A stretch of 64,000 nt of DNA from Fuerstiella sp. (lineage in GTDB: Bacteria; Planctomycetota; Planctomycetia; Planctomycetales; Planctomycetaceae), in contig JAPYTO010000007.1 of the NCBI GenBank assembly GCA_029941865.1, forward strand, positions 1-64,000, in the 5' to 3' direction. The position numbers and the translations under genes are program-made. How positions within the stretch are numbered: position 1 is the first letter of the stretch; every line of letters begins with the position of its first letter. Below, in pieces: positions 1-64,000 of the stretch. The notes beneath the pieces were generated by a model. It saw only the letters and a list, made by a program, of their open reading frames with translations, was not told the DNA's origin and searched no databases.

Positions 1-62
1 CCAACGGCAGAGGCATCCGGTTTAAGCCCGGTAAGTTGTGGGTTCGAATCCCACCCACGTCA
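1..62 (+). tRNA. tRNA-like, anticodon TAA (Leu-UUA), 5' end cut by window edge
   Basis: Anticodon loop TTTAAGC (21-27) in stem CCGG/CCGG; T-arm GTGGG-TTCGAAT-CCCAC (38-54); 3' acceptor CCACGTC + A62; 5-nt variable loop; no encoded CCA. Confidence 0.75.
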
Positions 63-77
63 TGAATCACAAAACAC

Positions 78-150
78 GGCACCGTAGCCCAACGGCAGAG
101 GCGCTCGGCTTAGAACCGAGATGTTGGGAGTTCGAATCTCCCCGGTGCTA
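78..150 (+). tRNA. tRNA-like, anticodon TAG (Leu-CUA), class I variable loop
   Basis: Acceptor GGCACCG (78-84)/CGGTGCT (143-149); anticodon stem CTCGG/CCGAG with loop CTTAGAA; T-arm GGGAG-TTCGAAT-CTCCC; 5-nt variable loop; no CCA. Confidence 0.8.
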
Positions 151-155
151 CTTTT

Positions 156-240
156 GGGCTTTGTTCCTCATGACGGTCTGTAAAACCGTTGTCAATAAAA
201 ATTGAGGTGGTGACGAAAGGTTCGATTCCTTCAAAGCCCA
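156..240 (+). tRNA. tRNA-like, anticodon GTA (Tyr), long variable arm, no D-arm
   Basis: Acceptor GGGCTTT (156-162)/AAAGCCC (233-239); anticodon stem ACGGT/ACCGT with loop CTGTAAA; variable region contains TCAAT-AAAA-ATTGA hairpin; only 10 nt between acceptor and anticodon stem. Confidence 0.65.
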
Positions 241-253
241 ATCTCACAGCAGC

Positions 254-329
254 GGCCGGGTACGCAAACAGGCAAAGCGGCGAGCGTGAGAGGCTCGTGA
301 TGATGTGGGTTCGATTCCCACCCCGGTCA
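254..329 (+). tRNA. tRNA-like, anticodon GAG (Leu-CUC), class I variable loop
   Basis: Acceptor GGCCGGG (254-260)/CCCGGTC (322-328); anticodon stem CGAGC/GCTCG with loop GTGAGAG; T-arm GTGGG-TTCGATT-CCCAC; 7-nt variable loop. Confidence 0.78.
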
Positions 330-823
330 CTAACACCAGTTCGACCAGTCAGAAGACAGCTGCAGACGGCTGGGCGGAAGCGGACTTAGCACTCAGGATC
401 GCTGTATGCGCAGGAACTGCCGGTATCATTACGCAAGCGATCAGGCGATAGCGGATTGCCTTGTTCTGCGTGGCGAGTTCGTCTTGACCGGCTTTTCAAC
501 GATAAAATAGAACCCAACCTCAATAGCCTCGCCCCGATCTGATTGCGCCAAAACGTCGTTGTGATTGGCGTTTACACGGAAACGGTCGGTGGCGAAGCCG
601 TTCTCTCACTCCTCTCAATCTCTCCTCTTCATTCTCAATCACACCCCTGAGTTCAGGGGATGGCGCAGCCTTCGCGTTCTGCAGAGCTTGCCAACACGCC
701 AAGATTCCTATCTCTCATTTTCAATTCGTGATCCCAACGCATGTCCTGCTGTTTGAGTTACATGCTGGACGTCAGCCATCGCGGCGGATGCGTCAACGAA
801 TTCGCCCTGGGTGAAAACTCCAG

Positions 824-1963
824 ATGAAAACATTTAGTTCTGGATGCCGAAAGCCGTGGCTGACACACAGCGGTCAGCTGCGATTGCCAGCAAACGCCGT
901 AAGCATTGTGGCATGCATGGGGGCAGTTCTGCTTGCCGGATGCCAGAGCGGCAACCACTACTACGCCCAATCCATGCCGCGTAGCCTGCGGCTGACGGCG
1001 CAATCCAATCCACAGGAAGCAGATCTGTCGCGACTGGCCAGCGCAACCGGCGGCAGCCAGACAATCGGTCGCGGAGACGTTCTGGAAGTTTCGATCGCAG
1101 CAAGTTTGAGCAAGGACGATCAGTTCAAGATGTCAGTCCGAGTTGCTGACAACGGGACTGCAACATTGCCGGACATTGGGCCGGTATCACTTGCCGGTGT
1201 TGAACCCCAGGCCGCTGAAGCCCTGATCGCTCAGGAGGCGGTGACCAAGGGATTCTATCGCAATCCTACGGTTACGGTTTCGTACCTCAGCAGAAAAATG
1301 AACCGCGTTCGAGTTCTTGGTGCCGTAAAAGAACCGAGCACGTATGAACTTCCCCCCGGTGAAAGTGATGTGGTTTCAGCCATCGCGGCTGCGGGCGGAC
1401 TGGCAGAAAACGCTGGCGAGAACGTCGAGATACGTAACCCGAACCACGGTTCTTCCGGTCGGCGACCGGTCGTCGCCGGAGACCCATCGACTCCGTATTC
1501 AACAGTCAGTGCAACAGCTCCGGAAAACGGCATGAAGTCTTACACCATCAATCTGGTGTCCGCCGCCAAAGCCGGAACAAGCACGTATGTCATTGAAGAC
1601 GGCGGCGTGGTCATGGTTGAAAAACGTGACCCGGCCCCGATCAAGGTGGGTGGGCTGGTTCATAAACCCGATGAATATGATTTTCCCGTGGGCAAGGACC
1701 TGACCGTATTGGGAGCAATTTCTTTGGCGGGCGGGACCAGCAACCAATTGGCGGACAAAGTATTCGTGATTCGCCCGTTGGTGAATTCGAAAGATCCCGC
1801 CGTGATTCAGGTAAGTCTTCGGAAAGCCAAGAAGATGGGCCGAGAGAACATTCTCCTCGGTCCGGGCGACATCGTCTGGGTTGAGCAGACGTCCGGAACG
1901 GTCTTCATGGAAGCGTTGCAGTTGATCCGATTCGGAGTTTCCGGATCAGCGCCGCTGTTCTGA
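824..1963 (+). CDS. Polysaccharide biosynthesis/export lipoprotein (Wza-like, SLBB domains)
   Basis: Lipobox-like VLLAGCQSG; GRGDVLEVSI and VRVLGAVKEPSTYELPPG motifs; next to a Wzc-like gene. Confidence 0.85.
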   Translation: MKTFSSGCRKPWLTHSGQLRLPANAVSIVACMGAVLLAGCQSGNHYYAQSMPRSLRLTAQSNPQEADLSRLASATGGSQTIGRGDVLEVSIAASLSKDDQFKMSVRVADNGTATLPDIGPVSLAGVEPQAAEALIAQEAVTKGFYRNPTVTVSYLSRKMNRVRVLGAVKEPSTYELPPGESDVVSAIAAAGGLAENAGENVEIRNPNHGSSGRRPVVAGDPSTPYSTVSATAPENGMKSYTINLVSAAKAGTSTYVIEDGGVVMVEKRDPAPIKVGGLVHKPDEYDFPVGKDLTVLGAISLAGGTSNQLADKVFVIRPLVNSKDPAVIQVSLRKAKKMGRENILLGPGDIVWVEQTSGTVFMEALQLIRFGVSGSAPLF

Positions 1964-1981
1964 TTTGTTAATTACACCACC

Positions 1982-4393
1982 GTGTCGACGTTGATTCGCG
2001 GCGGCCACAAAGATCGAAACCACGGCAGGAAGCCGAACGAAATGACAACGTCTCAAGGTCAGATTGCGGGCATGGAAGCAGGAGGGCACGATGCCCTTGC
2101 GACCACGCTGCATTCTATCGCTCGTTTCCTGCGAACGGTGCGTCTGCGCAGTGGCATCCTGCTGGCCTGCCTCGTGACTTCCGGAATTCTGGGCGCACTG
2201 TATTACGTGACGGCTCCCCGAATCTATCAGTCCAACGCGTCATTGTACGTCATGAAGGTGGGTTCCGGAATCACCGAAGAAAGCATGCGCGGCGCCAGTG
2301 ATCCGTCTCGTGCGATGCCAACTTTTCGAACTCTGATGAGTTGCGAACGAGTGATGCAGCTGACCCTGGAACGACTCTCAGACCGGTTCAAGACCCAATT
2401 TGAAGGCTTGACCGACGCTGAGGCCGCAGCCGTCATTCAAGCATCGCTGTCCGTCTCATTTGAATTCAACACGAACATTCTGAACGTACGATATCGGTCC
2501 AAGGATCCAAAAGCCGCCGCCGCGGTCCTGGCAGCTCTGTTCAGTGCCTACGGATCATTCATGAACGACATGAACGAGGGATCCGCAGAGCAAAACCTGG
2601 AACGACTCAGATCGAAGCTTGATGAATTAGGGGCGGATCTCGAAAAAACCCGCGCTGCCCGCAACCGGCTGAAAGCCTCAGCTCCCAACTACGTTGGCAC
2701 CGGCGGTGACGACACACTGAACGTTCATCTTGAAAATATTCGGCAATTGACAGCCCGGCTGTCCGAAGCCGGCGACGAAGCAGCCAAGGCGAACAGCACC
2801 TATTTCGAGTTGCAGCGGGCGATTGCGTCAGGTCAGGATATTCTGCATTTCGCGGATACGCTGGCACCGCAGATCATGGCAGAGGCGCTGGGAATCGGCG
2901 GACAAAATTCGCTTGAAGCAGCCAGAATCAACCAGCTTCTGCTCGAAAAAACGTACGACCTGGAGAATGCTCAACGCAGGTATGGACCGAATCACCAGGA
3001 CATTCAGGACCTGAAATCGCAGATTGCGACGTTGCAAAACCATCTTTTACGCAACCCTGCTGCCAAAATGCAGGCGACCGAACAATCCAGCCGAGCGTTC
3101 CTCGGGCCACAGCTGCTGGAAATGGCAAAGCAACGGTTGGCAACTGCGCTGACAACACAACAGGACCTGCTGGCACAGATGCAACGGGAAAAGGCTCTGG
3201 CCCTGGCCATGGATATGACACTCAGCCAGATCCATGACCTCACGCAGGAAGAGGAGCAATTGAATGGATTGCGAGCACTTGTCGTCGAGCGTATGTCGAC
3301 AATTGACCTGGAAAAGGGCACGTTCATCAAGACCGAAGTGTCAACGCCGCCGAGCGTCCCGAAAGCACCCGTCTCTCCCCGATTGGTAGTCGTGGGGTTT
3401 CTGTCAATCTTCTTCGGTACGGTAGCAGGACTGGGCATCATCTGGGTGCTGGATATTCTGGACGACCGTTTCCGGGCCCCGGAAGAATTAAAACTGCATC
3501 TGAATACGCAGATTCTGACCATGGTTCCAGCGATGGAAGAGCTCTCAGGCGAAGGCTTCGAGGCGGTCATGTGTCAGTCGCGACCCAACAGTACAGAAGC
3601 AGAATCCTTCCGCGGTCTTCGAACGAATCTGGAATTTGCAGCCGGAGACACCGGGCGGATTGTCTGTACCAGTACAGAGCCGGGCGACGGCAAAACGACG
3701 ATCTCGTCCAATATGGCCGTCGCCTTTGCTCAATCCGGCCGAAAGACGCTGATCATCGACGCCGACATGCGGCGCCCGGGACTGTCGACATTGCTGAACC
3801 TTCGTGACGACAAGGGACTGTCAGTCATTCTGCGTTCATCAGGTGAACTGGAATTCGGCGTAAAGGAGAATCTGCGCGCGACACAGGTTGACGGCCTCGA
3901 CGTAATTTCCAGTGGGCCCCGTCCTGTCAATCCGGCCGAGCTTCTGGCCAGCGAACGATTCGCCAATTTGCTGGCATGGGCAGAAACACGATACGATCAA
4001 ATCATCGTGGACGCTCCTCCAGTGCTGGCTGTGAGCGACCCTCTGATCATTGGCCGCCTGGTGGACGGTGTGGTTCTGGTTGTCCGTCCGGACAAGGACC
4101 GACGCCGCAGTGTTATCCGAGCGACGGAATCGCTGCAAAACCTCGGCTGTACTTTGCTGGGCGTGGTCGTGAATCATCTCAGCGGAAACGATGCTGCAGG
4201 TTACGGATACGGCTATGGATACGGCTACGGTTACAGCGAAAACGACGAACATGTCACTGACGAAAACGTGACCGAAAACAACGCCACCGACAACGACGTG
4301 ACAGAAGAACCAGAGGTCGAAAACATATTGGGACGCTCGCTTGTCAGTATTGACAATACCGCACCCGACCTTGAACAAAAAAAAGCGGCCTGA
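1982..4393 (+). CDS. Chain-length determinant/BY-type tyrosine kinase (Wzc-like)
   Basis: N-terminal TM, coiled-coil, C-terminal Walker A STEPGDGKTTISSNMA and IIDADMRRPG; Tyr-rich tail YGYGYGYGYGYS. GTG start at 1982; ATG at 2041 is an alternative. Confidence 0.88.
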   Translation: MSTLIRGGHKDRNHGRKPNEMTTSQGQIAGMEAGGHDALATTLHSIARFLRTVRLRSGILLACLVTSGILGALYYVTAPRIYQSNASLYVMKVGSGITEESMRGASDPSRAMPTFRTLMSCERVMQLTLERLSDRFKTQFEGLTDAEAAAVIQASLSVSFEFNTNILNVRYRSKDPKAAAAVLAALFSAYGSFMNDMNEGSAEQNLERLRSKLDELGADLEKTRAARNRLKASAPNYVGTGGDDTLNVHLENIRQLTARLSEAGDEAAKANSTYFELQRAIASGQDILHFADTLAPQIMAEALGIGGQNSLEAARINQLLLEKTYDLENAQRRYGPNHQDIQDLKSQIATLQNHLLRNPAAKMQATEQSSRAFLGPQLLEMAKQRLATALTTQQDLLAQMQREKALALAMDMTLSQIHDLTQEEEQLNGLRALVVERMSTIDLEKGTFIKTEVSTPPSVPKAPVSPRLVVVGFLSIFFGTVAGLGIIWVLDILDDRFRAPEELKLHLNTQILTMVPAMEELSGEGFEAVMCQSRPNSTEAESFRGLRTNLEFAAGDTGRIVCTSTEPGDGKTTISSNMAVAFAQSGRKTLIIDADMRRPGLSTLLNLRDDKGLSVILRSSGELEFGVKENLRATQVDGLDVISSGPRPVNPAELLASERFANLLAWAETRYDQIIVDAPPVLAVSDPLIIGRLVDGVVLVVRPDKDRRRSVIRATESLQNLGCTLLGVVVNHLSGNDAAGYGYGYGYGYGYSENDEHVTDENVTENNATDNDVTEEPEVENILGRSLVSIDNTAPDLEQKKAA

Positions 4394-4443
4394 GTCGACA
4401 CCACCAACCCCGAAACAATTTCGTTCAGGTGGCTTGATTAGAC

Positions 4444-4500
4444 GTAGGGCCGGTTCCTACCGGCCGTGAAATTCGATGCGCCGGTAGGAACCGGCCCTAC
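4444..4500. repeat. Palindromic repeat, perfect 21-bp arms with 15-nt spacer
   Basis: gtagggccggttcctaccggc (4444-4464) and its reverse complement (4480-4500). Confidence 0.9.
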
Positions 4501-4554
4501 AAAAGATTCAGACCTGAGCGAAGTCAGTCAGGATATCATCGAAGGAGTACAGCC

Positions 4555-7377
4555 GTGTCCCACCTCGTAGCCATCGAAGATCGACATGGTCGATTATCGA
4601 ACACGCTGCTGAACGCGGTGGATGTACTGATCGGTGCTCTGATCTTCGGACTACCGTTCATCATGGGCGGTCGCGAAGCGTGGGGACACTGGTTTCTGAT
4701 CTCAACCGCCTTTCTGCTGGGTGCCACATGGGCCACGTACGCAACGATCCGCGGGTGTCGGTACAGCGTGTCGTGGTTCGAAGTGTTTTTCATCGCCGGG
4801 CTGGCCATCGTCGCGTTCCAGCTGCAGCCGCAGTCGCCCGACACGATGCAGACGTTTTCAGCCGAATACCAGCGTCTGCTGCCCACGTGGCCGGAAACTC
4901 AGACCTCCGCTGTAGAAACGGGCCACGGGTGGTCCACCTTAAGTCTGACCCCCACCGAATCGCGACACGGCTGGTGGATGTTTCTGGCCTATGCCGTGAT
5001 CACCACCGTGCTGTTCCAGCGCGTGCGGCAGCAGAAAGACTGCCACCGACTGTTGCAGTCCGTTGCCATTGTCGGAGTAGCGATGACGGGCTTCGGATTG
5101 TTTCAATGGGCCACATCGAATGACCGATTTTTCTGGTTCTACCAGCATCCGTTCACAGAACCAACAGTCCACCTGAAAGGCGCATTCACAAACCGCAACC
5201 ATTTTGCGCAGTTCCTGTCTCTGACAATCGGCCCGTTGTTGTGGTGGCTGGTTTACAGCGTAAAATCGATTTCTGACGGCAGCACCTCGGAATCGACCAA
5301 GACTCCACAACCACGAAAACGATCTCGTTCAAAGAAGACCGGGCGCCAGCGACGCAGTTCATCGTGGAACAATGTGGAACGCAGCCTGACAATCCCCGTT
5401 CTGCTGCTGCTTTGTGGCGTCTCGGTCGTCATTCTGGCCGTCCTGTTGTCGCTGTCGCGCGGAGGCATGATTGCGGCCGGTGCCGCCACACTGGTGGCAC
5501 TGATCGGTTTGTGGCGAGGATTCAAAGTTGGCGGCGCGATGGCAGGTCTGCTGCTTGGTGGCGGCGTATTGTTTCTGTCTATGCTGTCCTTTGCCGACCA
5601 GGAACAGGTGCAGACCAAAATCGACCAATTGATTTCCACCGATGCGGACGAGATCGACTCCGGAGGAAACCGTCGCGCTGTCTGGGCGGCCGACGCAGAA
5701 GTGATTCAGCGATTTCCTTTGCTGGGAACCGGTGTCGGCAGTCATCGCGATGTGTATTCGATGTACATGGAAAACTACGCGGACTTCGCCACATCGGAAA
5801 TGACCCACGCCGAAAGCAGCTTCGTACAGGTGGCTCTGGAAACAGGGTTCATCGGCGCTGGCTGTCTTGCACTGGCGCTGCTGGTTCTACTGATTCGTCT
5901 GGGCGTCGGTTACTTTCGTAAAACTTCCGAGGCCTGCCGCGCCTGTACGGCCGCTGTCGCTGCCAGCGCCGCCGCCGGGATTCTGCATGCGGTCACTGAC
6001 TTCATCTGGTATGTCCCTGCGATCGTTGTGATCAGCCTGGTCCTGATGGTTGTTGGCCTGAAGGCTGCGTCGCGAAACTTCGGTAAGGATGCCACTTCTG
6101 CAGGCATCTGGTTTCCCCGAGTGGGCTGGGCGGTCACAGGAGGTCTGTGTTTGCTGGCGTGCGTTCAGCTGCAGCCGGAACTTCAGGCACGCATCGCTGC
6201 AGAAAAACACTGGTATGCATTTCTACGAACCGAACTGGAAGTACAGTTCGACGATTCAGACGGCTATGCCGACCTGAAGGAAGGAGACATCGTTTCCGTT
6301 GAGATCCAGCCAGTTTCTTTCCTGAAGTTTGAAGAGCCGGAAAACAACGTGGAACACGCTGCTCGTGAACAGGCGGCCCAACTTGCGTTCGTTCGCGAGC
6401 GTATCGAACATTTGACGGCATCGCTGAAGGCCGTTCCAAACCAGCATCGCGTCCAATTGGCCCTGTCCGAACAATTGCTGCGACTGTTCGATCTGTTGCA
6501 GGAACGCAGCGATAATCCAATGCCGCTAAAAATGATTCGTGATGCTGCGGTCACAAATTTTTCGGATGCCGGTGAGCGTCAGGACTGGGTGAAGATCGTA
6601 TGCAACGACCGTATCCGATTAATCAAACTGGCAGATCAGCTGCTGCGAGACTCGCTGAAAGGTTGTCCTGTTCAGGGTCACGCCTACCTGACGCTGCTGG
6701 ACACCGCATTCTGCACGCAACGTTCCGATCTTCATCATCAGAAACTGATTGATCAGGCGATGCTGGTCCGAGGACATGACCCTCGGGTACGTTTCGTGGC
6801 CGGACGGGAAGCACTTCTCAGTGGCGACAAAGAGACAGCTCTGCGACTCTGGGAATCCGTCTTCCATTCGAATCAATACTTCCGACTCGGAATTCTGAAG
6901 CTCGTAGCATCTCAGCTGCCAGCGGAATTCTTTCTGCAGCAATTCCAGCCGGACTCCGACGAACTGCTGGACCTGCTGAACGTCTACGATCTACTCAAAC
7001 GCGAACGCGATTCCACCGTTATTCTGAATCGACTCTGCGAAGTCATCCCCAAAGAAGCGCCGAGCATTGAGGACGAAGAGGAACGTGAAGAGAAAATGTT
7101 CATCGCGTATCAGGCGGCCCGAAAGCTTGAAGATCTGGAACGAGCGATTGAGATTCTGCAGGTCGTCATCGAAGACTTTCCGCTTTCCTATGAACCGCGC
7201 TACCATCTGGCCATGACCCTGGTAGAACTGGAACGACCGCAGGAAGCCCTGGATCACCTGCAGTGGTGCCACGATCAGGATCCGGGCAACATCTGGGTCC
7301 CCGATCTGATTCGCCGCGCTCGTGAACAGATACTGAAACTCCCGGAAGACGATCACGCGCCGTTGATGCGGCTTTGA
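4555..7377 (+). CDS. O-antigen ligase/polymerase family protein with C-terminal TPR-like region
   Basis: Many TM segments; Wzy_C-like LSLSRGGMIAAGAAT and HAESSFVQVALETGFIG; tail with repeats such as ERAIEILQVVIEDFPLSYEPRYHLAMTLVELERPQEAL. Confidence 0.82.
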   Translation: MSHLVAIEDRHGRLSNTLLNAVDVLIGALIFGLPFIMGGREAWGHWFLISTAFLLGATWATYATIRGCRYSVSWFEVFFIAGLAIVAFQLQPQSPDTMQTFSAEYQRLLPTWPETQTSAVETGHGWSTLSLTPTESRHGWWMFLAYAVITTVLFQRVRQQKDCHRLLQSVAIVGVAMTGFGLFQWATSNDRFFWFYQHPFTEPTVHLKGAFTNRNHFAQFLSLTIGPLLWWLVYSVKSISDGSTSESTKTPQPRKRSRSKKTGRQRRSSSWNNVERSLTIPVLLLLCGVSVVILAVLLSLSRGGMIAAGAATLVALIGLWRGFKVGGAMAGLLLGGGVLFLSMLSFADQEQVQTKIDQLISTDADEIDSGGNRRAVWAADAEVIQRFPLLGTGVGSHRDVYSMYMENYADFATSEMTHAESSFVQVALETGFIGAGCLALALLVLLIRLGVGYFRKTSEACRACTAAVAASAAAGILHAVTDFIWYVPAIVVISLVLMVVGLKAASRNFGKDATSAGIWFPRVGWAVTGGLCLLACVQLQPELQARIAAEKHWYAFLRTELEVQFDDSDGYADLKEGDIVSVEIQPVSFLKFEEPENNVEHAAREQAAQLAFVRERIEHLTASLKAVPNQHRVQLALSEQLLRLFDLLQERSDNPMPLKMIRDAAVTNFSDAGERQDWVKIVCNDRIRLIKLADQLLRDSLKGCPVQGHAYLTLLDTAFCTQRSDLHHQKLIDQAMLVRGHDPRVRFVAGREALLSGDKETALRLWESVFHSNQYFRLGILKLVASQLPAEFFLQQFQPDSDELLDLLNVYDLLKRERDSTVILNRLCEVIPKEAPSIEDEEEREEKMFIAYQAARKLEDLERAIEILQVVIEDFPLSYEPRYHLAMTLVELERPQEALDHLQWCHDQDPGNIWVPDLIRRAREQILKLPEDDHAPLMRL

Positions 7378-7385
7378 CGAAAACG

Positions 7386-7979
7386 TCATTCGATGACTTC
7401 GTCGGGTTCCGCCAGCACCTCGACCAACAGATCTGACAGTTCGAGACCTGCGGCGAGCTCCTGAATGGCCTGTTGCTGTTGATCATCCGCCACACGCCAA
7501 AGCTGCTTCACGTCGCGTCTGCTCTTGTGGCTGCCGCGACTAATCCATGCCAGCTTCGAAACTGCGGCATCCACGTGCGAAACGATCGGCAGCCTCAGCC
7601 CCTCGAAAACTTCGATCGTGACCGACCGACCAAGCTCTCCAGGAATCAACTCTCGCGGATAGATGTCCAGTTTCAGAGTTTCGACGGAATCAAGCAGTTG
7701 AAACATCTTCCGCCCTGCAACAGCCCCGCGAATCGACTCATCCGAATACTGGAAGTCGGATTCCTGAAGCGAAACAAGGAATTCTTCCAGACGATCTGCA
7801 ACCGCAGCATTGTCGATCACGATGTCGACATCCTGCGTCAAACGCGGTTCCCCGAAAGCAATAGAAGTAATTCCGCCGGTGAGGTGAAAAGAAATCTGAT
7901 GCTGATGCAGGATCTCTACCAGCTTACAAACTGTGTCGCGGAACACGTCAATCGGGAACACGTGCAAGAATCCCTTCAA
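7386..7979 (-). CDS. Nucleotidyltransferase family protein (AbiEii/MNT-like)
   Basis: LTGGITSIAFGEPRLTQDVDIVIDN nucleotidyltransferase-like motif. Confidence 0.7.
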   Translation of the reverse strand: MKGFLHVFPIDVFRDTVCKLVEILHQHQISFHLTGGITSIAFGEPRLTQDVDIVIDNAAVADRLEEFLVSLQESDFQYSDESIRGAVAGRKMFQLLDSVETLKLDIYPRELIPGELGRSVTIEVFEGLRLPIVSHVDAAVSKLAWISRGSHKSRRDVKQLWRVADDQQQQAIQELAAGLELSDLLVEVLAEPDEVIE

Positions 7980-8232
7980 TCCAATCTACAATGATTGGCT
8001 CCGATCCGTACAACCGTAAAGCAACCTCCCATTTGAGCCGCTCGGGCTTCATAGGGCCACGATCTTCTTCAATCTGCCGACCGATGGTTTCTCGCGTCCA
8101 GTTGTAGATCGATTGAGCACGAGCCACACGTTCGACGGGTGTCATGGCATCAATGCGAGCGCAGTATGCGTCTTCTATTTCGCTGTCACTCATCGTTTGT
8201 GCCTGTTGCCGAACGTAACTGAACCGCAACAA
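7948..8232 (-). CDS. Small protein overlapping the downstream nucleotidyltransferase gene; function unknown
   Basis: 94-aa ORF, same strand, overlaps the next gene by 32 nt. Confidence 0.6.
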   Translation of the reverse strand: MLRFSYVRQQAQTMSDSEIEDAYCARIDAMTPVERVARAQSIYNWTRETIGRQIEEDRGPMKPERLKWEVALRLYGSEPIIVDWIEGILARVPD

Positions 8233-8270
8233 TTTTCCAGAGTAATGTTTTATCAGACCCAGCCCGTATT

Positions 8271-9803
8271 CTAACGTGGTCCCGCCGAATTGACACGGTC
8301 TGCGTTTCGATCTTCACCCGGAGTCATAACAACCGCTGCCGTGACCTCGGGCTTTGGTAGGCGATCACCGGTTTCGCGGTGAAACGTATCGGGGCTGATG
8401 GCGACGGGGACACTGTCGCCAGTTTCGTCCATCCAGCGGTCCAGGACGGCCTGCAGATCCTGTTGCGTTGACGCCAATTCCGGGCTTCCCGCCAGATTCT
8501 TCAACTGATGCGGGTCCGTGTTGAAGTTGTAGAGCTCGACAGCGGGACGAGGAGTCAGGAAGACGTCCTGCTGAGCTGCGTTCAATCCACTGCTCTGTTT
8601 GAGTGCCAACAATTTCTGGTGCGACGCTGACCGGACGGAATCCGCTGGCCCCTGCCACGGAAGATACGGGCGAAAGTTACGCAACAGCAGATAGTCACCG
8701 TGCCGTACACTGCGACCGTGCGCTTCATAGTCATGCCAGTTGTGTTCTGAGAAAGCATAGCGGCGAATGACGTCCGTAGAGTTCTGCAGCAACGGCAGCA
8801 TGGAGACACCCTGCATCGTGGGCGGCACTTCGCATCCTGCCACACTCAAAACCGTCGGTGCCAGATCGATCACACTGACCAGACTGTCACTTGTTCCGGT
8901 CTGTTTGATTCCACGTGGCCAGTGAGCCACCAGCGCCGTCTTCATGCCGGAATCGTGCAGCCGAGTCTTCGCTCGAGGAAATGGGCGACCGTTGTCAGCC
9001 ATCACAAACAGCAGTGTGTTGTCGAAGGCATTTTGCTTCTTTAACTCAGCCACGACTTCGCCAATATAATGGTCAAAACGAGTCACCTCGTTGTAGTACG
9101 ATGCCAGATCCTGCCGCGTCTCAGAATCATCCGATAGAAACGGCGGCACGATCACGTCTTTCGGTTTGTGCATGGCGCCGTATCGGTCGACGTCCCACTG
9201 TCTGTCCGCGTCCCAGCCTCGATGCGCGTCGTACGCAGCAAACCAGAAGAAAAACGGTTTGTCCTGCGGTCGGTTTTCCACAACACTGACCCAGTTTGCG
9301 TGCCCGCCGGAATTATCTTTGGACCGGCCTCCATCGACATGATCAAACGCAAGTGGTCGTGCATGAGGTCCGGTCTTCGGAGCGGTCGAACTCATGTGAT
9401 GTTTGCCGGACAGCGCCGTGTAATAACCGGCCTTGCGCAGTAACTCCGGAAACCAGGGAATGTGACCAGAGATCGGCTTGTGCAGTTCGGCGGCCTTACC
9501 GTTGTTGTGAGGATATCGTCCGGTGATAATGCTCGACCGACTTGGACTGCAGCTGCTGGCCGTCAGGAACGCACGGTCAAAACGCATGCCCTGCACCGCC
9601 AACGCATCAATGTTTGGTGTGCGCGCCGCTGTATTGCCGTAACAGCCGTAGTCGTTCCAACTGACGTCGTCAGCGATAAAAAGAACGACATTCGGCGAAT
9701 CAGCAGCCATGACGCGGCTGGCAGACAGAGCCATCAAAACCAGAAGCATTCTTACGGAAACCACGTCGTCACCTTCGCGTAGAGCAGATTGTCGTGAACC
9801 CAA
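8271..9803 (-). CDS. Sulfatase (S1-like, Cys-type)
   Basis: SPNVVLFIADDVSWNDYGCYG; CSPSRSSIITGRYPHNNG; GKHHM; LLFVMADNGRPFPR. Start may be an internal Met (MLLVLMALSASRVMAA signal peptide). Confidence 0.9.
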   Translation of the reverse strand: MGSRQSALREGDDVVSVRMLLVLMALSASRVMAADSPNVVLFIADDVSWNDYGCYGNTAARTPNIDALAVQGMRFDRAFLTASSCSPSRSSIITGRYPHNNGKAAELHKPISGHIPWFPELLRKAGYYTALSGKHHMSSTAPKTGPHARPLAFDHVDGGRSKDNSGGHANWVSVVENRPQDKPFFFWFAAYDAHRGWDADRQWDVDRYGAMHKPKDVIVPPFLSDDSETRQDLASYYNEVTRFDHYIGEVVAELKKQNAFDNTLLFVMADNGRPFPRAKTRLHDSGMKTALVAHWPRGIKQTGTSDSLVSVIDLAPTVLSVAGCEVPPTMQGVSMLPLLQNSTDVIRRYAFSEHNWHDYEAHGRSVRHGDYLLLRNFRPYLPWQGPADSVRSASHQKLLALKQSSGLNAAQQDVFLTPRPAVELYNFNTDPHQLKNLAGSPELASTQQDLQAVLDRWMDETGDSVPVAISPDTFHRETGDRLPKPEVTAAVVMTPGEDRNADRVNSAGPR

Positions 9804-10101
9804 TACTCACGATTGTTCGCGACAATGACTGCCAGCACAAGTCACTCAGATAATCCCGGAATTGCACCGCAGCCCTTCGTGGCGTGCGCAGTCGTTCTGC
9901 AGTCCGATCCTATTCGTTAAGCGGCTGCATCCATGGTACACCCGGCGTAAAAGTAGTAATTCCCCTATTCGAAGTCGTCGCTGCCCCTGATTGCCAACGT
10001 TCTCAACAATAAGCAGGAGATAACGAATTGGACAACACGACCTTTATCCTAAGGCAGGCAAGTGCCTCGCCAATCATTCTCCTTCAACAGCCGGAATCGT
10101 T

Positions 10102-11451
10102 ATGACACCGAACCAGGAACTTGAAGCGTTCATGCATGGCCTGGAAAAGCGGAATCCGCATGAAACGGAATTCCAACAGGCTGTTCGTGAGGTCGCCGAA
10201 AGCCTGATGCCTTTTATCCATGAGCACCCAAAATATCGCACGGCGCAGATCCTGGAACGCATGACGGAACCTGACCGCGTGATCATCTTCCGCGTCACAT
10301 GGGAAGACGACGAAGGAAATATTCGAGTCAACCGGGCGTGGCGAGTTCAATTCAACAACAGCATCGGACCGTACAAAGGCGGGATGCGGTTTCATCCGTC
10401 GGTCACGCTCAGTGTGCTGAAATTCCTCGGATTCGAACAGACCTTCAAGAACAGTCTGACCGGCCTGCCCATGGGCGGCGGCAAGGGTGGATCAAACTTC
10501 AATCCGAAAGGGAAGAGCGATCGCGAGGTCATGCGGTTCTGTCAATCACTGATGATCGAACTGCATCGCCACATTGGCGCAGACACCGACATTCCCGCCG
10601 GCGACATTGGTGTTGGTGCTCGTGAGATCAGCTTTCTGTTCGGGCAGTACAAACGACTGTCCAATAGTTTTGTCGGAACACTCACCGGAAAGGGCCTGGC
10701 CTTCGGCGGCAGCCTGGTCAGAACAGAAGCCACTGGCTACGGCTGCATCTATTTCTGCGAAAACATGTTCAAACATATTGGTGACAGCATGGCAGGAAAA
10801 ACGGTTGCGGTCTCCGGATCCGGCAACGTTGCGATCTACGCCGTCGAAAAAGCGACGCAACTGGGAGCAAAGGTATTTACAATGTCCGACTCGTCCGGAT
10901 TCATCCATGACCCGGATGGCATTGACGAAGAGAAACTTGACTTTGTCAAAGACCTGAAGGAAGTTCGTCGCGGCCGAATTCAGGAATACGTTCAGAAGTT
11001 TCCGAAAGCAACATTCCATGAAGGCGAACGTCCGTGGGCGGTACCGGTGGATATCGCCGTACCATGCGCCACACAGAACGAACTTAACACCCAGGAAGCC
11101 CTTCTGTTGCTGAAGAACGGTGTCAAGGCGGTTTCTGAAGGGGCCAATATGCCGACGGAACTGGCGGCTGCTCATGAGTTTATCAACGCTGGCATTCTTT
11201 ACGCTCCCGCCAAGGCCGCGAACGCCGGCGGTGTTGCGGTCAGCGGACTGGAACAAAGTCAGAACGCCCTGCGTCTTTCATGGAGCCATGAGGAAGTGGA
11301 CACGAAACTGCAGACGATCATGCAGGACATTCACAATAAGTGCGTCCAGTTCGGATCAAAGCCAGGTGGACCCATTAACTATGTCGACGGAGCAAACGTG
11401 GCCGGCTTCGTGAAAGTTGCGGACACCATGCTGGCCTACGGAGCCGTTTGA
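10102..11451 (+). CDS. gdhA: Glutamate dehydrogenase (NADP-type)
   Basis: PYKGGMRFHPSVTLSVLKFLGFEQTFKNSLTGLPMGGGKGGSNFNPKGKSD; AVSGSGNVAIYAVEKA. Confidence 0.95.
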   Translation: MTPNQELEAFMHGLEKRNPHETEFQQAVREVAESLMPFIHEHPKYRTAQILERMTEPDRVIIFRVTWEDDEGNIRVNRAWRVQFNNSIGPYKGGMRFHPSVTLSVLKFLGFEQTFKNSLTGLPMGGGKGGSNFNPKGKSDREVMRFCQSLMIELHRHIGADTDIPAGDIGVGAREISFLFGQYKRLSNSFVGTLTGKGLAFGGSLVRTEATGYGCIYFCENMFKHIGDSMAGKTVAVSGSGNVAIYAVEKATQLGAKVFTMSDSSGFIHDPDGIDEEKLDFVKDLKEVRRGRIQEYVQKFPKATFHEGERPWAVPVDIAVPCATQNELNTQEALLLLKNGVKAVSEGANMPTELAAAHEFINAGILYAPAKAANAGGVAVSGLEQSQNALRLSWSHEEVDTKLQTIMQDIHNKCVQFGSKPGGPINYVDGANVAGFVKVADTMLAYGAV

Positions 11452-12674
11452 AAATGACCACCGATCCCCATAAGTCACGAACAGATTCAACGCTGTCATT
11501 TGACAAAACAGATAACATCAGTCATCGCAGTGCGATCGTACACCAGCAGTTGCGTGGTAAAATCGGCATCTACAACAAGATGCCGATTACCACTCACGAT
11601 GATCTGTCACTGGCCTACACACCCGGTGTCGCTGAACCATGTCGCCTGATCGCTGAGTCACCGGAACGTGCTCGTGAATTCACCATCAAGCGCAACACCG
11701 TCGCGGTTGTCAGCGATGGTTCCGCCGTGCTTGGACTTGGCAACATCGGCCCGTACGCGGCTATGCCTGTCATGGAAGGTAAGGCCATGCTGTTTCGCGA
11801 ATTCGCGGGCATTGATGCATGGCCAATCTGCCTGGACACTCAGGACCCGGCTCAGATTATTCAAACCGTCCGCAACATCGCTCCAGGATTCGGCGGCATC
11901 AATCTTGAGGACATTTCTGCTCCCCGCTGCTTCCAGATCGAAGCTGCGTTGCAGGATCTCGGCATCCCCGTCTTTCACGACGACCAGCACGGCACGGCTA
12001 TCGTTCTTCTGGCGGCCCTGCTGAATGCCGCACGAGTCATCGAACGTGAGGTGGCCGAATTGTCGGTCGTTATCAACGGAGCGGGCGCAGCCGGAACGGC
12101 CATCGCAAAACTGTTGCGTTGCGTGGGACATCGCCCCGACGTCTGTGAGCCCGTCAAGGACATCGTCGTGTGCGACTCGAAAGGAGCCATTCACCGTGGT
12201 CGCACCGATTTGAACGCGATGAAGGAACAACTGCTCGCTTACACAAATCTGTCCGGAAAATCCGGGCGACTGTCGGAAGTCATCGCCGGTGCCGATGTGT
12301 TCATTGGGGTCAGCAAAGGCAACGTGCTTTCCGCACAGGATGTTGGCAGCATGGGTCCGCAGCCAATCGTTTTTGCCATGGCCAATCCCACACCAGAGAT
12401 CATGCCCGATGTGGCGATGAAAGCCGGAGCCGCCGTGGTGGGGACCGGTCGAAGTGACTTCCCCAATCAGGTCAACAACGTGCTGGCCTTTCCCGGAATC
12501 TTCCGCGGCGCTCTGGACAGCGAAGCCGCTCAAATCACCGAGTCGATGAAAATCGCAGCGGCCAAAGCGCTCGCCGACGCAGTCACCTCGCTGGCAGCAG
12601 ACCGAGTTCTGCCGGACCCACTGGATCGGTCCGTCGCCCCGCTGATTGCCGCCGCCGTCGCTGGTGCCGTGTAG
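11448..12674 (+). CDS. NAD(P)-dependent malic enzyme
   Basis: SLAYTPGVAEPC, SAVLGLGNIGPYAAMPVMEGKAMLF, HDDQHGTAIV, GAGAAGTAIAKLL. ATG at 11454 more likely than the TTG at 11448. Confidence 0.92.
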   Translation: MKMTTDPHKSRTDSTLSFDKTDNISHRSAIVHQQLRGKIGIYNKMPITTHDDLSLAYTPGVAEPCRLIAESPERAREFTIKRNTVAVVSDGSAVLGLGNIGPYAAMPVMEGKAMLFREFAGIDAWPICLDTQDPAQIIQTVRNIAPGFGGINLEDISAPRCFQIEAALQDLGIPVFHDDQHGTAIVLLAALLNAARVIEREVAELSVVINGAGAAGTAIAKLLRCVGHRPDVCEPVKDIVVCDSKGAIHRGRTDLNAMKEQLLAYTNLSGKSGRLSEVIAGADVFIGVSKGNVLSAQDVGSMGPQPIVFAMANPTPEIMPDVAMKAGAAVVGTGRSDFPNQVNNVLAFPGIFRGALDSEAAQITESMKIAAAKALADAVTSLAADRVLPDPLDRSVAPLIAAAVAGAV

Positions 12675-12692
12675 CAGCAGGTCGCTGGCATC

Positions 12693-13913
12693 GTGAGGGC
12701 TCGGAGAGCATCTGCCGCACCAAGTGTTTGTCTGTCAGGCATAACATGGCCCGTCAACGAACGTAAAATCGTACCGCCTATGACTGAATTCGATTACGAC
12801 CTTGTGATCCGCGCGGGACGAATCGTATGCACTGCGACTAACCTGGACGGACCAGGAGTAGTGGCAATCAGCGGTGATCGAATTGTCACCGCCGGCGCGC
12901 AAGTAGACGGAATTACCCGGCAGTTGTTGGATTTTCCGGATGCTTTGTTGTTGCCTGGTTTGATCGATATTCATGCCCATCCGTCCAGAAGCGGATCCAA
13001 ATACGGAATCGACCCTGATCAGGAGTTCCTGCTCCAAGGCACAACCACTGTACTTTCGCAGGGTGACGCCGGAGCAGAAAACTGGCAGACTTATCGCAGT
13101 CAAACGATCGCACGCAGCCGCACTCGAGTCCGCCTGGCGATCAGTCTGTCAAAAAAAGGAGAACAACACGCGGGACCGTGTTTTCAGCATGCTGACTGGA
13201 TCGACACAGACGCCTGCACGCAGACTGTCCTTGAAGGCGGAGAGCTGATCTGGGGCATTGCGGCAAACGTCAGCCGCAATTCGTGCATACTGAATCCTCA
13301 GGATGTCGTAAGGGACGCGCTGGAAGTGGCCGAACGAACAGACAAGCCGCTGTTGTATGGCATGCGTAATCCACGCGACTGGTCAATCGCCGATCAGCTG
13401 GCGTTGCTACGTCCGGGTGATGTTGTGACGTACATTTTTCGCGACGGCGAATGGAGCATTATCGGGAATGATGGACGAGTGCTGCCGGAAATTCTGCGAG
13501 CGCGGGATCGCGGTGTATTATTCGATGCCTGTCACGGGATGCAGAGCTTTTCGTTTCGCGTGGCCGAAGCAGCCTTTGCCGCTGCCTTCTACCCGGACAC
13601 GATTTCAACTGACCAACATGCTGCACATGTCGGTTCACGTCCGCGACACAACCTGCCAAGGACGATGAGCAAATTCCTGGCCGCCGGTATGCCCGAACAC
13701 GAAATCTTCGACCGTGTTGGCGCACGGCCCGCCAAGATACTCCGACTGTCTGGTGAAGTCGGAACCCTCATGCCAGGCAGTTGTGCCGACCTGACGGTCC
13801 TGGAAATGAACGATTCTGCTGCAGCTCTGATCGATGCCTGTCAGCAAACACGTCCCGGCGGCTGCTGGGAAACAAGACTGGTCGTACGGGCGGGAGTGGT
13901 GCAGACAGGATGA
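12693..13913 (+). CDS. Amidohydrolase family protein (dihydroorotase/D-aminoacylase-like)
   Basis: DLVIRAGRIV...GLIDIHAHPSRSG and late KILRLSGEVGTLMPGSCADLTVLEM; likely start at the ATG at 12781. Confidence 0.78.
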   Translation: MRARRASAAPSVCLSGITWPVNERKIVPPMTEFDYDLVIRAGRIVCTATNLDGPGVVAISGDRIVTAGAQVDGITRQLLDFPDALLLPGLIDIHAHPSRSGSKYGIDPDQEFLLQGTTTVLSQGDAGAENWQTYRSQTIARSRTRVRLAISLSKKGEQHAGPCFQHADWIDTDACTQTVLEGGELIWGIAANVSRNSCILNPQDVVRDALEVAERTDKPLLYGMRNPRDWSIADQLALLRPGDVVTYIFRDGEWSIIGNDGRVLPEILRARDRGVLFDACHGMQSFSFRVAEAAFAAAFYPDTISTDQHAAHVGSRPRHNLPRTMSKFLAAGMPEHEIFDRVGARPAKILRLSGEVGTLMPGSCADLTVLEMNDSAAALIDACQQTRPGGCWETRLVVRAGVVQTG

Positions 13914-16900
13914 AAACGTTACTGCTGGACGCTGTCTTTCAGCTTTCCAGCTGTCACGCTCCGCCGTCAGGACATGAATGCCGGACGGTCGGGAAAAACT
14001 CGTCCCTGAATCTTTACCATTTTACGTGGTCAAACGGTAGAATTGTCGCTTCGTTCTGCGACTTCCCGATCTGTCCTCGTCTCGCGCATCTTCGAAAAGA
14101 GTCATTATTCGAATCCCCTGCGCCCGCCACTGCTCCGCCGGACATCCTCACCATGAGTTCAAGCCTTGTTGTCGATGACGAAGCACGCATGAATGCTCTC
14201 GAAACAACCCATCGGAATTCTCGGTCGCCTTGCGACTCATTCCGACATCTGCCGTCAACAGTCCTGCGCCATTGGGTGTTTCGTTATTCGTCATTGATCC
14301 TGGTTTTCGGCCTGCGGACCGGTCCTGCGGAGCGTGCCGATGCGGCGGATGGCGTCGACTATCAACGCGACATCAAACCACTGTTCGCGGAGAAATGCGG
14401 CGCTTGCCACGGGACACTCAAGCAACAGGCCGGACTGCGACTCGACGCCGGTGTCCTGATTCGCAAAGGCAGCGAGGAAGGACCAGTCATCGTCCCCGGC
14501 AAGGCCACGGACAGCCTGCTGATTCAACGAGTCACAACAAGAGATGTTGACGAACGCATGCCGCCGGAGGGCCAGGGCTCAGCTCTAAATGCGCAGGAGA
14601 TCGCTTTGCTGTCAGCGTGGATCGACGCCGGTGCCACCGCACCCGCGGATGAGGAAATTCCGGCGGATCCTCGCGAACACTGGTCGTACGTTGTCCCGCA
14701 GCGTCCGCCAGTGCCTGTTTCGAACGATGCTGATTGGTCGCATCCCATCGACGCGTTCATCGCTCGCGAGCACCGCCAACAGGGATTGACCGCCGTCGAA
14801 CCGGCCGACCCACATACGCTGCTGCGCCGAATCCACATGGATTTGATCGGCCTGCCACCGACGCCACAGCAATTGCAGGCCTATCTCAATGACAGCTCGC
14901 CGGTTGCATGGCGCAAAGTGATAGATGCTTTGTTGGAAAATCCGCATTATGGTGAACGCTGGGGACGGCACTGGATGGACGTCTGGCGATACAGCGACTG
15001 GGACGGCTACAAACAACAGTTGCGAGGCAGTCAGCGACATATCTGGCGATGGCGTGACTGGATCGTCCAGTCATTGAACGCCGACAAAGGCTACGATCAA
15101 ATGATCGTCGAAATGCTGGCCGCGGACGAGGTTGCCCCGAACGACCGAGCGATACTGCCAGCAACTGGATTTCTGGCACGTAACTTCCACAAAAGTAACC
15201 GCAACATGTGGCTGGATGCCACGGTGGAACATACGGCGAAGGCATTTCTCGGGATGACGCTGAACTGTGCACGCTGCCACGATCATAAGTTCGACCCGAT
15301 CGCTCAGACGACGTATTATCAGTTTCGCGCGATCTTCGAACCTCACAATGTTCGTACCGATCAGATTCCCGGTCAGTCTGATGTGATGAAAGACGGCCTG
15401 CCCCGCGCTTACGACGCGGACCTGACCGCAGAAACATTTCTGTATCTCCAGGGGAATGACAAACGTCCCGACAAAGACCACCCGATGGCTCCGGCGGTAC
15501 CAACCGTGTTAGGAGGAAGTTTCGACATCCAACCCGTCGATCTTCCGGTCGCAGCTTATTTCCCGTCTCTGCTGGCTTTCGTGGAACAGGAACAGATCGC
15601 GTCGGCTCGAAAGACGCTCGCCAACCTGGTGAAGCAGACCAGCGACAAGCCCAAATCCGGGGACGAAACAAATACGTCAAAGACGCAACTGCTGACACTG
15701 AAACAAACGGTCGCGGAGTTGCGATTGAAGTCCCTGACGACCCGTTTTGCGGCCGACAAGAGCAAAATCACCGGCGGCGACGACGTCGACACTATCGCAC
15801 GACGCAGCGAACTGGCCCTGGCGGCAGCAATGGCGGAACGGCAACTGAACATCAGGCAGACCGAACTGGTGGTGAATCAGAAGCAGGCCGCTGTGGACGC
15901 TGCCCAGTCAAGAAAAGAGAAAGTCGGGAAGAAGAAACAGGCCGCAATTGCTGCTGCCAAAAAGCAACTTGCGAACGCGGTCAGCAAACAGAAAACGGCC
16001 ATCGAGGCCTCAAAGAAAACCGACGACACGTACACACCGACCGGCAAAGAATATCCTCGCACCAGCAGCGGACGGCGTCTGGCACTGGCCCGCTGGATTG
16101 CCAACGATGCCAACCCGCTGACCGCGCGCGTGCTGGTCAATCACATCTGGATGCGGCACTTCGATAAACCTCTGGTCGACAATGTGTTTGACTTCGGACT
16201 GCGCAGCGACAAGCCGCGGCATGTGGATCTGCTGGACTGGCTGGCGGTCGAGCTGATGGAACACGATTGGAGCATGAAGCACGTGCACCGCTTGATCGTG
16301 ACTTCGCGCACCTGGCAGATGGCGTCAACGGCTGGACAAATGGATGCGTCGGACAACCGTGTCATCGACCGCGACAACGATTATCTGTGGCGTATGAATG
16401 CCCGCCGCCTGGATGCGGAAATCATTCGAGACAACGTACTGGCAGTATCCGGCCAACTGGACACGACCATGGGCGGGGCCGACATCGACTACAACAAAGG
16501 AGAAGAAACGCGTCGCCGCAGCATCTATCTGCGACACGCCTACGAGAAACAGATGACGATGCTGGTGTTATTCGATGCAGCCAGTCCCAACGAGTGTTAC
16601 CGTCGATCAGAGAGCATTATCCCGCAGCAGGCACTGGCGTTGATGAACAGCTCATTGTCACTGAGCCAATCCAGACTGCTGGCACCACAACTCTGGCAGG
16701 CAGCCTCTACTGATGAGTCACCACAGAAACGATTTGTCCACTCAGCGTTCCTGCAAATTCTGTCTCGACCACCAGCCGATGAAGAGCTGGCCGCCTGCCA
16801 GCAGTTTCTGACCGAACAGGCGGCAACGCTCTCAGACACGTCCCGACTGAACACCTTTGTCGGCGGTGTGGCCGCAAAGGTCAAGCCGGCCACAGAACCA

Positions 16901-16969
16901 CCCCAGCGCGCGAGAGAGAATCTGATCCAGGTCCTCATGAATCACAACGACTTCGTGACGGTTCGATAG
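13781..16969 (+). CDS. PSCyt1/DUF1549-DUF1553 protein (planctomycete cytochrome c domain)
   Basis: KPLFAEKCGACHG heme site; IDAFIAREHRQQGLTAVEPADPHTLLRRIHMDLIGLPPTPQQL; NCARCHDHKFDPI. True start probably near 14154 because the 5' ORF overlaps the preceding CDS. Confidence 0.9.
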   Translation: MCRPDGPGNERFCCSSDRCLSANTSRRLLGNKTGRTGGSGADRMKTLLLDAVFQLSSCHAPPSGHECRTVGKNSSLNLYHFTWSNGRIVASFCDFPICPRLAHLRKESLFESPAPATAPPDILTMSSSLVVDDEARMNALETTHRNSRSPCDSFRHLPSTVLRHWVFRYSSLILVFGLRTGPAERADAADGVDYQRDIKPLFAEKCGACHGTLKQQAGLRLDAGVLIRKGSEEGPVIVPGKATDSLLIQRVTTRDVDERMPPEGQGSALNAQEIALLSAWIDAGATAPADEEIPADPREHWSYVVPQRPPVPVSNDADWSHPIDAFIAREHRQQGLTAVEPADPHTLLRRIHMDLIGLPPTPQQLQAYLNDSSPVAWRKVIDALLENPHYGERWGRHWMDVWRYSDWDGYKQQLRGSQRHIWRWRDWIVQSLNADKGYDQMIVEMLAADEVAPNDRAILPATGFLARNFHKSNRNMWLDATVEHTAKAFLGMTLNCARCHDHKFDPIAQTTYYQFRAIFEPHNVRTDQIPGQSDVMKDGLPRAYDADLTAETFLYLQGNDKRPDKDHPMAPAVPTVLGGSFDIQPVDLPVAAYFPSLLAFVEQEQIASARKTLANLVKQTSDKPKSGDETNTSKTQLLTLKQTVAELRLKSLTTRFAADKSKITGGDDVDTIARRSELALAAAMAERQLNIRQTELVVNQKQAAVDAAQSRKEKVGKKKQAAIAAAKKQLANAVSKQKTAIEASKKTDDTYTPTGKEYPRTSSGRRLALARWIANDANPLTARVLVNHIWMRHFDKPLVDNVFDFGLRSDKPRHVDLLDWLAVELMEHDWSMKHVHRLIVTSRTWQMASTAGQMDASDNRVIDRDNDYLWRMNARRLDAEIIRDNVLAVSGQLDTTMGGADIDYNKGEETRRRSIYLRHAYEKQMTMLVLFDAASPNECYRRSESIIPQQALALMNSSLSLSQSRLLAPQLWQAASTDESPQKRFVHSAFLQILSRPPADEELAACQQFLTEQAATLSDTSRLNTFVGGVAAKVKPATEPPQRARENLIQVLMNHNDFVTVR

Positions 16970-17035
16970 CATTTTCGCCTTTCGTGGACAACGCAGAGTT
17001 TACTCAACACATTAGCATCCAAACGGGACTACCAA

Positions 17036-18526
17036 ATGAACGCCGGTTCCCCTGCCCCCCTGTATCCGATCTCATCGTCTTCCCACCGCCGTGCCTTTCT
17101 GCAGGACATGGGACTGGGCTTTGGCAGTGTCGCTTTGGCCGCGATGCTGGGTCGAGACTCTTCTGCTGCAGAGTCGGGCCGGCAGGAAATCGATGACCGT
17201 AAGACATTCGCGCCGAAGGCGAAGAACGTGATCTGGTTGTTCATGATTGGTGGCGCCAGCCATATGGAATCATTCGATCCCAAGCCCGCATTGACTCGTT
17301 ACGCCGGCAAGACAATCGACGAAACTCCCTTCAGTGACGTGCTGAAGTCACCGTTTCTGGACAACGAACGGGTCGTGGCATTTGACCCGAACAACGGCTT
17401 CGTCCGTAAGACCTGCTATCCGTTGCAGGTTGGTTTTCGCCGACGTGGCGACAGTGGCCTGGAAATCAGTGACTGGTGGCCGCATGTGGGCGACTGTGCT
17501 GACGACTTGTGCCTGGTCCGTTCGATGTGGACCGAAGACAGCAACCACGGAGCTCAGCTTCAGTTTCACACCGGTCGACATCGTGCCGACGGATTCTTTC
17601 CGACGATCGGGTCGTGGGTCAATTATGGGCTGGGATCGCTGAACGAAAACCTGCCGGAGTTCATGGTGCTGGGAACGCCATTGGCCGATTGCTGCGGCGG
17701 ACGCGAGGCGCATCGAGCGAACTATCTGGGACCACAATATGATGGCGTACCGCTCAAAGTTGACCCAAAAAACAGCATGCCGTATCTAGCGCCGGAACAG
17801 GGCGTCTTTGTTGAAGAGCAGCGACAACAACTGGATCTGCTGCGACAGTTGAACCAGCTCACATCGAATCGAAACCCTGACGACAAAGCAATCCTGGCTC
17901 GCATCCGCGCCTATGAACTGGCGTTCCGTATGCAAATGACCGTGCCACAGGTGGTCGACCTGAACAACGAGACTCAGGAAACGCAGGACCGATACGGCCT
18001 CAACCAAGACGCGACAAAGACATTTGGGCGGCAAATGCTGACGGCCCGGCGGCTTGTCGAAAATGGCGTCCGCTTTGTTCAGGTCTACCACGGCAGCAGC
18101 GGCGGGGCCGGTCGCTGGGACGCTCACAAGGGACTGAAGAAAGGCCACTCGAAAGTATGTGGCGAAGTCGATCAACCGATCGGGGCTCTGTTGCAGGACC
18201 TGAAACAACGGGGCCTGCTGGATGAAACCATTGTGGTCTGGGCCAGCGAGTTCGGCCGCACTCCGGGTTTTCAACACAGCGACGGTCGGGATCATCATCC
18301 ATTCGGTTTCACCGTGTGGATGGCCGGGGGCGGTATCAAAGGCGGGATCGCACACGGCGCCACCGACGAACTCGGCTTTCACGCGGTCGAAAACCGGCAT
18401 TATGTCAGCGACATCCACGCCACCCTGCTGCATCAGTTGGGACTGGACCCTCATCGCCTGGCCGTTCCCGGCCACAAACGACTGGAGCGAGAAGTCGGAA
18501 CGCCGATCCACGACGTCATCGCCTGA
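17036..18526 (+). CDS. DUF1501 family protein (sulfatase-like)
   Basis: HRRAFLQDMGLGFGSVALAAML leader; MIGGASHMESFDPKPALTRYAGK; VVWASEFGRTPGFQ...DGRDHHPFGFTVWMAGGGIKGG. Confidence 0.9.
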   Translation: MNAGSPAPLYPISSSSHRRAFLQDMGLGFGSVALAAMLGRDSSAAESGRQEIDDRKTFAPKAKNVIWLFMIGGASHMESFDPKPALTRYAGKTIDETPFSDVLKSPFLDNERVVAFDPNNGFVRKTCYPLQVGFRRRGDSGLEISDWWPHVGDCADDLCLVRSMWTEDSNHGAQLQFHTGRHRADGFFPTIGSWVNYGLGSLNENLPEFMVLGTPLADCCGGREAHRANYLGPQYDGVPLKVDPKNSMPYLAPEQGVFVEEQRQQLDLLRQLNQLTSNRNPDDKAILARIRAYELAFRMQMTVPQVVDLNNETQETQDRYGLNQDATKTFGRQMLTARRLVENGVRFVQVYHGSSGGAGRWDAHKGLKKGHSKVCGEVDQPIGALLQDLKQRGLLDETIVVWASEFGRTPGFQHSDGRDHHPFGFTVWMAGGGIKGGIAHGATDELGFHAVENRHYVSDIHATLLHQLGLDPHRLAVPGHKRLEREVGTPIHDVIA

Positions 18527-18568
18527 CACAAACCGGAAAACGATCAACCGACGCTCCTGTCAGGCCGA

Positions 18569-19771
18569 TCACACTGTGATCCTGTTCATCAGGATCAACA
18601 CAATCATGACAACACCACCTGCCGCGGGTAGCAGGAATGCGCGGCGCAGACCTTTCCTCACGGCAACAAAGCCCATGGCGATGGGCAGCAGCGTCCATCC
18701 CACCGATGCACAAGCGAAGATCATCCCGACAGATCGGCCGGCAAACTGCATGCGGTCCGTACTTTGCAGATGAGTAAACAGCTGACCAATGATGTTCGGG
18801 AAGAACGGACCACAAATGAAACCCGCAAAGACAACGGCAGTCACAACCGTCCGCCGTGATTTCGCCACAACAAGACTCAGCATCGTCAACACCGCAAGCA
18901 CGGCAATGGCAACCTGGACGAACTGAGTGATACGAACAAGTTCAGCGCTGCCCAGGTTGGCGCCGTGTATGAGCCATGCCGTCAGCAGCCGCGCTCCCAT
19001 AAAACACAGCCAGAAGGCGGACAATGCTCGCGCGGCAATTCTGTCCGAAACTTCCTCAGCCTCACCCTCAGGAGCAGACTCCTTGACGAGTGTCGTGGCC
19101 CAGCCCGCAGTGCCGGATTCAATCACGACCCAGCACATCATTGTCAGGCCGAGTAGCCAGATCGTCCTGTCCGCGAGCAGGTCAGAGAATCCTGCGAATG
19201 CGCTCGCAAGATCTCCATCCAGTTCTCCGCCACCAAGGTCCTGACCAAATGCCAGCACAAACGGAAGCACGGCCAGCGCTGCGATAACGGTCAGCGCTTT
19301 ACGGAATCCCACTCTGGCGTGCAACGTCACAATCAGCAGAGGACACAGGAATGCGCCGCCGCCAAAGAGTGCGTCGCCAAGATTCGAGCCGGTGAACGGA
19401 TCACTGAAGGCTCCCGCCATCACGGGGTTTGCGACGTTGATCATCGCCGTCCAGCCGACGGCCAGCAGCACGGTTGCGATCACCGCAACGCTGTACTTCC
19501 TGACATTGGCGAAGATCAGAAAGCTGGCCACAACCAGAAGCGATCCGACCATCCAGACGGGCTTGCGTCCATAGGTGTCCGACAATGCTCCGCACAAAAT
19601 AATGACCGGTCCCACCATCAGGCCGAACGTGGAGATGAGTCCGCCGACTTTCGCCTCATCAAGTCCAATTCGCTTGCTCAGTGGCAGCTTGATTGCACCG
19701 AGTGTCGCGTAACACAATCCGGTGACCGGAAGACTGAGAACAATGAACAGCTGGAGATATGTCATAATCAC
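18569..19771 (-). CDS. MFS transporter
   Basis: About 12 hydrophobic segments; GPVIILCGALSDTYGRKPVWMVGS MFS motif A-like loop. Confidence 0.8.
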   Translation of the reverse strand: MIMTYLQLFIVLSLPVTGLCYATLGAIKLPLSKRIGLDEAKVGGLISTFGLMVGPVIILCGALSDTYGRKPVWMVGSLLVVASFLIFANVRKYSVAVIATVLLAVGWTAMINVANPVMAGAFSDPFTGSNLGDALFGGGAFLCPLLIVTLHARVGFRKALTVIAALAVLPFVLAFGQDLGGGELDGDLASAFAGFSDLLADRTIWLLGLTMMCWVVIESGTAGWATTLVKESAPEGEAEEVSDRIAARALSAFWLCFMGARLLTAWLIHGANLGSAELVRITQFVQVAIAVLAVLTMLSLVVAKSRRTVVTAVVFAGFICGPFFPNIIGQLFTHLQSTDRMQFAGRSVGMIFACASVGWTLLPIAMGFVAVRKGLRRAFLLPAAGGVVMIVLILMNRITV

Positions 19772-19941
19772 TCATCACGGATTGACGCCGAACACAGGGG
19801 CACCAGTGTACGCAACATTCTGAAAACTCACCACGCTGGCACATCTTTCGTACCGCTGTATGCACAGACGTCGCGGAACCGGTCGGAGCCTGGTCAGCGA
19901 TTTCCAAAGTCTGGTGTCGTCGCATCCCGCAGCGAGTTTAA

Positions 19942-21516
19942 TCACGGCGCGAAGAAATAATCGGGATAAGTCAACGTCAGTCGTGACTTGCTGGCATCAC
20001 CGTCCTCAATGCAGGCGTCGATCTCCGCTTTTAGCCGCTGCAGGTTGTCGGGGATCAGCAGCGGGTCGTTCGTTTGCTTGCGCCATTCAGCGAGTTCCTT
20101 CTTCAACTCGGTCAACACGACCGAGTGTTCAGAATTCTGCGCAAGATTTCGAAATTCATGCGGATCGCTGTGCAGGTCGTACAGTTCGAACGCCGGCGGT
20201 GTCTGCATGCAGTGATAGGACGCTTTGATGTGGTCCGGGGCGGATTCGATCGTGTCGGGCAAATCCGCGAAGAAGCGATTCAACGTAAAACCGTAGCCCG
20301 GATTATTCTGCCCCGGCTGCAGGTTGTGAATCAGCTTGTACCGCTCATTGCGCACCGTCCGCTGCGGATAGAAATTGTGCGCTGAATGCAGGTGGTATTC
20401 CGTAAACAGATAACGCCGCCACTCCGGAACAACTTTTCCCGGCGGCTGAGTCTTTAGCAGCGGCAGCAACGAACGCCCCGGCAGGTCAGGGACGCGCTCC
20501 GCTGCCGCAACCTCCAGCAGCGTCGGCATCAGGTCAAGAGTTGACACAAGTTCCTGACGGACCAGATTCGTCGTCGTGCGTCCCGGCCATCGGAGAATCA
20601 ACGGTATGCGAACACCACCTTCGTACGACGTGCGTTTGCCCCGCAACAGGTCGGCACCATGGTCGCCAAGATAAATGATCAGCGTGTTGTCGGCTTTCCC
20701 CGACCGCTGCAGCACGGTCAGCAGGTCTCCGATCAGCGAATCCAGTCGACTCATGCAGTTGTAGTAGTCCGCCGTGTCGTCGCGCAGTTGCGGAGTATCG
20801 AGTCCAAAGCAAGCTAACGGCTTCACGTCATCACCGGTCAGCGGATTCTTCGGCAGACCACGCGCCTGCCGGATGAACGGACGATGTGCATCCGGATAAT
20901 TCACGCTCAGAAAGAAGGACTCGTCGCCGGCGTTTATGAATTTTTCCGCATGCTTTGCGTAGTCGCCCAGTTTTTTACGACTGAAGTTCGCTGACGGAAT
21001 CCTGTGCACGTCGAACGGAAAAGCGGACGCCGGATTGATGTGCAGTTTCCCGATGATTCCCGTTCGATAACCAACTGATTTCAAACTGCGGACGATATTC
21101 GGCGTGTCCTGGCGGTACATGCGAAACTTCCAGGTGGCCAGTCCGATCTGTCCGTTTTGATGCGGATAGAGTCCTGTCAACAGTGCCGCTCGAGACTGAC
21201 TGCAACCCGCCTGCGGAACATACGCATTATGAAACCGCACTCCGTCGGAAGCCAGTTTGTCCAGCACCGGAGTCTGCACATAGGGTTCGCCGTAACAGCC
21301 GAGCTCCGGGCCGTTGTCTTCAGACACGATCAACAGAATGTTGGGGCGTTCTGCAGTGAAGACGCGTGCAACTCCGAATAGTGCAAAACACAATACGGTG
21401 GCGGCGGCAACTGTCAGTCGCCTGGCGAACGGGCTGAAAATCAATAGCTGCGATGAACCACGCAGCCCGGTGGGCACGCGGTTAAACGATGTGGTTGTAA
21501 CTGTAACGTCGGTCAT
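19942..21516 (-). CDS. Sulfatase (Cys-type, CSQSR)
   Basis: RPNILLIVSEDNGPELGCYG; GCSQSRAALLTGLYPHQNG; YLGDHGADLLRGKRTSYEGGVRIPLILRWPG. Confidence 0.9.
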   Translation of the reverse strand: MTDVTVTTTSFNRVPTGLRGSSQLLIFSPFARRLTVAAATVLCFALFGVARVFTAERPNILLIVSEDNGPELGCYGEPYVQTPVLDKLASDGVRFHNAYVPQAGCSQSRAALLTGLYPHQNGQIGLATWKFRMYRQDTPNIVRSLKSVGYRTGIIGKLHINPASAFPFDVHRIPSANFSRKKLGDYAKHAEKFINAGDESFFLSVNYPDAHRPFIRQARGLPKNPLTGDDVKPLACFGLDTPQLRDDTADYYNCMSRLDSLIGDLLTVLQRSGKADNTLIIYLGDHGADLLRGKRTSYEGGVRIPLILRWPGRTTTNLVRQELVSTLDLMPTLLEVAAAERVPDLPGRSLLPLLKTQPPGKVVPEWRRYLFTEYHLHSAHNFYPQRTVRNERYKLIHNLQPGQNNPGYGFTLNRFFADLPDTIESAPDHIKASYHCMQTPPAFELYDLHSDPHEFRNLAQNSEHSVVLTELKKELAEWRKQTNDPLLIPDNLQRLKAEIDACIEDGDASKSRLTLTYPDYFFAP

Positions 21517-22943
21517 GGCTTCGCTCCTGTGTACTCAGGATTTGGCCTCATTGGATCGGCACCGACCTCCGTACGCCACGCCTTGAGCATTCTGTGCAGT
21601 TCCATGACCTTCGTCAATTCCTTGCCTGACAGATCGTTTGTTTCGCCGATGTCGTCGACCAGGTTGTACAGCGATAACTCGCCGGTCTCGAACGCTTCGA
21701 TCAATTTCCAGTCGCCGGCGCGAATCACGCCGGACGGAAAACTCTGCGGATGTTGGTTGTAGTGCGGGTAGTGCCAATACAGAGCGTCTCGATCGAGACT
21801 GCGATCACCCGTCAGAATTGGCACCAGACTTTTGCCGTCCACATGTTGAAACGGTCGATCGTCCTGTCCCGTGGCCTCAAGGATCGTGGGATAGAAATCC
21901 GTGCTGATGACGGGCTCGTGCGAGACCGAACCTGGTTTCGTCTGTCCTGGCCACTTGATAATGACCGGCACACGGACGCCGCCTTCGTAGTTTGATCCCT
22001 TGTTCGCGCGCAATGGGGAATTATCCGTCGCCTTCGCGAAACCGCCGTTGTCGCTGGTGAAGATCACCAGCGTGCGTTGGTCAAGCTTCAGTTCCTTCAA
22101 CGTCCGCAGCACTCGACCAACACTGTCATCCACACTCTCGACCATCGCGGCATAGTGCGGCTTGCCCTGACGATGCTTCTTCGCAACTTTCTCATAGCGA
22201 GCAACCCTATCCGGCTTGCCCTGCAGCGGTGAGTGAACGGCGTAATGCGACAACATCAGAAAGAACGGCTGATCGGCGGATTCGCGAATAAACGTCTCCG
22301 CTTCTTCCGCGAGACGATCCACAAGGTAGTCGCCCGGCTTGCCAGACAGCGGCGGATCTTTGTGCAACATCTGCCCCGTTGTCGGTATCTTCCAACTGCC
22401 CTTGAAGGGATAAAAATAGCCGCCAGGAGCGCCGTAGTCGCGGCCTCCGACGTTAACGTCAAAGCCCTGATGTTGCGGGTAATAATACGTCTCCGTCCCC
22501 AGATGCCATTTGCCCATGAATGCCGTTCGATAACCGGCCTGTCGCATGGCTTCGGCGATCGTGACTTCTTCCAACGGCAGGTTCGAAAGATATCGCCCCT
22601 CACGCAGTTTGTTTCCACGGGAACTCCACCGCCCCGACGGCAACCATTGAGTCAGCAGCAGCCGAGCCGGATATTTGCCGGTCATGATCGCCGCACGAGT
22701 CGGCGAACAGACGTTGCACGCAGCGTAGCCGTCGGTAAATCGCATGCCTTCATCAGCAAGCCGGTCGATATTCGGAGTCTGATAATACGTGCTGCCGTAG
22801 CATCGGAGATCTTTCCAGCCAAGATCGTCAATCAGAATCAACACGACGTTTGTCTGCGGATCGTCAACAGCATCCACATCAACGGTGACCGCAGTCCAAC
22901 AAAACGTCAGGACGGCGATGCGGGTTAACTTGCCTCGTATCAT
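21513..22943 (-). CDS. Sulfatase (arylsulfatase-like, CSPTR)
   Basis: NVVLILIDDLGWKDLRCYG; CSPTRAAIMTGKYPARL; FTSDNGGFAKATDNSPLRANKGSNYEGGVRVP. Confidence 0.92.
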   Translation of the reverse strand: MIRGKLTRIAVLTFCWTAVTVDVDAVDDPQTNVVLILIDDLGWKDLRCYGSTYYQTPNIDRLADEGMRFTDGYAACNVCSPTRAAIMTGKYPARLLLTQWLPSGRWSSRGNKLREGRYLSNLPLEEVTIAEAMRQAGYRTAFMGKWHLGTETYYYPQHQGFDVNVGGRDYGAPGGYFYPFKGSWKIPTTGQMLHKDPPLSGKPGDYLVDRLAEEAETFIRESADQPFFLMLSHYAVHSPLQGKPDRVARYEKVAKKHRQGKPHYAAMVESVDDSVGRVLRTLKELKLDQRTLVIFTSDNGGFAKATDNSPLRANKGSNYEGGVRVPVIIKWPGQTKPGSVSHEPVISTDFYPTILEATGQDDRPFQHVDGKSLVPILTGDRSLDRDALYWHYPHYNQHPQSFPSGVIRAGDWKLIEAFETGELSLYNLVDDIGETNDLSGKELTKVMELHRMLKAWRTEVGADPMRPNPEYTGAKP

Positions 22944-24592
22944 TGGTCTTTCCCGTGCGTAATGTTGCCGGTCGTCTTGCGTGTCCAGGTAAAGGCATCG
23001 GGATCAAAGCGAAACGCTCCCTTGGTCAGAGCTGGTTCCGCCCATTGCTTCGTGATCCAGCGTGCAAGCTGCTTCCTGACAGCTGCCCGATCTTTATGTG
23101 CCGCCAGGTTGTTCCATTCGTGCGGATCGGTCTTGTGGTCGTAGAGTTCCTCGCCGCCATCGCGATAACGGATATAGCGATAACGGTCACCGCGAACGGC
23201 CACGTTGCCTTGTTTGTATTCGATGACTGCAGGGCGATTCCATACTGCCTTCGGATCCTGCAGCAACGGGACCAGACTGACACCGTCAAGTTTAGTCTTA
23301 CCGCGTACCGGGTTTGCAACCTGTCTGGCTGAGTCTAATGTGGCCGGCTGGAAACCGGCCGTGCATAACTCAATCAAAGTCGGATACAGATCCAGCAAAC
23401 TGACCGGACGATCGCACACGCCGGGGCGGTAACGTAGTGAGCTGATGATCAACGGCACTCGTGTCGCTTCTTCCCACAACGTCGACTTGTGCCAGTGCCC
23501 CTTCTCGCCCAGATGCCATCCGTGGTCAGACCAAAGCACGACAACTGTATTTGTTGCGTGCGGACTGTGACCAAGAGCATCAAGCACCCGGCCAAGTTGT
23601 TCGTCGGCATAGCTGATACTGGCAAGGTACGCTCGCACGGCCTGCTTCCACGCGTTCGCCTTCCTGATCGCCTGAAAGTCGCTGCGTCGAGCTCTGGCAA
23701 ACACCAGACCACCGTCAGGAATATCATCCAGATCGTCGTCACGGACTTCTGGTAAGACGATGTCATTGATCGGGTACAGATCAAAAAACTTCTGCGGCAC
23801 GTACCATGGCAGGTGTGGACGAAATAAACCGCAGGCCAGAAAAAACGGGGCCGAGCCGGACGGTCGGCCTTCCAGAAAACGGACGGCATAGTCGGCGCTC
23901 AATGTGTCGTCGTATTCGTCGGCGGGAATTCCCAGCGAGCCCCAATCGTTTTCGTGGCCTAATCCCGGCACGCCACTGAACGGAAACCCGCCCGGATTCG
24001 GGCCGAACGTCGACCATGGATAGTTCAGCCGGACGCTTCGAAACCAAGGATCGTTACGGAAGGTCAGGCGAAATAAATCATCCCACTGATTCGGTGGATT
24101 ATTTCCAGCCGTGTGATGAAATATTTTCCCCGCACCAACAACGCGATAACCGTGGTTGCGAAAATGCTGTGGGATGGTAACGACATCAGGCAGGTTTGGC
24201 AGCCACCAGTGACCGTTGTCGTACAGCCCGGTCGTCGAAGGCCGCAGTCCTGTCATGATGGCGGCTCGCGAGGGGGCACACTTCGGCGACGGGCAATGCG
24301 CATTCGTAAACAGCACACCTCGGCCAGCCAGCCGGTCGATGTTTGGTGTGTGCACCGTGCCTTCGTATCCGCCCAGACAGTTCACCCAGTCCTTCATGTC
24401 GTCCACGGCAAGGAACAACACATTGGAATTTCGGGCAACCGCATCAGTCGCGATTGAACAGGATGCAAATAGCAGAAATATCGCCATCACGGCGACGGAC
24501 ACGATTGCGCCGCAGCGTGAGAATGAAGACAGGCTCAAGACGAGTACTGCGAGTCTTCGCAGGAATTCGACGACTGCGGCGTGTGTGTTCAT
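22940..24592 (-). CDS. Sulfatase (iduronate-2-sulfatase-like, CAPSR)
   Basis: SNVLFLAVDDMKDWVNCLGGY; CAPSRAAIMTGLRPSTTGLYDN; LWSDHGWHLGEKGHWHKSTLWEEATRVPLI. Confidence 0.92.
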   Translation of the reverse strand: MNTHAAVVEFLRRLAVLVLSLSSFSRCGAIVSVAVMAIFLLFASCSIATDAVARNSNVLFLAVDDMKDWVNCLGGYEGTVHTPNIDRLAGRGVLFTNAHCPSPKCAPSRAAIMTGLRPSTTGLYDNGHWWLPNLPDVVTIPQHFRNHGYRVVGAGKIFHHTAGNNPPNQWDDLFRLTFRNDPWFRSVRLNYPWSTFGPNPGGFPFSGVPGLGHENDWGSLGIPADEYDDTLSADYAVRFLEGRPSGSAPFFLACGLFRPHLPWYVPQKFFDLYPINDIVLPEVRDDDLDDIPDGGLVFARARRSDFQAIRKANAWKQAVRAYLASISYADEQLGRVLDALGHSPHATNTVVVLWSDHGWHLGEKGHWHKSTLWEEATRVPLIISSLRYRPGVCDRPVSLLDLYPTLIELCTAGFQPATLDSARQVANPVRGKTKLDGVSLVPLLQDPKAVWNRPAVIEYKQGNVAVRGDRYRYIRYRDGGEELYDHKTDPHEWNNLAAHKDRAAVRKQLARWITKQWAEPALTKGAFRFDPDAFTWTRKTTGNITHGKDQ

Positions 24593-26112
24593 CAGTCCCG
24601 CTCCATCCCATCAGGCAACGCCGACTTCCAGCCATCAGCAAGAATTCTCGACAGTGCCTGCACCGTCTGTTGTTGCTCTGCGTGACCTGCGATATTTCGC
24701 ATTTCGTCAGAATCATGCTGGTGTTCGTACAGTTCCACGGCCACAACGTCTTTGGACTTCCATTCACGCCACTCCACGTAGCGGTGACCAGACGTCCGCA
24801 CGGCATAGCCCATAATGTCGCCATGACCGCGGTGGCGACTGCCTTCGTGGGCTCGCGGATATTGACTGAAGACGGCTGACTTCCAGGACCGAGCGGGTTC
24901 GGCCATGAGCGGGTTCAGACTGACACCTTCTACTCCGACGGGCGCATTCAGACCACACACATCGGCGAGCGTGGGGTAGACATCCACCAGCTCGACCAGC
25001 GCGTCAGTCTTTGCACCGGCGTGTGCCTGTCCGGGGACGGAAACGATCAGAGGAACGCGAGTGGACAGTTCATAGTTGTTCGCCTTCGTCCACAGCCCCT
25101 GTTCGCCCAGATGAAACCCATGATCACCCCACAAAACGATGACGGTATCGTCCGCGATTTTCAGCCGGGACAGTTCATCCAGCAGGCGACCGACCAGCGA
25201 GTCGACGTAACTGACACAGGCGTAGTATCCATGCCGCAGCTCGCGTACCTTGACCGTCGAAAGCTGTCCGTCGCCGGGAATGTCGGTGTAGCCTTCCAGT
25301 TCCTTCCAGCTGCGGACAGCCAGTTCCGGAGCAGCTTGCGGATGTTTGTCGCTTGTTGGCAGCGGGATCTTCGCACGGTCGTACAGACCCCAGTATTTTT
25401 GTGGAGCACAAAACGGCAAATGAGGTTTGCGAAACCCGACGGCCAGAAAGAAAGGCTGCTGCCCTGTCTGTAACTCTGTGAGCGCCGCCACCGCGGCATC
25501 ACAGACGATGCCGTCAATGTAGGTGTTATCTGGAACGTCCGCGGCTTCGGCGGCGGATCGCTTGAGCCCTTTACCCTGCAGATTCTCTGGTAATGCGTAA
25601 CGCACTTTCGGGTCACGGACGAAATCGAACTGCGGTTCGACCGACCATGATGGTGGATCTTTCGATGGCTTTCCGCTGCCGTGATAAATCTTTCCGATGC
25701 TCCGTGTGTGGTAACCGTGATTCCTGAAATGCTGTGGCAGCGTCACAACATCGGGGACGGCCGCACGAAAGTGTGTGGCCAGATCCCAGACCCCAATCGT
25801 ATCGGGACGGCGTCCGGTCAGCAGCGAAAGTCGCGACGGACTGCAAACGGCCTCCTGGCAATACGCTCGATTAAAGACAGTACCACGACTGGCCAACCGG
25901 TCGATATTCGGTGTAATCGCGGTATCGTCATCGTAGCAACCGAGCGCCGGCCGCAGATCATCAATCGCGATGAACAACACGTTGAGACGATTGGATGGTG
26001 GCTGCGCATGGGCGTCCTGCCAGGGAATCAAGCTTGCAAAAACCAACGTAATGTAAAAGCAGTTCATGCAGATGCTCGTACGTGTGCGGTTGAGATTCTG
26101 ATTCCACTTCAC
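24592..26112 (-). CDS. Sulfatase (iduronate-2-sulfatase-like, CSPSR)
   Basis: NVLFIAIDDLRPALGCYDD; CSPSRLSLLTGRRPDTIGVWDL; LWGDHGFHLGEQGLWTKANNYELSTRVPLI. Confidence 0.92.
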   Translation of the reverse strand: MKWNQNLNRTRTSICMNCFYITLVFASLIPWQDAHAQPPSNRLNVLFIAIDDLRPALGCYDDDTAITPNIDRLASRGTVFNRAYCQEAVCSPSRLSLLTGRRPDTIGVWDLATHFRAAVPDVVTLPQHFRNHGYHTRSIGKIYHGSGKPSKDPPSWSVEPQFDFVRDPKVRYALPENLQGKGLKRSAAEAADVPDNTYIDGIVCDAAVAALTELQTGQQPFFLAVGFRKPHLPFCAPQKYWGLYDRAKIPLPTSDKHPQAAPELAVRSWKELEGYTDIPGDGQLSTVKVRELRHGYYACVSYVDSLVGRLLDELSRLKIADDTVIVLWGDHGFHLGEQGLWTKANNYELSTRVPLIVSVPGQAHAGAKTDALVELVDVYPTLADVCGLNAPVGVEGVSLNPLMAEPARSWKSAVFSQYPRAHEGSRHRGHGDIMGYAVRTSGHRYVEWREWKSKDVVAVELYEHQHDSDEMRNIAGHAEQQQTVQALSRILADGWKSALPDGMERD

Positions 26113-26137
26113 TTACGACAGACGTGAGGAATGAGAT

Positions 26138-27298
26138 TCACGGACGCAATTGCGTCGGGATTGTTCCGTCGCCCGTTGCTTCACCAGCGACCAGCCACGA
26201 AAGATTGAATCGTGCCACCTGTGACCCACCGTCCGGACCGCCTTCGAAGTGCAGATAAATCCAGCCCTCACTTGGCGTGCCGGGCCGTCCCGCAGTCAGT
26301 GACGAGTACGCGCTGGCGCCTTCGTAGACCAGACGTTTCACCGGCCACGTCATGCCGCCATCCATGCTGACCCAGACTGTACCGCGTTCGCGTTTGGCAT
26401 TGGACGTGTCGATGTTACTGAAGATCAGAACATCCCGGCCTGCGACGGGCAGTCGCACCAGTCCGCCCATGCATCCATACGATCGATGTTGATGCCCGTC
26501 AGGAAGAACGTCGACAATCCGCCAGTCTTTCCACGACTGACCTCCATCATTGCTGATCGCACTGCGGCGACGCGTATTCTTCGGTCGCTCCTGCCAGTGC
26601 ACTCGTGAATTGTAGTAGATGCGGCCGTCCGACAATTCGGCGACGGTCGCTTCGCCGGTACCGTTCTCCGGGAACGGATCGCTGGTGCGCCAGGTTTTGC
26701 CATGGTCATCACTATAGATCGCGTTCGTGTAATGATTTGGCCATTCCGAACGGTCGTTCTTCTTGCCGTAGTATCGCGTCGGACGCAGCAGGCGGCCCTT
26801 GTGCGGGCCGTGTCGCAGAGTAATGCCGTGTTCGTTCATGTGCATCGACGGCACATTGCCGTTGCTATCGGCGTGTATGGTTACTTTCTCCGGCTGCCAC
26901 GTTTTGCCATCGTCACTGCTGCGAAAAACGGTCAGCGGTGCCGGCGGATGGTGCTCTTCGACGAACGCCAGAATGTTGCCGGTGATCTCATCAACGGTCG
27001 TGCCACCACCTTGAAATCCGGGCTGCGCCACCGTGATTTCCGGGCCCCATGTCGCGCCGCCATCTTCGCTGCGACGCACACGGACGGTTTTGTTTCCCCA
27101 GGTCGCCAGCACGGTCCCATCAAGTGTGACGACGATGTTCGGGAAGCGTTCATTCTTAAAGACCTGCTGCATTTCCATGCGAGGCTTACCGACGAAGGAT
27201 TTGAGAGAACCTTCGACCGATCTGTCGGCTGCATTCAAAGACGTTGCCACACAGGCCACGGCAAGGGACGCTGCGTTGAGTAACAAACACCGCTTCAT
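26138..27298 (-). CDS. Exo-alpha-sialidase/BNR-repeat protein
   Basis: Signal peptide and multiple Asp-boxes: SEDGGATWG, SSDDGKTWQ, SDDHGKTWR, SNDGGQSWK, SMDGGMTW. Confidence 0.85.
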   Translation of the reverse strand: MKRCLLLNAASLAVACVATSLNAADRSVEGSLKSFVGKPRMEMQQVFKNERFPNIVVTLDGTVLATWGNKTVRVRRSEDGGATWGPEITVAQPGFQGGGTTVDEITGNILAFVEEHHPPAPLTVFRSSDDGKTWQPEKVTIHADSNGNVPSMHMNEHGITLRHGPHKGRLLRPTRYYGKKNDRSEWPNHYTNAIYSDDHGKTWRTSDPFPENGTGEATVAELSDGRIYYNSRVHWQERPKNTRRRSAISNDGGQSWKDWRIVDVLPDGHQHRSYGCMGGLVRLPVAGRDVLIFSNIDTSNAKRERGTVWVSMDGGMTWPVKRLVYEGASAYSSLTAGRPGTPSEGWIYLHFEGGPDGGSQVARFNLSWLVAGEATGDGTIPTQLRP

Positions 27299-27367
27299 TG
27301 TATTTCCTCAAAGTTGACTTTGGGAGCTGACACTGGCGTCCGCACTGAAAGTGCGCCGAATCGACTG

Positions 27368-28168
27368 TCAGATTTTCCCGGCTGCTTTCATGTCTTCTGC
27401 TAATCGACGTTGATAGGCCGCATGAGCTACGGAATCAGTTCGAGCCCGTTCACTATAGTAAACCAGACCCAACGCTCTTCGCGACCGGGTGGGCGACTGA
27501 TTCCCGTCGGCACGGTGAATCGTGAGCGCGCTATGAATCAGCAGATCTCCGGACTTCGCCGGCAACGGGACTTCCTGCGCGGCATCGTCTGTTGTCGGAT
27601 AATCAACGATGCCCTGACTGAAGCCGAGCGTCTGAGTCCGAGAGTGTTCGCGCATGCCGCGGTTGTGCGAACCAGACACGTAACGAACGCATCCGTTTTC
27701 TGCGTCCACGTCGTCGAGTGCCAACCACATCGTCACCGCTTCGCACGGATCGAGCATGAAGTAGTAGCCGTCCTGATGAGGAGGCGTCGGCGAACCGACT
27801 CCAGGCGGCTTGCTGAAGTACTGCATATTTTTCGGCACGACCGGTCCGTGCAACAACGTTTCGGCCATCTCTCGAAAACGACTGGCCGTCAGCATTTCGT
27901 GGAACTGCGGATCGTAGTCACCCATATTCTGAATCTGCTTCAGAGTCGCAGGATCAGTTTTGTCCTCATAGAAGGCGTGTTCCGGGGACAACTGCGGCAC
28001 AACCTCGCGGACAAACTGATCCACGTTCGCCAACAGTTCGGGCAGTTCCCTGCCCGCCACAAATTGTCGCAATGCCACAAAACCATCGGTTTCAAAACGC
28101 CGCTGCAATTCGCCGCTGAGTGTTTTTTCGTTCATTGATCCTGCCCACTGATCATTTCGCGATGACAA
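27368..28168 (-). CDS. Phytanoyl-CoA dioxygenase (PhyH) family protein
   Basis: PHQDGYYFMLDPCEAVTMWLALDDVDAENGCVRYVSGSHNRG; HRADGNQSPTRSRRALGLVYYS. Confidence 0.87.
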   Translation of the reverse strand: MSSRNDQWAGSMNEKTLSGELQRRFETDGFVALRQFVAGRELPELLANVDQFVREVVPQLSPEHAFYEDKTDPATLKQIQNMGDYDPQFHEMLTASRFREMAETLLHGPVVPKNMQYFSKPPGVGSPTPPHQDGYYFMLDPCEAVTMWLALDDVDAENGCVRYVSGSHNRGMREHSRTQTLGFSQGIVDYPTTDDAAQEVPLPAKSGDLLIHSALTIHRADGNQSPTRSRRALGLVYYSERARTDSVAHAAYQRRLAEDMKAAGKI

Positions 28169-28306
28169 TCATCGGCCAGCAAGTCGAGTGCGTCGCAGAA
28201 ACTTTGCCCTCGATCTGACGCAGGGCCGATTCCTGCCATCATTTTCATCTGCACAAATCCGAAGACTACGATCGAAGCATCTGCGAACAGTTCGGTTCAG
28301 GCATTT

Positions 28307-28440
28307 ACTCTCCCGCCTGCGGGAGAGTCGGGCTATCAGGCCCGGAGAGGGTCCACTAACCTGAACCATGCATTCGCACGTCGACTTTCAATCGCCCTCC
28401 CCGCTCGTTCCTCGCGACCCTCCCGTAAAGACGGGAGGGT
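28307..28440. repeat. Palindromic repeat cluster (two hairpins)
   Basis: ACTCTCCCG-CCTG-CGGGAGAGT (28307-28328) and ACCCTCCCGT-AAAG-ACGGGAGGGT (28417-28440). Confidence 0.8.
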
Positions 28441-28500
28441 AAAGATGTGCAGATACCAATGTGCTACCGTAGACTTACGTGCATCGACGATGCCCGATGA

Positions 28501-30456
28501 CTAATCGTCCTCGGCCCTGAGTTTTGCAAGGACCGTGTAGTCTTCCAGTGTTGACGTATCCTGAGTTGACTCTCTGCCCGCTGCAATGTCTCGCAGCAGC
28601 CGCCGCATGATCTTTCCGCTTCGTGTCTTGGGTACGGATGCGGCAAAACGAATCTGGTCCGGCGTCGCCAGAGCGCCGATTTGCGTGCGGACGTGCTGAA
28701 TTAGTTCCGCCTTCAGTTCTTCCGTGCCGTCGTCCTTCTTCAGCGTGACAAAACAGCAGATGCCTTCGCCTTTGATTTCATGAGGGAAACCAACCACAGC
28801 GGCTTCCGCCACGCGAGGATGCGAAACGAGTGCGCTTTCCACTTCCATCGTACTGAGACGGTGGCCCGACACATTGATCACATCGTCAACGCGCCCCATC
28901 ACCCAGATATAACCATCTTCGTCGCGGCGGGCACCATCGCCGGCAAAGTAACAGCCATCAATGGCAGAAAAGTAGACATCGATATAACGCTGGTGGTCGC
29001 CGTACAGCGTTCGCAGCATATGCGGCCACGGCTGAGCCATCACCAGCAGACCACCCTGATTCGCGTCCAGACTTTCTCCCTGTTCGGAAACAATGTCCGG
29101 CACAACACCCGGCAGCGGATGTGCACAACTACCCGGTTTGGTTGCCGTCACACCGGGCAGAGGACTGATCATGATGCCGCCGGTTTCCGTTTGCCACCAC
29201 GTGTCAACGATCGGACATCGTTCCTGACCAATGACCTCGTGATACCACATCCACGCTTCCGGATTGATCGGTTCGCCGACAGTTCCCAGCAGGCGCAGGC
29301 TGGACAGATCGTGTTTTTCAGGCCACTGATTGCCCCACTTGATGAAAGCCCGAATAGCGGTCGGAGCAGTATAAAAAATACTGACCTGATACTTTTCGAC
29401 GATCTCCCAGAATCGTCCTTCATCCGGCCAGTTCGGAGCCCCTTCGTACATGACAATGGTGGCACCATTGGACAACGGGCCGTAGCAGATGTAACTGTGT
29501 CCGGTGATCCAGCCAATATCGGCGGTACACCAATACGTATCGGTTTCCTTCAGGTCGAAGACCCATTGCGTGGTCATCGTCGTTCCGAGCAGATAGCCGG
29601 CCGATGTATGCAGCACGCCTTTCGGCTTCCCGGTGCTGCCCGACGTGTACAGAATGAACAGCGGATGTTCGCTGTCCAGTTGCACGGCTTCACAATCGGC
29701 CGATGCGTCTTCCATCAAATCGTGCCACCAGAAGTCACGATCCGAAACCATGTCGACATCGCCGCCCGTCCGACGAACGACGACGACCTTCTCAACCGAC
29801 GGCGATTTTTCAAGACTCGCATCGACGGCAACCTTCAGCGGAATCTCTTTGCCCCGCCGCCATCCGCCGTCTGCTGTGATCACAACTTTCGCCTGAGCAT
29901 CATTGTTGCGATCAGCGACAGCCTCGGCACTGAAGCCACCAAAAATGATGGAATGAACTGCGCCAATCCGGGCACACGCCAACATGGCAATCGTGAGTTC
30001 GGGAATCATGGGCATGTACAGAGTGATTCGGTCACCGGTTTCCACACCCAGATTCTTCAGCACGTTGGCAAACTTACAAACCTCGCGGTGCAGATCCTGA
30101 TATCGCAGGACTCGAGTGTCCCCCGGTTCGCCTTCCCAGATAATGGCGGCCTTGTTCCGCCGGTCCGTTTCCAGATGACGGTCGACGCAGTTGTGGCAGA
30201 CGTTGATCTTGCCGCCCAGAAACCACTTGGTATCCGGCATCGCACCTTCCATGACAGTGTCCCAGCGTTGAAACCAGCTGAGATTCTCGGCCATGTCACC
30301 CCAAAAGCCGGCGGGGTCGTCTTTGGCACGCTGCCACAGCTCCTGATACTGTTCTTCGCTGCTGATATTCGCCTGCTCTGCAAACGTCGCAGGCGCCGGA
30401 AATGAACGTGTTTCGGTCAAGACGCTTTCAATATTCGTATTCTCGGCAGCCGCCAT
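28501..30456 (-). CDS. acs: Acetyl-CoA synthetase
   Basis: [61 protein letters not shown]. Confidence 0.95.
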
Positions 30457-30607
30457 AGTTCGTCCTTTGTACTCTTCGATGACTGTAAAACTGATAATCG
30501 CAGGGGAAACGCGGCCTGGTCGGCGTTCTCGTGGTTTCGATCGCCTGCAGATGACACCGTTTTAAGCAACGGCAGCCAAATTTCCAACCGAACGCGATGT
30601 TAACAAG

Positions 30608-30681
30608 AGGGTCGGGAGTCTTTTTCGGACCCAGATGAATCAGAGGCAACGATTGTTAATCCGAAAAAGACTCCCGACCCT
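30608..30681. repeat. Inverted repeat, perfect 22-bp arms with 30-nt spacer
   Basis: AGGGTCGGGAGTCTTTTTCGGA (30608-30629) and its reverse complement (30660-30681). Confidence 0.9.
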
Positions 30682-30771
30682 TTGTTCTCGCTTGCGGGTG
30701 TTACTCGCGCGTCCCGCTTTTCGTACAATGGGAAGAATCAACAGCACAGGGCGGCGGCGTGAGATCAGAAA

Positions 30772-31059
30772 ATGACAAAAGACAATCCGCCGATTGCGAA
30801 AGGTCGTGGCTCGCAGATCAGACCGCAGAATCGTTTCGAGTCAACGCACCGCGAAGCGGATCTTGAGCAGGTTGAGGAAGACGCAGAGTATCTGGAAAGC
30901 CTCCGCTCCATCCCCACGCAATATCTTGCCGACGATTCAAAATCCATCGTCACCAGCAACGACAGTCCTGATGTGTTCTTTCGCTTCAGCGTCAATCCCT
31001 ATCGCGGTTGTGCTCATGGATGCCCAAACTGTCGTTCATACCTCGAACAGAACCGGTAA
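30772..31059 (+). pseudogene. Truncated radical SAM protein (PA0069/Rv2578c-like N-terminus)
   Basis: FRFSVNPYRGCAHGCPNCRSYLEQNR*: the CX3CX2C motif is followed almost immediately by a stop; no radical SAM barrel remains. Confidence 0.65.
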
Positions 31060-31590
31060 ACAGGGATGGCCTGAAGCGTTTCCCGTCGGATTTCCTGAAT
31101 CTAACTTCGAGACTGTCCAGCCTCGCGAGAATCGGGTAGTTCTCTCGTGATGCAATTGCGGCCGCCTCTGTCAAGAATCGCTCGCGGTGAACCTCATTGC
31201 CATCATCGACGTATGCCGTCGCATGAAAGGGGCATGTGAAATCCAGACGGTGCCCCCGTTAGTTTCCGCTGAAAGACAGAACAACAGCAATCGGCAGCCT
31301 GAGTCGTGGGATGCTTCCATGAGCAGTGTGCGACACACCAAGCCCGGCCTCTTATTTCTACACTAGTCCTCTCTGTGTATTGATTTGTCGTGATTCAATC
31401 GCACTGTTGGTCGGATCAATCACACTGATTTGCGGCACAGCTCCAACAAACCTCGCCGCATATTTTCTTGATCTGAATTGGTGACCGGTACGTTGTTCGT
31501 GTAGCCTGTTGACTCCTGTCACCATCAAGTGCTTCGCCCTGTTCAACATTCGGTTGCTGTGGGTGGCCCTCACGCCGTCTGCACTTACGC

Positions 31591-32181
31591 CTACCGTTCT
31601 TTCAGAACCATGTCGATGCACATGACGGCACCAATGATGAGTTCGCGGATGGGATTATCCGGCGGCACATCATCCGAAATCTGCAGCACGTAATTGTCAG
31701 CGGACGTAAACATTTCTTTGCCGAGTCCCGCCCATTTTTTTGTTACGTGTGCAAGTTCGGTGTTGCCGGACATAAACTTAAAGTTCCAGCCCGTCCAACT
31801 GCCCTTCAGGGTGCAAAGTTCTCGATCGTCAGCGCCCAGAACTCGGAACGCACCGCCGATTGAGAACAGTTTCTGCTTGAACCCACCGACGTGTTCATCT
31901 TCTTCATCCAGCACGTTTACTCTGGAAAGAAACAGCGAAATGCCACGCTGCACGCTGAGGACCGGTTCGCCGGAGGGCGTGCGCAGCTCGACGTGGAACG
32001 GAGTCAACGTTTTCCAATCGGTAAACCGCAGCATCTTCGTGATGAAACCAAGACGTTCCTCACGGCAATGAATGATCTCTTCCCCCGTTTCCGGATCAAA
32101 AATGTCGTAGTTGTTGGCCGCCTTAAACATGCCAACCTTTTCTTTGACCAGATACAGATTGCGATTCAAGACAGGGTGCAT
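31591..32181 (-). CDS. Phospholipid scramblase-related/LURP-one-like protein
   Basis: LVKEKVGMFKAANNYDIFDPETGEEI; GWNFKFMSGNTELAHVTKKWAGLGKEMFTSADNYVLQI. Confidence 0.75.
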   Translation of the reverse strand: MHPVLNRNLYLVKEKVGMFKAANNYDIFDPETGEEIIHCREERLGFITKMLRFTDWKTLTPFHVELRTPSGEPVLSVQRGISLFLSRVNVLDEEDEHVGGFKQKLFSIGGAFRVLGADDRELCTLKGSWTGWNFKFMSGNTELAHVTKKWAGLGKEMFTSADNYVLQISDDVPPDNPIRELIIGAVMCIDMVLKER

Positions 32182-32455
32182 TTACGTAATTCCTGAAGTC
32201 TCTACCGGCAGATCAAAACATTTGAACAACAGATCTTTGCCGATGACACGCAGTTGTTCAGATAATCCGGCAACGGAACGTATGCGCCGCGTGCACAGAT
32301 CATTCAAATTTCGGGATTTTCAACCAGGCACGACGGGAGCGAATCCCGTCGGCAGACCAGACCTTTCCATGGTCGCTGGCCGGAGAAATAACAACTGACT
32401 ACTGTGCGGTCCAGCCTAACAACTACAGCAGTTTTCAAAATCACGCGGTCGTTCT

Positions 32456-32517
32456 GTAGCGGAATTCGCCATGAATTTCGGCAGTGACAGGCCGAAAGCC
32501 TTGGCGGCTTCCGCTAC
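32456..32517. repeat. Palindromic element with nested hairpin
   Basis: GTAGCGGAATTCGCCA/TGGCGGCTTCCGCTAC arms (14 of 16 paired) plus inner TTTCGGC/GCCGAAA. Confidence 0.7.
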
Positions 32518-32530
32518 GACAAGAAGTAAA

Positions 32531-32618
32531 ATGCCTTAGTGTTGGAGCGACGTTTTGTTGCGCAAAACGAAGTCCAAAAGCGAAGCTCCAGCCTCATAAT
32601 CAAGCCTCGAAGAGGCAT
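32531..32618. repeat. Nested inverted repeat overlapping the 3' end of the DHDPS-family gene
   Basis: ATGCCT/AGGCAT, TGGAGC/GCTCCA, CGTTTTG/CAAAACG nested pairs. Confidence 0.55.
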
Positions 32619-33640
32619 TACATCAGTCCACGTCGATTCAGTTCGGCGACGACCTGCTGCACGATGGCAGAAACTTCAGCCGGATTTGGTGCCGCCGAGG
32701 GATCGATCGGACAACCGCCCACAGGCTGGTCTGTGAAACCGTGCGTCGAAAGCATGCACTGCAGTTCGTTGCTGAGTGTGCTCAGGTCGGTACGTTGTTC
32801 GGCCGACAACGGCTGCCGACCGTGTCCCATGTTGAAGCCTCTAAGATTCACAGCGGCGCGGAATCCTTCCGGAAATTCGGCCGAATAAATCATCGTGTCA
32901 AACAACTTCAGCAGGTCGTACTGAATCTCTCGAGCAGCGTCGATCTGATGACTGGTCGTGAGGTCGTACAGTTTTCGTGTCAGTTCCGGCACAACGCCGG
33001 AACTGGCATTTGTGCCGCCGTCGCAACCCACCAGAAGCATGGGCATCAACGCGGCGTCCCAGCCGGTGAAGAAGGCAAAGTCCGGGCGGTTCGGCTTGAC
33101 CGCCTGAATCATGCGGATCATGTGCGGGATCTCGCCCGACGAATCCTTAATCGCGATGATGCGCTCGCATTCTTCCGAAAGTCGCTGCATGGTCGGTACA
33201 TCAATCGGACTGGCAAACATCGGAATGTTGTACAACGTGACGTCGATGGGAGTGTTGTCGCCGATTTCCTTGAAGTACGCGTACACGCTGGCGGGACTGA
33301 GCTTGTAATAGAACGGTGCCACGATCGCGACGGCTCGGATTCCGAGTGATGCGTAGTATTCGCACGCCGACAGAGTTTCCTTAACGTTGGCTTCCGCAGC
33401 GCCCGCCAGAATAGGTACTCGACCATTCGTCTGGTCGGCGATGATCGCGACAATACGGCGGCGTTCTTCCGGAGTGAAACGAGTGAACTCACCGGTCGAA
33501 CCGTTGGGATACAGGCCGTGTACGCCCCGTTCAATCAACCAGTCGACATATCGACGTAGTTCGTCTTCGTTAATGCCTCCGTCGGCCGTGTACGGAACAA
33601 GGTTGGGCGTAAAAATGCCCTTGAGTGCTGGCTGAGTCAT
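32618..33640 (-). CDS. Dihydrodipicolinate synthase family protein
   Basis: [60 protein letters not shown]-like [21 protein letters not shown]. Confidence 0.9.
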
Positions 33641-33664
33641 GGTAGGAATAGATGTGAAGGTAGG

Positions 33665-35209
33665 TTAACTGATTTCAGATTGGTCTGATGACAACGTGTC
33701 TCGCGGCAATCGCCCCAGAAAGACAACGGCACCGATACATGCGAGGGAACTCAACGGCAGAGCGATCCACCACGGAAGTCCAAAGCCGATCGGCAGGTAT
33801 CCGAATAACAATGAGCACACCGCCATCAGGATCGCGTACGGCAACTGGGTCGCCACGTGCTGCAAATGATTGCATCCTGCAGCAGCGGATGAAAGTACTG
33901 TTGTGTCAGAAATCGGCGAACAATGATCTCCAAAGATCGCTCCCGCCAGAATCGCTCCCACCGTCGCCAGAAAAATCGGATGATCGACCGACACAATGTC
34001 GCCCTGCCCTGCCAGAACGCTCCAGCACAACGGAATGAACATCGGCACCAGCAGTGCCATCGTAGTGAATGAACTGCCGATCGATACAGCGATGGCTCCC
34101 GCCGCCAGAAACGAGATGCACGGCAGAAACTCGGGCCGCACGGCGTCGCCCACCAGCGAAATGATGTAGCCGGCGGTGTCCAGCCTGCCCGGCCGACAGA
34201 CATCGGACACGGCCCATGCAAGAATCAGAACAATGACCGCGGGCATCATCGAACCAATGCCACTGACCCAGCTTTCGGAGCACTCTTTGATAGACATCCT
34301 GCGAGCGATCAACGGTAACACCGCCGCCAGGGTCGCAGCGCCCAGCGACGCCAGCAACAGCAGGCGATATGCATCAATGTCGTTGAAGTACCCCACCAGC
34401 ACGGTCAGCACCAGAGCGGCGACAGGCAGAATCGCAAACCAGACATTGCCTGCAGCAGCGCCACCCACAGATTCCTTTGATGCCAGCACGGTCCGTTGTG
34501 CCTCCTCTTCGGCACGCAGCATCGGCCCGAAATCTCGTCCTGTGTATGCGATCGCAGCGACGGTCGTGATCGCCAGAATCGGATAAAGACGGAAGGGAAT
34601 TGTGGCAAAGAAAATGCTGCCGGCGTCACCCTCGATTCCGGCTGCTGAAAGCCCCGCTGTAACCTGATCGATTTCGAACGCCGTCCACGTCGACAGTGCC
34701 AGACCAGCAATCGGTGCCGCTGTGGCGTCAATCAGAAACGCCAGTTTGGCCCGTGAGATCTTCAGCCGGTCGCTGAGCGGTCTCATGGCACCGCCGATGA
34801 GCATCGTATTGGCGTAGTCGTCGAAGAACACGATTAGACCCAACAGCCACGTCAGCAGCTGACCCTTCTGTCGAGTGTTGGCATATCGAGCCATCCTGTC
34901 CACGACCGCATTGGTTCCGCCACTGTCGTTCATCAGCCCAATCATGGCTCCCAGCAACACCGTGAACAGAATCACGGACGCATGGTCAGCATCAGCCAGT
35001 TGATTCACCAGCACTTCGCACAGCGTGTTCACGGCCTGGAAAACGTCCAGCCCGGACAGCAGCAAACATCCGCCAAACGTAGCCAACACAAGGGCAAGAT
35101 TGACATCCTTGAAGGCAATCGCAAGCACAATGGCCAGAACCGGAGGAGATAATCTCAGCCAGGGCAGCGTTTCAAGAATGCTGGACGTTGTGGTGGAGGG
35201 CTCAAGCAT
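33665..35209 (-). CDS. Na+/H+ antiporter NhaC family protein
   Basis: Multiple TM helices; GLIVFFDDYANTMLIGGAMRPLSDRLKISRAKLAFLIDATAAPIAGLA; FGDHCSPISDTTVLSSAAAGCNHLQHV. Confidence 0.9.
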   Translation of the reverse strand: MLEPSTTTSSILETLPWLRLSPPVLAIVLAIAFKDVNLALVLATFGGCLLLSGLDVFQAVNTLCEVLVNQLADADHASVILFTVLLGAMIGLMNDSGGTNAVVDRMARYANTRQKGQLLTWLLGLIVFFDDYANTMLIGGAMRPLSDRLKISRAKLAFLIDATAAPIAGLALSTWTAFEIDQVTAGLSAAGIEGDAGSIFFATIPFRLYPILAITTVAAIAYTGRDFGPMLRAEEEAQRTVLASKESVGGAAAGNVWFAILPVAALVLTVLVGYFNDIDAYRLLLLASLGAATLAAVLPLIARRMSIKECSESWVSGIGSMMPAVIVLILAWAVSDVCRPGRLDTAGYIISLVGDAVRPEFLPCISFLAAGAIAVSIGSSFTTMALLVPMFIPLCWSVLAGQGDIVSVDHPIFLATVGAILAGAIFGDHCSPISDTTVLSSAAAGCNHLQHVATQLPYAILMAVCSLLFGYLPIGFGLPWWIALPLSSLACIGAVVFLGRLPRDTLSSDQSEIS

Positions 35210-35348
35210 TTACAGCCATTGCACAGATTCCGGGCAAAGTCATCGTCTGACAGAATTAATCACAGGCTGAACGTATGGCCATGTCTATATCAGTTCATCA
35301 TCATCGCGACAAACAAGACGGGCGATATCGATTTGGCGCCCGGTGTAT

Positions 35349-36518
35349 TTACGCAGGGCCGTTTGCTGATTCCGTCGGCAGCACCACAAGAAACCGATTT
35401 CCCTGCTCCAGTGCCTCCTGCATCAGAATTCCGTTATGCATCCGTACAATCTGCCAGCAGTGACAAAGGCCGAAGCCAAGGCCGCGTCCGGCCTGCCGAC
35501 CGGAAAAAAACGGATCGAACAGATGTCTTCTTATCTCCTCTGGAATCCTGGGACCATTGTCGGTCACCGACAGACTTGCCGCGAATTCTGCATCGCGAGC
35601 AAGATGCACCGTGATCGCACCATCTCCTCCCTCGTTCTCCTGCACAGCCTGAAATGCGTTTCTTAACAAGTGCGACACCAACGTCGACAGCTGAGACTCG
35701 TCGGCAAATGATGTCACCGCTGGCGTCGGCAAATTGATCGTAACGTCCACGCCGGTGAACGTCTTCTGCAGCTGCCCGACGACCGCCTCGATGATCTGCC
35801 CAAGGTTACAATTCGCAAATTCCGGCTGTGGAGGACGAGCGAACAGCATTGTGTCGCCGATCATGTCGCGGATGCGCCATGCCTGGGCACCGATGGTCTC
35901 CAGTGCCTGTTGGTGATCGACCTTGTCGGTGCGTTTCAGCAGCAACTGAGTCTGACCAATGATACTTCCCAACGGATTGTTGATTTCGTGACCGGCACCG
36001 GCGGCAAACTCCGCCATCGCCTCCATGTGACCCGCGTTCGCGAACGACGTCAATGGGGTCGTCCAGCGAGACAGCAACTTGCGACTCAGATCCTGAATCA
36101 AGTCACTTCGTTCCTCGTCGACAAGCGACTCATCTCGCCGAACCAGGACGGCGGCGAGGTGTTCCGGCCAGCGAAATACGTCCGTTGGCTCGTCGATGGC
36201 ACATGGACCACCAGCCGAATACAGACTCTCCGGACGCAGCAGTAAGGCAACCGATGTCGTCTCTCGGCCGACATAAATCGTGATGTGTGTGTCGTTGTCT
36301 CGCTGGCCGTGAGCGACAATGCAGGTGGTGCTTGATTCGAAGACAGCAACAGCAACTCGTTCCGCATGAACAAAATTCATCCACGCAGCCGCACAGGCCA
36401 GAGCGGCATCTTCTGCCGTGGACGGTGACACCAGCGCCTGCAGGATTTCAAGACCCCAATCTTCCTGATCGCTCTCAGTAGACGGTGCCGGTGTTGATGT
36501 CTTGCGCGTCACATCCAT
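35349..36518 (-). CDS. Sensor histidine kinase
   Basis: H-box EFAAGAGHEINNPLGSIIGQTQLLL; HATPase LLRNAFQAVQENEG, VTDNGPRIPEE, GRGLGFGLCHCWQIV. Confidence 0.88.
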   Translation of the reverse strand: MDVTRKTSTPAPSTESDQEDWGLEILQALVSPSTAEDAALACAAAWMNFVHAERVAVAVFESSTTCIVAHGQRDNDTHITIYVGRETTSVALLLRPESLYSAGGPCAIDEPTDVFRWPEHLAAVLVRRDESLVDEERSDLIQDLSRKLLSRWTTPLTSFANAGHMEAMAEFAAGAGHEINNPLGSIIGQTQLLLKRTDKVDHQQALETIGAQAWRIRDMIGDTMLFARPPQPEFANCNLGQIIEAVVGQLQKTFTGVDVTINLPTPAVTSFADESQLSTLVSHLLRNAFQAVQENEGGDGAITVHLARDAEFAASLSVTDNGPRIPEEIRRHLFDPFFSGRQAGRGLGFGLCHCWQIVRMHNGILMQEALEQGNRFLVVLPTESANGPA

Positions 36519-36541
36519 ACGAGGAGTGATTCTATCGAAAC

Positions 36542-36572
36542 AAAAACAGCGGTCGCTAAAGAGCGACCGCTG
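36542..36572 (-). terminator. Rho-independent terminator between response regulator and histidine kinase genes
   Basis: Perfect 11-bp stem CAGCGGTCGCT/AGCGACCGCTG (36547-36572) with 4-nt loop, followed on the minus strand by TTTTTGTTT. Confidence 0.85.
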
Positions 36573-36601
36573 GTCGATGAAATTCCAAAGCTATTCGTGG
36601 G

Positions 36602-37180
36602 CTATGTCGTCAACTGCTCAATGTCCAGCAGCCGACAGATTCGTTCGATTAACTGATCGATTTCGAACGGCTTCTGCAGAAAATGATCCGCTCCGGAGTC
36701 CTTCAGATCCTGAATTTTGTCCTGTTCCACCATGCCACTGATACAAATGATCCGAACATCGTCCAACGTCGAATCGCTGCGAACTCGGTGGCACACTTCC
36801 TTACCATTGATGTCGGGCAACATCACGTCCAGCACGATAATGTCAGGATGATACTCCTTGACCATCATGCCGGCGTCAAAGCCATTGTTGGCAGCTCGAG
36901 TCTCGAAGCGACCGTCTGCTTCCAGTGCGTCAGTGATGAGTTCAACCAGCTCCTCATCATCATCCACAATCAACGCTTTGCGTTTGCCACTTTCCAGCGC
37001 ATCCGTCGGAATCCCGTTGTCCTTCATGAACTTATAAAGGATGTCTCGTGGAATTCTTCGAAACCGCGATCCGGGTACGCGAAACCCTTTAAGTTGGCCG
37101 GAATCGAAGCAACGAATGATCGTCTGCTGACTCACTTTGCAGATCTTCGCGGCTTCACCCGTCGTAAAGACTGTTTTCAT
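36602..37180 (-). CDS. Response regulator with N-terminal excisionase/MerR-like HTH and C-terminal receiver
   Basis: FTTGEAAKICKVSQQTIIRCFDSGQLKGFRVPGSRFRRIPRDILYKFM then ALIVDDDEELVELITDAL...DIIVLDVMLPDINGKEV...FLQKPFE. Confidence 0.9.
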   Translation of the reverse strand: MKTVFTTGEAAKICKVSQQTIIRCFDSGQLKGFRVPGSRFRRIPRDILYKFMKDNGIPTDALESGKRKALIVDDDEELVELITDALEADGRFETRAANNGFDAGMMVKEYHPDIIVLDVMLPDINGKEVCHRVRSDSTLDDVRIICISGMVEQDKIQDLKDSGADHFLQKPFEIDQLIERICRLLDIEQLTT

Positions 37181-37593
37181 GCTTCACAATCCGTTCTGTG
37201 ATGAGCGATAAACTGCCTTGCGGCAGTCGTGTCAATCCGACTTCGGTCGGACACCATCCATGTATCGCCAGGAACATTGAAGGCCCCATCCTTCATCTGC
37301 GGTGAGAAGAATAAGAAAGAGCCAGTGCTGACGTGGACAATCAAACTGTCGAACTTCGCCAGACCAGCTGGCTCTTGGTAGTCCCCTTAGCTTTCTTGTT
37401 CCTCAACACCACCGATTGTATCTATTCGTGAAAGTCGGTCAACGGGAGTTTAGTGCCGCAGACCTCCCGGCTTCACTTACCTGCTGAAACTATGAAAACC
37501 ACTCGTTTTTGCCCCAAGTAAAGGCTCCGCAGGACAGCAAAACCCCACCACCAGAACCTATAAGTTTAGTCACGCAAAGGGTTTAAGTGTTCA

Positions 37594-39432
37594 TCACGAG
37601 GCTTGCTGAGAATGCCCTGCTGACTTCAGATACATCATTAGAACGGCAATATCCGATGGCGTAATGCCACTTACCCGGCTTGCCTGCCCAACGGTTGCGG
37701 GACAAATTCGCCCCAGTTTCTCACGCGCTTCGTGGCGAAGCTGGGGTATTCCAGCGAAGTTGAAAGTTTTCGGAATTCTTACACTGTCTACTTTCTGCAG
37801 TTTGGCGATCTCCGTTTCCTGCCGTCGGATATAGCCCGCATACTGAACTTCGACCTCAATATGGCGCTTGCATCGCTGCGACAAAGGCAAAGCTGCCAGC
37901 TCGGGACTCATCTTTTCCGCATCGGCCCATGAGATTTCCGGTCGTCTTAGCCATTCTTCCAGGGACTTGCCCTGATACCGCTTTTCCGTGATCGCAGTCT
38001 GAGCCAGGCGGACCTGGTCTTCATATTCTCGAAAGCTCCTGGCGCGCTGTTCGCAGACGGTGCCCAGTTCAATTCCCAGGGGAGTCAGTCGCCGGTCGGC
38101 GTTGTCCTGCCGCAACAGCATTCGGTATTCGGCACGCGACGTGAACATCCGATACGGTTCGTCCACGCCCTTCGTCACAAGATCGTCAATCAACACGCCC
38201 AGGTAAGCCTGACTGCGGTCCAGCACGAACGGATCTCGTCCGGCAACTTTCAACGCGGCATTGATGCCTGCTAACAGCCCCTGGCCTGCCGCTTCTTCGT
38301 AGCCTGTTGTCCCGTTGAGCTGTCCGGCAAAGTACAGGCCGTCGATCCTACGAGTCTCCATAGTGGCAAACAGTTGGGTCGGTGGAGCGAAATCGTATTC
38401 CACGGCGTATCCAAACCGCATGATGTCGGAGTTTTCAAGACCGGGGATCAGACGGATCATGTCGTCCTGAACATCACGAGGCAGACTGGTTGAGATACCG
38501 TTGCAGTAGTATTCAAGCGTGTTGCGGCCTTCAGGTTCCAGAAAAATCTGATGCGAACTCTTGTCTGCAAACCGTACAACTTTGTCTTCGATAGAGGGGC
38601 AATAGCGTGGACCTGTCGATGCGATCTGCCCCGTGTACATGGGGGCGCGCGACAAATTGGCCTGAATCAGAGCGTGAACTTCAGGCGTCGTTTCTGTCAG
38701 ATGGCAGTCCATCTGAGGCTGGTCAATCTTTTCGGTCAGGTATGAAAACGGTTGCGGATTTTCGTCCCCCGGTTGAGCCACACATTTTGAAAAATCGATG
38801 GTACGGCCATTGATTCTGGCTGGTGTGCCCGTCTTAAAACGCTGTAGCTCGAAGCCCAAATCCAGCAGTGCTCCGGACATGCCGTGAGCCGATTTTTCAC
38901 CGGCACGGCCGCCCTCACTTTTCGTTTCTCCCGTGTGCATGATGGCTTTGAGAAACGTTCCGGTCGTTAAGATCACGGACCTGGTGTGATAGACCGTGCC
39001 TCCAGCAACGCGAATTCCCGTAACCTGACCACTGTCGGTCTCGATTCCTTCAACCAGTTCCTGTCGCAGGCTGAGATTATCCTGCTGCTCGACCTTCCAC
39101 TTCATGTCGAACTGGTAGGCCTTCTTGTCCGCCTGAGCCCGCGGACTGTGCATCGCCGGGCCTTTGCCGCTGTTGAGCATGCGGAACTGAATGCCGGTGG
39201 CATCAATGACCCGGCCCATTTCGCCGCCCAGAGCGTCAATCTCGCGAACAATCTGTCCCTTTGCCACACCGCCGATTGCAGGATTGCAGCTCATTTGAGC
39301 CACCGTGTCGCAACTCATCGTCAATAGCGCGGTCTTCGCGCCAAGCCGGGCCGACGCCAGTGCCGCTTCAACGCCGGCGTGGCCAGCGCCGACGACAACG
39401 ACATCAAAGTGGTAGTAATCATTTGAGGGCAT
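37594..39432 (-). CDS. mnmG: tRNA uridine-5-carboxymethylaminomethyl modification enzyme MnmG
   Basis: VVVVGAGHAGVEAALASARLGAKTALLT; MSCNPAIGGVAKGQIVREIDALGGEMG; DLVTKGVDEPYRMFTSRAEYRMLLRQDNAD. Confidence 0.97.
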   Translation of the reverse strand: MPSNDYYHFDVVVVGAGHAGVEAALASARLGAKTALLTMSCDTVAQMSCNPAIGGVAKGQIVREIDALGGEMGRVIDATGIQFRMLNSGKGPAMHSPRAQADKKAYQFDMKWKVEQQDNLSLRQELVEGIETDSGQVTGIRVAGGTVYHTRSVILTTGTFLKAIMHTGETKSEGGRAGEKSAHGMSGALLDLGFELQRFKTGTPARINGRTIDFSKCVAQPGDENPQPFSYLTEKIDQPQMDCHLTETTPEVHALIQANLSRAPMYTGQIASTGPRYCPSIEDKVVRFADKSSHQIFLEPEGRNTLEYYCNGISTSLPRDVQDDMIRLIPGLENSDIMRFGYAVEYDFAPPTQLFATMETRRIDGLYFAGQLNGTTGYEEAAGQGLLAGINAALKVAGRDPFVLDRSQAYLGVLIDDLVTKGVDEPYRMFTSRAEYRMLLRQDNADRRLTPLGIELGTVCEQRARSFREYEDQVRLAQTAITEKRYQGKSLEEWLRRPEISWADAEKMSPELAALPLSQRCKRHIEVEVQYAGYIRRQETEIAKLQKVDSVRIPKTFNFAGIPQLRHEAREKLGRICPATVGQASRVSGITPSDIAVLMMYLKSAGHSQQAS

Positions 39433-39486
39433 GTTTGCAGCCAGTCGGCGACGGAGGCAGCGACGGAAAAGAGAGAACCATGAGGC

Positions 39487-39596
39487 TGTCCGGAAACGTC
39501 TGTTTTTGTGAGCGGCAAGGCGCTAGCCGCCGGTGATTGGCAATGTTTTCACCCGCGGCTGGCGCCTTGCGGCTTACTGTTTCAGGTATCCGGACA
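39487..39596. repeat. About 110-bp imperfect palindromic element
   Basis: Outer tgtccgga (39487-39494)/tccggaca (39589-39596); inner agcggcaaggcgctagccgccggtga (39511-39536)/tcacccgcggctggcgccttgcggct (39549-39574). Confidence 0.8.
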
Positions 39597-39747
39597 TTCT
39601 CCAGGTGGACGGCGCACGCGGTTATCCGCTGAAAGCTTAACCGGATTGCGTCGTGCGTGAACGACGCTCTGCATAAAAGTCGGAAAAGCACGGCTTTTGG
39701 AATCCGGACGACGCCGGATTCTCAGAATCCACGCTGGTATGACATTG

Positions 39748-41133
<1,386 letters not shown>

Positions 41134-41212
41134 GGTTCACGTGTTCCGTTGGAGTACAGCCTTGAGGTTGCGGTGTTGTGATGCAGGCTGAAGCCTGAAC
41201 TCCGACAGCAGT

Positions 41213-43741
41213 TCAATCAATAAAACGAAACTCGGCGGACGCCAGAAGACTCTGGCAGACAACCTGCCATGGATCAACTATCGAGGTCGTGCCATTCGAC
41301 GGCGACGCTGACAACTGCGCAAGAAACTGAAGCGTCTCGTCAACTTCCTCGGATACGGGTTCGCGACTGAGACACATCAGCCACGCATAACGAACTCTAT
41401 CGTTGTCGTCGCTCGAACTTTCCATGACTCGAGTCGCAATATCGCTGGCCTGTTGCTGGACGAATTCGCTGTTCATCAGAAACAGAGACTGCGTTGGCAC
41501 GTTGGTGACCGTCCGCTGGCCGGACGGATTGCTGGCTTCGGGAAAGTCGAACACCTTCAGCATCTCCGGCAGCAGGCCGCGGATAATTGGCAGATAAACG
41601 CTGCGATGAGGAAACGGTTCCTCCAGCGGCTGTGTGTCAATATTGCGACCAACTTCACCTTCGCCGACCTGTTGCACCAGCGATCCCACTGGCCGCTCTG
41701 ACTGCAGCTGATTCGAAGCCACCAGCATCGCGTCACGAATCGCTTCTGCTTCCAGTCGCCGTCGGTTGGCTCGCCACAGCAATCGGTTAGACGGATCCTG
41801 TCGCCAGCCTTCTTCGTTGTTGGCGGATGACATCTGGTACGTCTGCGACAATACGATTTCACGAATCAACGACTTAACCGACCAGCGGTGGTGATGCACA
41901 AAACGATGAGCCAGCCAGTCCAGCAGCAATGGATGAGTTGGTTCGTTGCCGGAGCGTCCAAAATTGTTAACGGACTCCACCAGCCCTGTGCCAAACAGAT
42001 GCTGCCACACACGATTGACCATCACGCGTGAGGTCAACGGATGATCTGTATGAGTGACCCACTGCGCGAGTTGCAGGCGACCGCTCTGTTCGTCCGGAAT
42101 CGAAAACTCGTCGGGCAATTCAACACACGACAGAAAACCCCGAGGTGGCGTGTCACCGTTCTTCCCTTTTTCACCGCGCACCTGAATCGGCCAGTCCCGG
42201 GACTTCTTCTTATCCTGCACAGCGAAGGCAAACTCGGGGGCCGGCAAATCATCCTGCTGTTTCTCGAGCGCCTTCAATTCCTGGTTCAACACGGACTGCT
42301 GATCCTTCACCTCTTTGTACTGCTGCACCGTTCGTCGGTCTTTCGGCGATAGCCCTGCGACAGCCTCGACATCGCCGTTCGCACCATCGTTGGCTTCGAG
42401 CGCCGTCAACACTTCTTTCCAGTTGTCAGGCAGCTGTTTCTTCAGAGCTTTCAGACGCTTGTCCAGGGGAGCAATCTTCTTCCGGATGGCAGCCAACTCA
42501 CCGCTCAACTTTTCGACCTGCTTTGCCGATTCAACAGTATTCTCAGTGAACGGCAGGTAGACCTTCAGCCGGTCCTTCAGGTTTTTGGGTCGCGAAGTAC
42601 TGCCACCGTAGAACGTGTCGATGTTGCGGAAGATCCCGGCCATCGCGTAGTAGTCTGCGGTCGGAATCGGATCGAACTTGTGATCATGACAGCGAGCACA
42701 AGCGACGGTAAACCCCATGAAGGCCTTGCTGATGACATCGACCTGGTCATCAACGATGTCCAGTTCCAGATTGCCTCCGTTCAGAGACTTGGAACCGATG
42801 GCCAGCAGGCCTGTGGCAATCAGATTGCGGCGTCGGTCTTCGTCGTCAGCGACTGACAGAAGGTCCCCGGCAATCTGCTGCCGCACGAACTGGTCGTATG
42901 GCATGTCGCTGTTGAAGGCGTCAATGACGTAGTCGCGATATCGCCACGAGTACAGCATCAGGACATCACGGCTGCTTCCCGTCGATTCGCCATAGCGCAC
43001 CACGTCCAGCCAGTGACGCGCCCAGCGTTCACCGAATTGAGGCGAAGTCAGCAGGCGGTCAACCAACGCCGGGTACGCGTCGTCAGCCGACGCAGTGAAC
43101 GTCTGAAATTCATCAACGGTTGGTGGCAATCCCACCAGGTCAAATGACAGCCGCCGCAGCAGTGTTTCCTTTGTCGCCGGAACGGACGGTGTCAGACCGG
43201 CAGACTCCAATTGTGCAAGAACGAATTGATCCAGCTCCGATGTCGGCCAGCTTTGATTCTGAACGGTCGGCACTGCGGGATTCCGGATCGGCTGCAGCGA
43301 CCACAACGGCGTGGCTTCGACCGGCTCACTTTCTGTGTCCTGCGACATGTCACCGTCACGCGGATCTGATGCCCCCATGCGAATCCATCGGCGGAAGTCA
43401 GCGATGATTTCGTCATCCAGTTTTTCGTCTGGTGGCATTTCCAGATCGCGATATTCGATCGCGGACAGCAGCAGGCTTTCCTCCAGATCTTTCGGCACAA
43501 CGGCCGGACCCGTTTCGCCACCTCGGCGCATGCCAGCGCTGGAATCCATGAGTAATCCGCCAGCCGCTTCATCCGCTTCTGACGAGTGGCATTTGTAGCA
43601 ATAGTCCACCAGGACAGGACGGATCTTCTGTTCGAAGAAGTCAACGTCATCGTCAGCACTGGCCAGAGTAGAGCCGGTTACGACGGTCACAAGAGTGAGT
43701 AGCGGAAAGTATTGTCGCAGGTCAAACATGTCGGCGAACAA
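41213..43741 (-). CDS. PSCyt1/DUF1549-DUF1553 protein
   Basis: KIRPVLVDYCYKCHSSEADEAAGGLLMDSSAGM; LRRLSFDLVGLPPTVDEF; ACARCHDHKFDPIPTADYY. Confidence 0.92.
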   Translation of the reverse strand: MFADMFDLRQYFPLLTLVTVVTGSTLASADDDVDFFEQKIRPVLVDYCYKCHSSEADEAAGGLLMDSSAGMRRGGETGPAVVPKDLEESLLLSAIEYRDLEMPPDEKLDDEIIADFRRWIRMGASDPRDGDMSQDTESEPVEATPLWSLQPIRNPAVPTVQNQSWPTSELDQFVLAQLESAGLTPSVPATKETLLRRLSFDLVGLPPTVDEFQTFTASADDAYPALVDRLLTSPQFGERWARHWLDVVRYGESTGSSRDVLMLYSWRYRDYVIDAFNSDMPYDQFVRQQIAGDLLSVADDEDRRRNLIATGLLAIGSKSLNGGNLELDIVDDQVDVISKAFMGFTVACARCHDHKFDPIPTADYYAMAGIFRNIDTFYGGSTSRPKNLKDRLKVYLPFTENTVESAKQVEKLSGELAAIRKKIAPLDKRLKALKKQLPDNWKEVLTALEANDGANGDVEAVAGLSPKDRRTVQQYKEVKDQQSVLNQELKALEKQQDDLPAPEFAFAVQDKKKSRDWPIQVRGEKGKNGDTPPRGFLSCVELPDEFSIPDEQSGRLQLAQWVTHTDHPLTSRVMVNRVWQHLFGTGLVESVNNFGRSGNEPTHPLLLDWLAHRFVHHHRWSVKSLIREIVLSQTYQMSSANNEEGWRQDPSNRLLWRANRRRLEAEAIRDAMLVASNQLQSERPVGSLVQQVGEGEVGRNIDTQPLEEPFPHRSVYLPIIRGLLPEMLKVFDFPEASNPSGQRTVTNVPTQSLFLMNSEFVQQQASDIATRVMESSSDDNDRVRYAWLMCLSREPVSEEVDETLQFLAQLSASPSNGTTSIVDPWQVVCQSLLASAEFRFID

Positions 43742-44224
43742 TGTGCAGAAACAACAAGGTGGGTGTGGTCAGGCGGGGCCGCAGATTGTACCAAGGCAGA
43801 CGGGAAAAAATACAAACATTCGAACAACGCCAGTGATGTGGGAGCGTTTATCAACCCTGTACTGGTGCACTATGCGCGGGTTTCTGACCCCGTATAGGCG
43901 CGGACCGAAGGTCTCCCCAACAGTCAGCGCCTGCCGATTGCCGAAATTGGGCAAACCATACGGTCCGGCAGCGGACGGGATCGTCGCCCTTCGCCGAGTA
44001 ATTATCACAAGACTGTGCGCAGCCCAAACGCCCGTATAACCGCCACAAGCGGCCTGATCGCAGAGTCAGCCGACACGGGATCGACCGTGCGACCGAACGC
44101 CATCGTTTACCGGTCAAGCAGTCTTGTCAGCGCTGTCGATGGAAAAACAATGGCGTGATGCCTCATTCCGAGCTGTCCTGCCAGTGTTTTCTGGACTTGG
44201 TGGACACAGTTCCTCAAGATAGAC

Positions 44225-46066
44225 GTGTCTTTGCACAACGTTGTTGTTGCTGCGTGTTTTTTGGTTGGTCGGACAGCGAATTCGTTCATGCTTCAAATCT
44301 TCCATGCAGTCAGCCTGCTACAAACACGCGGCACCGCGTGCCGGCACGTCGCTGCTGTTTTGATTGCGGTCTGCCTGCTGACGCCCCTGACACCTGCTAA
44401 CGCACAGCAGGAAGACGGCGATCCGACACGGGACGATCTCTTTGTTTTCAAACCGAACACGCCGATCCGCCAGGTCCGCGGCGCCGTCCTGGCGGAACGT
44501 CTGGATCGCCCCGGACTTGCTCAGGGTTACCTGCAGGATCTCATCGATTCTCAACCATCGACCGAAGTGTTGCGTTCGTTGCGCCGCGAGTTCGGCATCG
44601 CGCTGTTCTTGAAACTCAGTTCAATCAGAGAACTGCAGCCGACTTCACGCGATCTGCTGCGACTCATGAATGAGTCGATGAAGCAGGAAGCACCGTCGGC
44701 CAGTACCGTTGAATCACTGATCACCGTACTCGGACAGTCCAGACAACAGACACTGGAAGCATCTCTGCGAATTCTGAGTGCTGAAGGCGATGCGGTCGAA
44801 CCGCTGCTGGCGGCGGACACGACAACACCTCAGGGAGAAATCGCCGCACTGTTATTGCAGAAATATGCACGACGATTACGACATGGATTGTTGACCGCCC
44901 TGCCGAACGCCGACGAATCCGGCCAGACGCGGATCCTGAGACTACTTGAGACGACGGCCGATCCGGAAATTGTTCCTGATCTGAGTGTGTATCGTTTTAG
45001 CGAATACGGCTCAGTTTCTGCTGCCGCCACAACTGCGTCGGAAAGACTTTCACCAGGACGCCCCCTGCCAGACGCGGCAGAATCGACGGTGGATTCTCTG
45101 ATTGCCGAAACGATACGGTTGATCGGCGCTGCGGGCGCGCCTTTTCCTTCGTCGGATCAGGTATTTGCACAACGAAATCTGCGAAATCGGCATGCCACTC
45201 CTGAGGACAGACTCTACGGTGCGTTCATGCTTGAGCGTGCGACGACGTTAAGTCGATACTCGACATCAATTCGCCCGGACGATGAGACGGCGATGGCCGT
45301 CCAGTTGGTTGCCGAGATCACGGAGCAGTCGTGGCCCGCCATGTGGCCGGAACAGATGGACGTTCGGGTAGTGGACGTCGCCACAGAACCCGCCGCCGTG
45401 GACGTGGCCGCTTTGCGGATGGCGTTGCAGACGAAAAACATGGCTTCCGTGTTCGGAGTTCTCAGCCGACCAGAAAGCGCGGCCGTCCTGAAACATCACC
45501 CGAAACTACTGCGCAGCTGCCTGCTGTTTCCGTCATCGCGAGTTAGACTCATGGCGACCGGCATCGCGCACTCCTACCGGATTTCCAGCCCGTACGCCGC
45601 TGCCGTAATTGCATCGGGTATCGAGGGCCGCGAAACACCGGAAGCGGTGGTGATTGACTCCGGAGGCGGCGACAGTCCCACCACAGCCGCCGTTCTGATC
45701 GATGCCGGGTATACGGCCACAGCCGCCAATACTGGTCAGTCCGGATTCGAAGCAGCCACGCGTCAGTTGCACTGTGAACTCATTCTGGTGCAGAGCAATT
45801 GTCTGCGGTGGTCACTTTCGGAAACGATTGCCAATCTGCGAGCGGACTATCGAACCCGTAACACGCCGATCATCATTTACGGTCCTGAACGAGACAAACT
45901 TCGAACGGAACGGGTGCGATCCAGTCATCACGGCCTGTGGTGGATCTCCGAGCCGATTTCCGAGATCACGTTTGTCGACACTCTGCGTTTTGAAAACGTG
46001 CCCACACCGATTCTGTCCGAGGCCGAACGCAGGTCAATGACACGCTTCGCCCGCACGCTGCAATAG
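44225..46066 (+). CDS. Exported HEAT-like protein with a C-terminal pseudo-receiver-like region
   Basis: Probable start at the internal Met near 44288 (MLQIFHAV...LLTPLTPANAQQ signal peptide); helical repeat body; C-terminus AVVIDSGGGDSPTTAAVLIDAGYTATAANTGQSGFEAATRQLHCELILVQSNCL...TPIIIYGPERDK. Confidence 0.7.
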   Translation: MSLHNVVVAACFLVGRTANSFMLQIFHAVSLLQTRGTACRHVAAVLIAVCLLTPLTPANAQQEDGDPTRDDLFVFKPNTPIRQVRGAVLAERLDRPGLAQGYLQDLIDSQPSTEVLRSLRREFGIALFLKLSSIRELQPTSRDLLRLMNESMKQEAPSASTVESLITVLGQSRQQTLEASLRILSAEGDAVEPLLAADTTTPQGEIAALLLQKYARRLRHGLLTALPNADESGQTRILRLLETTADPEIVPDLSVYRFSEYGSVSAAATTASERLSPGRPLPDAAESTVDSLIAETIRLIGAAGAPFPSSDQVFAQRNLRNRHATPEDRLYGAFMLERATTLSRYSTSIRPDDETAMAVQLVAEITEQSWPAMWPEQMDVRVVDVATEPAAVDVAALRMALQTKNMASVFGVLSRPESAAVLKHHPKLLRSCLLFPSSRVRLMATGIAHSYRISSPYAAAVIASGIEGRETPEAVVIDSGGGDSPTTAAVLIDAGYTATAANTGQSGFEAATRQLHCELILVQSNCLRWSLSETIANLRADYRTRNTPIIIYGPERDKLRTERVRSSHHGLWWISEPISEITFVDTLRFENVPTPILSEAERRSMTRFARTLQ

Positions 46067-46165
46067 TGCTTGGGCGAGCGGGGGACGTCAGTCCCCTGAT
46101 TTCAACATGCGTTCAACGACGACACGTCAAAAAACAGGGCCGGTTCCGACGAACAATGGTGATTG

Positions 46166-46321
46166 CTATCGCCGACCGCTGAGCAGGACAAAGCCGATGG
46201 CGATGACGAATACTGCGCCGATGCAGTATTCCTGGGGCTGCAAATTGTCAGCCTTGTTGGCAACCAAGTGTTTCACCTGCCCCGTCCACTGCAGGAACTC
46301 GATTCTGAGTTGGTTTAACAT
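46166..46321 (-). CDS. Small single-TM protein, 51 aa (below the supplied ORF cutoff)
   Basis: Hand translation MLNQLRIEFLQWTGQVKHLVANKADNLQPQEYCIGAVFVIAIGFVLLSGRR*; GC-rich third positions; one C-terminal TM segment. Confidence 0.5.
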   Translation of the reverse strand: MLNQLRIEFLQWTGQVKHLVANKADNLQPQEYCIGAVFVIAIGFVLLSGRR

Positions 46322-46465
46322 GGCAGGTGTAGCTCCGACGAAACTCTGGAAGTGATTTGCCTGTAAAATGTGACACCGTTCGAATGCAGGCCCAGGTTTT
46401 CGTGATAATTGCGATTGTGAGCGCCTTAACAGAAGCAGGTTGTATCGGCTGCAACGACTGTGTCA

Positions 46466-47725
46466 CTAGTCGACCGTGCCAAGCTGTGGAGAACGGCCGG
46501 ATTCGATCACGACCAAATTATCCCGATGAACGACCTCTCCATACGGAACATGCCCCAACAATTCAGGAATCTGCGCCGTGCGATGACCCAGAATCTTTCG
46601 GATATCAACGGACGAATAATTCGACAGGCCTCGCGCCACGACGCTGTGCGACGAATTCACAAGTTCAACCGAAGCCCCCTGATCGAATTCGCCAAGAACC
46701 TGACAGATTCCGACCGCCAGCAGCGAACAGCCTTCCGCCAGTACGGCTCGACAGGCACCATCGTCAAGGACGATGGTGCCTTCCGGACGTGTCGCTGAGC
46801 GAATCCACTTTTTCCACGCTGGTACTGTTGAACCAGACGGCAGAAACAACGTGCCCACCTCTTCGCCGCGCGAAATTCGATCAAGGATTCCCTCGGCGCG
46901 ACCGTTCGCAAGAATCACGCTCTCGCCACCTGAGGTCGCGTCGATAATGGCGGACAGTTTGGCCGACATGCCTCCGCGTCCCCGTGAACTCTGCTCGGCG
47001 ACAACGTGACTCAAAAGGCTTTCGTCCGGTTTTTCGACCAGGGAGATCAATTTGCTGTTTGTATCTGACGGCGGGCCGTCATACAGGCCGTCAATACCGG
47101 ACAGGATGATCAACAGCGGGTCGGCCACCTGAGCGGCAATCATGGACGCCAGTTGATCGTTGTCGCCCAATGTAATTTCTTCGATACTAACGCTGTCATT
47201 CTCGTTCACAATCGGCACGACGTCGAAATCAAACAATGTGCGGATCGTGTTGCGAACGTTCAGATACCGGCGGCGGTTTCGAAAGTCGTTAACCGTCACC
47301 AGAATCTGTGCGACGGCATGTCCCGAGCGATGCAGGTTGTCGCCCCATGCCTTCATCAGATTTGTCTGGCCGGCGGCTGCCGCAGCCTGGAGTGCCGGAA
47401 GAGATGCCGGTCTTTGTGCCAGCCCCAGAATTCCGATACCTGCGGCAACTGCTCCACTGGTGACGATAACGACCTTGCGTCCGGAGGAAATCAGTCGGTC
47501 GATCTGTTCGGAAAGGTGTCGAATGCACTCCTGATCAAGCTGATCATCACTGCGCGTGAGGACGTTTGACCCGATCTTGATGATGAGTGTGCGGGAAGAT
47601 TCGAAGACTTCCTGACGAACTATGTTTCGCATCTTCAGCCTGATGAGGGCCGTCTTCGACGGTCGATTCGAGCTAACGCTCGGAAACTGTTGGTCCGCTC
47701 CCGCTGGTCGCTGAAACAGACTCAA
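46466..47725 (-). CDS. proB: Glutamate 5-kinase with C-terminal PUA domain
   Basis: LIIKIGSNVLTRSDDQL; VIVTSGAVAAGIGILGL; VPIVNENDSVSIEEITLGDNDQLASMIAAQVADPLLIILSGIDGLY; start likely at the internal MRNIVRQ. Confidence 0.93.
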   Translation of the reverse strand: MSLFQRPAGADQQFPSVSSNRPSKTALIRLKMRNIVRQEVFESSRTLIIKIGSNVLTRSDDQLDQECIRHLSEQIDRLISSGRKVVIVTSGAVAAGIGILGLAQRPASLPALQAAAAAGQTNLMKAWGDNLHRSGHAVAQILVTVNDFRNRRRYLNVRNTIRTLFDFDVVPIVNENDSVSIEEITLGDNDQLASMIAAQVADPLLIILSGIDGLYDGPPSDTNSKLISLVEKPDESLLSHVVAEQSSRGRGGMSAKLSAIIDATSGGESVILANGRAEGILDRISRGEEVGTLFLPSGSTVPAWKKWIRSATRPEGTIVLDDGACRAVLAEGCSLLAVGICQVLGEFDQGASVELVNSSHSVVARGLSNYSSVDIRKILGHRTAQIPELLGHVPYGEVVHRDNLVVIESGRSPQLGTVD

Positions 47726-47853
47726 CTGTACACTTTTCCAACAGAAGTACGGCTACAGCGAATTTTGCTGACTCATGGCCGCGTTAAACTGTTTTAACAG
47801 CAGAACGGCTGGCTCCACAAGCCGGAACCGGCTCCGTCAATTTGTAAACTGCT

Positions 47854-49557
47854 CTAATTTGACAGACCCGCAGCAGCCCGGATTTGTTCGATTTCAGTCT
47901 GACGTTCGGTTCGTTTTTCGTCGGTAAAGAACGTGCCGATCGATTCGCCAAGTTTTTGACACAATTTGTCGATGCGAATTGAGCCCATGCGACGTCTCTC
48001 GGCTTCCTGGACGGCAGGAATGTGGATGTTGCTGATGGCCTCCAGAAACCAGGTCTTCGCGGGTACTTCCTGGTACTGGTCAAGTAGCCGCTTGACGGCC
48101 TGTGCATCGTTTGCCTGGGCCGCCTTGCGGGCACGCGCAAGCAGAACTCCCTGCATGGCAATCGAATCGATCAGCTTGTCCTGCAGCAGCTGCAATTCCC
48201 CTTCGACGCCCAGACGAATGGAATCGTCGGGCAATGCCACAACATCGTACGGCAGCAGTCCCGGAGCATAGGGAACGCGCGCCAGCAGTGACGCTCCGCT
48301 GTAGACGCGAATCCAGAAGGTCGGATGATTCTCACGGGTTTCAATCACCACTTCGCCATTGCGGTCACTGACGAGGTGCGTTTGTGGTCCGTCTTCTTCA
48401 TCCTTCCAACCCAGTTGATAAGCAATCGACAGGCGGTGCGAAATCAGCGGCTTGTCCGGGCGTGGCTGCAGAACCAGCCGAACTCGACTTTTGTCGGTGG
48501 TCGGTCGCTGTCGAAGGGCCAGATGCTGCAGGCGTCGGCCTTTGCCACCGAACAGAGAGAACCTCATGTGCGTCGCATAGTAGCCCGTGATCAGTCCGCG
48601 CGCAACATCACGGTCGACTGACATGGTTCGGATGTAGGACAACGGCAGAGCCTTGAGCTGTTGCAGCTTCTTAGGATTCCTTCGTTCCATCGATCGAACA
48701 AAGGGGCGAAGAACGTCTCCTTCTCTCACCTGATCAGCCGACGAATCCGGCGGTATAATTTCTCCCGCCTGAGCCTGCAATTCCATCAGGCTACGTCCCT
48801 CTTCATCATCAAACTGACGAACATACAACAGGACCGGACGAAAGGAATCTCTCATCACACGAGCGGCAACGGTACCAATTGACCGTGGATCCAGAGTTCG
48901 TTCGGAATACACGGGCGTCAATTCATGGATCCGAGGATCGTATTCGCGGCAGCTGATATCGAAGGATCGACCAGAGGATTCAACGGTCAGCACGAACGCC
49001 TTGTCGTACAGTTCTTCGGGATAACGATCGAAGACGTCAGACAACTGCAGACGTTCCAGCCGTTGGCGCTGCCCTGGTATCAGCCACTCGTTGATTTCGA
49101 CCGTTGTCGTCCACATACGGCCATACATTCGAGCGACGGCAGTTTCGACGCCACCAACAAGTTGCTCGCGAGTAACGTCGCTGGTCGCGGAATTACTGTC
49201 AAAGGCTATCGAAATGTGGACACGATACGGACGGCTGGCAAACGGAATTTCCACTTCCGGTTCGTCGGCAGCATCCACCGCAGAATCAGTCTTTCCAGTG
49301 TCGTCGGTTTTCCCGGCTTCTGGCGGAGGAGCCTGACCATCTGAGGCAGAGGGCGACGAGTCCGCCGATTCTGTCTCCACGGACGGAGGTACCTGCGTTG
49401 GTGCCTCGGCCGTTTCATCTTTTTCCGCAGATTGCTGCGCGGCCGACAGCATCAGCGGCGACGTCGGCAGACCGGGCAGAAAAAAGACTGCGGAAACGCA
49501 GGCCAGCGTGTTTAGGAACAGAAAACCTGTTTGCTTTCTCATGGCTTCACCAACCAA
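47854..49557 (-). CDS. Exported protein of unknown function, last gene of the ExbBD-kinase block
   Basis: Signal peptide, low-complexity E/S/P linker, then a conserved-looking soluble domain; overlaps the upstream gene by 19 nt. Confidence 0.7.
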   Translation of the reverse strand: MVGEAMRKQTGFLFLNTLACVSAVFFLPGLPTSPLMLSAAQQSAEKDETAEAPTQVPPSVETESADSSPSASDGQAPPPEAGKTDDTGKTDSAVDAADEPEVEIPFASRPYRVHISIAFDSNSATSDVTREQLVGGVETAVARMYGRMWTTTVEINEWLIPGQRQRLERLQLSDVFDRYPEELYDKAFVLTVESSGRSFDISCREYDPRIHELTPVYSERTLDPRSIGTVAARVMRDSFRPVLLYVRQFDDEEGRSLMELQAQAGEIIPPDSSADQVREGDVLRPFVRSMERRNPKKLQQLKALPLSYIRTMSVDRDVARGLITGYYATHMRFSLFGGKGRRLQHLALRQRPTTDKSRVRLVLQPRPDKPLISHRLSIAYQLGWKDEEDGPQTHLVSDRNGEVVIETRENHPTFWIRVYSGASLLARVPYAPGLLPYDVVALPDDSIRLGVEGELQLLQDKLIDSIAMQGVLLARARKAAQANDAQAVKRLLDQYQEVPAKTWFLEAISNIHIPAVQEAERRRMGSIRIDKLCQKLGESIGTFFTDEKRTERQTEIEQIRAAAGLSN

Positions 49558-52268
49558 CGCTCAACCCCGTGGTAAACACTCAACGGTCGCCCTTCAAATC
49601 CGGAGACGTTGTTTTGAAAAGCCATAAAATCGTCCAGCTCCCACAACGGAATCAGGAATGCCTGAGCAATCATGTGACGGTGGATCAAAAACAGTTTCCG
49701 CTGCGCGTCGGCAAAGCTGCTGGCGTAGTCCAGATTGATCAGTTCCTGACGCATCCAGTCCGGATAGGCAGACAGTCGATCGACGTCAAGCTGATCGTCG
49801 GACAGCAACACCGACCAGAGATCCAGCAACGGTTCCATCATCCTGACGCGCCGATACATCAGATCCCAGCCGTCGGAAGCCAGCTGTTCGCCTTCCTGAT
49901 CGGCAGGAATCAGCTCCACATCAAAGCCCAGTGCTGTCCACCTGTCAACGATCTTCTCAGCGGCCAGCATGGCCAATTCGTCCGGATCGCACAACATTCG
50001 CAACGTGGGCAGCTTAATATGCTGAACGGCAGCGGCGATCTGTTTGGCATGATCACGGCGATACACCACTTCATCCCATTCGTCTTTCGCCTGCAGCACC
50101 TTCTGTTTTGCGTCGGCGACGAATTTCTGCTTGTCAGGAATACGAAGTTGTTCCAGTGCGGCCAGACGCAGCACATAGGCCAGGTAGTGATCGTAGATCG
50201 GAGGCTCTACCAGAGGACTGTTGGCGTAACTGCCAGTGTGCCACGGTGCGCTGGTGATACGACCGTACTTCATTTCGGGGTCCCGCAGTATCACTTTCTT
50301 CAGCAGGTTTTCGCGATCCACTGACACCGAAAGTGCTCGCCGCAACTGCGCATTTTTGACAGCCGAAGACAGTGGATTGAAAACGATCACGTGGTTTTGC
50401 GGAATCGCATACTGCTGAACATAGGCACGTCCGGATTCTTTGAAGATATCAATTTCCCACGGCATCAAGTGAGGCAACACGTCGACCTGACCACGAAGAA
50501 ATGCCTGGATCTCAGAATGACGGTCACCGAATTTGATCTCATCAACATCTGATACGTGGTATTGGCGGTCGCTTAAGCCATCGGGTTCGGGAATGATTCG
50601 GCGATATTTCCGATGGTTTTCATCCTGCTCCACCAGAGCGAATCTGGTGGACAGAGTCTGCCGGTCTGCGTCCTTCGGTGCCGGCTGCTGGTCCTCAGGA
50701 ATCCCCATCACCGGAAATCGAAACAGCGCCTCCAGACTCAGCGGCACCCGGTGAAATTGAATCTGAAGTTGAGTCGGCGAACGCACCGAAAACTCACTGA
50801 CAAATGACGCCAGACGCGGGTTGAATGTACTCAGTGAAGGGTCCAGCTGGCCACTGAGTGCCTCGGCGATCTGATTTGCGCTGAGAATCGGCTGTGTCTG
50901 CCAGTAGGGCCGCGTCGACTTCAGCGTAAACAGGACCTCTCGACCAAGATCCTGCGGATCCCACTCATCAAAGAACGCTGATTCGAAATAGGTGAGTTCG
51001 TCGGCGCTGGAGGGTGCAAACAGTGAGACGGTGGTCAGTTCACGATCTCTTTCATTCGCTTCCAGCGGAATGGGTGAAACGATGTCCGTCCGGGAAAAGT
51101 CGCGTACGGCGACTCGCAGCGTCTGATGTCGGAAGACGTATTTATTGTAGGCGGCCCGCACGTTCCCGGCGGTCGGCCAGGTCACATGCTGAGAATCAGC
51201 GGCCTGACGCCGCAGGGTTGTGGGCCAGATTCTGTTGGCGATCGCGGCGACTGCGGCGGCCTCTGCGTGTCGGCCGGCCTGAGAGTGCTGTTCGGCCTGC
51301 GCGAACACGTCAGCAACCATGTTCTGCAACTGGCCCTTCCATTCGGAGATGACAGGATGCTCCGGAAAGTGTTTCGCCAGTCTGTTCAGAAAATAGCGAG
51401 CCAGATCGTAATCCTTGTCGTCGACTGCCGATTGTACGGACGTGCGGATGGTCTTGCCGAACATGGCTGCCAGCTGTGGACTGCTGATGTCACGCATCGC
51501 CAATTCATCCAGCAGCGCCATCGCCGCATAGGCATTGCCGTCCTGGAAATTGATTTCGGCTTCTCTGATCAACAACCTGGCGAATTGCGGATTGGCTTCT
51601 TTCCAGCCCGGGGCCATCCGCTCGACTTCCATCAACAGTTCATAGGCCTGACTGATTTTACCGCGGTCGACCAGTGCACCAGCTTCGCGCAGCATCATGT
51701 CTTCGAACGATATGACGCGTTCTACCTGGCTGACGGGCAGCTGATAATCCACCGAGTTGTCGTTGGGCAGATTGACCTCAAGTAGTCTTAGCCGCTTCTT
51801 TCGTTCCACGATTTCGGCCCGCTCTGCCGCATTGGCGCCCCTGGTCTGCTCCAGTTGCGCCAGTTCGTCAGCCATCTTTTGCAGTGTGTCGGGACGAGGA
51901 TAAAGTGGCTGACAGACAATGACGGACTGGTTCTTCAGGACCACCCAGTCGAACGGATCGGCCTTCAGAAGTTCTTCCACAGAGGGCCAGACCATGTCTT
52001 CCAGCTGCGGCAGTTCGTCCTGTGCGCACGACGTCGGAAGGACCAGAACATTGGCGCAAAGACACAGGACCGCAGCGATGAGAATGCCGCTGCCCGTCAG
52101 TCCGGAACCAGGGTGGATTTTGGTGCAGCTATTCAAGGACATCTTCCACACTATAAAGACTGCCATCGACTCCAATGACGACCAATGAATTGCCAACTTT
52201 AACAGGTCCTCTTTGCGCTTCCTGACCGAGTATGATGCTCTTTCCGGTATCGTTGCCTTCTGCATCAA
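49539..52268 (-). CDS. SBP_bac_5-type solute-binding protein with N-terminal TPR-like region
   Basis: LRRALSVSVDRENLLKKVILRDPEMKYGRITSAPW; FLRGQVDVLPHLMPWEIDIFK; true start probably 52142 (MSLNSCTK), because the 5' ORF overlaps the upstream CDS. Confidence 0.8.
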   Translation of the reverse strand: MMQKATIPERASYSVRKRKEDLLKLAIHWSSLESMAVFIVWKMSLNSCTKIHPGSGLTGSGILIAAVLCLCANVLVLPTSCAQDELPQLEDMVWPSVEELLKADPFDWVVLKNQSVIVCQPLYPRPDTLQKMADELAQLEQTRGANAAERAEIVERKKRLRLLEVNLPNDNSVDYQLPVSQVERVISFEDMMLREAGALVDRGKISQAYELLMEVERMAPGWKEANPQFARLLIREAEINFQDGNAYAAMALLDELAMRDISSPQLAAMFGKTIRTSVQSAVDDKDYDLARYFLNRLAKHFPEHPVISEWKGQLQNMVADVFAQAEQHSQAGRHAEAAAVAAIANRIWPTTLRRQAADSQHVTWPTAGNVRAAYNKYVFRHQTLRVAVRDFSRTDIVSPIPLEANERDRELTTVSLFAPSSADELTYFESAFFDEWDPQDLGREVLFTLKSTRPYWQTQPILSANQIAEALSGQLDPSLSTFNPRLASFVSEFSVRSPTQLQIQFHRVPLSLEALFRFPVMGIPEDQQPAPKDADRQTLSTRFALVEQDENHRKYRRIIPEPDGLSDRQYHVSDVDEIKFGDRHSEIQAFLRGQVDVLPHLMPWEIDIFKESGRAYVQQYAIPQNHVIVFNPLSSAVKNAQLRRALSVSVDRENLLKKVILRDPEMKYGRITSAPWHTGSYANSPLVEPPIYDHYLAYVLRLAALEQLRIPDKQKFVADAKQKVLQAKDEWDEVVYRRDHAKQIAAAVQHIKLPTLRMLCDPDELAMLAAEKIVDRWTALGFDVELIPADQEGEQLASDGWDLMYRRVRMMEPLLDLWSVLLSDDQLDVDRLSAYPDWMRQELINLDYASSFADAQRKLFLIHRHMIAQAFLIPLWELDDFMAFQNNVSGFEGRPLSVYHGVERWLVKP

Positions 52269-55200
52269 GTACGATCACCTTTCCGCTGGAAAGACATGCC
52301 ACAAACCCGCCACCATCAACGGCGACGGGTTGGCCTGTCAGAAACGTGCCGTTCAGGGGAACGGTCACTGATTCCTGCAGCGAGCCGCCGCGTGAAAACA
52401 CCTTCAATTCACGGCGCGCGACTTCTACAAAGATCCGATCTCCCGAAATATACGGCGATCTCATGGCAACTCCACCGAGTTCATGTTCATCCAGAACTTC
52501 CAGCGTTGCCGTAGACATTCTCAGGAGTTTGCCGTCGGACGTCACGACAGCCAGCAGATCACCCGCTGCTGCAGGTGTCAGTTCGATCGGATGTTCCATG
52601 CGTGTCCGGCTGACTTCGAACAGATGCCGTTTTCCACTTGTCCGATACTCGACCCGAATCAGTTCGTTGTCGGAGTTGATGGCCAGCACCTGAGTTTCGT
52701 TAAGAGCCACGAGTGATTTCCAGGACGCCTGTTGATTCTCGCCCTGCGTCTGAGCCGCTCGATAATCCGTCACTCGGCCTGCACGAGACGCTGTAAAATG
52801 CAGGCCACCAGGAAACGCGACAACCACGCCATCAGCAAGTGATACCGGCGGAACTTCCGGTACACCTGGCAACGGCCATTTCCGCTCAAGCTGTCCATTC
52901 GTCGTAAATGTCCACATGCCTGGCTCTTCGCCGCCACAATAGGCAGCCAGTCGACCATCCTCGAATGTTACGCCACCGATGGCGTCGCTCAGACCGTCCG
53001 GTACGCGGTATTCGCTGAGGTTGTCGATGACAAAGCCACCCTTCTTGATTGTCTGCAGGGGAACTCGGAAAACTCGACCAAAATCAGCGACGGCCAGCAG
53101 GGATTCGTTGTTAGCGGCAGGACCGGCTGATACGACATTGGTGCCGATGACCGTGCGCCACTGATCTTTCATCTCCTGGGGCTCAACCCTGGTGAAGAAG
53201 ATGGACGACGAATAGGGTTCATTAGTCGTCACAAAGAAGTTCTGATCGGACATCTGGATCGGCTGCAGATGCAGTCCTTTTGCCACAGAGTCGGATAGAA
53301 GTTCCAGAGTATTGGTCCGGACCTGAAACTTTCGTAATGCTGTGCTGGCCATCCACAACTGACCACCCGGTCCGGCCAGCAGATAAATGGGTGCCGTGGC
53401 CGCGTCTTCAAGTTGATTCGCACCAACCTTCGCCAGATGATCGGCATCGGGTTCATCGTTGACCCGGAACGCCGTCACCCGCTGAGGTGTCGAGGGGACG
53501 TACAGTTCACGTCCTCTGAGCAGCAAACTATCTCTAACCTGGCCGTCAACAGTCTCCGATGCGAGCACGGTCACGTTGCCACTGCCCGGATCGACGGTCA
53601 GAACTCTCAGCCTGGCCTTTTCGGCGGAATCGTTGTCGGCCAGCAACATCATCTTACCCACCGTCAGAATCGGGGCTTCGACACTGCCGAGACGGTGTTC
53701 CACATACGACACCGCCACACATTCCAACGGACTGATGGTCAACGTATAAACGAGCGACTGGTCACCCGCGACCACCATATACTTTTCGTCGCGTGTCACA
53801 GCCGGCGGTCCGACCACGGGTTGATTGAAGACGACACGCGAAATCGCTTTACCCGAATCTACGGAAATCTTCCACAGTTCTCCGCTTTCCGTCGTCAGGT
53901 AAATCTGCTGCTGAAATATGAACGGCGGTCCGGAGGGCAGTGACGGAATTAGCTGACGCCACAACAAATCACCACTCTTCTGTGACAGCAGAAGAAGTTC
54001 ATTTGTGTCGGTGTGATAAATCAACAGCGACGGCTCTGACGCATCGACAGCAATCGGAGCGAACGGCGCGTCTCTGCCAACCGCACGTTTCCAGACAGGC
54101 TCTCCGGTTTCGGAGTCAATTCCGTAACAGCTGCCAACACCTACCGCGAAGACCAGCTTGTTCTGCGAGACCTGGTCAACGGTCACCTGGGTGCGCAGTG
54201 TCAACGATGCCGAGACCCGGTCGGACGACGAGAAATCTTCGGTCACGGCCGGCGTATTCAGATCTTCCCGTTTCGTCAGAGCCTTCTCTCGCTCCATAAT
54301 CGTGGTCAGAATCTTTGCCACATCAGCATCGTCGCTCAGCACTTCATATTCGTCGATCAGAGCCTGACGAGACTCAAGAGCCGCCAGAGTGTCGTCGGCC
54401 TTCAGATGGCCATTAATTTCTGCCAAAGCCCCGTCCAGAACTTCAGCTTTACGAATCGCAGCTTCCGCCTTGCGATGAAGTGCCCGAATCTCGTCTTCAA
54501 GCGACCGTGGCAGACCATCAGCGCCGGCAAACTGATCCATGATGTCTTTGGCAGCGATGCTGTCTTCCAGTGGCGGCATGGACGGTTTCAGTTTCTTCGG
54601 GATGTCGCCGTCTGCCACTTCTGCACCGAGTCGCACGATGCGCTCCGCATAGCGCTGGACGTCAGCGCGTTCGTCCTGGAAGCCTTCAAGGTCACGGCAG
54701 ACGCGTATGAAGTCATTCAACTGCTTCAGGGCCTCAGAAACTCCATCAGCGCTGATACTGGTACCTCTGATAATCTCCAGCACTTTCGTCTTGTGATAGA
54801 GAATGCGGGCCTGCACCGCATAGTCGCCGTCCGGGTAGGTCTGCAGAAAGCCCACCAGCCGGCTCTTCGCTTCCGGATAGCTTTGTTCCTCGAACTTCCC
54901 TTTTGCGGTCGTAAAAGCATTCTCTTCGCTTTTACTCAGAATCATGATAAAGAACACGAGGCCGAGCAGCGTGAGAGCAATAATGCTGCCCGCCATGAGC
55001 ATCACGAACGGCGATTTCTTGACGTCTCTTTCGCCGGGCCGGGCCGCACCGCCGGACAGCTTATCACTGAACTCTGACAGCCTGCCACGGCGAAGCTGAC
55101 GACGACCCTTCTCGATTGTCGCGTCGCCGCCGTCCTCTCCTGTTTCGTTATCTTCGTCAACGTCACCGTCAGCGTCGAGTTCATCGACCTCTTCGATGTC

Positions 55201-55296
55201 GTCGTCATCAATTTCGTCGTAATCTTCCGTCGGCACGTTGGCACCCAACTTTTTTTGAGGGACGTCTTGTATGAAAATGCGGCAGGCTTCCATCAA
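52129..55296 (-). CDS. Membrane-anchored PQQ-binding-like beta-propeller protein
   Basis: Single TM FVMLMAGSIIALTLLGLVFFIMIL; propeller repeats such as GVGSCYGIDSETGEPVWKRAVG and LLLLSQKSGDLLWRQ. Confidence 0.82.
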   Translation of the reverse strand: MMEACRIFIQDVPQKKLGANVPTEDYDEIDDDDIEEVDELDADGDVDEDNETGEDGGDATIEKGRRQLRRGRLSEFSDKLSGGAARPGERDVKKSPFVMLMAGSIIALTLLGLVFFIMILSKSEENAFTTAKGKFEEQSYPEAKSRLVGFLQTYPDGDYAVQARILYHKTKVLEIIRGTSISADGVSEALKQLNDFIRVCRDLEGFQDERADVQRYAERIVRLGAEVADGDIPKKLKPSMPPLEDSIAAKDIMDQFAGADGLPRSLEDEIRALHRKAEAAIRKAEVLDGALAEINGHLKADDTLAALESRQALIDEYEVLSDDADVAKILTTIMEREKALTKREDLNTPAVTEDFSSSDRVSASLTLRTQVTVDQVSQNKLVFAVGVGSCYGIDSETGEPVWKRAVGRDAPFAPIAVDASEPSLLIYHTDTNELLLLSQKSGDLLWRQLIPSLPSGPPFIFQQQIYLTTESGELWKISVDSGKAISRVVFNQPVVGPPAVTRDEKYMVVAGDQSLVYTLTISPLECVAVSYVEHRLGSVEAPILTVGKMMLLADNDSAEKARLRVLTVDPGSGNVTVLASETVDGQVRDSLLLRGRELYVPSTPQRVTAFRVNDEPDADHLAKVGANQLEDAATAPIYLLAGPGGQLWMASTALRKFQVRTNTLELLSDSVAKGLHLQPIQMSDQNFFVTTNEPYSSSIFFTRVEPQEMKDQWRTVIGTNVVSAGPAANNESLLAVADFGRVFRVPLQTIKKGGFVIDNLSEYRVPDGLSDAIGGVTFEDGRLAAYCGGEEPGMWTFTTNGQLERKWPLPGVPEVPPVSLADGVVVAFPGGLHFTASRAGRVTDYRAAQTQGENQQASWKSLVALNETQVLAINSDNELIRVEYRTSGKRHLFEVSRTRMEHPIELTPAAAGDLLAVVTSDGKLLRMSTATLEVLDEHELGGVAMRSPYISGDRIFVEVARRELKVFSRGGSLQESVTVPLNGTFLTGQPVAVDGGGFVACLSSGKVIVLDAEGNDTGKSIILGQEAQRGPVKVGNSLVVIGVDGSLYSVEDVLE

Positions 55297-55328
55297 ACCG
55301 CTGCTTGCGTTCCACTAACCCGGAACGT

Positions 55329-56960
55329 TCAATCAACCTCTTTGATCATGGAATTGATTTTTGTAAAACCGGCCTGGGCCGCAGCATCTGCGACCAGAAT
55401 CCTTTTTTCGTGAGTCGATTCGGGATCAATTAACAGCTTAAGTTCCACGGCGTCGGCAGCCGCTCTTGACGTCTCTAACAGACCGACAATTTCCTTAAAC
55501 GACTCACCCGGCAAATCATCAATGTAGATTCTGTTTTCTGCATCAATGATGGCTTCCACGGCCGAACTCTCCATCTCCGGAACACTCACCGAAGATACGG
55601 CATCAGACTGCGCCGGCGGTACGTCAATCTTCTTCTGCAGAGTGAATGATGCGGTAATCATGAAGAAGATCAGCAGCAGAAACGTGACATCAACCATCGG
55701 GGTGAGGTCCATTTCTTCAAAGTCAGGCTCCGGCCTGCCCAACCCAACATCTTCCTCATCCTCTTCTTCCCATGATGGTAGACTGACTCGGACAATCGTA
55801 TTGACTTTGGTTTTTTCGGCCTGGGGAGCCACCCGTTTCTTCGTAACTTTGGGGCGGCCCGGCACGGGGGCTTCGTCGTCAAGCTCCTCAATATCGTCGT
55901 CGTCTTCCGACAGTGTCTCCGCGACCTCGTACGAATCGTCTTCGACTCCAAATTCAACATCAAGTTCAGCCGGATCGACCTGTTGTTTCTTGCGAGAGCC
56001 CTCTTTAGAGCCAGCGGCAGCACTGGGCGCAGTGGCCTTGTCGCCTTTGGCCTTCTGGGCGACGCGATCCAATTCATCAAGGATCGGCAGTTTGACAAGA
56101 TCGAGCGATTTACCCTGTCGATAGGCCGTGATCAGAAGCTTCAGATCCGTCGACACATCGGCAGCCGAGGCATACCGCAGATTACGACGTTTGGCCATCA
56201 TGCGGTGTACCATCCGACAGATGACATCAGGCAGTTTGGGATTCTGTTCCTTCAGCGGTGGTGGTGTCGTGTTCAAATGCTGAACGGCAATCCCCATGGC
56301 CGTAGACCCGGCGAATGGTGTCTTGCCGCACAACAGCTGGTAGCACGTCACGCCCAAAGAATAGACGTCGGAACTCGGGTCGAGTTCCTTACCGTTGACC
56401 TGTTCCGGACTCATGTACAGAGGCGTTCCCAGCGTCATTCCTTCGCGGGTGATTCCGCCACCGTCGGGATTGTCGTGCAGTTGAGCCAGACCAAAGTCGG
56501 CAACTTTGACTTCGCCCTTTTTGGTCACCAGAATATTTTCCGGCTTGATATCGCGATGAACGATTCCTGCCTGCCCGGAAGCTTTCAGAGCCGATGTGAC
56601 CTGACGGATGACGTGCAGACACGAACCCAGATCCGGCGTGGCCTTCGATTTAAGAATGCTGGCGAGGTCTCTACCCTTCACAAATTCCTGTGCGATGAAG
56701 TGATACCCCTCTTCATCGCCAATTGTGTAGACCTGCACGATATTCGGATGATTCAAGCCGGCCGCCATCATGGCTTCCTGCTTAAAGCGAGCCAGCATCA
56801 CTTCACCGGACGTTGCCATCAAGGCGGGTTTCATGACCTTCACGGCGACGTGCCGCTGCAGTGAAGTCTGTTCCGCAAGGTAGACGTCGGCCATGCCACC
56901 GCTGCCGAGATGTCTCAGCAGGTGGAATTCCCCAAGCTTTTTATCTACCAGATCCGCCAT
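55329..56960 (-). CDS. Fusion protein: N-terminal Ser/Thr protein kinase + TM + C-terminal ExbD/TolR domain
   Basis: FHLLRHLGSGGMADVYLAEQTSLQRHVAVKVM; IVHRDIKPENILV; VADFGLAQL; then MDLTPMVDVTFLLLIFFMITASFTLQKKIDVPPAQSD in one continuous ORF. Confidence 0.93.
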   Translation of the reverse strand: MADLVDKKLGEFHLLRHLGSGGMADVYLAEQTSLQRHVAVKVMKPALMATSGEVMLARFKQEAMMAAGLNHPNIVQVYTIGDEEGYHFIAQEFVKGRDLASILKSKATPDLGSCLHVIRQVTSALKASGQAGIVHRDIKPENILVTKKGEVKVADFGLAQLHDNPDGGGITREGMTLGTPLYMSPEQVNGKELDPSSDVYSLGVTCYQLLCGKTPFAGSTAMGIAVQHLNTTPPPLKEQNPKLPDVICRMVHRMMAKRRNLRYASAADVSTDLKLLITAYRQGKSLDLVKLPILDELDRVAQKAKGDKATAPSAAAGSKEGSRKKQQVDPAELDVEFGVEDDSYEVAETLSEDDDDIEELDDEAPVPGRPKVTKKRVAPQAEKTKVNTIVRVSLPSWEEEDEEDVGLGRPEPDFEEMDLTPMVDVTFLLLIFFMITASFTLQKKIDVPPAQSDAVSSVSVPEMESSAVEAIIDAENRIYIDDLPGESFKEIVGLLETSRAAADAVELKLLIDPESTHEKRILVADAAAQAGFTKINSMIKEVD

Positions 56961-56984
56961 TATTCGATTTCAGCCGTGTGCCCG

Positions 56985-57455
56985 TTAGCGCCGGTCGGTG
57001 ACCGCAAAGTTCATCTGAATTTCTGTTTCCGTTTCCGCGGCCACTTCGCCGATCACCTGTTCGACTTCGCCGACAAACCCGGACTTCACGTCGCGTTCTG
57101 CATAAATCATGATTTTAATCATCTCATCCAACGCTGCTCGCTGAGTCAATTCGGCTTTGATCTGATCCAGAGATGCGGGCTCACCATCCAGCACAATTTC
57201 CCCCTCAGACCCCGACGAAGCCGGTGCCTTGATTGTCAGTTCAACATGTCCAGCGACGGTCGCATTGGTTCCCGATGTCGCCGGCGGGATGTCTCTGTCC
57301 GGTGTGCCCTGCATGGTCGAGGTGACCATGAAGAAAATCAGAAGCAGAAACACGACGTCGATCATGGGAGTGATGTCCATCTCGGCTTCGTCTTTTTTCT
57401 TCTTCTTTCCAAACGCGGCGTCGTCAAACACGCTGAATCCCCCCGAGTCGCACAC
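56985..57455 (-). CDS. Biopolymer transport protein ExbD/TolR
   Basis: EMDITPMIDVVFLLLIFFMVTSTMQGTPDRDIPPA. Confidence 0.92.
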   Translation of the reverse strand: MCDSGGFSVFDDAAFGKKKKKDEAEMDITPMIDVVFLLLIFFMVTSTMQGTPDRDIPPATSGTNATVAGHVELTIKAPASSGSEGEIVLDGEPASLDQIKAELTQRAALDEMIKIMIYAERDVKSGFVGEVEQVIGEVAAETETEIQMNFAVTDRR

Positions 57456-57560
57456 TGTGGTCTGAACGTACGCCTGCCACGCCTGAAAATGAAATCTCCG
57501 GCAGCAAATTCGCTCGTGGCCGTGCCCACTTCACGGGGCAAGCCTGGTTCTGCCAGGACC

Positions 57561-58331
57561 TCACGATGGCGAATCCTCTCCACGAACCTGAGCGGCTTCG
57601 AGGTCGTCGAAGAACGTTCCCAGATTATCCTGCACCGAATCCTGCAGCTTTGAAATTCGAGTCTGAGTCATCGCGCCCAGTACCACCAGTGGGATCGCAA
57701 TGGCCAGTCCGGCTGCGGTGGTAAATAACGCGAAACTGATGTCGGACGCCAAGTCTGCTGGCTTAACGCCGGAGTCTCCGGTCCCGGCGATTTTCTTGAA
57801 TGCCAGGATCATCCCGGTCACCGTACCCAGCAGACCAAGCATCGGAGCAGATTTCACGATGGTGTTCACCCACGACGTGCGAACATCAAATTCCGCAAGG
57901 ATCTCGCGTGAGAAGAACTCAGACACGATCTGTTTGATTTTCTTGATCGGCTTGGCTCGGTTTTCAACGCCCACCTGAACCAATTGAGGCACGGCTCGCG
58001 ACCATAGCTCCGGCGTGTCGCACATGTCCACAGCGCCATCAAAGTCGTTCTTTTCAAGCAGTTCACTGACGTCATCCAGAAAGGCGCTCGCTGCTTCGCG
58101 GCCAGGGAAGCTCTTTTCCTTCACCCGCCGCATCAGCACGATAATGCAGTACAGACCGTACCCGGCGGCCAAAGCCATCGCCAGATAGATGAGATTGCCG
58201 AACTGAAGCAGAATCCAACCGGAATCGACCGCAGCAAACGAAGTGACTGTCAGCGAATTGCATAAAACAGACAAGAAGTGCATATGATTTTCCTGAACCT
58301 GTAATTCATTCCGGCCAACAGGCCTGGTCAA
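57561..58331 (-). CDS. MotA/TolQ/ExbB proton channel family protein
   Basis: Three TM segments; WVNTIVKSAPMLGLLGTVTGMILAFKKIA...ISFALFTTAAGLAIAIPLVVLGAMT. Confidence 0.92.
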   Translation of the reverse strand: MTRPVGRNELQVQENHMHFLSVLCNSLTVTSFAAVDSGWILLQFGNLIYLAMALAAGYGLYCIIVLMRRVKEKSFPGREAASAFLDDVSELLEKNDFDGAVDMCDTPELWSRAVPQLVQVGVENRAKPIKKIKQIVSEFFSREILAEFDVRTSWVNTIVKSAPMLGLLGTVTGMILAFKKIAGTGDSGVKPADLASDISFALFTTAAGLAIAIPLVVLGAMTQTRISKLQDSVQDNLGTFFDDLEAAQVRGEDSPS

Positions 58332-58358
58332 ACGAGCAACATCTGTCAGTGCCCGGTG

Positions 58359-59264
58359 TTAACGTAATTTCTGACTGGTAACCACAAACTCAAACCCACT
58401 GCCCGCTTTTTTCACCTGAAAACGAGTACGGCGAATCTGTTCCGGAGGCCTCCCGCCAGCACGTTCCGCCTCAAGTTGTGCCAACATTTGCTCAGTGCTC
58501 GGATCGTAGAAGTGCAGAACCATGCCTTCTTCAGCCTGCGGGACACCCGCCTTTGTCAATAATTCGATGTCCGCTTTGACGCGATCACCTCCCTGCCAGT
58601 TCATGAACAACCGCTGGTCCTTGCTGTTCAGCCGCTCCTCACGAAGTGATGGACTGCTCGACATATTCTTCAGGTAATATATGCGGCCGTCCTTGAATGC
58701 ACAGCCTAGCTCAATCTTGAAGAATTCCAATTGCTTGGCATAGGACTTCAGATTGCCCTGATCAGCAAACTCCACAAACCACCGCTGCTCACGTTTTACG
58801 CCACCGCGAACTCCACCACCGCTGCCAAATGGTCGACCACTTCCCTCAGCACTGCCAGGGTTTCCTCCGCCACTCGCATCTGCATAGTCGTTGGGCTGCT
58901 GCATTTGCGCTGCGGTCGCAGACAAAGTGAGTATCTGTTCCGTAATCTCTTCCAGTTGAGTTTCGCTCTGATCGTTCGAAAGCGATGGATCGTCAGTCGG
59001 ATCCAGGGGCGATTCCACGTCCAGAGTTTCATCCGGATTTCCGTCCTCGAATCCACCGTCGCCGGTTTCCATCACAATGGGAATCGATTGAACGTCCGGC
59101 AGCAGATTGCTGAGCCATATGGCAATCAGTATCGCAACAAAGAGCCCCAGTCCGACAGCGGCAGCAATCTGCATCGATGTCGCAACGTCATACTTTGTCT
59201 CCGACATCACCGGAACTCGACCAGTCACACGCCGGGACTTGCGATCCGGAACTGTGGTGGACAT
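58359..59264 (-). CDS. Single-TM protein upstream of exbB; unknown function
   Basis: N-terminal TM AAAVGLGLFVAILIAIWLSNLL, acidic/Gly-rich linker, C-terminal soluble domain. Confidence 0.75.
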   Translation of the reverse strand: MSTTVPDRKSRRVTGRVPVMSETKYDVATSMQIAAAVGLGLFVAILIAIWLSNLLPDVQSIPIVMETGDGGFEDGNPDETLDVESPLDPTDDPSLSNDQSETQLEEITEQILTLSATAAQMQQPNDYADASGGGNPGSAEGSGRPFGSGGGVRGGVKREQRWFVEFADQGNLKSYAKQLEFFKIELGCAFKDGRIYYLKNMSSSPSLREERLNSKDQRLFMNWQGGDRVKADIELLTKAGVPQAEEGMVLHFYDPSTEQMLAQLEAERAGGRPPEQIRRTRFQVKKAGSGFEFVVTSQKLR

Positions 59265-59702
59265 GGCGAACTCCAGCTAATTGACGAGACAGGGGAATGA
59301 CAAAAGAGCTGGAAGTTGGAATTCGCCGCCAGCAGTAAGACTCAGTTCTAAAGCAATTTGATGCGGAACCGCATAAGATTGGTACGCCGATGCTAGCTGT
59401 TTTCCGGGCAAAATGTCAACGATGCGGGTCGATCAACCATCGCAAAATCGCCACACGCCACCACTCCTCCTGGGACGGCGTCACCACATCCGCACGGTAC
59501 GACTACGATTTCCGACTCCGCAAACATCGATAATTCCCCTGTTTTAACAAGCGATACTGACGTGAGACACGCGAATAACGCGAACTTCTGTCGAAGATCC
59601 GGTAACCCGTCCAGATATTCGGGCACGACCAGGATCACTTGATCCGACCTACCGGTCGATCATTATGCCCTTAAGGATCCCGAACACCGGAAGTACGTGA
59701 AG

Positions 59703-60644
59703 TCATTCCACACCGTCACGGTGAAGATGTCGCCATGCTGGTCCCAGAAAATGCAGCAAATCGGAAGCGATCAGCCCGCGTTCCGACATTTCGGCGGCCG
59801 CCAGGTCGCCCGCCGTGCCGTGCAGGTGAACAGCAAGGGATGCCGCATCAAACAGAGACAGCCCCTGACCGATTTGTGCCGCCATGATTCCGGTCAGGAC
59901 GTCGCCGCTACCTCCCGTTGCCATCCCTGAATTTCCTGTGGAATTCACAAATACGCGATCCCCGTCGGTGACCACCGTACCAGCTCCCTTCAACACCACG
60001 ACAACCTTGTGCTTTGCGGCAAAGTCCCGGGCAACATCTGCGCGGCGGTCCTGGATTTCAGCGATCGAAAGCCCCGTCAACCGCGCGAACTCACCCGGAT
60101 GCGGCGTCACGATGCAGGACGGACTCGAATCCACCAGGCCGAACATCTCGTACTCGGCAACAACATTCAAAGCGTCCGCATCAAGAATTATCGGGCAGGC
60201 TGACTCTCTGAACAACGACAACACAAGATCCGCCACCTGCTTCGACTGCCCCAACCCGGGGCCAACCGCAATCGCATCTTTGCCCGTCAACAACTGACGC
60301 ACGTCATCAACGCCAACGTCAGACAACAGCCCGCTGCCACAACACGGCAGCCCGATCGTCATGTACGATGGTTCGTAGCTGGCAACAATGGCCTGAATCG
60401 ATTTTGGAACGGCCACCGACACCAGCCCCGCCCCGCCCCGCAATGCCGCCGTCGCCGACAGGCAGGCGGCACCACTCATACCGACAGAGCCGCCAATCAC
60501 CAGCACTCGGCCAAATGTCCCCTTGTGACCGTCCACTGCACGGTCCGACACGCTAACCGGACTGGATTCATTCTGCCTTGCCACGTTTCGCCTCCCGTCG
60601 CGCCGAGAATTGTTCAGATTTTGGCGATGGCACTCCGTCACCAC
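59703..60644 (-). CDS. nnrD: ADP-dependent NAD(P)H-hydrate dehydratase
   Basis: KGTFGRVLVIGGSVGMSGAACLSATAALRGGAGLVSVAVP; VTPHPGEFARLTGL; VVLKGAGTVVTDGDRVFVNSTGNSGMATGGSGDVLTGI. Confidence 0.93.
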   Translation of the reverse strand: MVTECHRQNLNNSRRDGRRNVARQNESSPVSVSDRAVDGHKGTFGRVLVIGGSVGMSGAACLSATAALRGGAGLVSVAVPKSIQAIVASYEPSYMTIGLPCCGSGLLSDVGVDDVRQLLTGKDAIAVGPGLGQSKQVADLVLSLFRESACPIILDADALNVVAEYEMFGLVDSSPSCIVTPHPGEFARLTGLSIAEIQDRRADVARDFAAKHKVVVVLKGAGTVVTDGDRVFVNSTGNSGMATGGSGDVLTGIMAAQIGQGLSLFDAASLAVHLHGTAGDLAAAEMSERGLIASDLLHFLGPAWRHLHRDGVE

Positions 60645-61005
60645 AGGCCACGGCTGCCAGCCACAACTTCAACTCGCTTCCCCACCAATCGTGTTCGGAC
60701 CGGCAGGAGCTTCTGATCAGAATCATCTCGTGCTGCGGCCGCCCTGTCACCTCAAACGTGTTTCAATGTGCAGAATCCGGTGACGACTTGACGCAGCACC
60801 GACTTTTGTTCAACTTCACCCTGCTGTGTGCGACAGGTGTCGTCATGAGTGGTTGTGACGTTGGACAGTTACGCAGCCTGGGAACATGGTCCCGAGCTGA
60901 ATCAAATGACTGAACGGGACAATGGTCTACGGTTGAAAACCACAATCCGTAACTGCACGCTGTGCGACCTTATTCAGCGTCTGGCTATTCATTGAAGGTG
61001 TACAA

Positions 61006-62304
61006 ATGCGGACCAGAATTTTCTTTCATGACCATGGCGCGTCGTCGCTCATCAAACGTCTGCCAGCAGTTCTTAGTCTTCTGACGGCTGTTTTCCTGAC
61101 CGCAGTGTCTCATGGCCAGGACAGCTTCCGTCACACGGTGATCTCCAGCAGACGAGCACACAACGACGAATTCTGGAAAGCCGAAGCAGCGAAAGTGACG
61201 CCGGATTGTCAGTATCAGTGGTGGATACAGAAATCCGTACTGAAAGGTGGCCGACAGGAAGGCGTTGACCAGATCATTATCAACAATGGCGTGATGGAAA
61301 TCGTGCTGTGCCCGACCCGAGGCATGGGGATCCTGCAGGTCAGCGCCGGAAACGTCGTGCTGAAGTGGGACAGTCCCGTCAAGGAAATCGTGAACCCGCA
61401 GTTCGTGAATCTCAACAGCCGAGGTGGCCTGGGCTGGCTGGAAGGTTTTAATGAGTTCATGTGTCGCTGCGGACTGGAAAGCAACGGTCATCCGGGCACC
61501 GACAGGTTCATCAACAACGTAGGCGACGAAGCCGAAATGGAACTGACACTGCATGGCAAGATCGCCAACATTCCGGCTCGCAACGTCGAAGTAATTGTGG
61601 ACCGCCAGGCACCATACGCGATACGCATCAAAGGCCAGGTTGACGAAAAACTGCTGTTTGGCCCAAAACTGGAACTGCACACCGAACTCATCGTCATACC
61701 GGGTGAAACGTCCTTTCAACTGGTCGACGAAATTCGAAACGTGGGCGCTCAGGAACAGGAGTTCGAAATTCTGTACCACTCCAACTTCGGCAACCCGCTG
61801 CTGGAAGAAGGTGCACAGGTCGTCGCTTCCGTGAAAAGCGTCAAGCCCTTCAATGAGCACGCGGCTGCCGGACTGGACACATGGAATGTCTATGCCGGAC
61901 CAACCACTGGCTTTGTGGAACAGGTTTATCTGCTGGAACTTAACGGTGACGCACACAACCACACGACAGCGTTGCTGCATAACAGAGCGGCCGACAAGGC
62001 AGCGACGATCAGCTGGTCACTGGATGAACTGCCCTATCTGACAGTGTGGAAAAACACAGGCGCTCTGGCCGATGGTTATGTGACCGGAATTGAACCGGGA
62101 ACGAATTACCCGAATAATCGCAGCGTCGAACGGCAGGCCGGTCGGGTTCCTAAACTGGATCCGGGCGAAAGCCATAAAATGACGCTGAAGTTTGGTTTAC
62201 ACAGCGGTATCGAAGCCGTGGAGGCAGCGATCAATTCCGTCCGGGACATTGGTATTTCCGGTCAGCCGGTTGATGACCCAAAGATTGAAGCGATCAGACG
62301 GTGA
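61006..62304 (+). CDS. DUF4432/aldose-1-epimerase-like exported protein
   Basis: Signal peptide; IINNGVMEIVLCPTRGMGILQVSAGNVVLKWDSPVKEIVNPQFVNL. Confidence 0.72.
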   Translation: MRTRIFFHDHGASSLIKRLPAVLSLLTAVFLTAVSHGQDSFRHTVISSRRAHNDEFWKAEAAKVTPDCQYQWWIQKSVLKGGRQEGVDQIIINNGVMEIVLCPTRGMGILQVSAGNVVLKWDSPVKEIVNPQFVNLNSRGGLGWLEGFNEFMCRCGLESNGHPGTDRFINNVGDEAEMELTLHGKIANIPARNVEVIVDRQAPYAIRIKGQVDEKLLFGPKLELHTELIVIPGETSFQLVDEIRNVGAQEQEFEILYHSNFGNPLLEEGAQVVASVKSVKPFNEHAAAGLDTWNVYAGPTTGFVEQVYLLELNGDAHNHTTALLHNRAADKAATISWSLDELPYLTVWKNTGALADGYVTGIEPGTNYPNNRSVERQAGRVPKLDPGESHKMTLKFGLHSGIEAVEAAINSVRDIGISGQPVDDPKIEAIRR

Positions 62305-63812
62305 GAAACACCGGCAGAGCCGGTGGCACCAGGAAGGCTCCCGGAAGGGAGCCGCAATACAAACTCGAAGCGCCAGCGAGTGAATCTCGTGCAATTGAGA
62401 AACACACTTGCCGACGCTGCATGCCTGCATCAACAGGTGGCCCGCTTCCGCCGGTCTCTACAAAATTGTGCAGCAGATGGAAACATGAATCCGTGATGTC
62501 AGATGCGGCTGTATCCCGACGGTGTTCGATCTGCGGCGTCGCGTCGTTTCTGCTGACGGCAGCAGTTTTCTGTTGCTGGATCGGGCTGCGATTTGGGATG
62601 AATACGCCGCCGTCGTCGACGGGTGACGAATCCAGCTACGATTCAATGGCCTGGGAACTCAGCCGCGGCCACGGATTCGCTGTCGACTACGACGATCCCG
62701 TATTCCGCGCACCGTACGACGAGGCCGCGAAAACGCAACCGGAGCTGTTCACGGTTCCTTCGTCAACGCCGGGGCCGATCGCCTTTCGGCCACCGCTGCT
62801 GTCCACCATCGCCGCTGGCCTGAACGTAGTGTTCGGTCGGCAGTTCTACGCCGTCAGAAGTTTAAACGTGCTGCTGATGGCAGCCACGGCCGGCCTGCTG
62901 GCGTGGTACGTATGCCGCAAAGCAGGATTCGTCACGGCGTTCATTGCGATTACGTTCTTCCTGATCGATGTCAGATCACGCCTGTACGCACGAAGTCTGC
63001 TGACCGAACCGCTGGCGTGTTTCCTGGCGACATTGCTGACGCTGACACTGCTGGGCATCGTCGAACACTCGAATCGCAAACGGCTGATTCTTGCCGGAAT
63101 ATTAACCGGAGCGTCTATGCTGACACGATCAATCGTGGTGCTGTGGTTGCCGGGACTGACGATGTTCGTGTGTTTTGTCGTTCGCCGACTTCATAAACAC
63201 AGCTGGCGTGATGCTGCCGGAAGTACGGCATTGTTTGTTGCCGTCACGCTGGCAGTATTCGCGCCCTGGGGAATACGAAACGTCATGCTGCTGGACAGAT
63301 TCAGTCCGATGGGAACACAAGGTCTGATGGAATTGTCGGCCGGTTACAGCGATGCAGCCTGGGACAACTTTGGCGTATGGCAGAACCTTGGTGCACAGGG
63401 ATTCTTTGCTGCCGTTGACACATCCGGTCTGTCAAACGTCGAAAGCGAACTGGCGATAGCTGAAGTCAGCAGCACAACAGCCGTCGAATGGATCAGCCGC
63501 AATTGGGCAAAATCAGTCCCACTGGCCGGCATGAAGATCTTCAGCGAATTCCGTCCTCACAACGTGGTGGAGTTCATTGTACTGGCATTCGCGATGATTG
63601 GTCTGTTTACCTCAAGCCGGACCGCTGCATTGGTATTCAGTGTACTGCTGGCGACAAATGCATTTTCGGTTGCGTTGACATGGTCCGTGGAAGGCCGTTT
63701 TCTGGTGCCCCAACTATTCATCCTGCACGCGTTGTGCGCCGTGGGCGTTGGGTCCTGTGCACGCGGCCTGAAGTCGGCGTTGAACAAAACAAAACGGTCG
63801 CCGGTGGTATGA
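62301..63812 (+). CDS. ArnT/GT39-like membrane glycosyltransferase
   Basis: Many TM segments, GDESSYDSMAWELSRGHGF motif; real start probably near 62496 (MSDAAVSRR), since the 5' part falls in a dispersed repeat. Confidence 0.75.
   Translation: MRNTGRAGGTRKAPGREPQYKLEAPASESRAIEKHTCRRCMPASTGGPLPPVSTKLCSRWKHESVMSDAAVSRRCSICGVASFLLTAAVFCCWIGLRFGMNTPPSSTGDESSYDSMAWELSRGHGFAVDYDDPVFRAPYDEAAKTQPELFTVPSSTPGPIAFRPPLLSTIAAGLNVVFGRQFYAVRSLNVLLMAATAGLLAWYVCRKAGFVTAFIAITFFLIDVRSRLYARSLLTEPLACFLATLLTLTLLGIVEHSNRKRLILAGILTGASMLTRSIVVLWLPGLTMFVCFVVRRLHKHSWRDAAGSTALFVAVTLAVFAPWGIRNVMLLDRFSPMGTQGLMELSAGYSDAAWDNFGVWQNLGAQGFFAAVDTSGLSNVESELAIAEVSSTTAVEWISRNWAKSVPLAGMKIFSEFRPHNVVEFIVLAFAMIGLFTSSRTAALVFSVLLATNAFSVALTWSVEGRFLVPQLFILHALCAVGVGSCARGLKSALNKTKRSPVV
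62349..62423. repeat. Dispersed repeat copy 1
   Basis: gccgcaatacaaactcgaagcgccagcgagtgaatctcgtgcaattgagaaacacacttgccgacgctgcatg; similar to 63828-63904. Confidence 0.8.
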
Positions 63813-63827
63813 GGGAAGCCGCTGAAA

Positions 63828-63904
63828 GCGGGCCACAATACAAGCTCGACGCGCCAGCGAGTGGGACTCGTGCGTTTGAGAAACGCACTTGCTGACACTG
63901 CGTG
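63828..63904. repeat. Dispersed repeat copy 2
   Basis: gcgggccacaatacaagctcgacgcgccagcgagtgggactcgtgcgtttgagaaacgcacttgctgacactgcgtg. Confidence 0.8.
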
Positions 63905-64000
63905 TTGCTATCAGAAACGGCAAAGACTCATGATTAGCCTCAATTGCGCACGGATTTTTAGGCGGATCGAGCAAACCGTGTGTCTGCCGGAACATCGGCC

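Follow-up and report, generated by a model that had tools for sequence, protein, structure and literature searches.

A chromosomal tRNA gene array in the planctomycete Fuerstiella: class I leucine tRNAs in a probable reduced relative of phage and plasmid tRNA arrays

Why should a bacterium carry, side by side, several leucine tRNA genes without the long variable arm that is proper to them? The question is raised by the left end of contig C7 in the assembly (8.04 Mb in 612 contigs) of a marine planctomycete, Fuerstiella. The window analysed here is the 64,000-nucleotide stretch at that end, and its positions 1-330 hold four tRNA-like genes: Leu(TAA), Leu(TAG), a gene with a Tyr anticodon and no D-arm, and Leu(GAG) (Table 1). 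A sequence-only reading of this DNA had counted four such genes in about 330 nt, and the count is confirmed: three pass the cut-off of the cmscan tRNA model (gathering cut-off 29 bits), with scores (61.4, 45.2 and 33.8 bits) that are far above chance, while the fourth is recovered weakly, through the tRNA-Sec model. The same reading had assigned variable loops of 5-7 nt to the genes with Leu anticodons TAA, TAG and GAG (the measured values are 5, 5 and 7 nt) and had remarked that CCA is not encoded. That, too, is correct, but it is ordinary: the scattered tRNA genes of a complete congeneric genome, G004, do not encode CCA either, and its absence from the array is therefore unremarkable.

Table 1. 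Features at the left end of the window (positions in the window)
Feature	Position	Strand	Evidence
tRNA-Leu(UAA), 3' part, class I	1..62	+	variable loop 5 nt, A73; cmscan 33.8 bits, truncated by contig edge
tRNA-Leu(UAG), class I	78..150	+	variable loop 5 nt, A15:U48, A73; cmscan 61.4 bits
D-armless tRNA-like gene, anticodon GUA	156..240 (155-240 in cmscan)	+	33.7 bits against tRNA-Sec
tRNA-Leu(GAG), class I, last gene of the array	254..329	+	variable loop 7 nt, A15:U48, A73; 45.2 bits
Polysaccharide export gene (Poly_export, SLBB), downstream neighbour	824..1963	+	Pfam; blastn synteny L038, L039

The first of these genes is cut by the contig edge, and its remainder can be found. The 3'-terminal 55 bases of contig C482 (3,920 bp) are identical to window positions 1-55; the missing 5' part of Leu(UAA) lies there (L011:3855-3920), and ARAGORN calls the whole gene once the overlap is joined. 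The joined array comprises 11 genes on a single strand in about 1.4 kb, in the order Lys(ttt), Asn(gtt), Ser(cga), Gly(tcc), Gln(ttg), Leu(caa), Asp(gtc), Leu(taa), Leu(tag), Tyr-like(gta), Leu(gag); the first seven, all complete, are supplied by C482, as the prediction of further members beyond the window edge required. On its left the array is bordered by a divergent ORF (L011:430-1995), which we take, from its sequence by eye, to be leuA (2-isopropylmalate synthase), and on its right by the Poly_export/SLBB exopolysaccharide gene. The join is independently supported: a single blastn alignment of 1083 bp in the congener G007 crosses the junction, and G007 and a second congener, G001, share with the window genome both the order of the array genes and the genes that flank them. 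By blastn, the Poly_export gene adjoins the array syntenically in all three species, and ARAGORN makes 9 and 11 calls in the two syntenic congeners.

Is this, then, the tRNA cluster of a prophage or of some other integrated element? Phage genes would be expected around it; what is found is the leuA-array-Poly_export synteny, with no phage Pfam matches among the nearby proteins scanned. The sequence-only reading had suggested looking for integrase genes upstream, and none adjoins the array in the window genome, whose flanks are the presumed leuA and the exopolysaccharide operon. Scanned for consensus promoters, the array strand showed none upstream of the array, although planctomycete promoters may not fit the consensus. 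(Two further observations belong here. In the complete genome G004, a tyrosine recombinase gene with a Phage_integrase match, L040:4814-6127, ends within the last gene of an array, tRNA-Leu(tag) at 4781-4854, where an element therefore seems to have integrated. The Asn-Ser spacer contains a short repeat of roughly 37 bases, L011:3114-3150, which recurs elsewhere in the genome, in G000 contigs C471 and C101, and in G003, G005 and G007.)

The leucine members pose the sharper puzzle. The four array Leu genes have variable loops of 5, 5, 5 and 7 nt and so lack the long class II arm of canonical bacterial tRNA-Leu; the housekeeping Leu genes of the window genome (caa, gag and tag) have variable loops of 14-16 nt. 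Nor are they allo-tRNAs, which have 8/4 or 9/3 acceptor and T stems: theirs are 7/5, and the eighth acceptor pair that ARAGORN draws for Leu(UAA) is -1:73. The E. coli leucyl-tRNA synthetase (LeuRS) requires A73, A15-U48, G18G19 and A20a, and variants that lack the variable arm remain active (reviewed in PMC9976931). A73, A15:U48, G18G19 and A20a are all present in all four array Leu genes. The pattern extends beyond Fuerstiella: of the 35 Leu-anticodon tRNAs found in planctomycete arrays, 33 belong to class I, with variable loops of 4-8 nt, and the other two have 12-13 nt; every one of the 33 class I genes has A73, and 29 of them have A15:U48 together with A73. Among the other class I array tRNAs, just 23 of 167 show this combination (Fisher test against the 29 of 33, p = 1e-16, a value that is only indicative because the rows are related sequences). 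In a count of GGnA20a, 42 of 43 retain it. One full-length LeuRS-type gene was found in each of 12 of 13 genomes (G006 has no match over the cut-off); weaker matches are fragments of other class I synthetase-like frames, and in none of the 13 genomes searched was a second full-length bacterial-type LeuRS seen that might be dedicated to the array. Since the determinants are kept and there is one full LeuRS-type gene wherever any is detected, the simplest reading of these sequences is that the ordinary LeuRS probably charges the array leucine tRNAs, and does so with leucine. (The Leu(UAA) gene at window 1-62 has the anticodon loop TTTAAGC, in which G37 follows A36; this is unusual, and it is kept in G007 and G003.)

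What do these genes add to the tRNA repertoire? In the complete congener G004, scattered genes make up a full tRNA set; its two arrays have 16 distinct anticodons, of which 14 are also encoded outside them. Array and housekeeping tRNAs of the same anticodon mostly share only about half to two-thirds of their positions: 48/86 for Leu(caa), 48/84 for Leu(TAG), 45/84 for the window's Leu(GAG) against its own genome's Leu(gag), 41/77 for Gln, 49/75 for Lys and, somewhat closer, 55/76 for Asn. The low identity is found in both G000 and G004; array genes compared with G004 array genes are 83-99% identical. Judged by these comparisons, the array is redundant with the housekeeping set (in the complete congener) and does not appear to derive from recent internal duplication. 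(The second G004 array, L105:5185-6244, lies apart from the first and contains Phe, Glu, Arg, Thr and Tyr genes and an unusual "Ser(act)" call.) The presence of this second array suggests that, within Fuerstiella, ancestral arrays have been divided among several loci.

Redundancy invites decay, and the array might be no more than the remains of an ex-prophage or ex-plasmid tRNA cluster, its genes now functionless pseudogenes. Genes have been lost between species, gene content shifting among the syntenic congeners; arrays are fragmented over several loci in G002, G003 and G005; and the D-armless element lacks an intact anticodon stem in G001. As gene content erodes, some of the array may indeed be disappearing. 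Yet the genes that remain do not look like debris: orthologues of the array tRNAs are 88-99% identical to those of the window genome in G007 and 80-97% in G001, against 65% and 61%, respectively, for the spacers, and across these two species the orthologues show few broken pairs and a few compensatory changes. Even the least conserved orthologue, Leu(taa), is 88% (G007) and 80% (G001) identical; for Leu(UAG) at 78..150 identity is 98.6% (G007) and 95.9% (G001), all 20 of its pairs being unchanged, and Leu(gag) has no orthologue at the array's place in either genome. T-loops are intact, and complete tRNA-model matches in the array score 41-68 bits as cloverleaves. Because gene identity of 80-99% stands against spacer identity of 61-65%, the array is not decayed, which makes the pseudogene explanation improbable; the comparison shows purifying selection acting on mature tRNA structure.

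The really odd member of the array is the D-armless Tyr-like gene. Direct reading of the letters shows an acceptor stem of 7 bp without mismatch (156-162/233-239), a T-arm and an anticodon arm, ACGGT-CTGTAAA-ACCGT, with the anticodon GTA (Tyr), and just 10 nt where the D-arm usually lies; its tRNA-Sec score lies below that family's cut-off of 47 bits. The D region could be linked with the variable region by a helix of CCTCA (166-170) with TGAGG (203-207), and predicted folds use this pairing or an overlapping one. In G007 the element is 92% identical, with a double, compensatory change of an anticodon-stem A:U to G:C; in G001 a 4-nt insertion disrupts that stem. Among 59 genomes it was found only in three Fuerstiella genomes (one more match is a 24-base piece), and no source for it could be demonstrated among array or housekeeping tRNAs, the best global scores being low and mixed. 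With three sequences to go by, it may be either a Tyr gene in the course of being lost or a true D-armless tRNA; that it is a functional bacterial tRNA(GUA), with the D-region/variable-region helix replacing the D-arm and kept by selection in one lineage of Fuerstiella, we regard as improbable.

Where might such an array have come from? Related arrays with overlapping gene order exist in other genomes, larger ones among them in other genera of planctomycetes: 32 genes in G022, 23 in G049, 21 in G048, 15 (and 8 elsewhere) in G039, and others in G030 and in the other Fuerstiella genomes. Dense, confined to one strand and of many isotypes, the Fuerstiella array has the organization of an L-array or tRNA array unit. 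Array units have been defined as containing at least 20 tRNA genes (PMC5966550), and the 11 genes of the window array fall short of that number, while the relatives with 32, 23 and 21 genes exceed it; the window array is, for that reason, best regarded as a reduced relative of theirs. A plasmid search with window positions 60-340 gave no match, and neither did a search of viral contigs with an exact class I Leu pattern, which was probably too strict.

The reading that we favor, and consider likely, is that this is a reduced, horizontally derived, redundant L-array of translationally competent tRNAs that are charged by LeuRS and used under stress. The array would have been acquired long ago, probably from a phage or plasmid gene pool; of an ancestral set numbering about 30, most genes would since have been lost and the remainder inherited vertically. 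Its leucine members would be class I simply because the tRNA-Leu of this pool lacks the long variable arm. They would be charged by the ordinary LeuRS, which reads A73 and the D-loop/T-loop/15-48 core and does not depend on the variable arm, and they would decode UUA, CUA, CUC and UUG. In normal growth the array would probably be little used; when housekeeping tRNAs are damaged or translation is stressed, it would supplement or replace them. Such use has been shown for the Anabaena array alone (below), from which its timing in Fuerstiella is taken. Several facts sit less comfortably with this reading: the unusual G37 next to A36 in the window's Leu(UAA) loop, the lack of a consensus promoter upstream on the array strand (with the reservation already made), a gene content that is eroding, and a number of genes below that by which array units are defined.

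What else could the array be for? Under anti-defence, or self-rescue, its members would differ in structure from the host's tRNAs and take their place when anticodon nucleases, colicin-like toxins or retron effectors cleave them; the sequence-only reading had likewise proposed nuclease-resistant replacements. Phage tRNAs do rescue depletion of tRNA-Tyr and tRNA-Lys (PMC11555353), the tRNA arrays of Mycobacterium have been termed putative antidefence (PMC12803027), and the arms of the array tRNAs are unlike the housekeeping arms. Against this, the anticodon loop of the array Lys(ttt), CTTTTAA, is the same as the housekeeping loop, the array is chromosomal and syntenic with housekeeping genes, and no PrrC-type anticodon nuclease scores over the cut-off in the Fuerstiella genomes searched, although such nucleases may also be borne by phages, plasmids or competitors. 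We hold this role to be possible but on balance unlikely as the primary explanation; it is compatible with stress use of a translational array, and does not exclude it. Far less can be said for non-translational tRNAs, serving as aminoacyl donors for modification of envelope, lipid or peptide. The exopolysaccharide operon at the border of the array, to which such a function could be tied, and short variable loops that are odd for Leu are what recommends the idea; in G002-G006 and in other genera the arrays have other contexts, the wza/leuA neighbours being seen only in L038 and L039 (blastn), the anticodons span many amino acids with decoding loops intact, and no gene for a Fem/aminoacyl-tRNA transferase was found among the nearby proteins scanned. 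We consider it highly improbable. The sequence-only reading had offered decoys along with non-translational tRNAs; with LeuRS determinants kept and purifying selection on the genes, neither proposal finds support.

The literature that was searched contains no report joining tRNA arrays with planctomycetes. Here, arrays are chromosomal and syntenic, are maintained by purifying selection from one species to the next, and are not transient mobile cargo. Of the arrays examined, those of planctomycetes, cyanobacteria and phages alike contain class I tRNA-Leu, with the core determinants of LeuRS retained, and this generates a testable rule: the "wrong-class" leucine tRNAs of arrays should still be charged by the ordinary bacterial LeuRS.

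How does the Fuerstiella array compare with systems already known? Leucine tRNAs without a long variable arm are also found in metazoan mitochondria, where they are recognised through A73 and A14 (PMC9976931); being organellar and served by another LeuRS, this case is an analogy only. The array units of Mycobacterium (and of its phages and plasmids) resemble the window array in being clustered, redundant tRNAs that are not copies of the host set, and a tRNA-Leu(TAG) with a short variable loop has already been published from a Mycobacterium cluster (PMC6582537); they differ in having 20-39 genes in another order, often with HNH endonuclease genes. In the clusters of Gordonia phage Boopy and Vibrio phage phi-ST2, 6 of 7 called Leu genes are class I, with the same kind of D-loop as those of the window, and the window's Leu(GAG) is 79.5% identical to Boopy Leu(caa) over 78 bases; these clusters sit in phage genomes, and the phi-ST2 genes, unlike those of the window array, encode CCA. 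The fullest parallel is the L-array (trn operon) of the Anabaena (Nostoc) sp. PCC 7120 plasmid pCC7120delta, likewise a dense, same-strand set of redundant tRNA genes. It is plasmid-borne and yields 24 ARAGORN calls, against 11 genes, chromosomal and syntenic, in Fuerstiella. Its expression and its control by TrcR are established: TrcR represses the Anabaena array, and rtcB together with it, and translation inhibitors induce the array (PMC10272220). (In G039 contig C2 an RtcB RNA ligase gene, 496553-497632, lies about 7 kb from the array at 504215-506512, which may be chance; 34 of the 35 genomes have RtcB, those with an array and those in which none was seen alike, and its presence is therefore uninformative.) The Anabaena and planctomycete arrays are alike in their class I leucine tRNAs with A15:U48, A73 and a 3-bp D-stem (4 of 4 in pCC7120delta) and in their class II Tyr and Ser(gct). 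The suggested resemblance to the tRNA arrays with odd members of mobile elements and phages is thus borne out by the same class I tRNA-Leu in phage and Anabaena-plasmid arrays; because planctomycete, Anabaena, phage and Mycobacterium arrays all carry such genes, class I Leu can be considered, on comparison of these sequences, a recurrent trait of the array pool. The Fuerstiella array is one of a known kind, reduced and vertically kept: neither debris nor a novel class of RNA.
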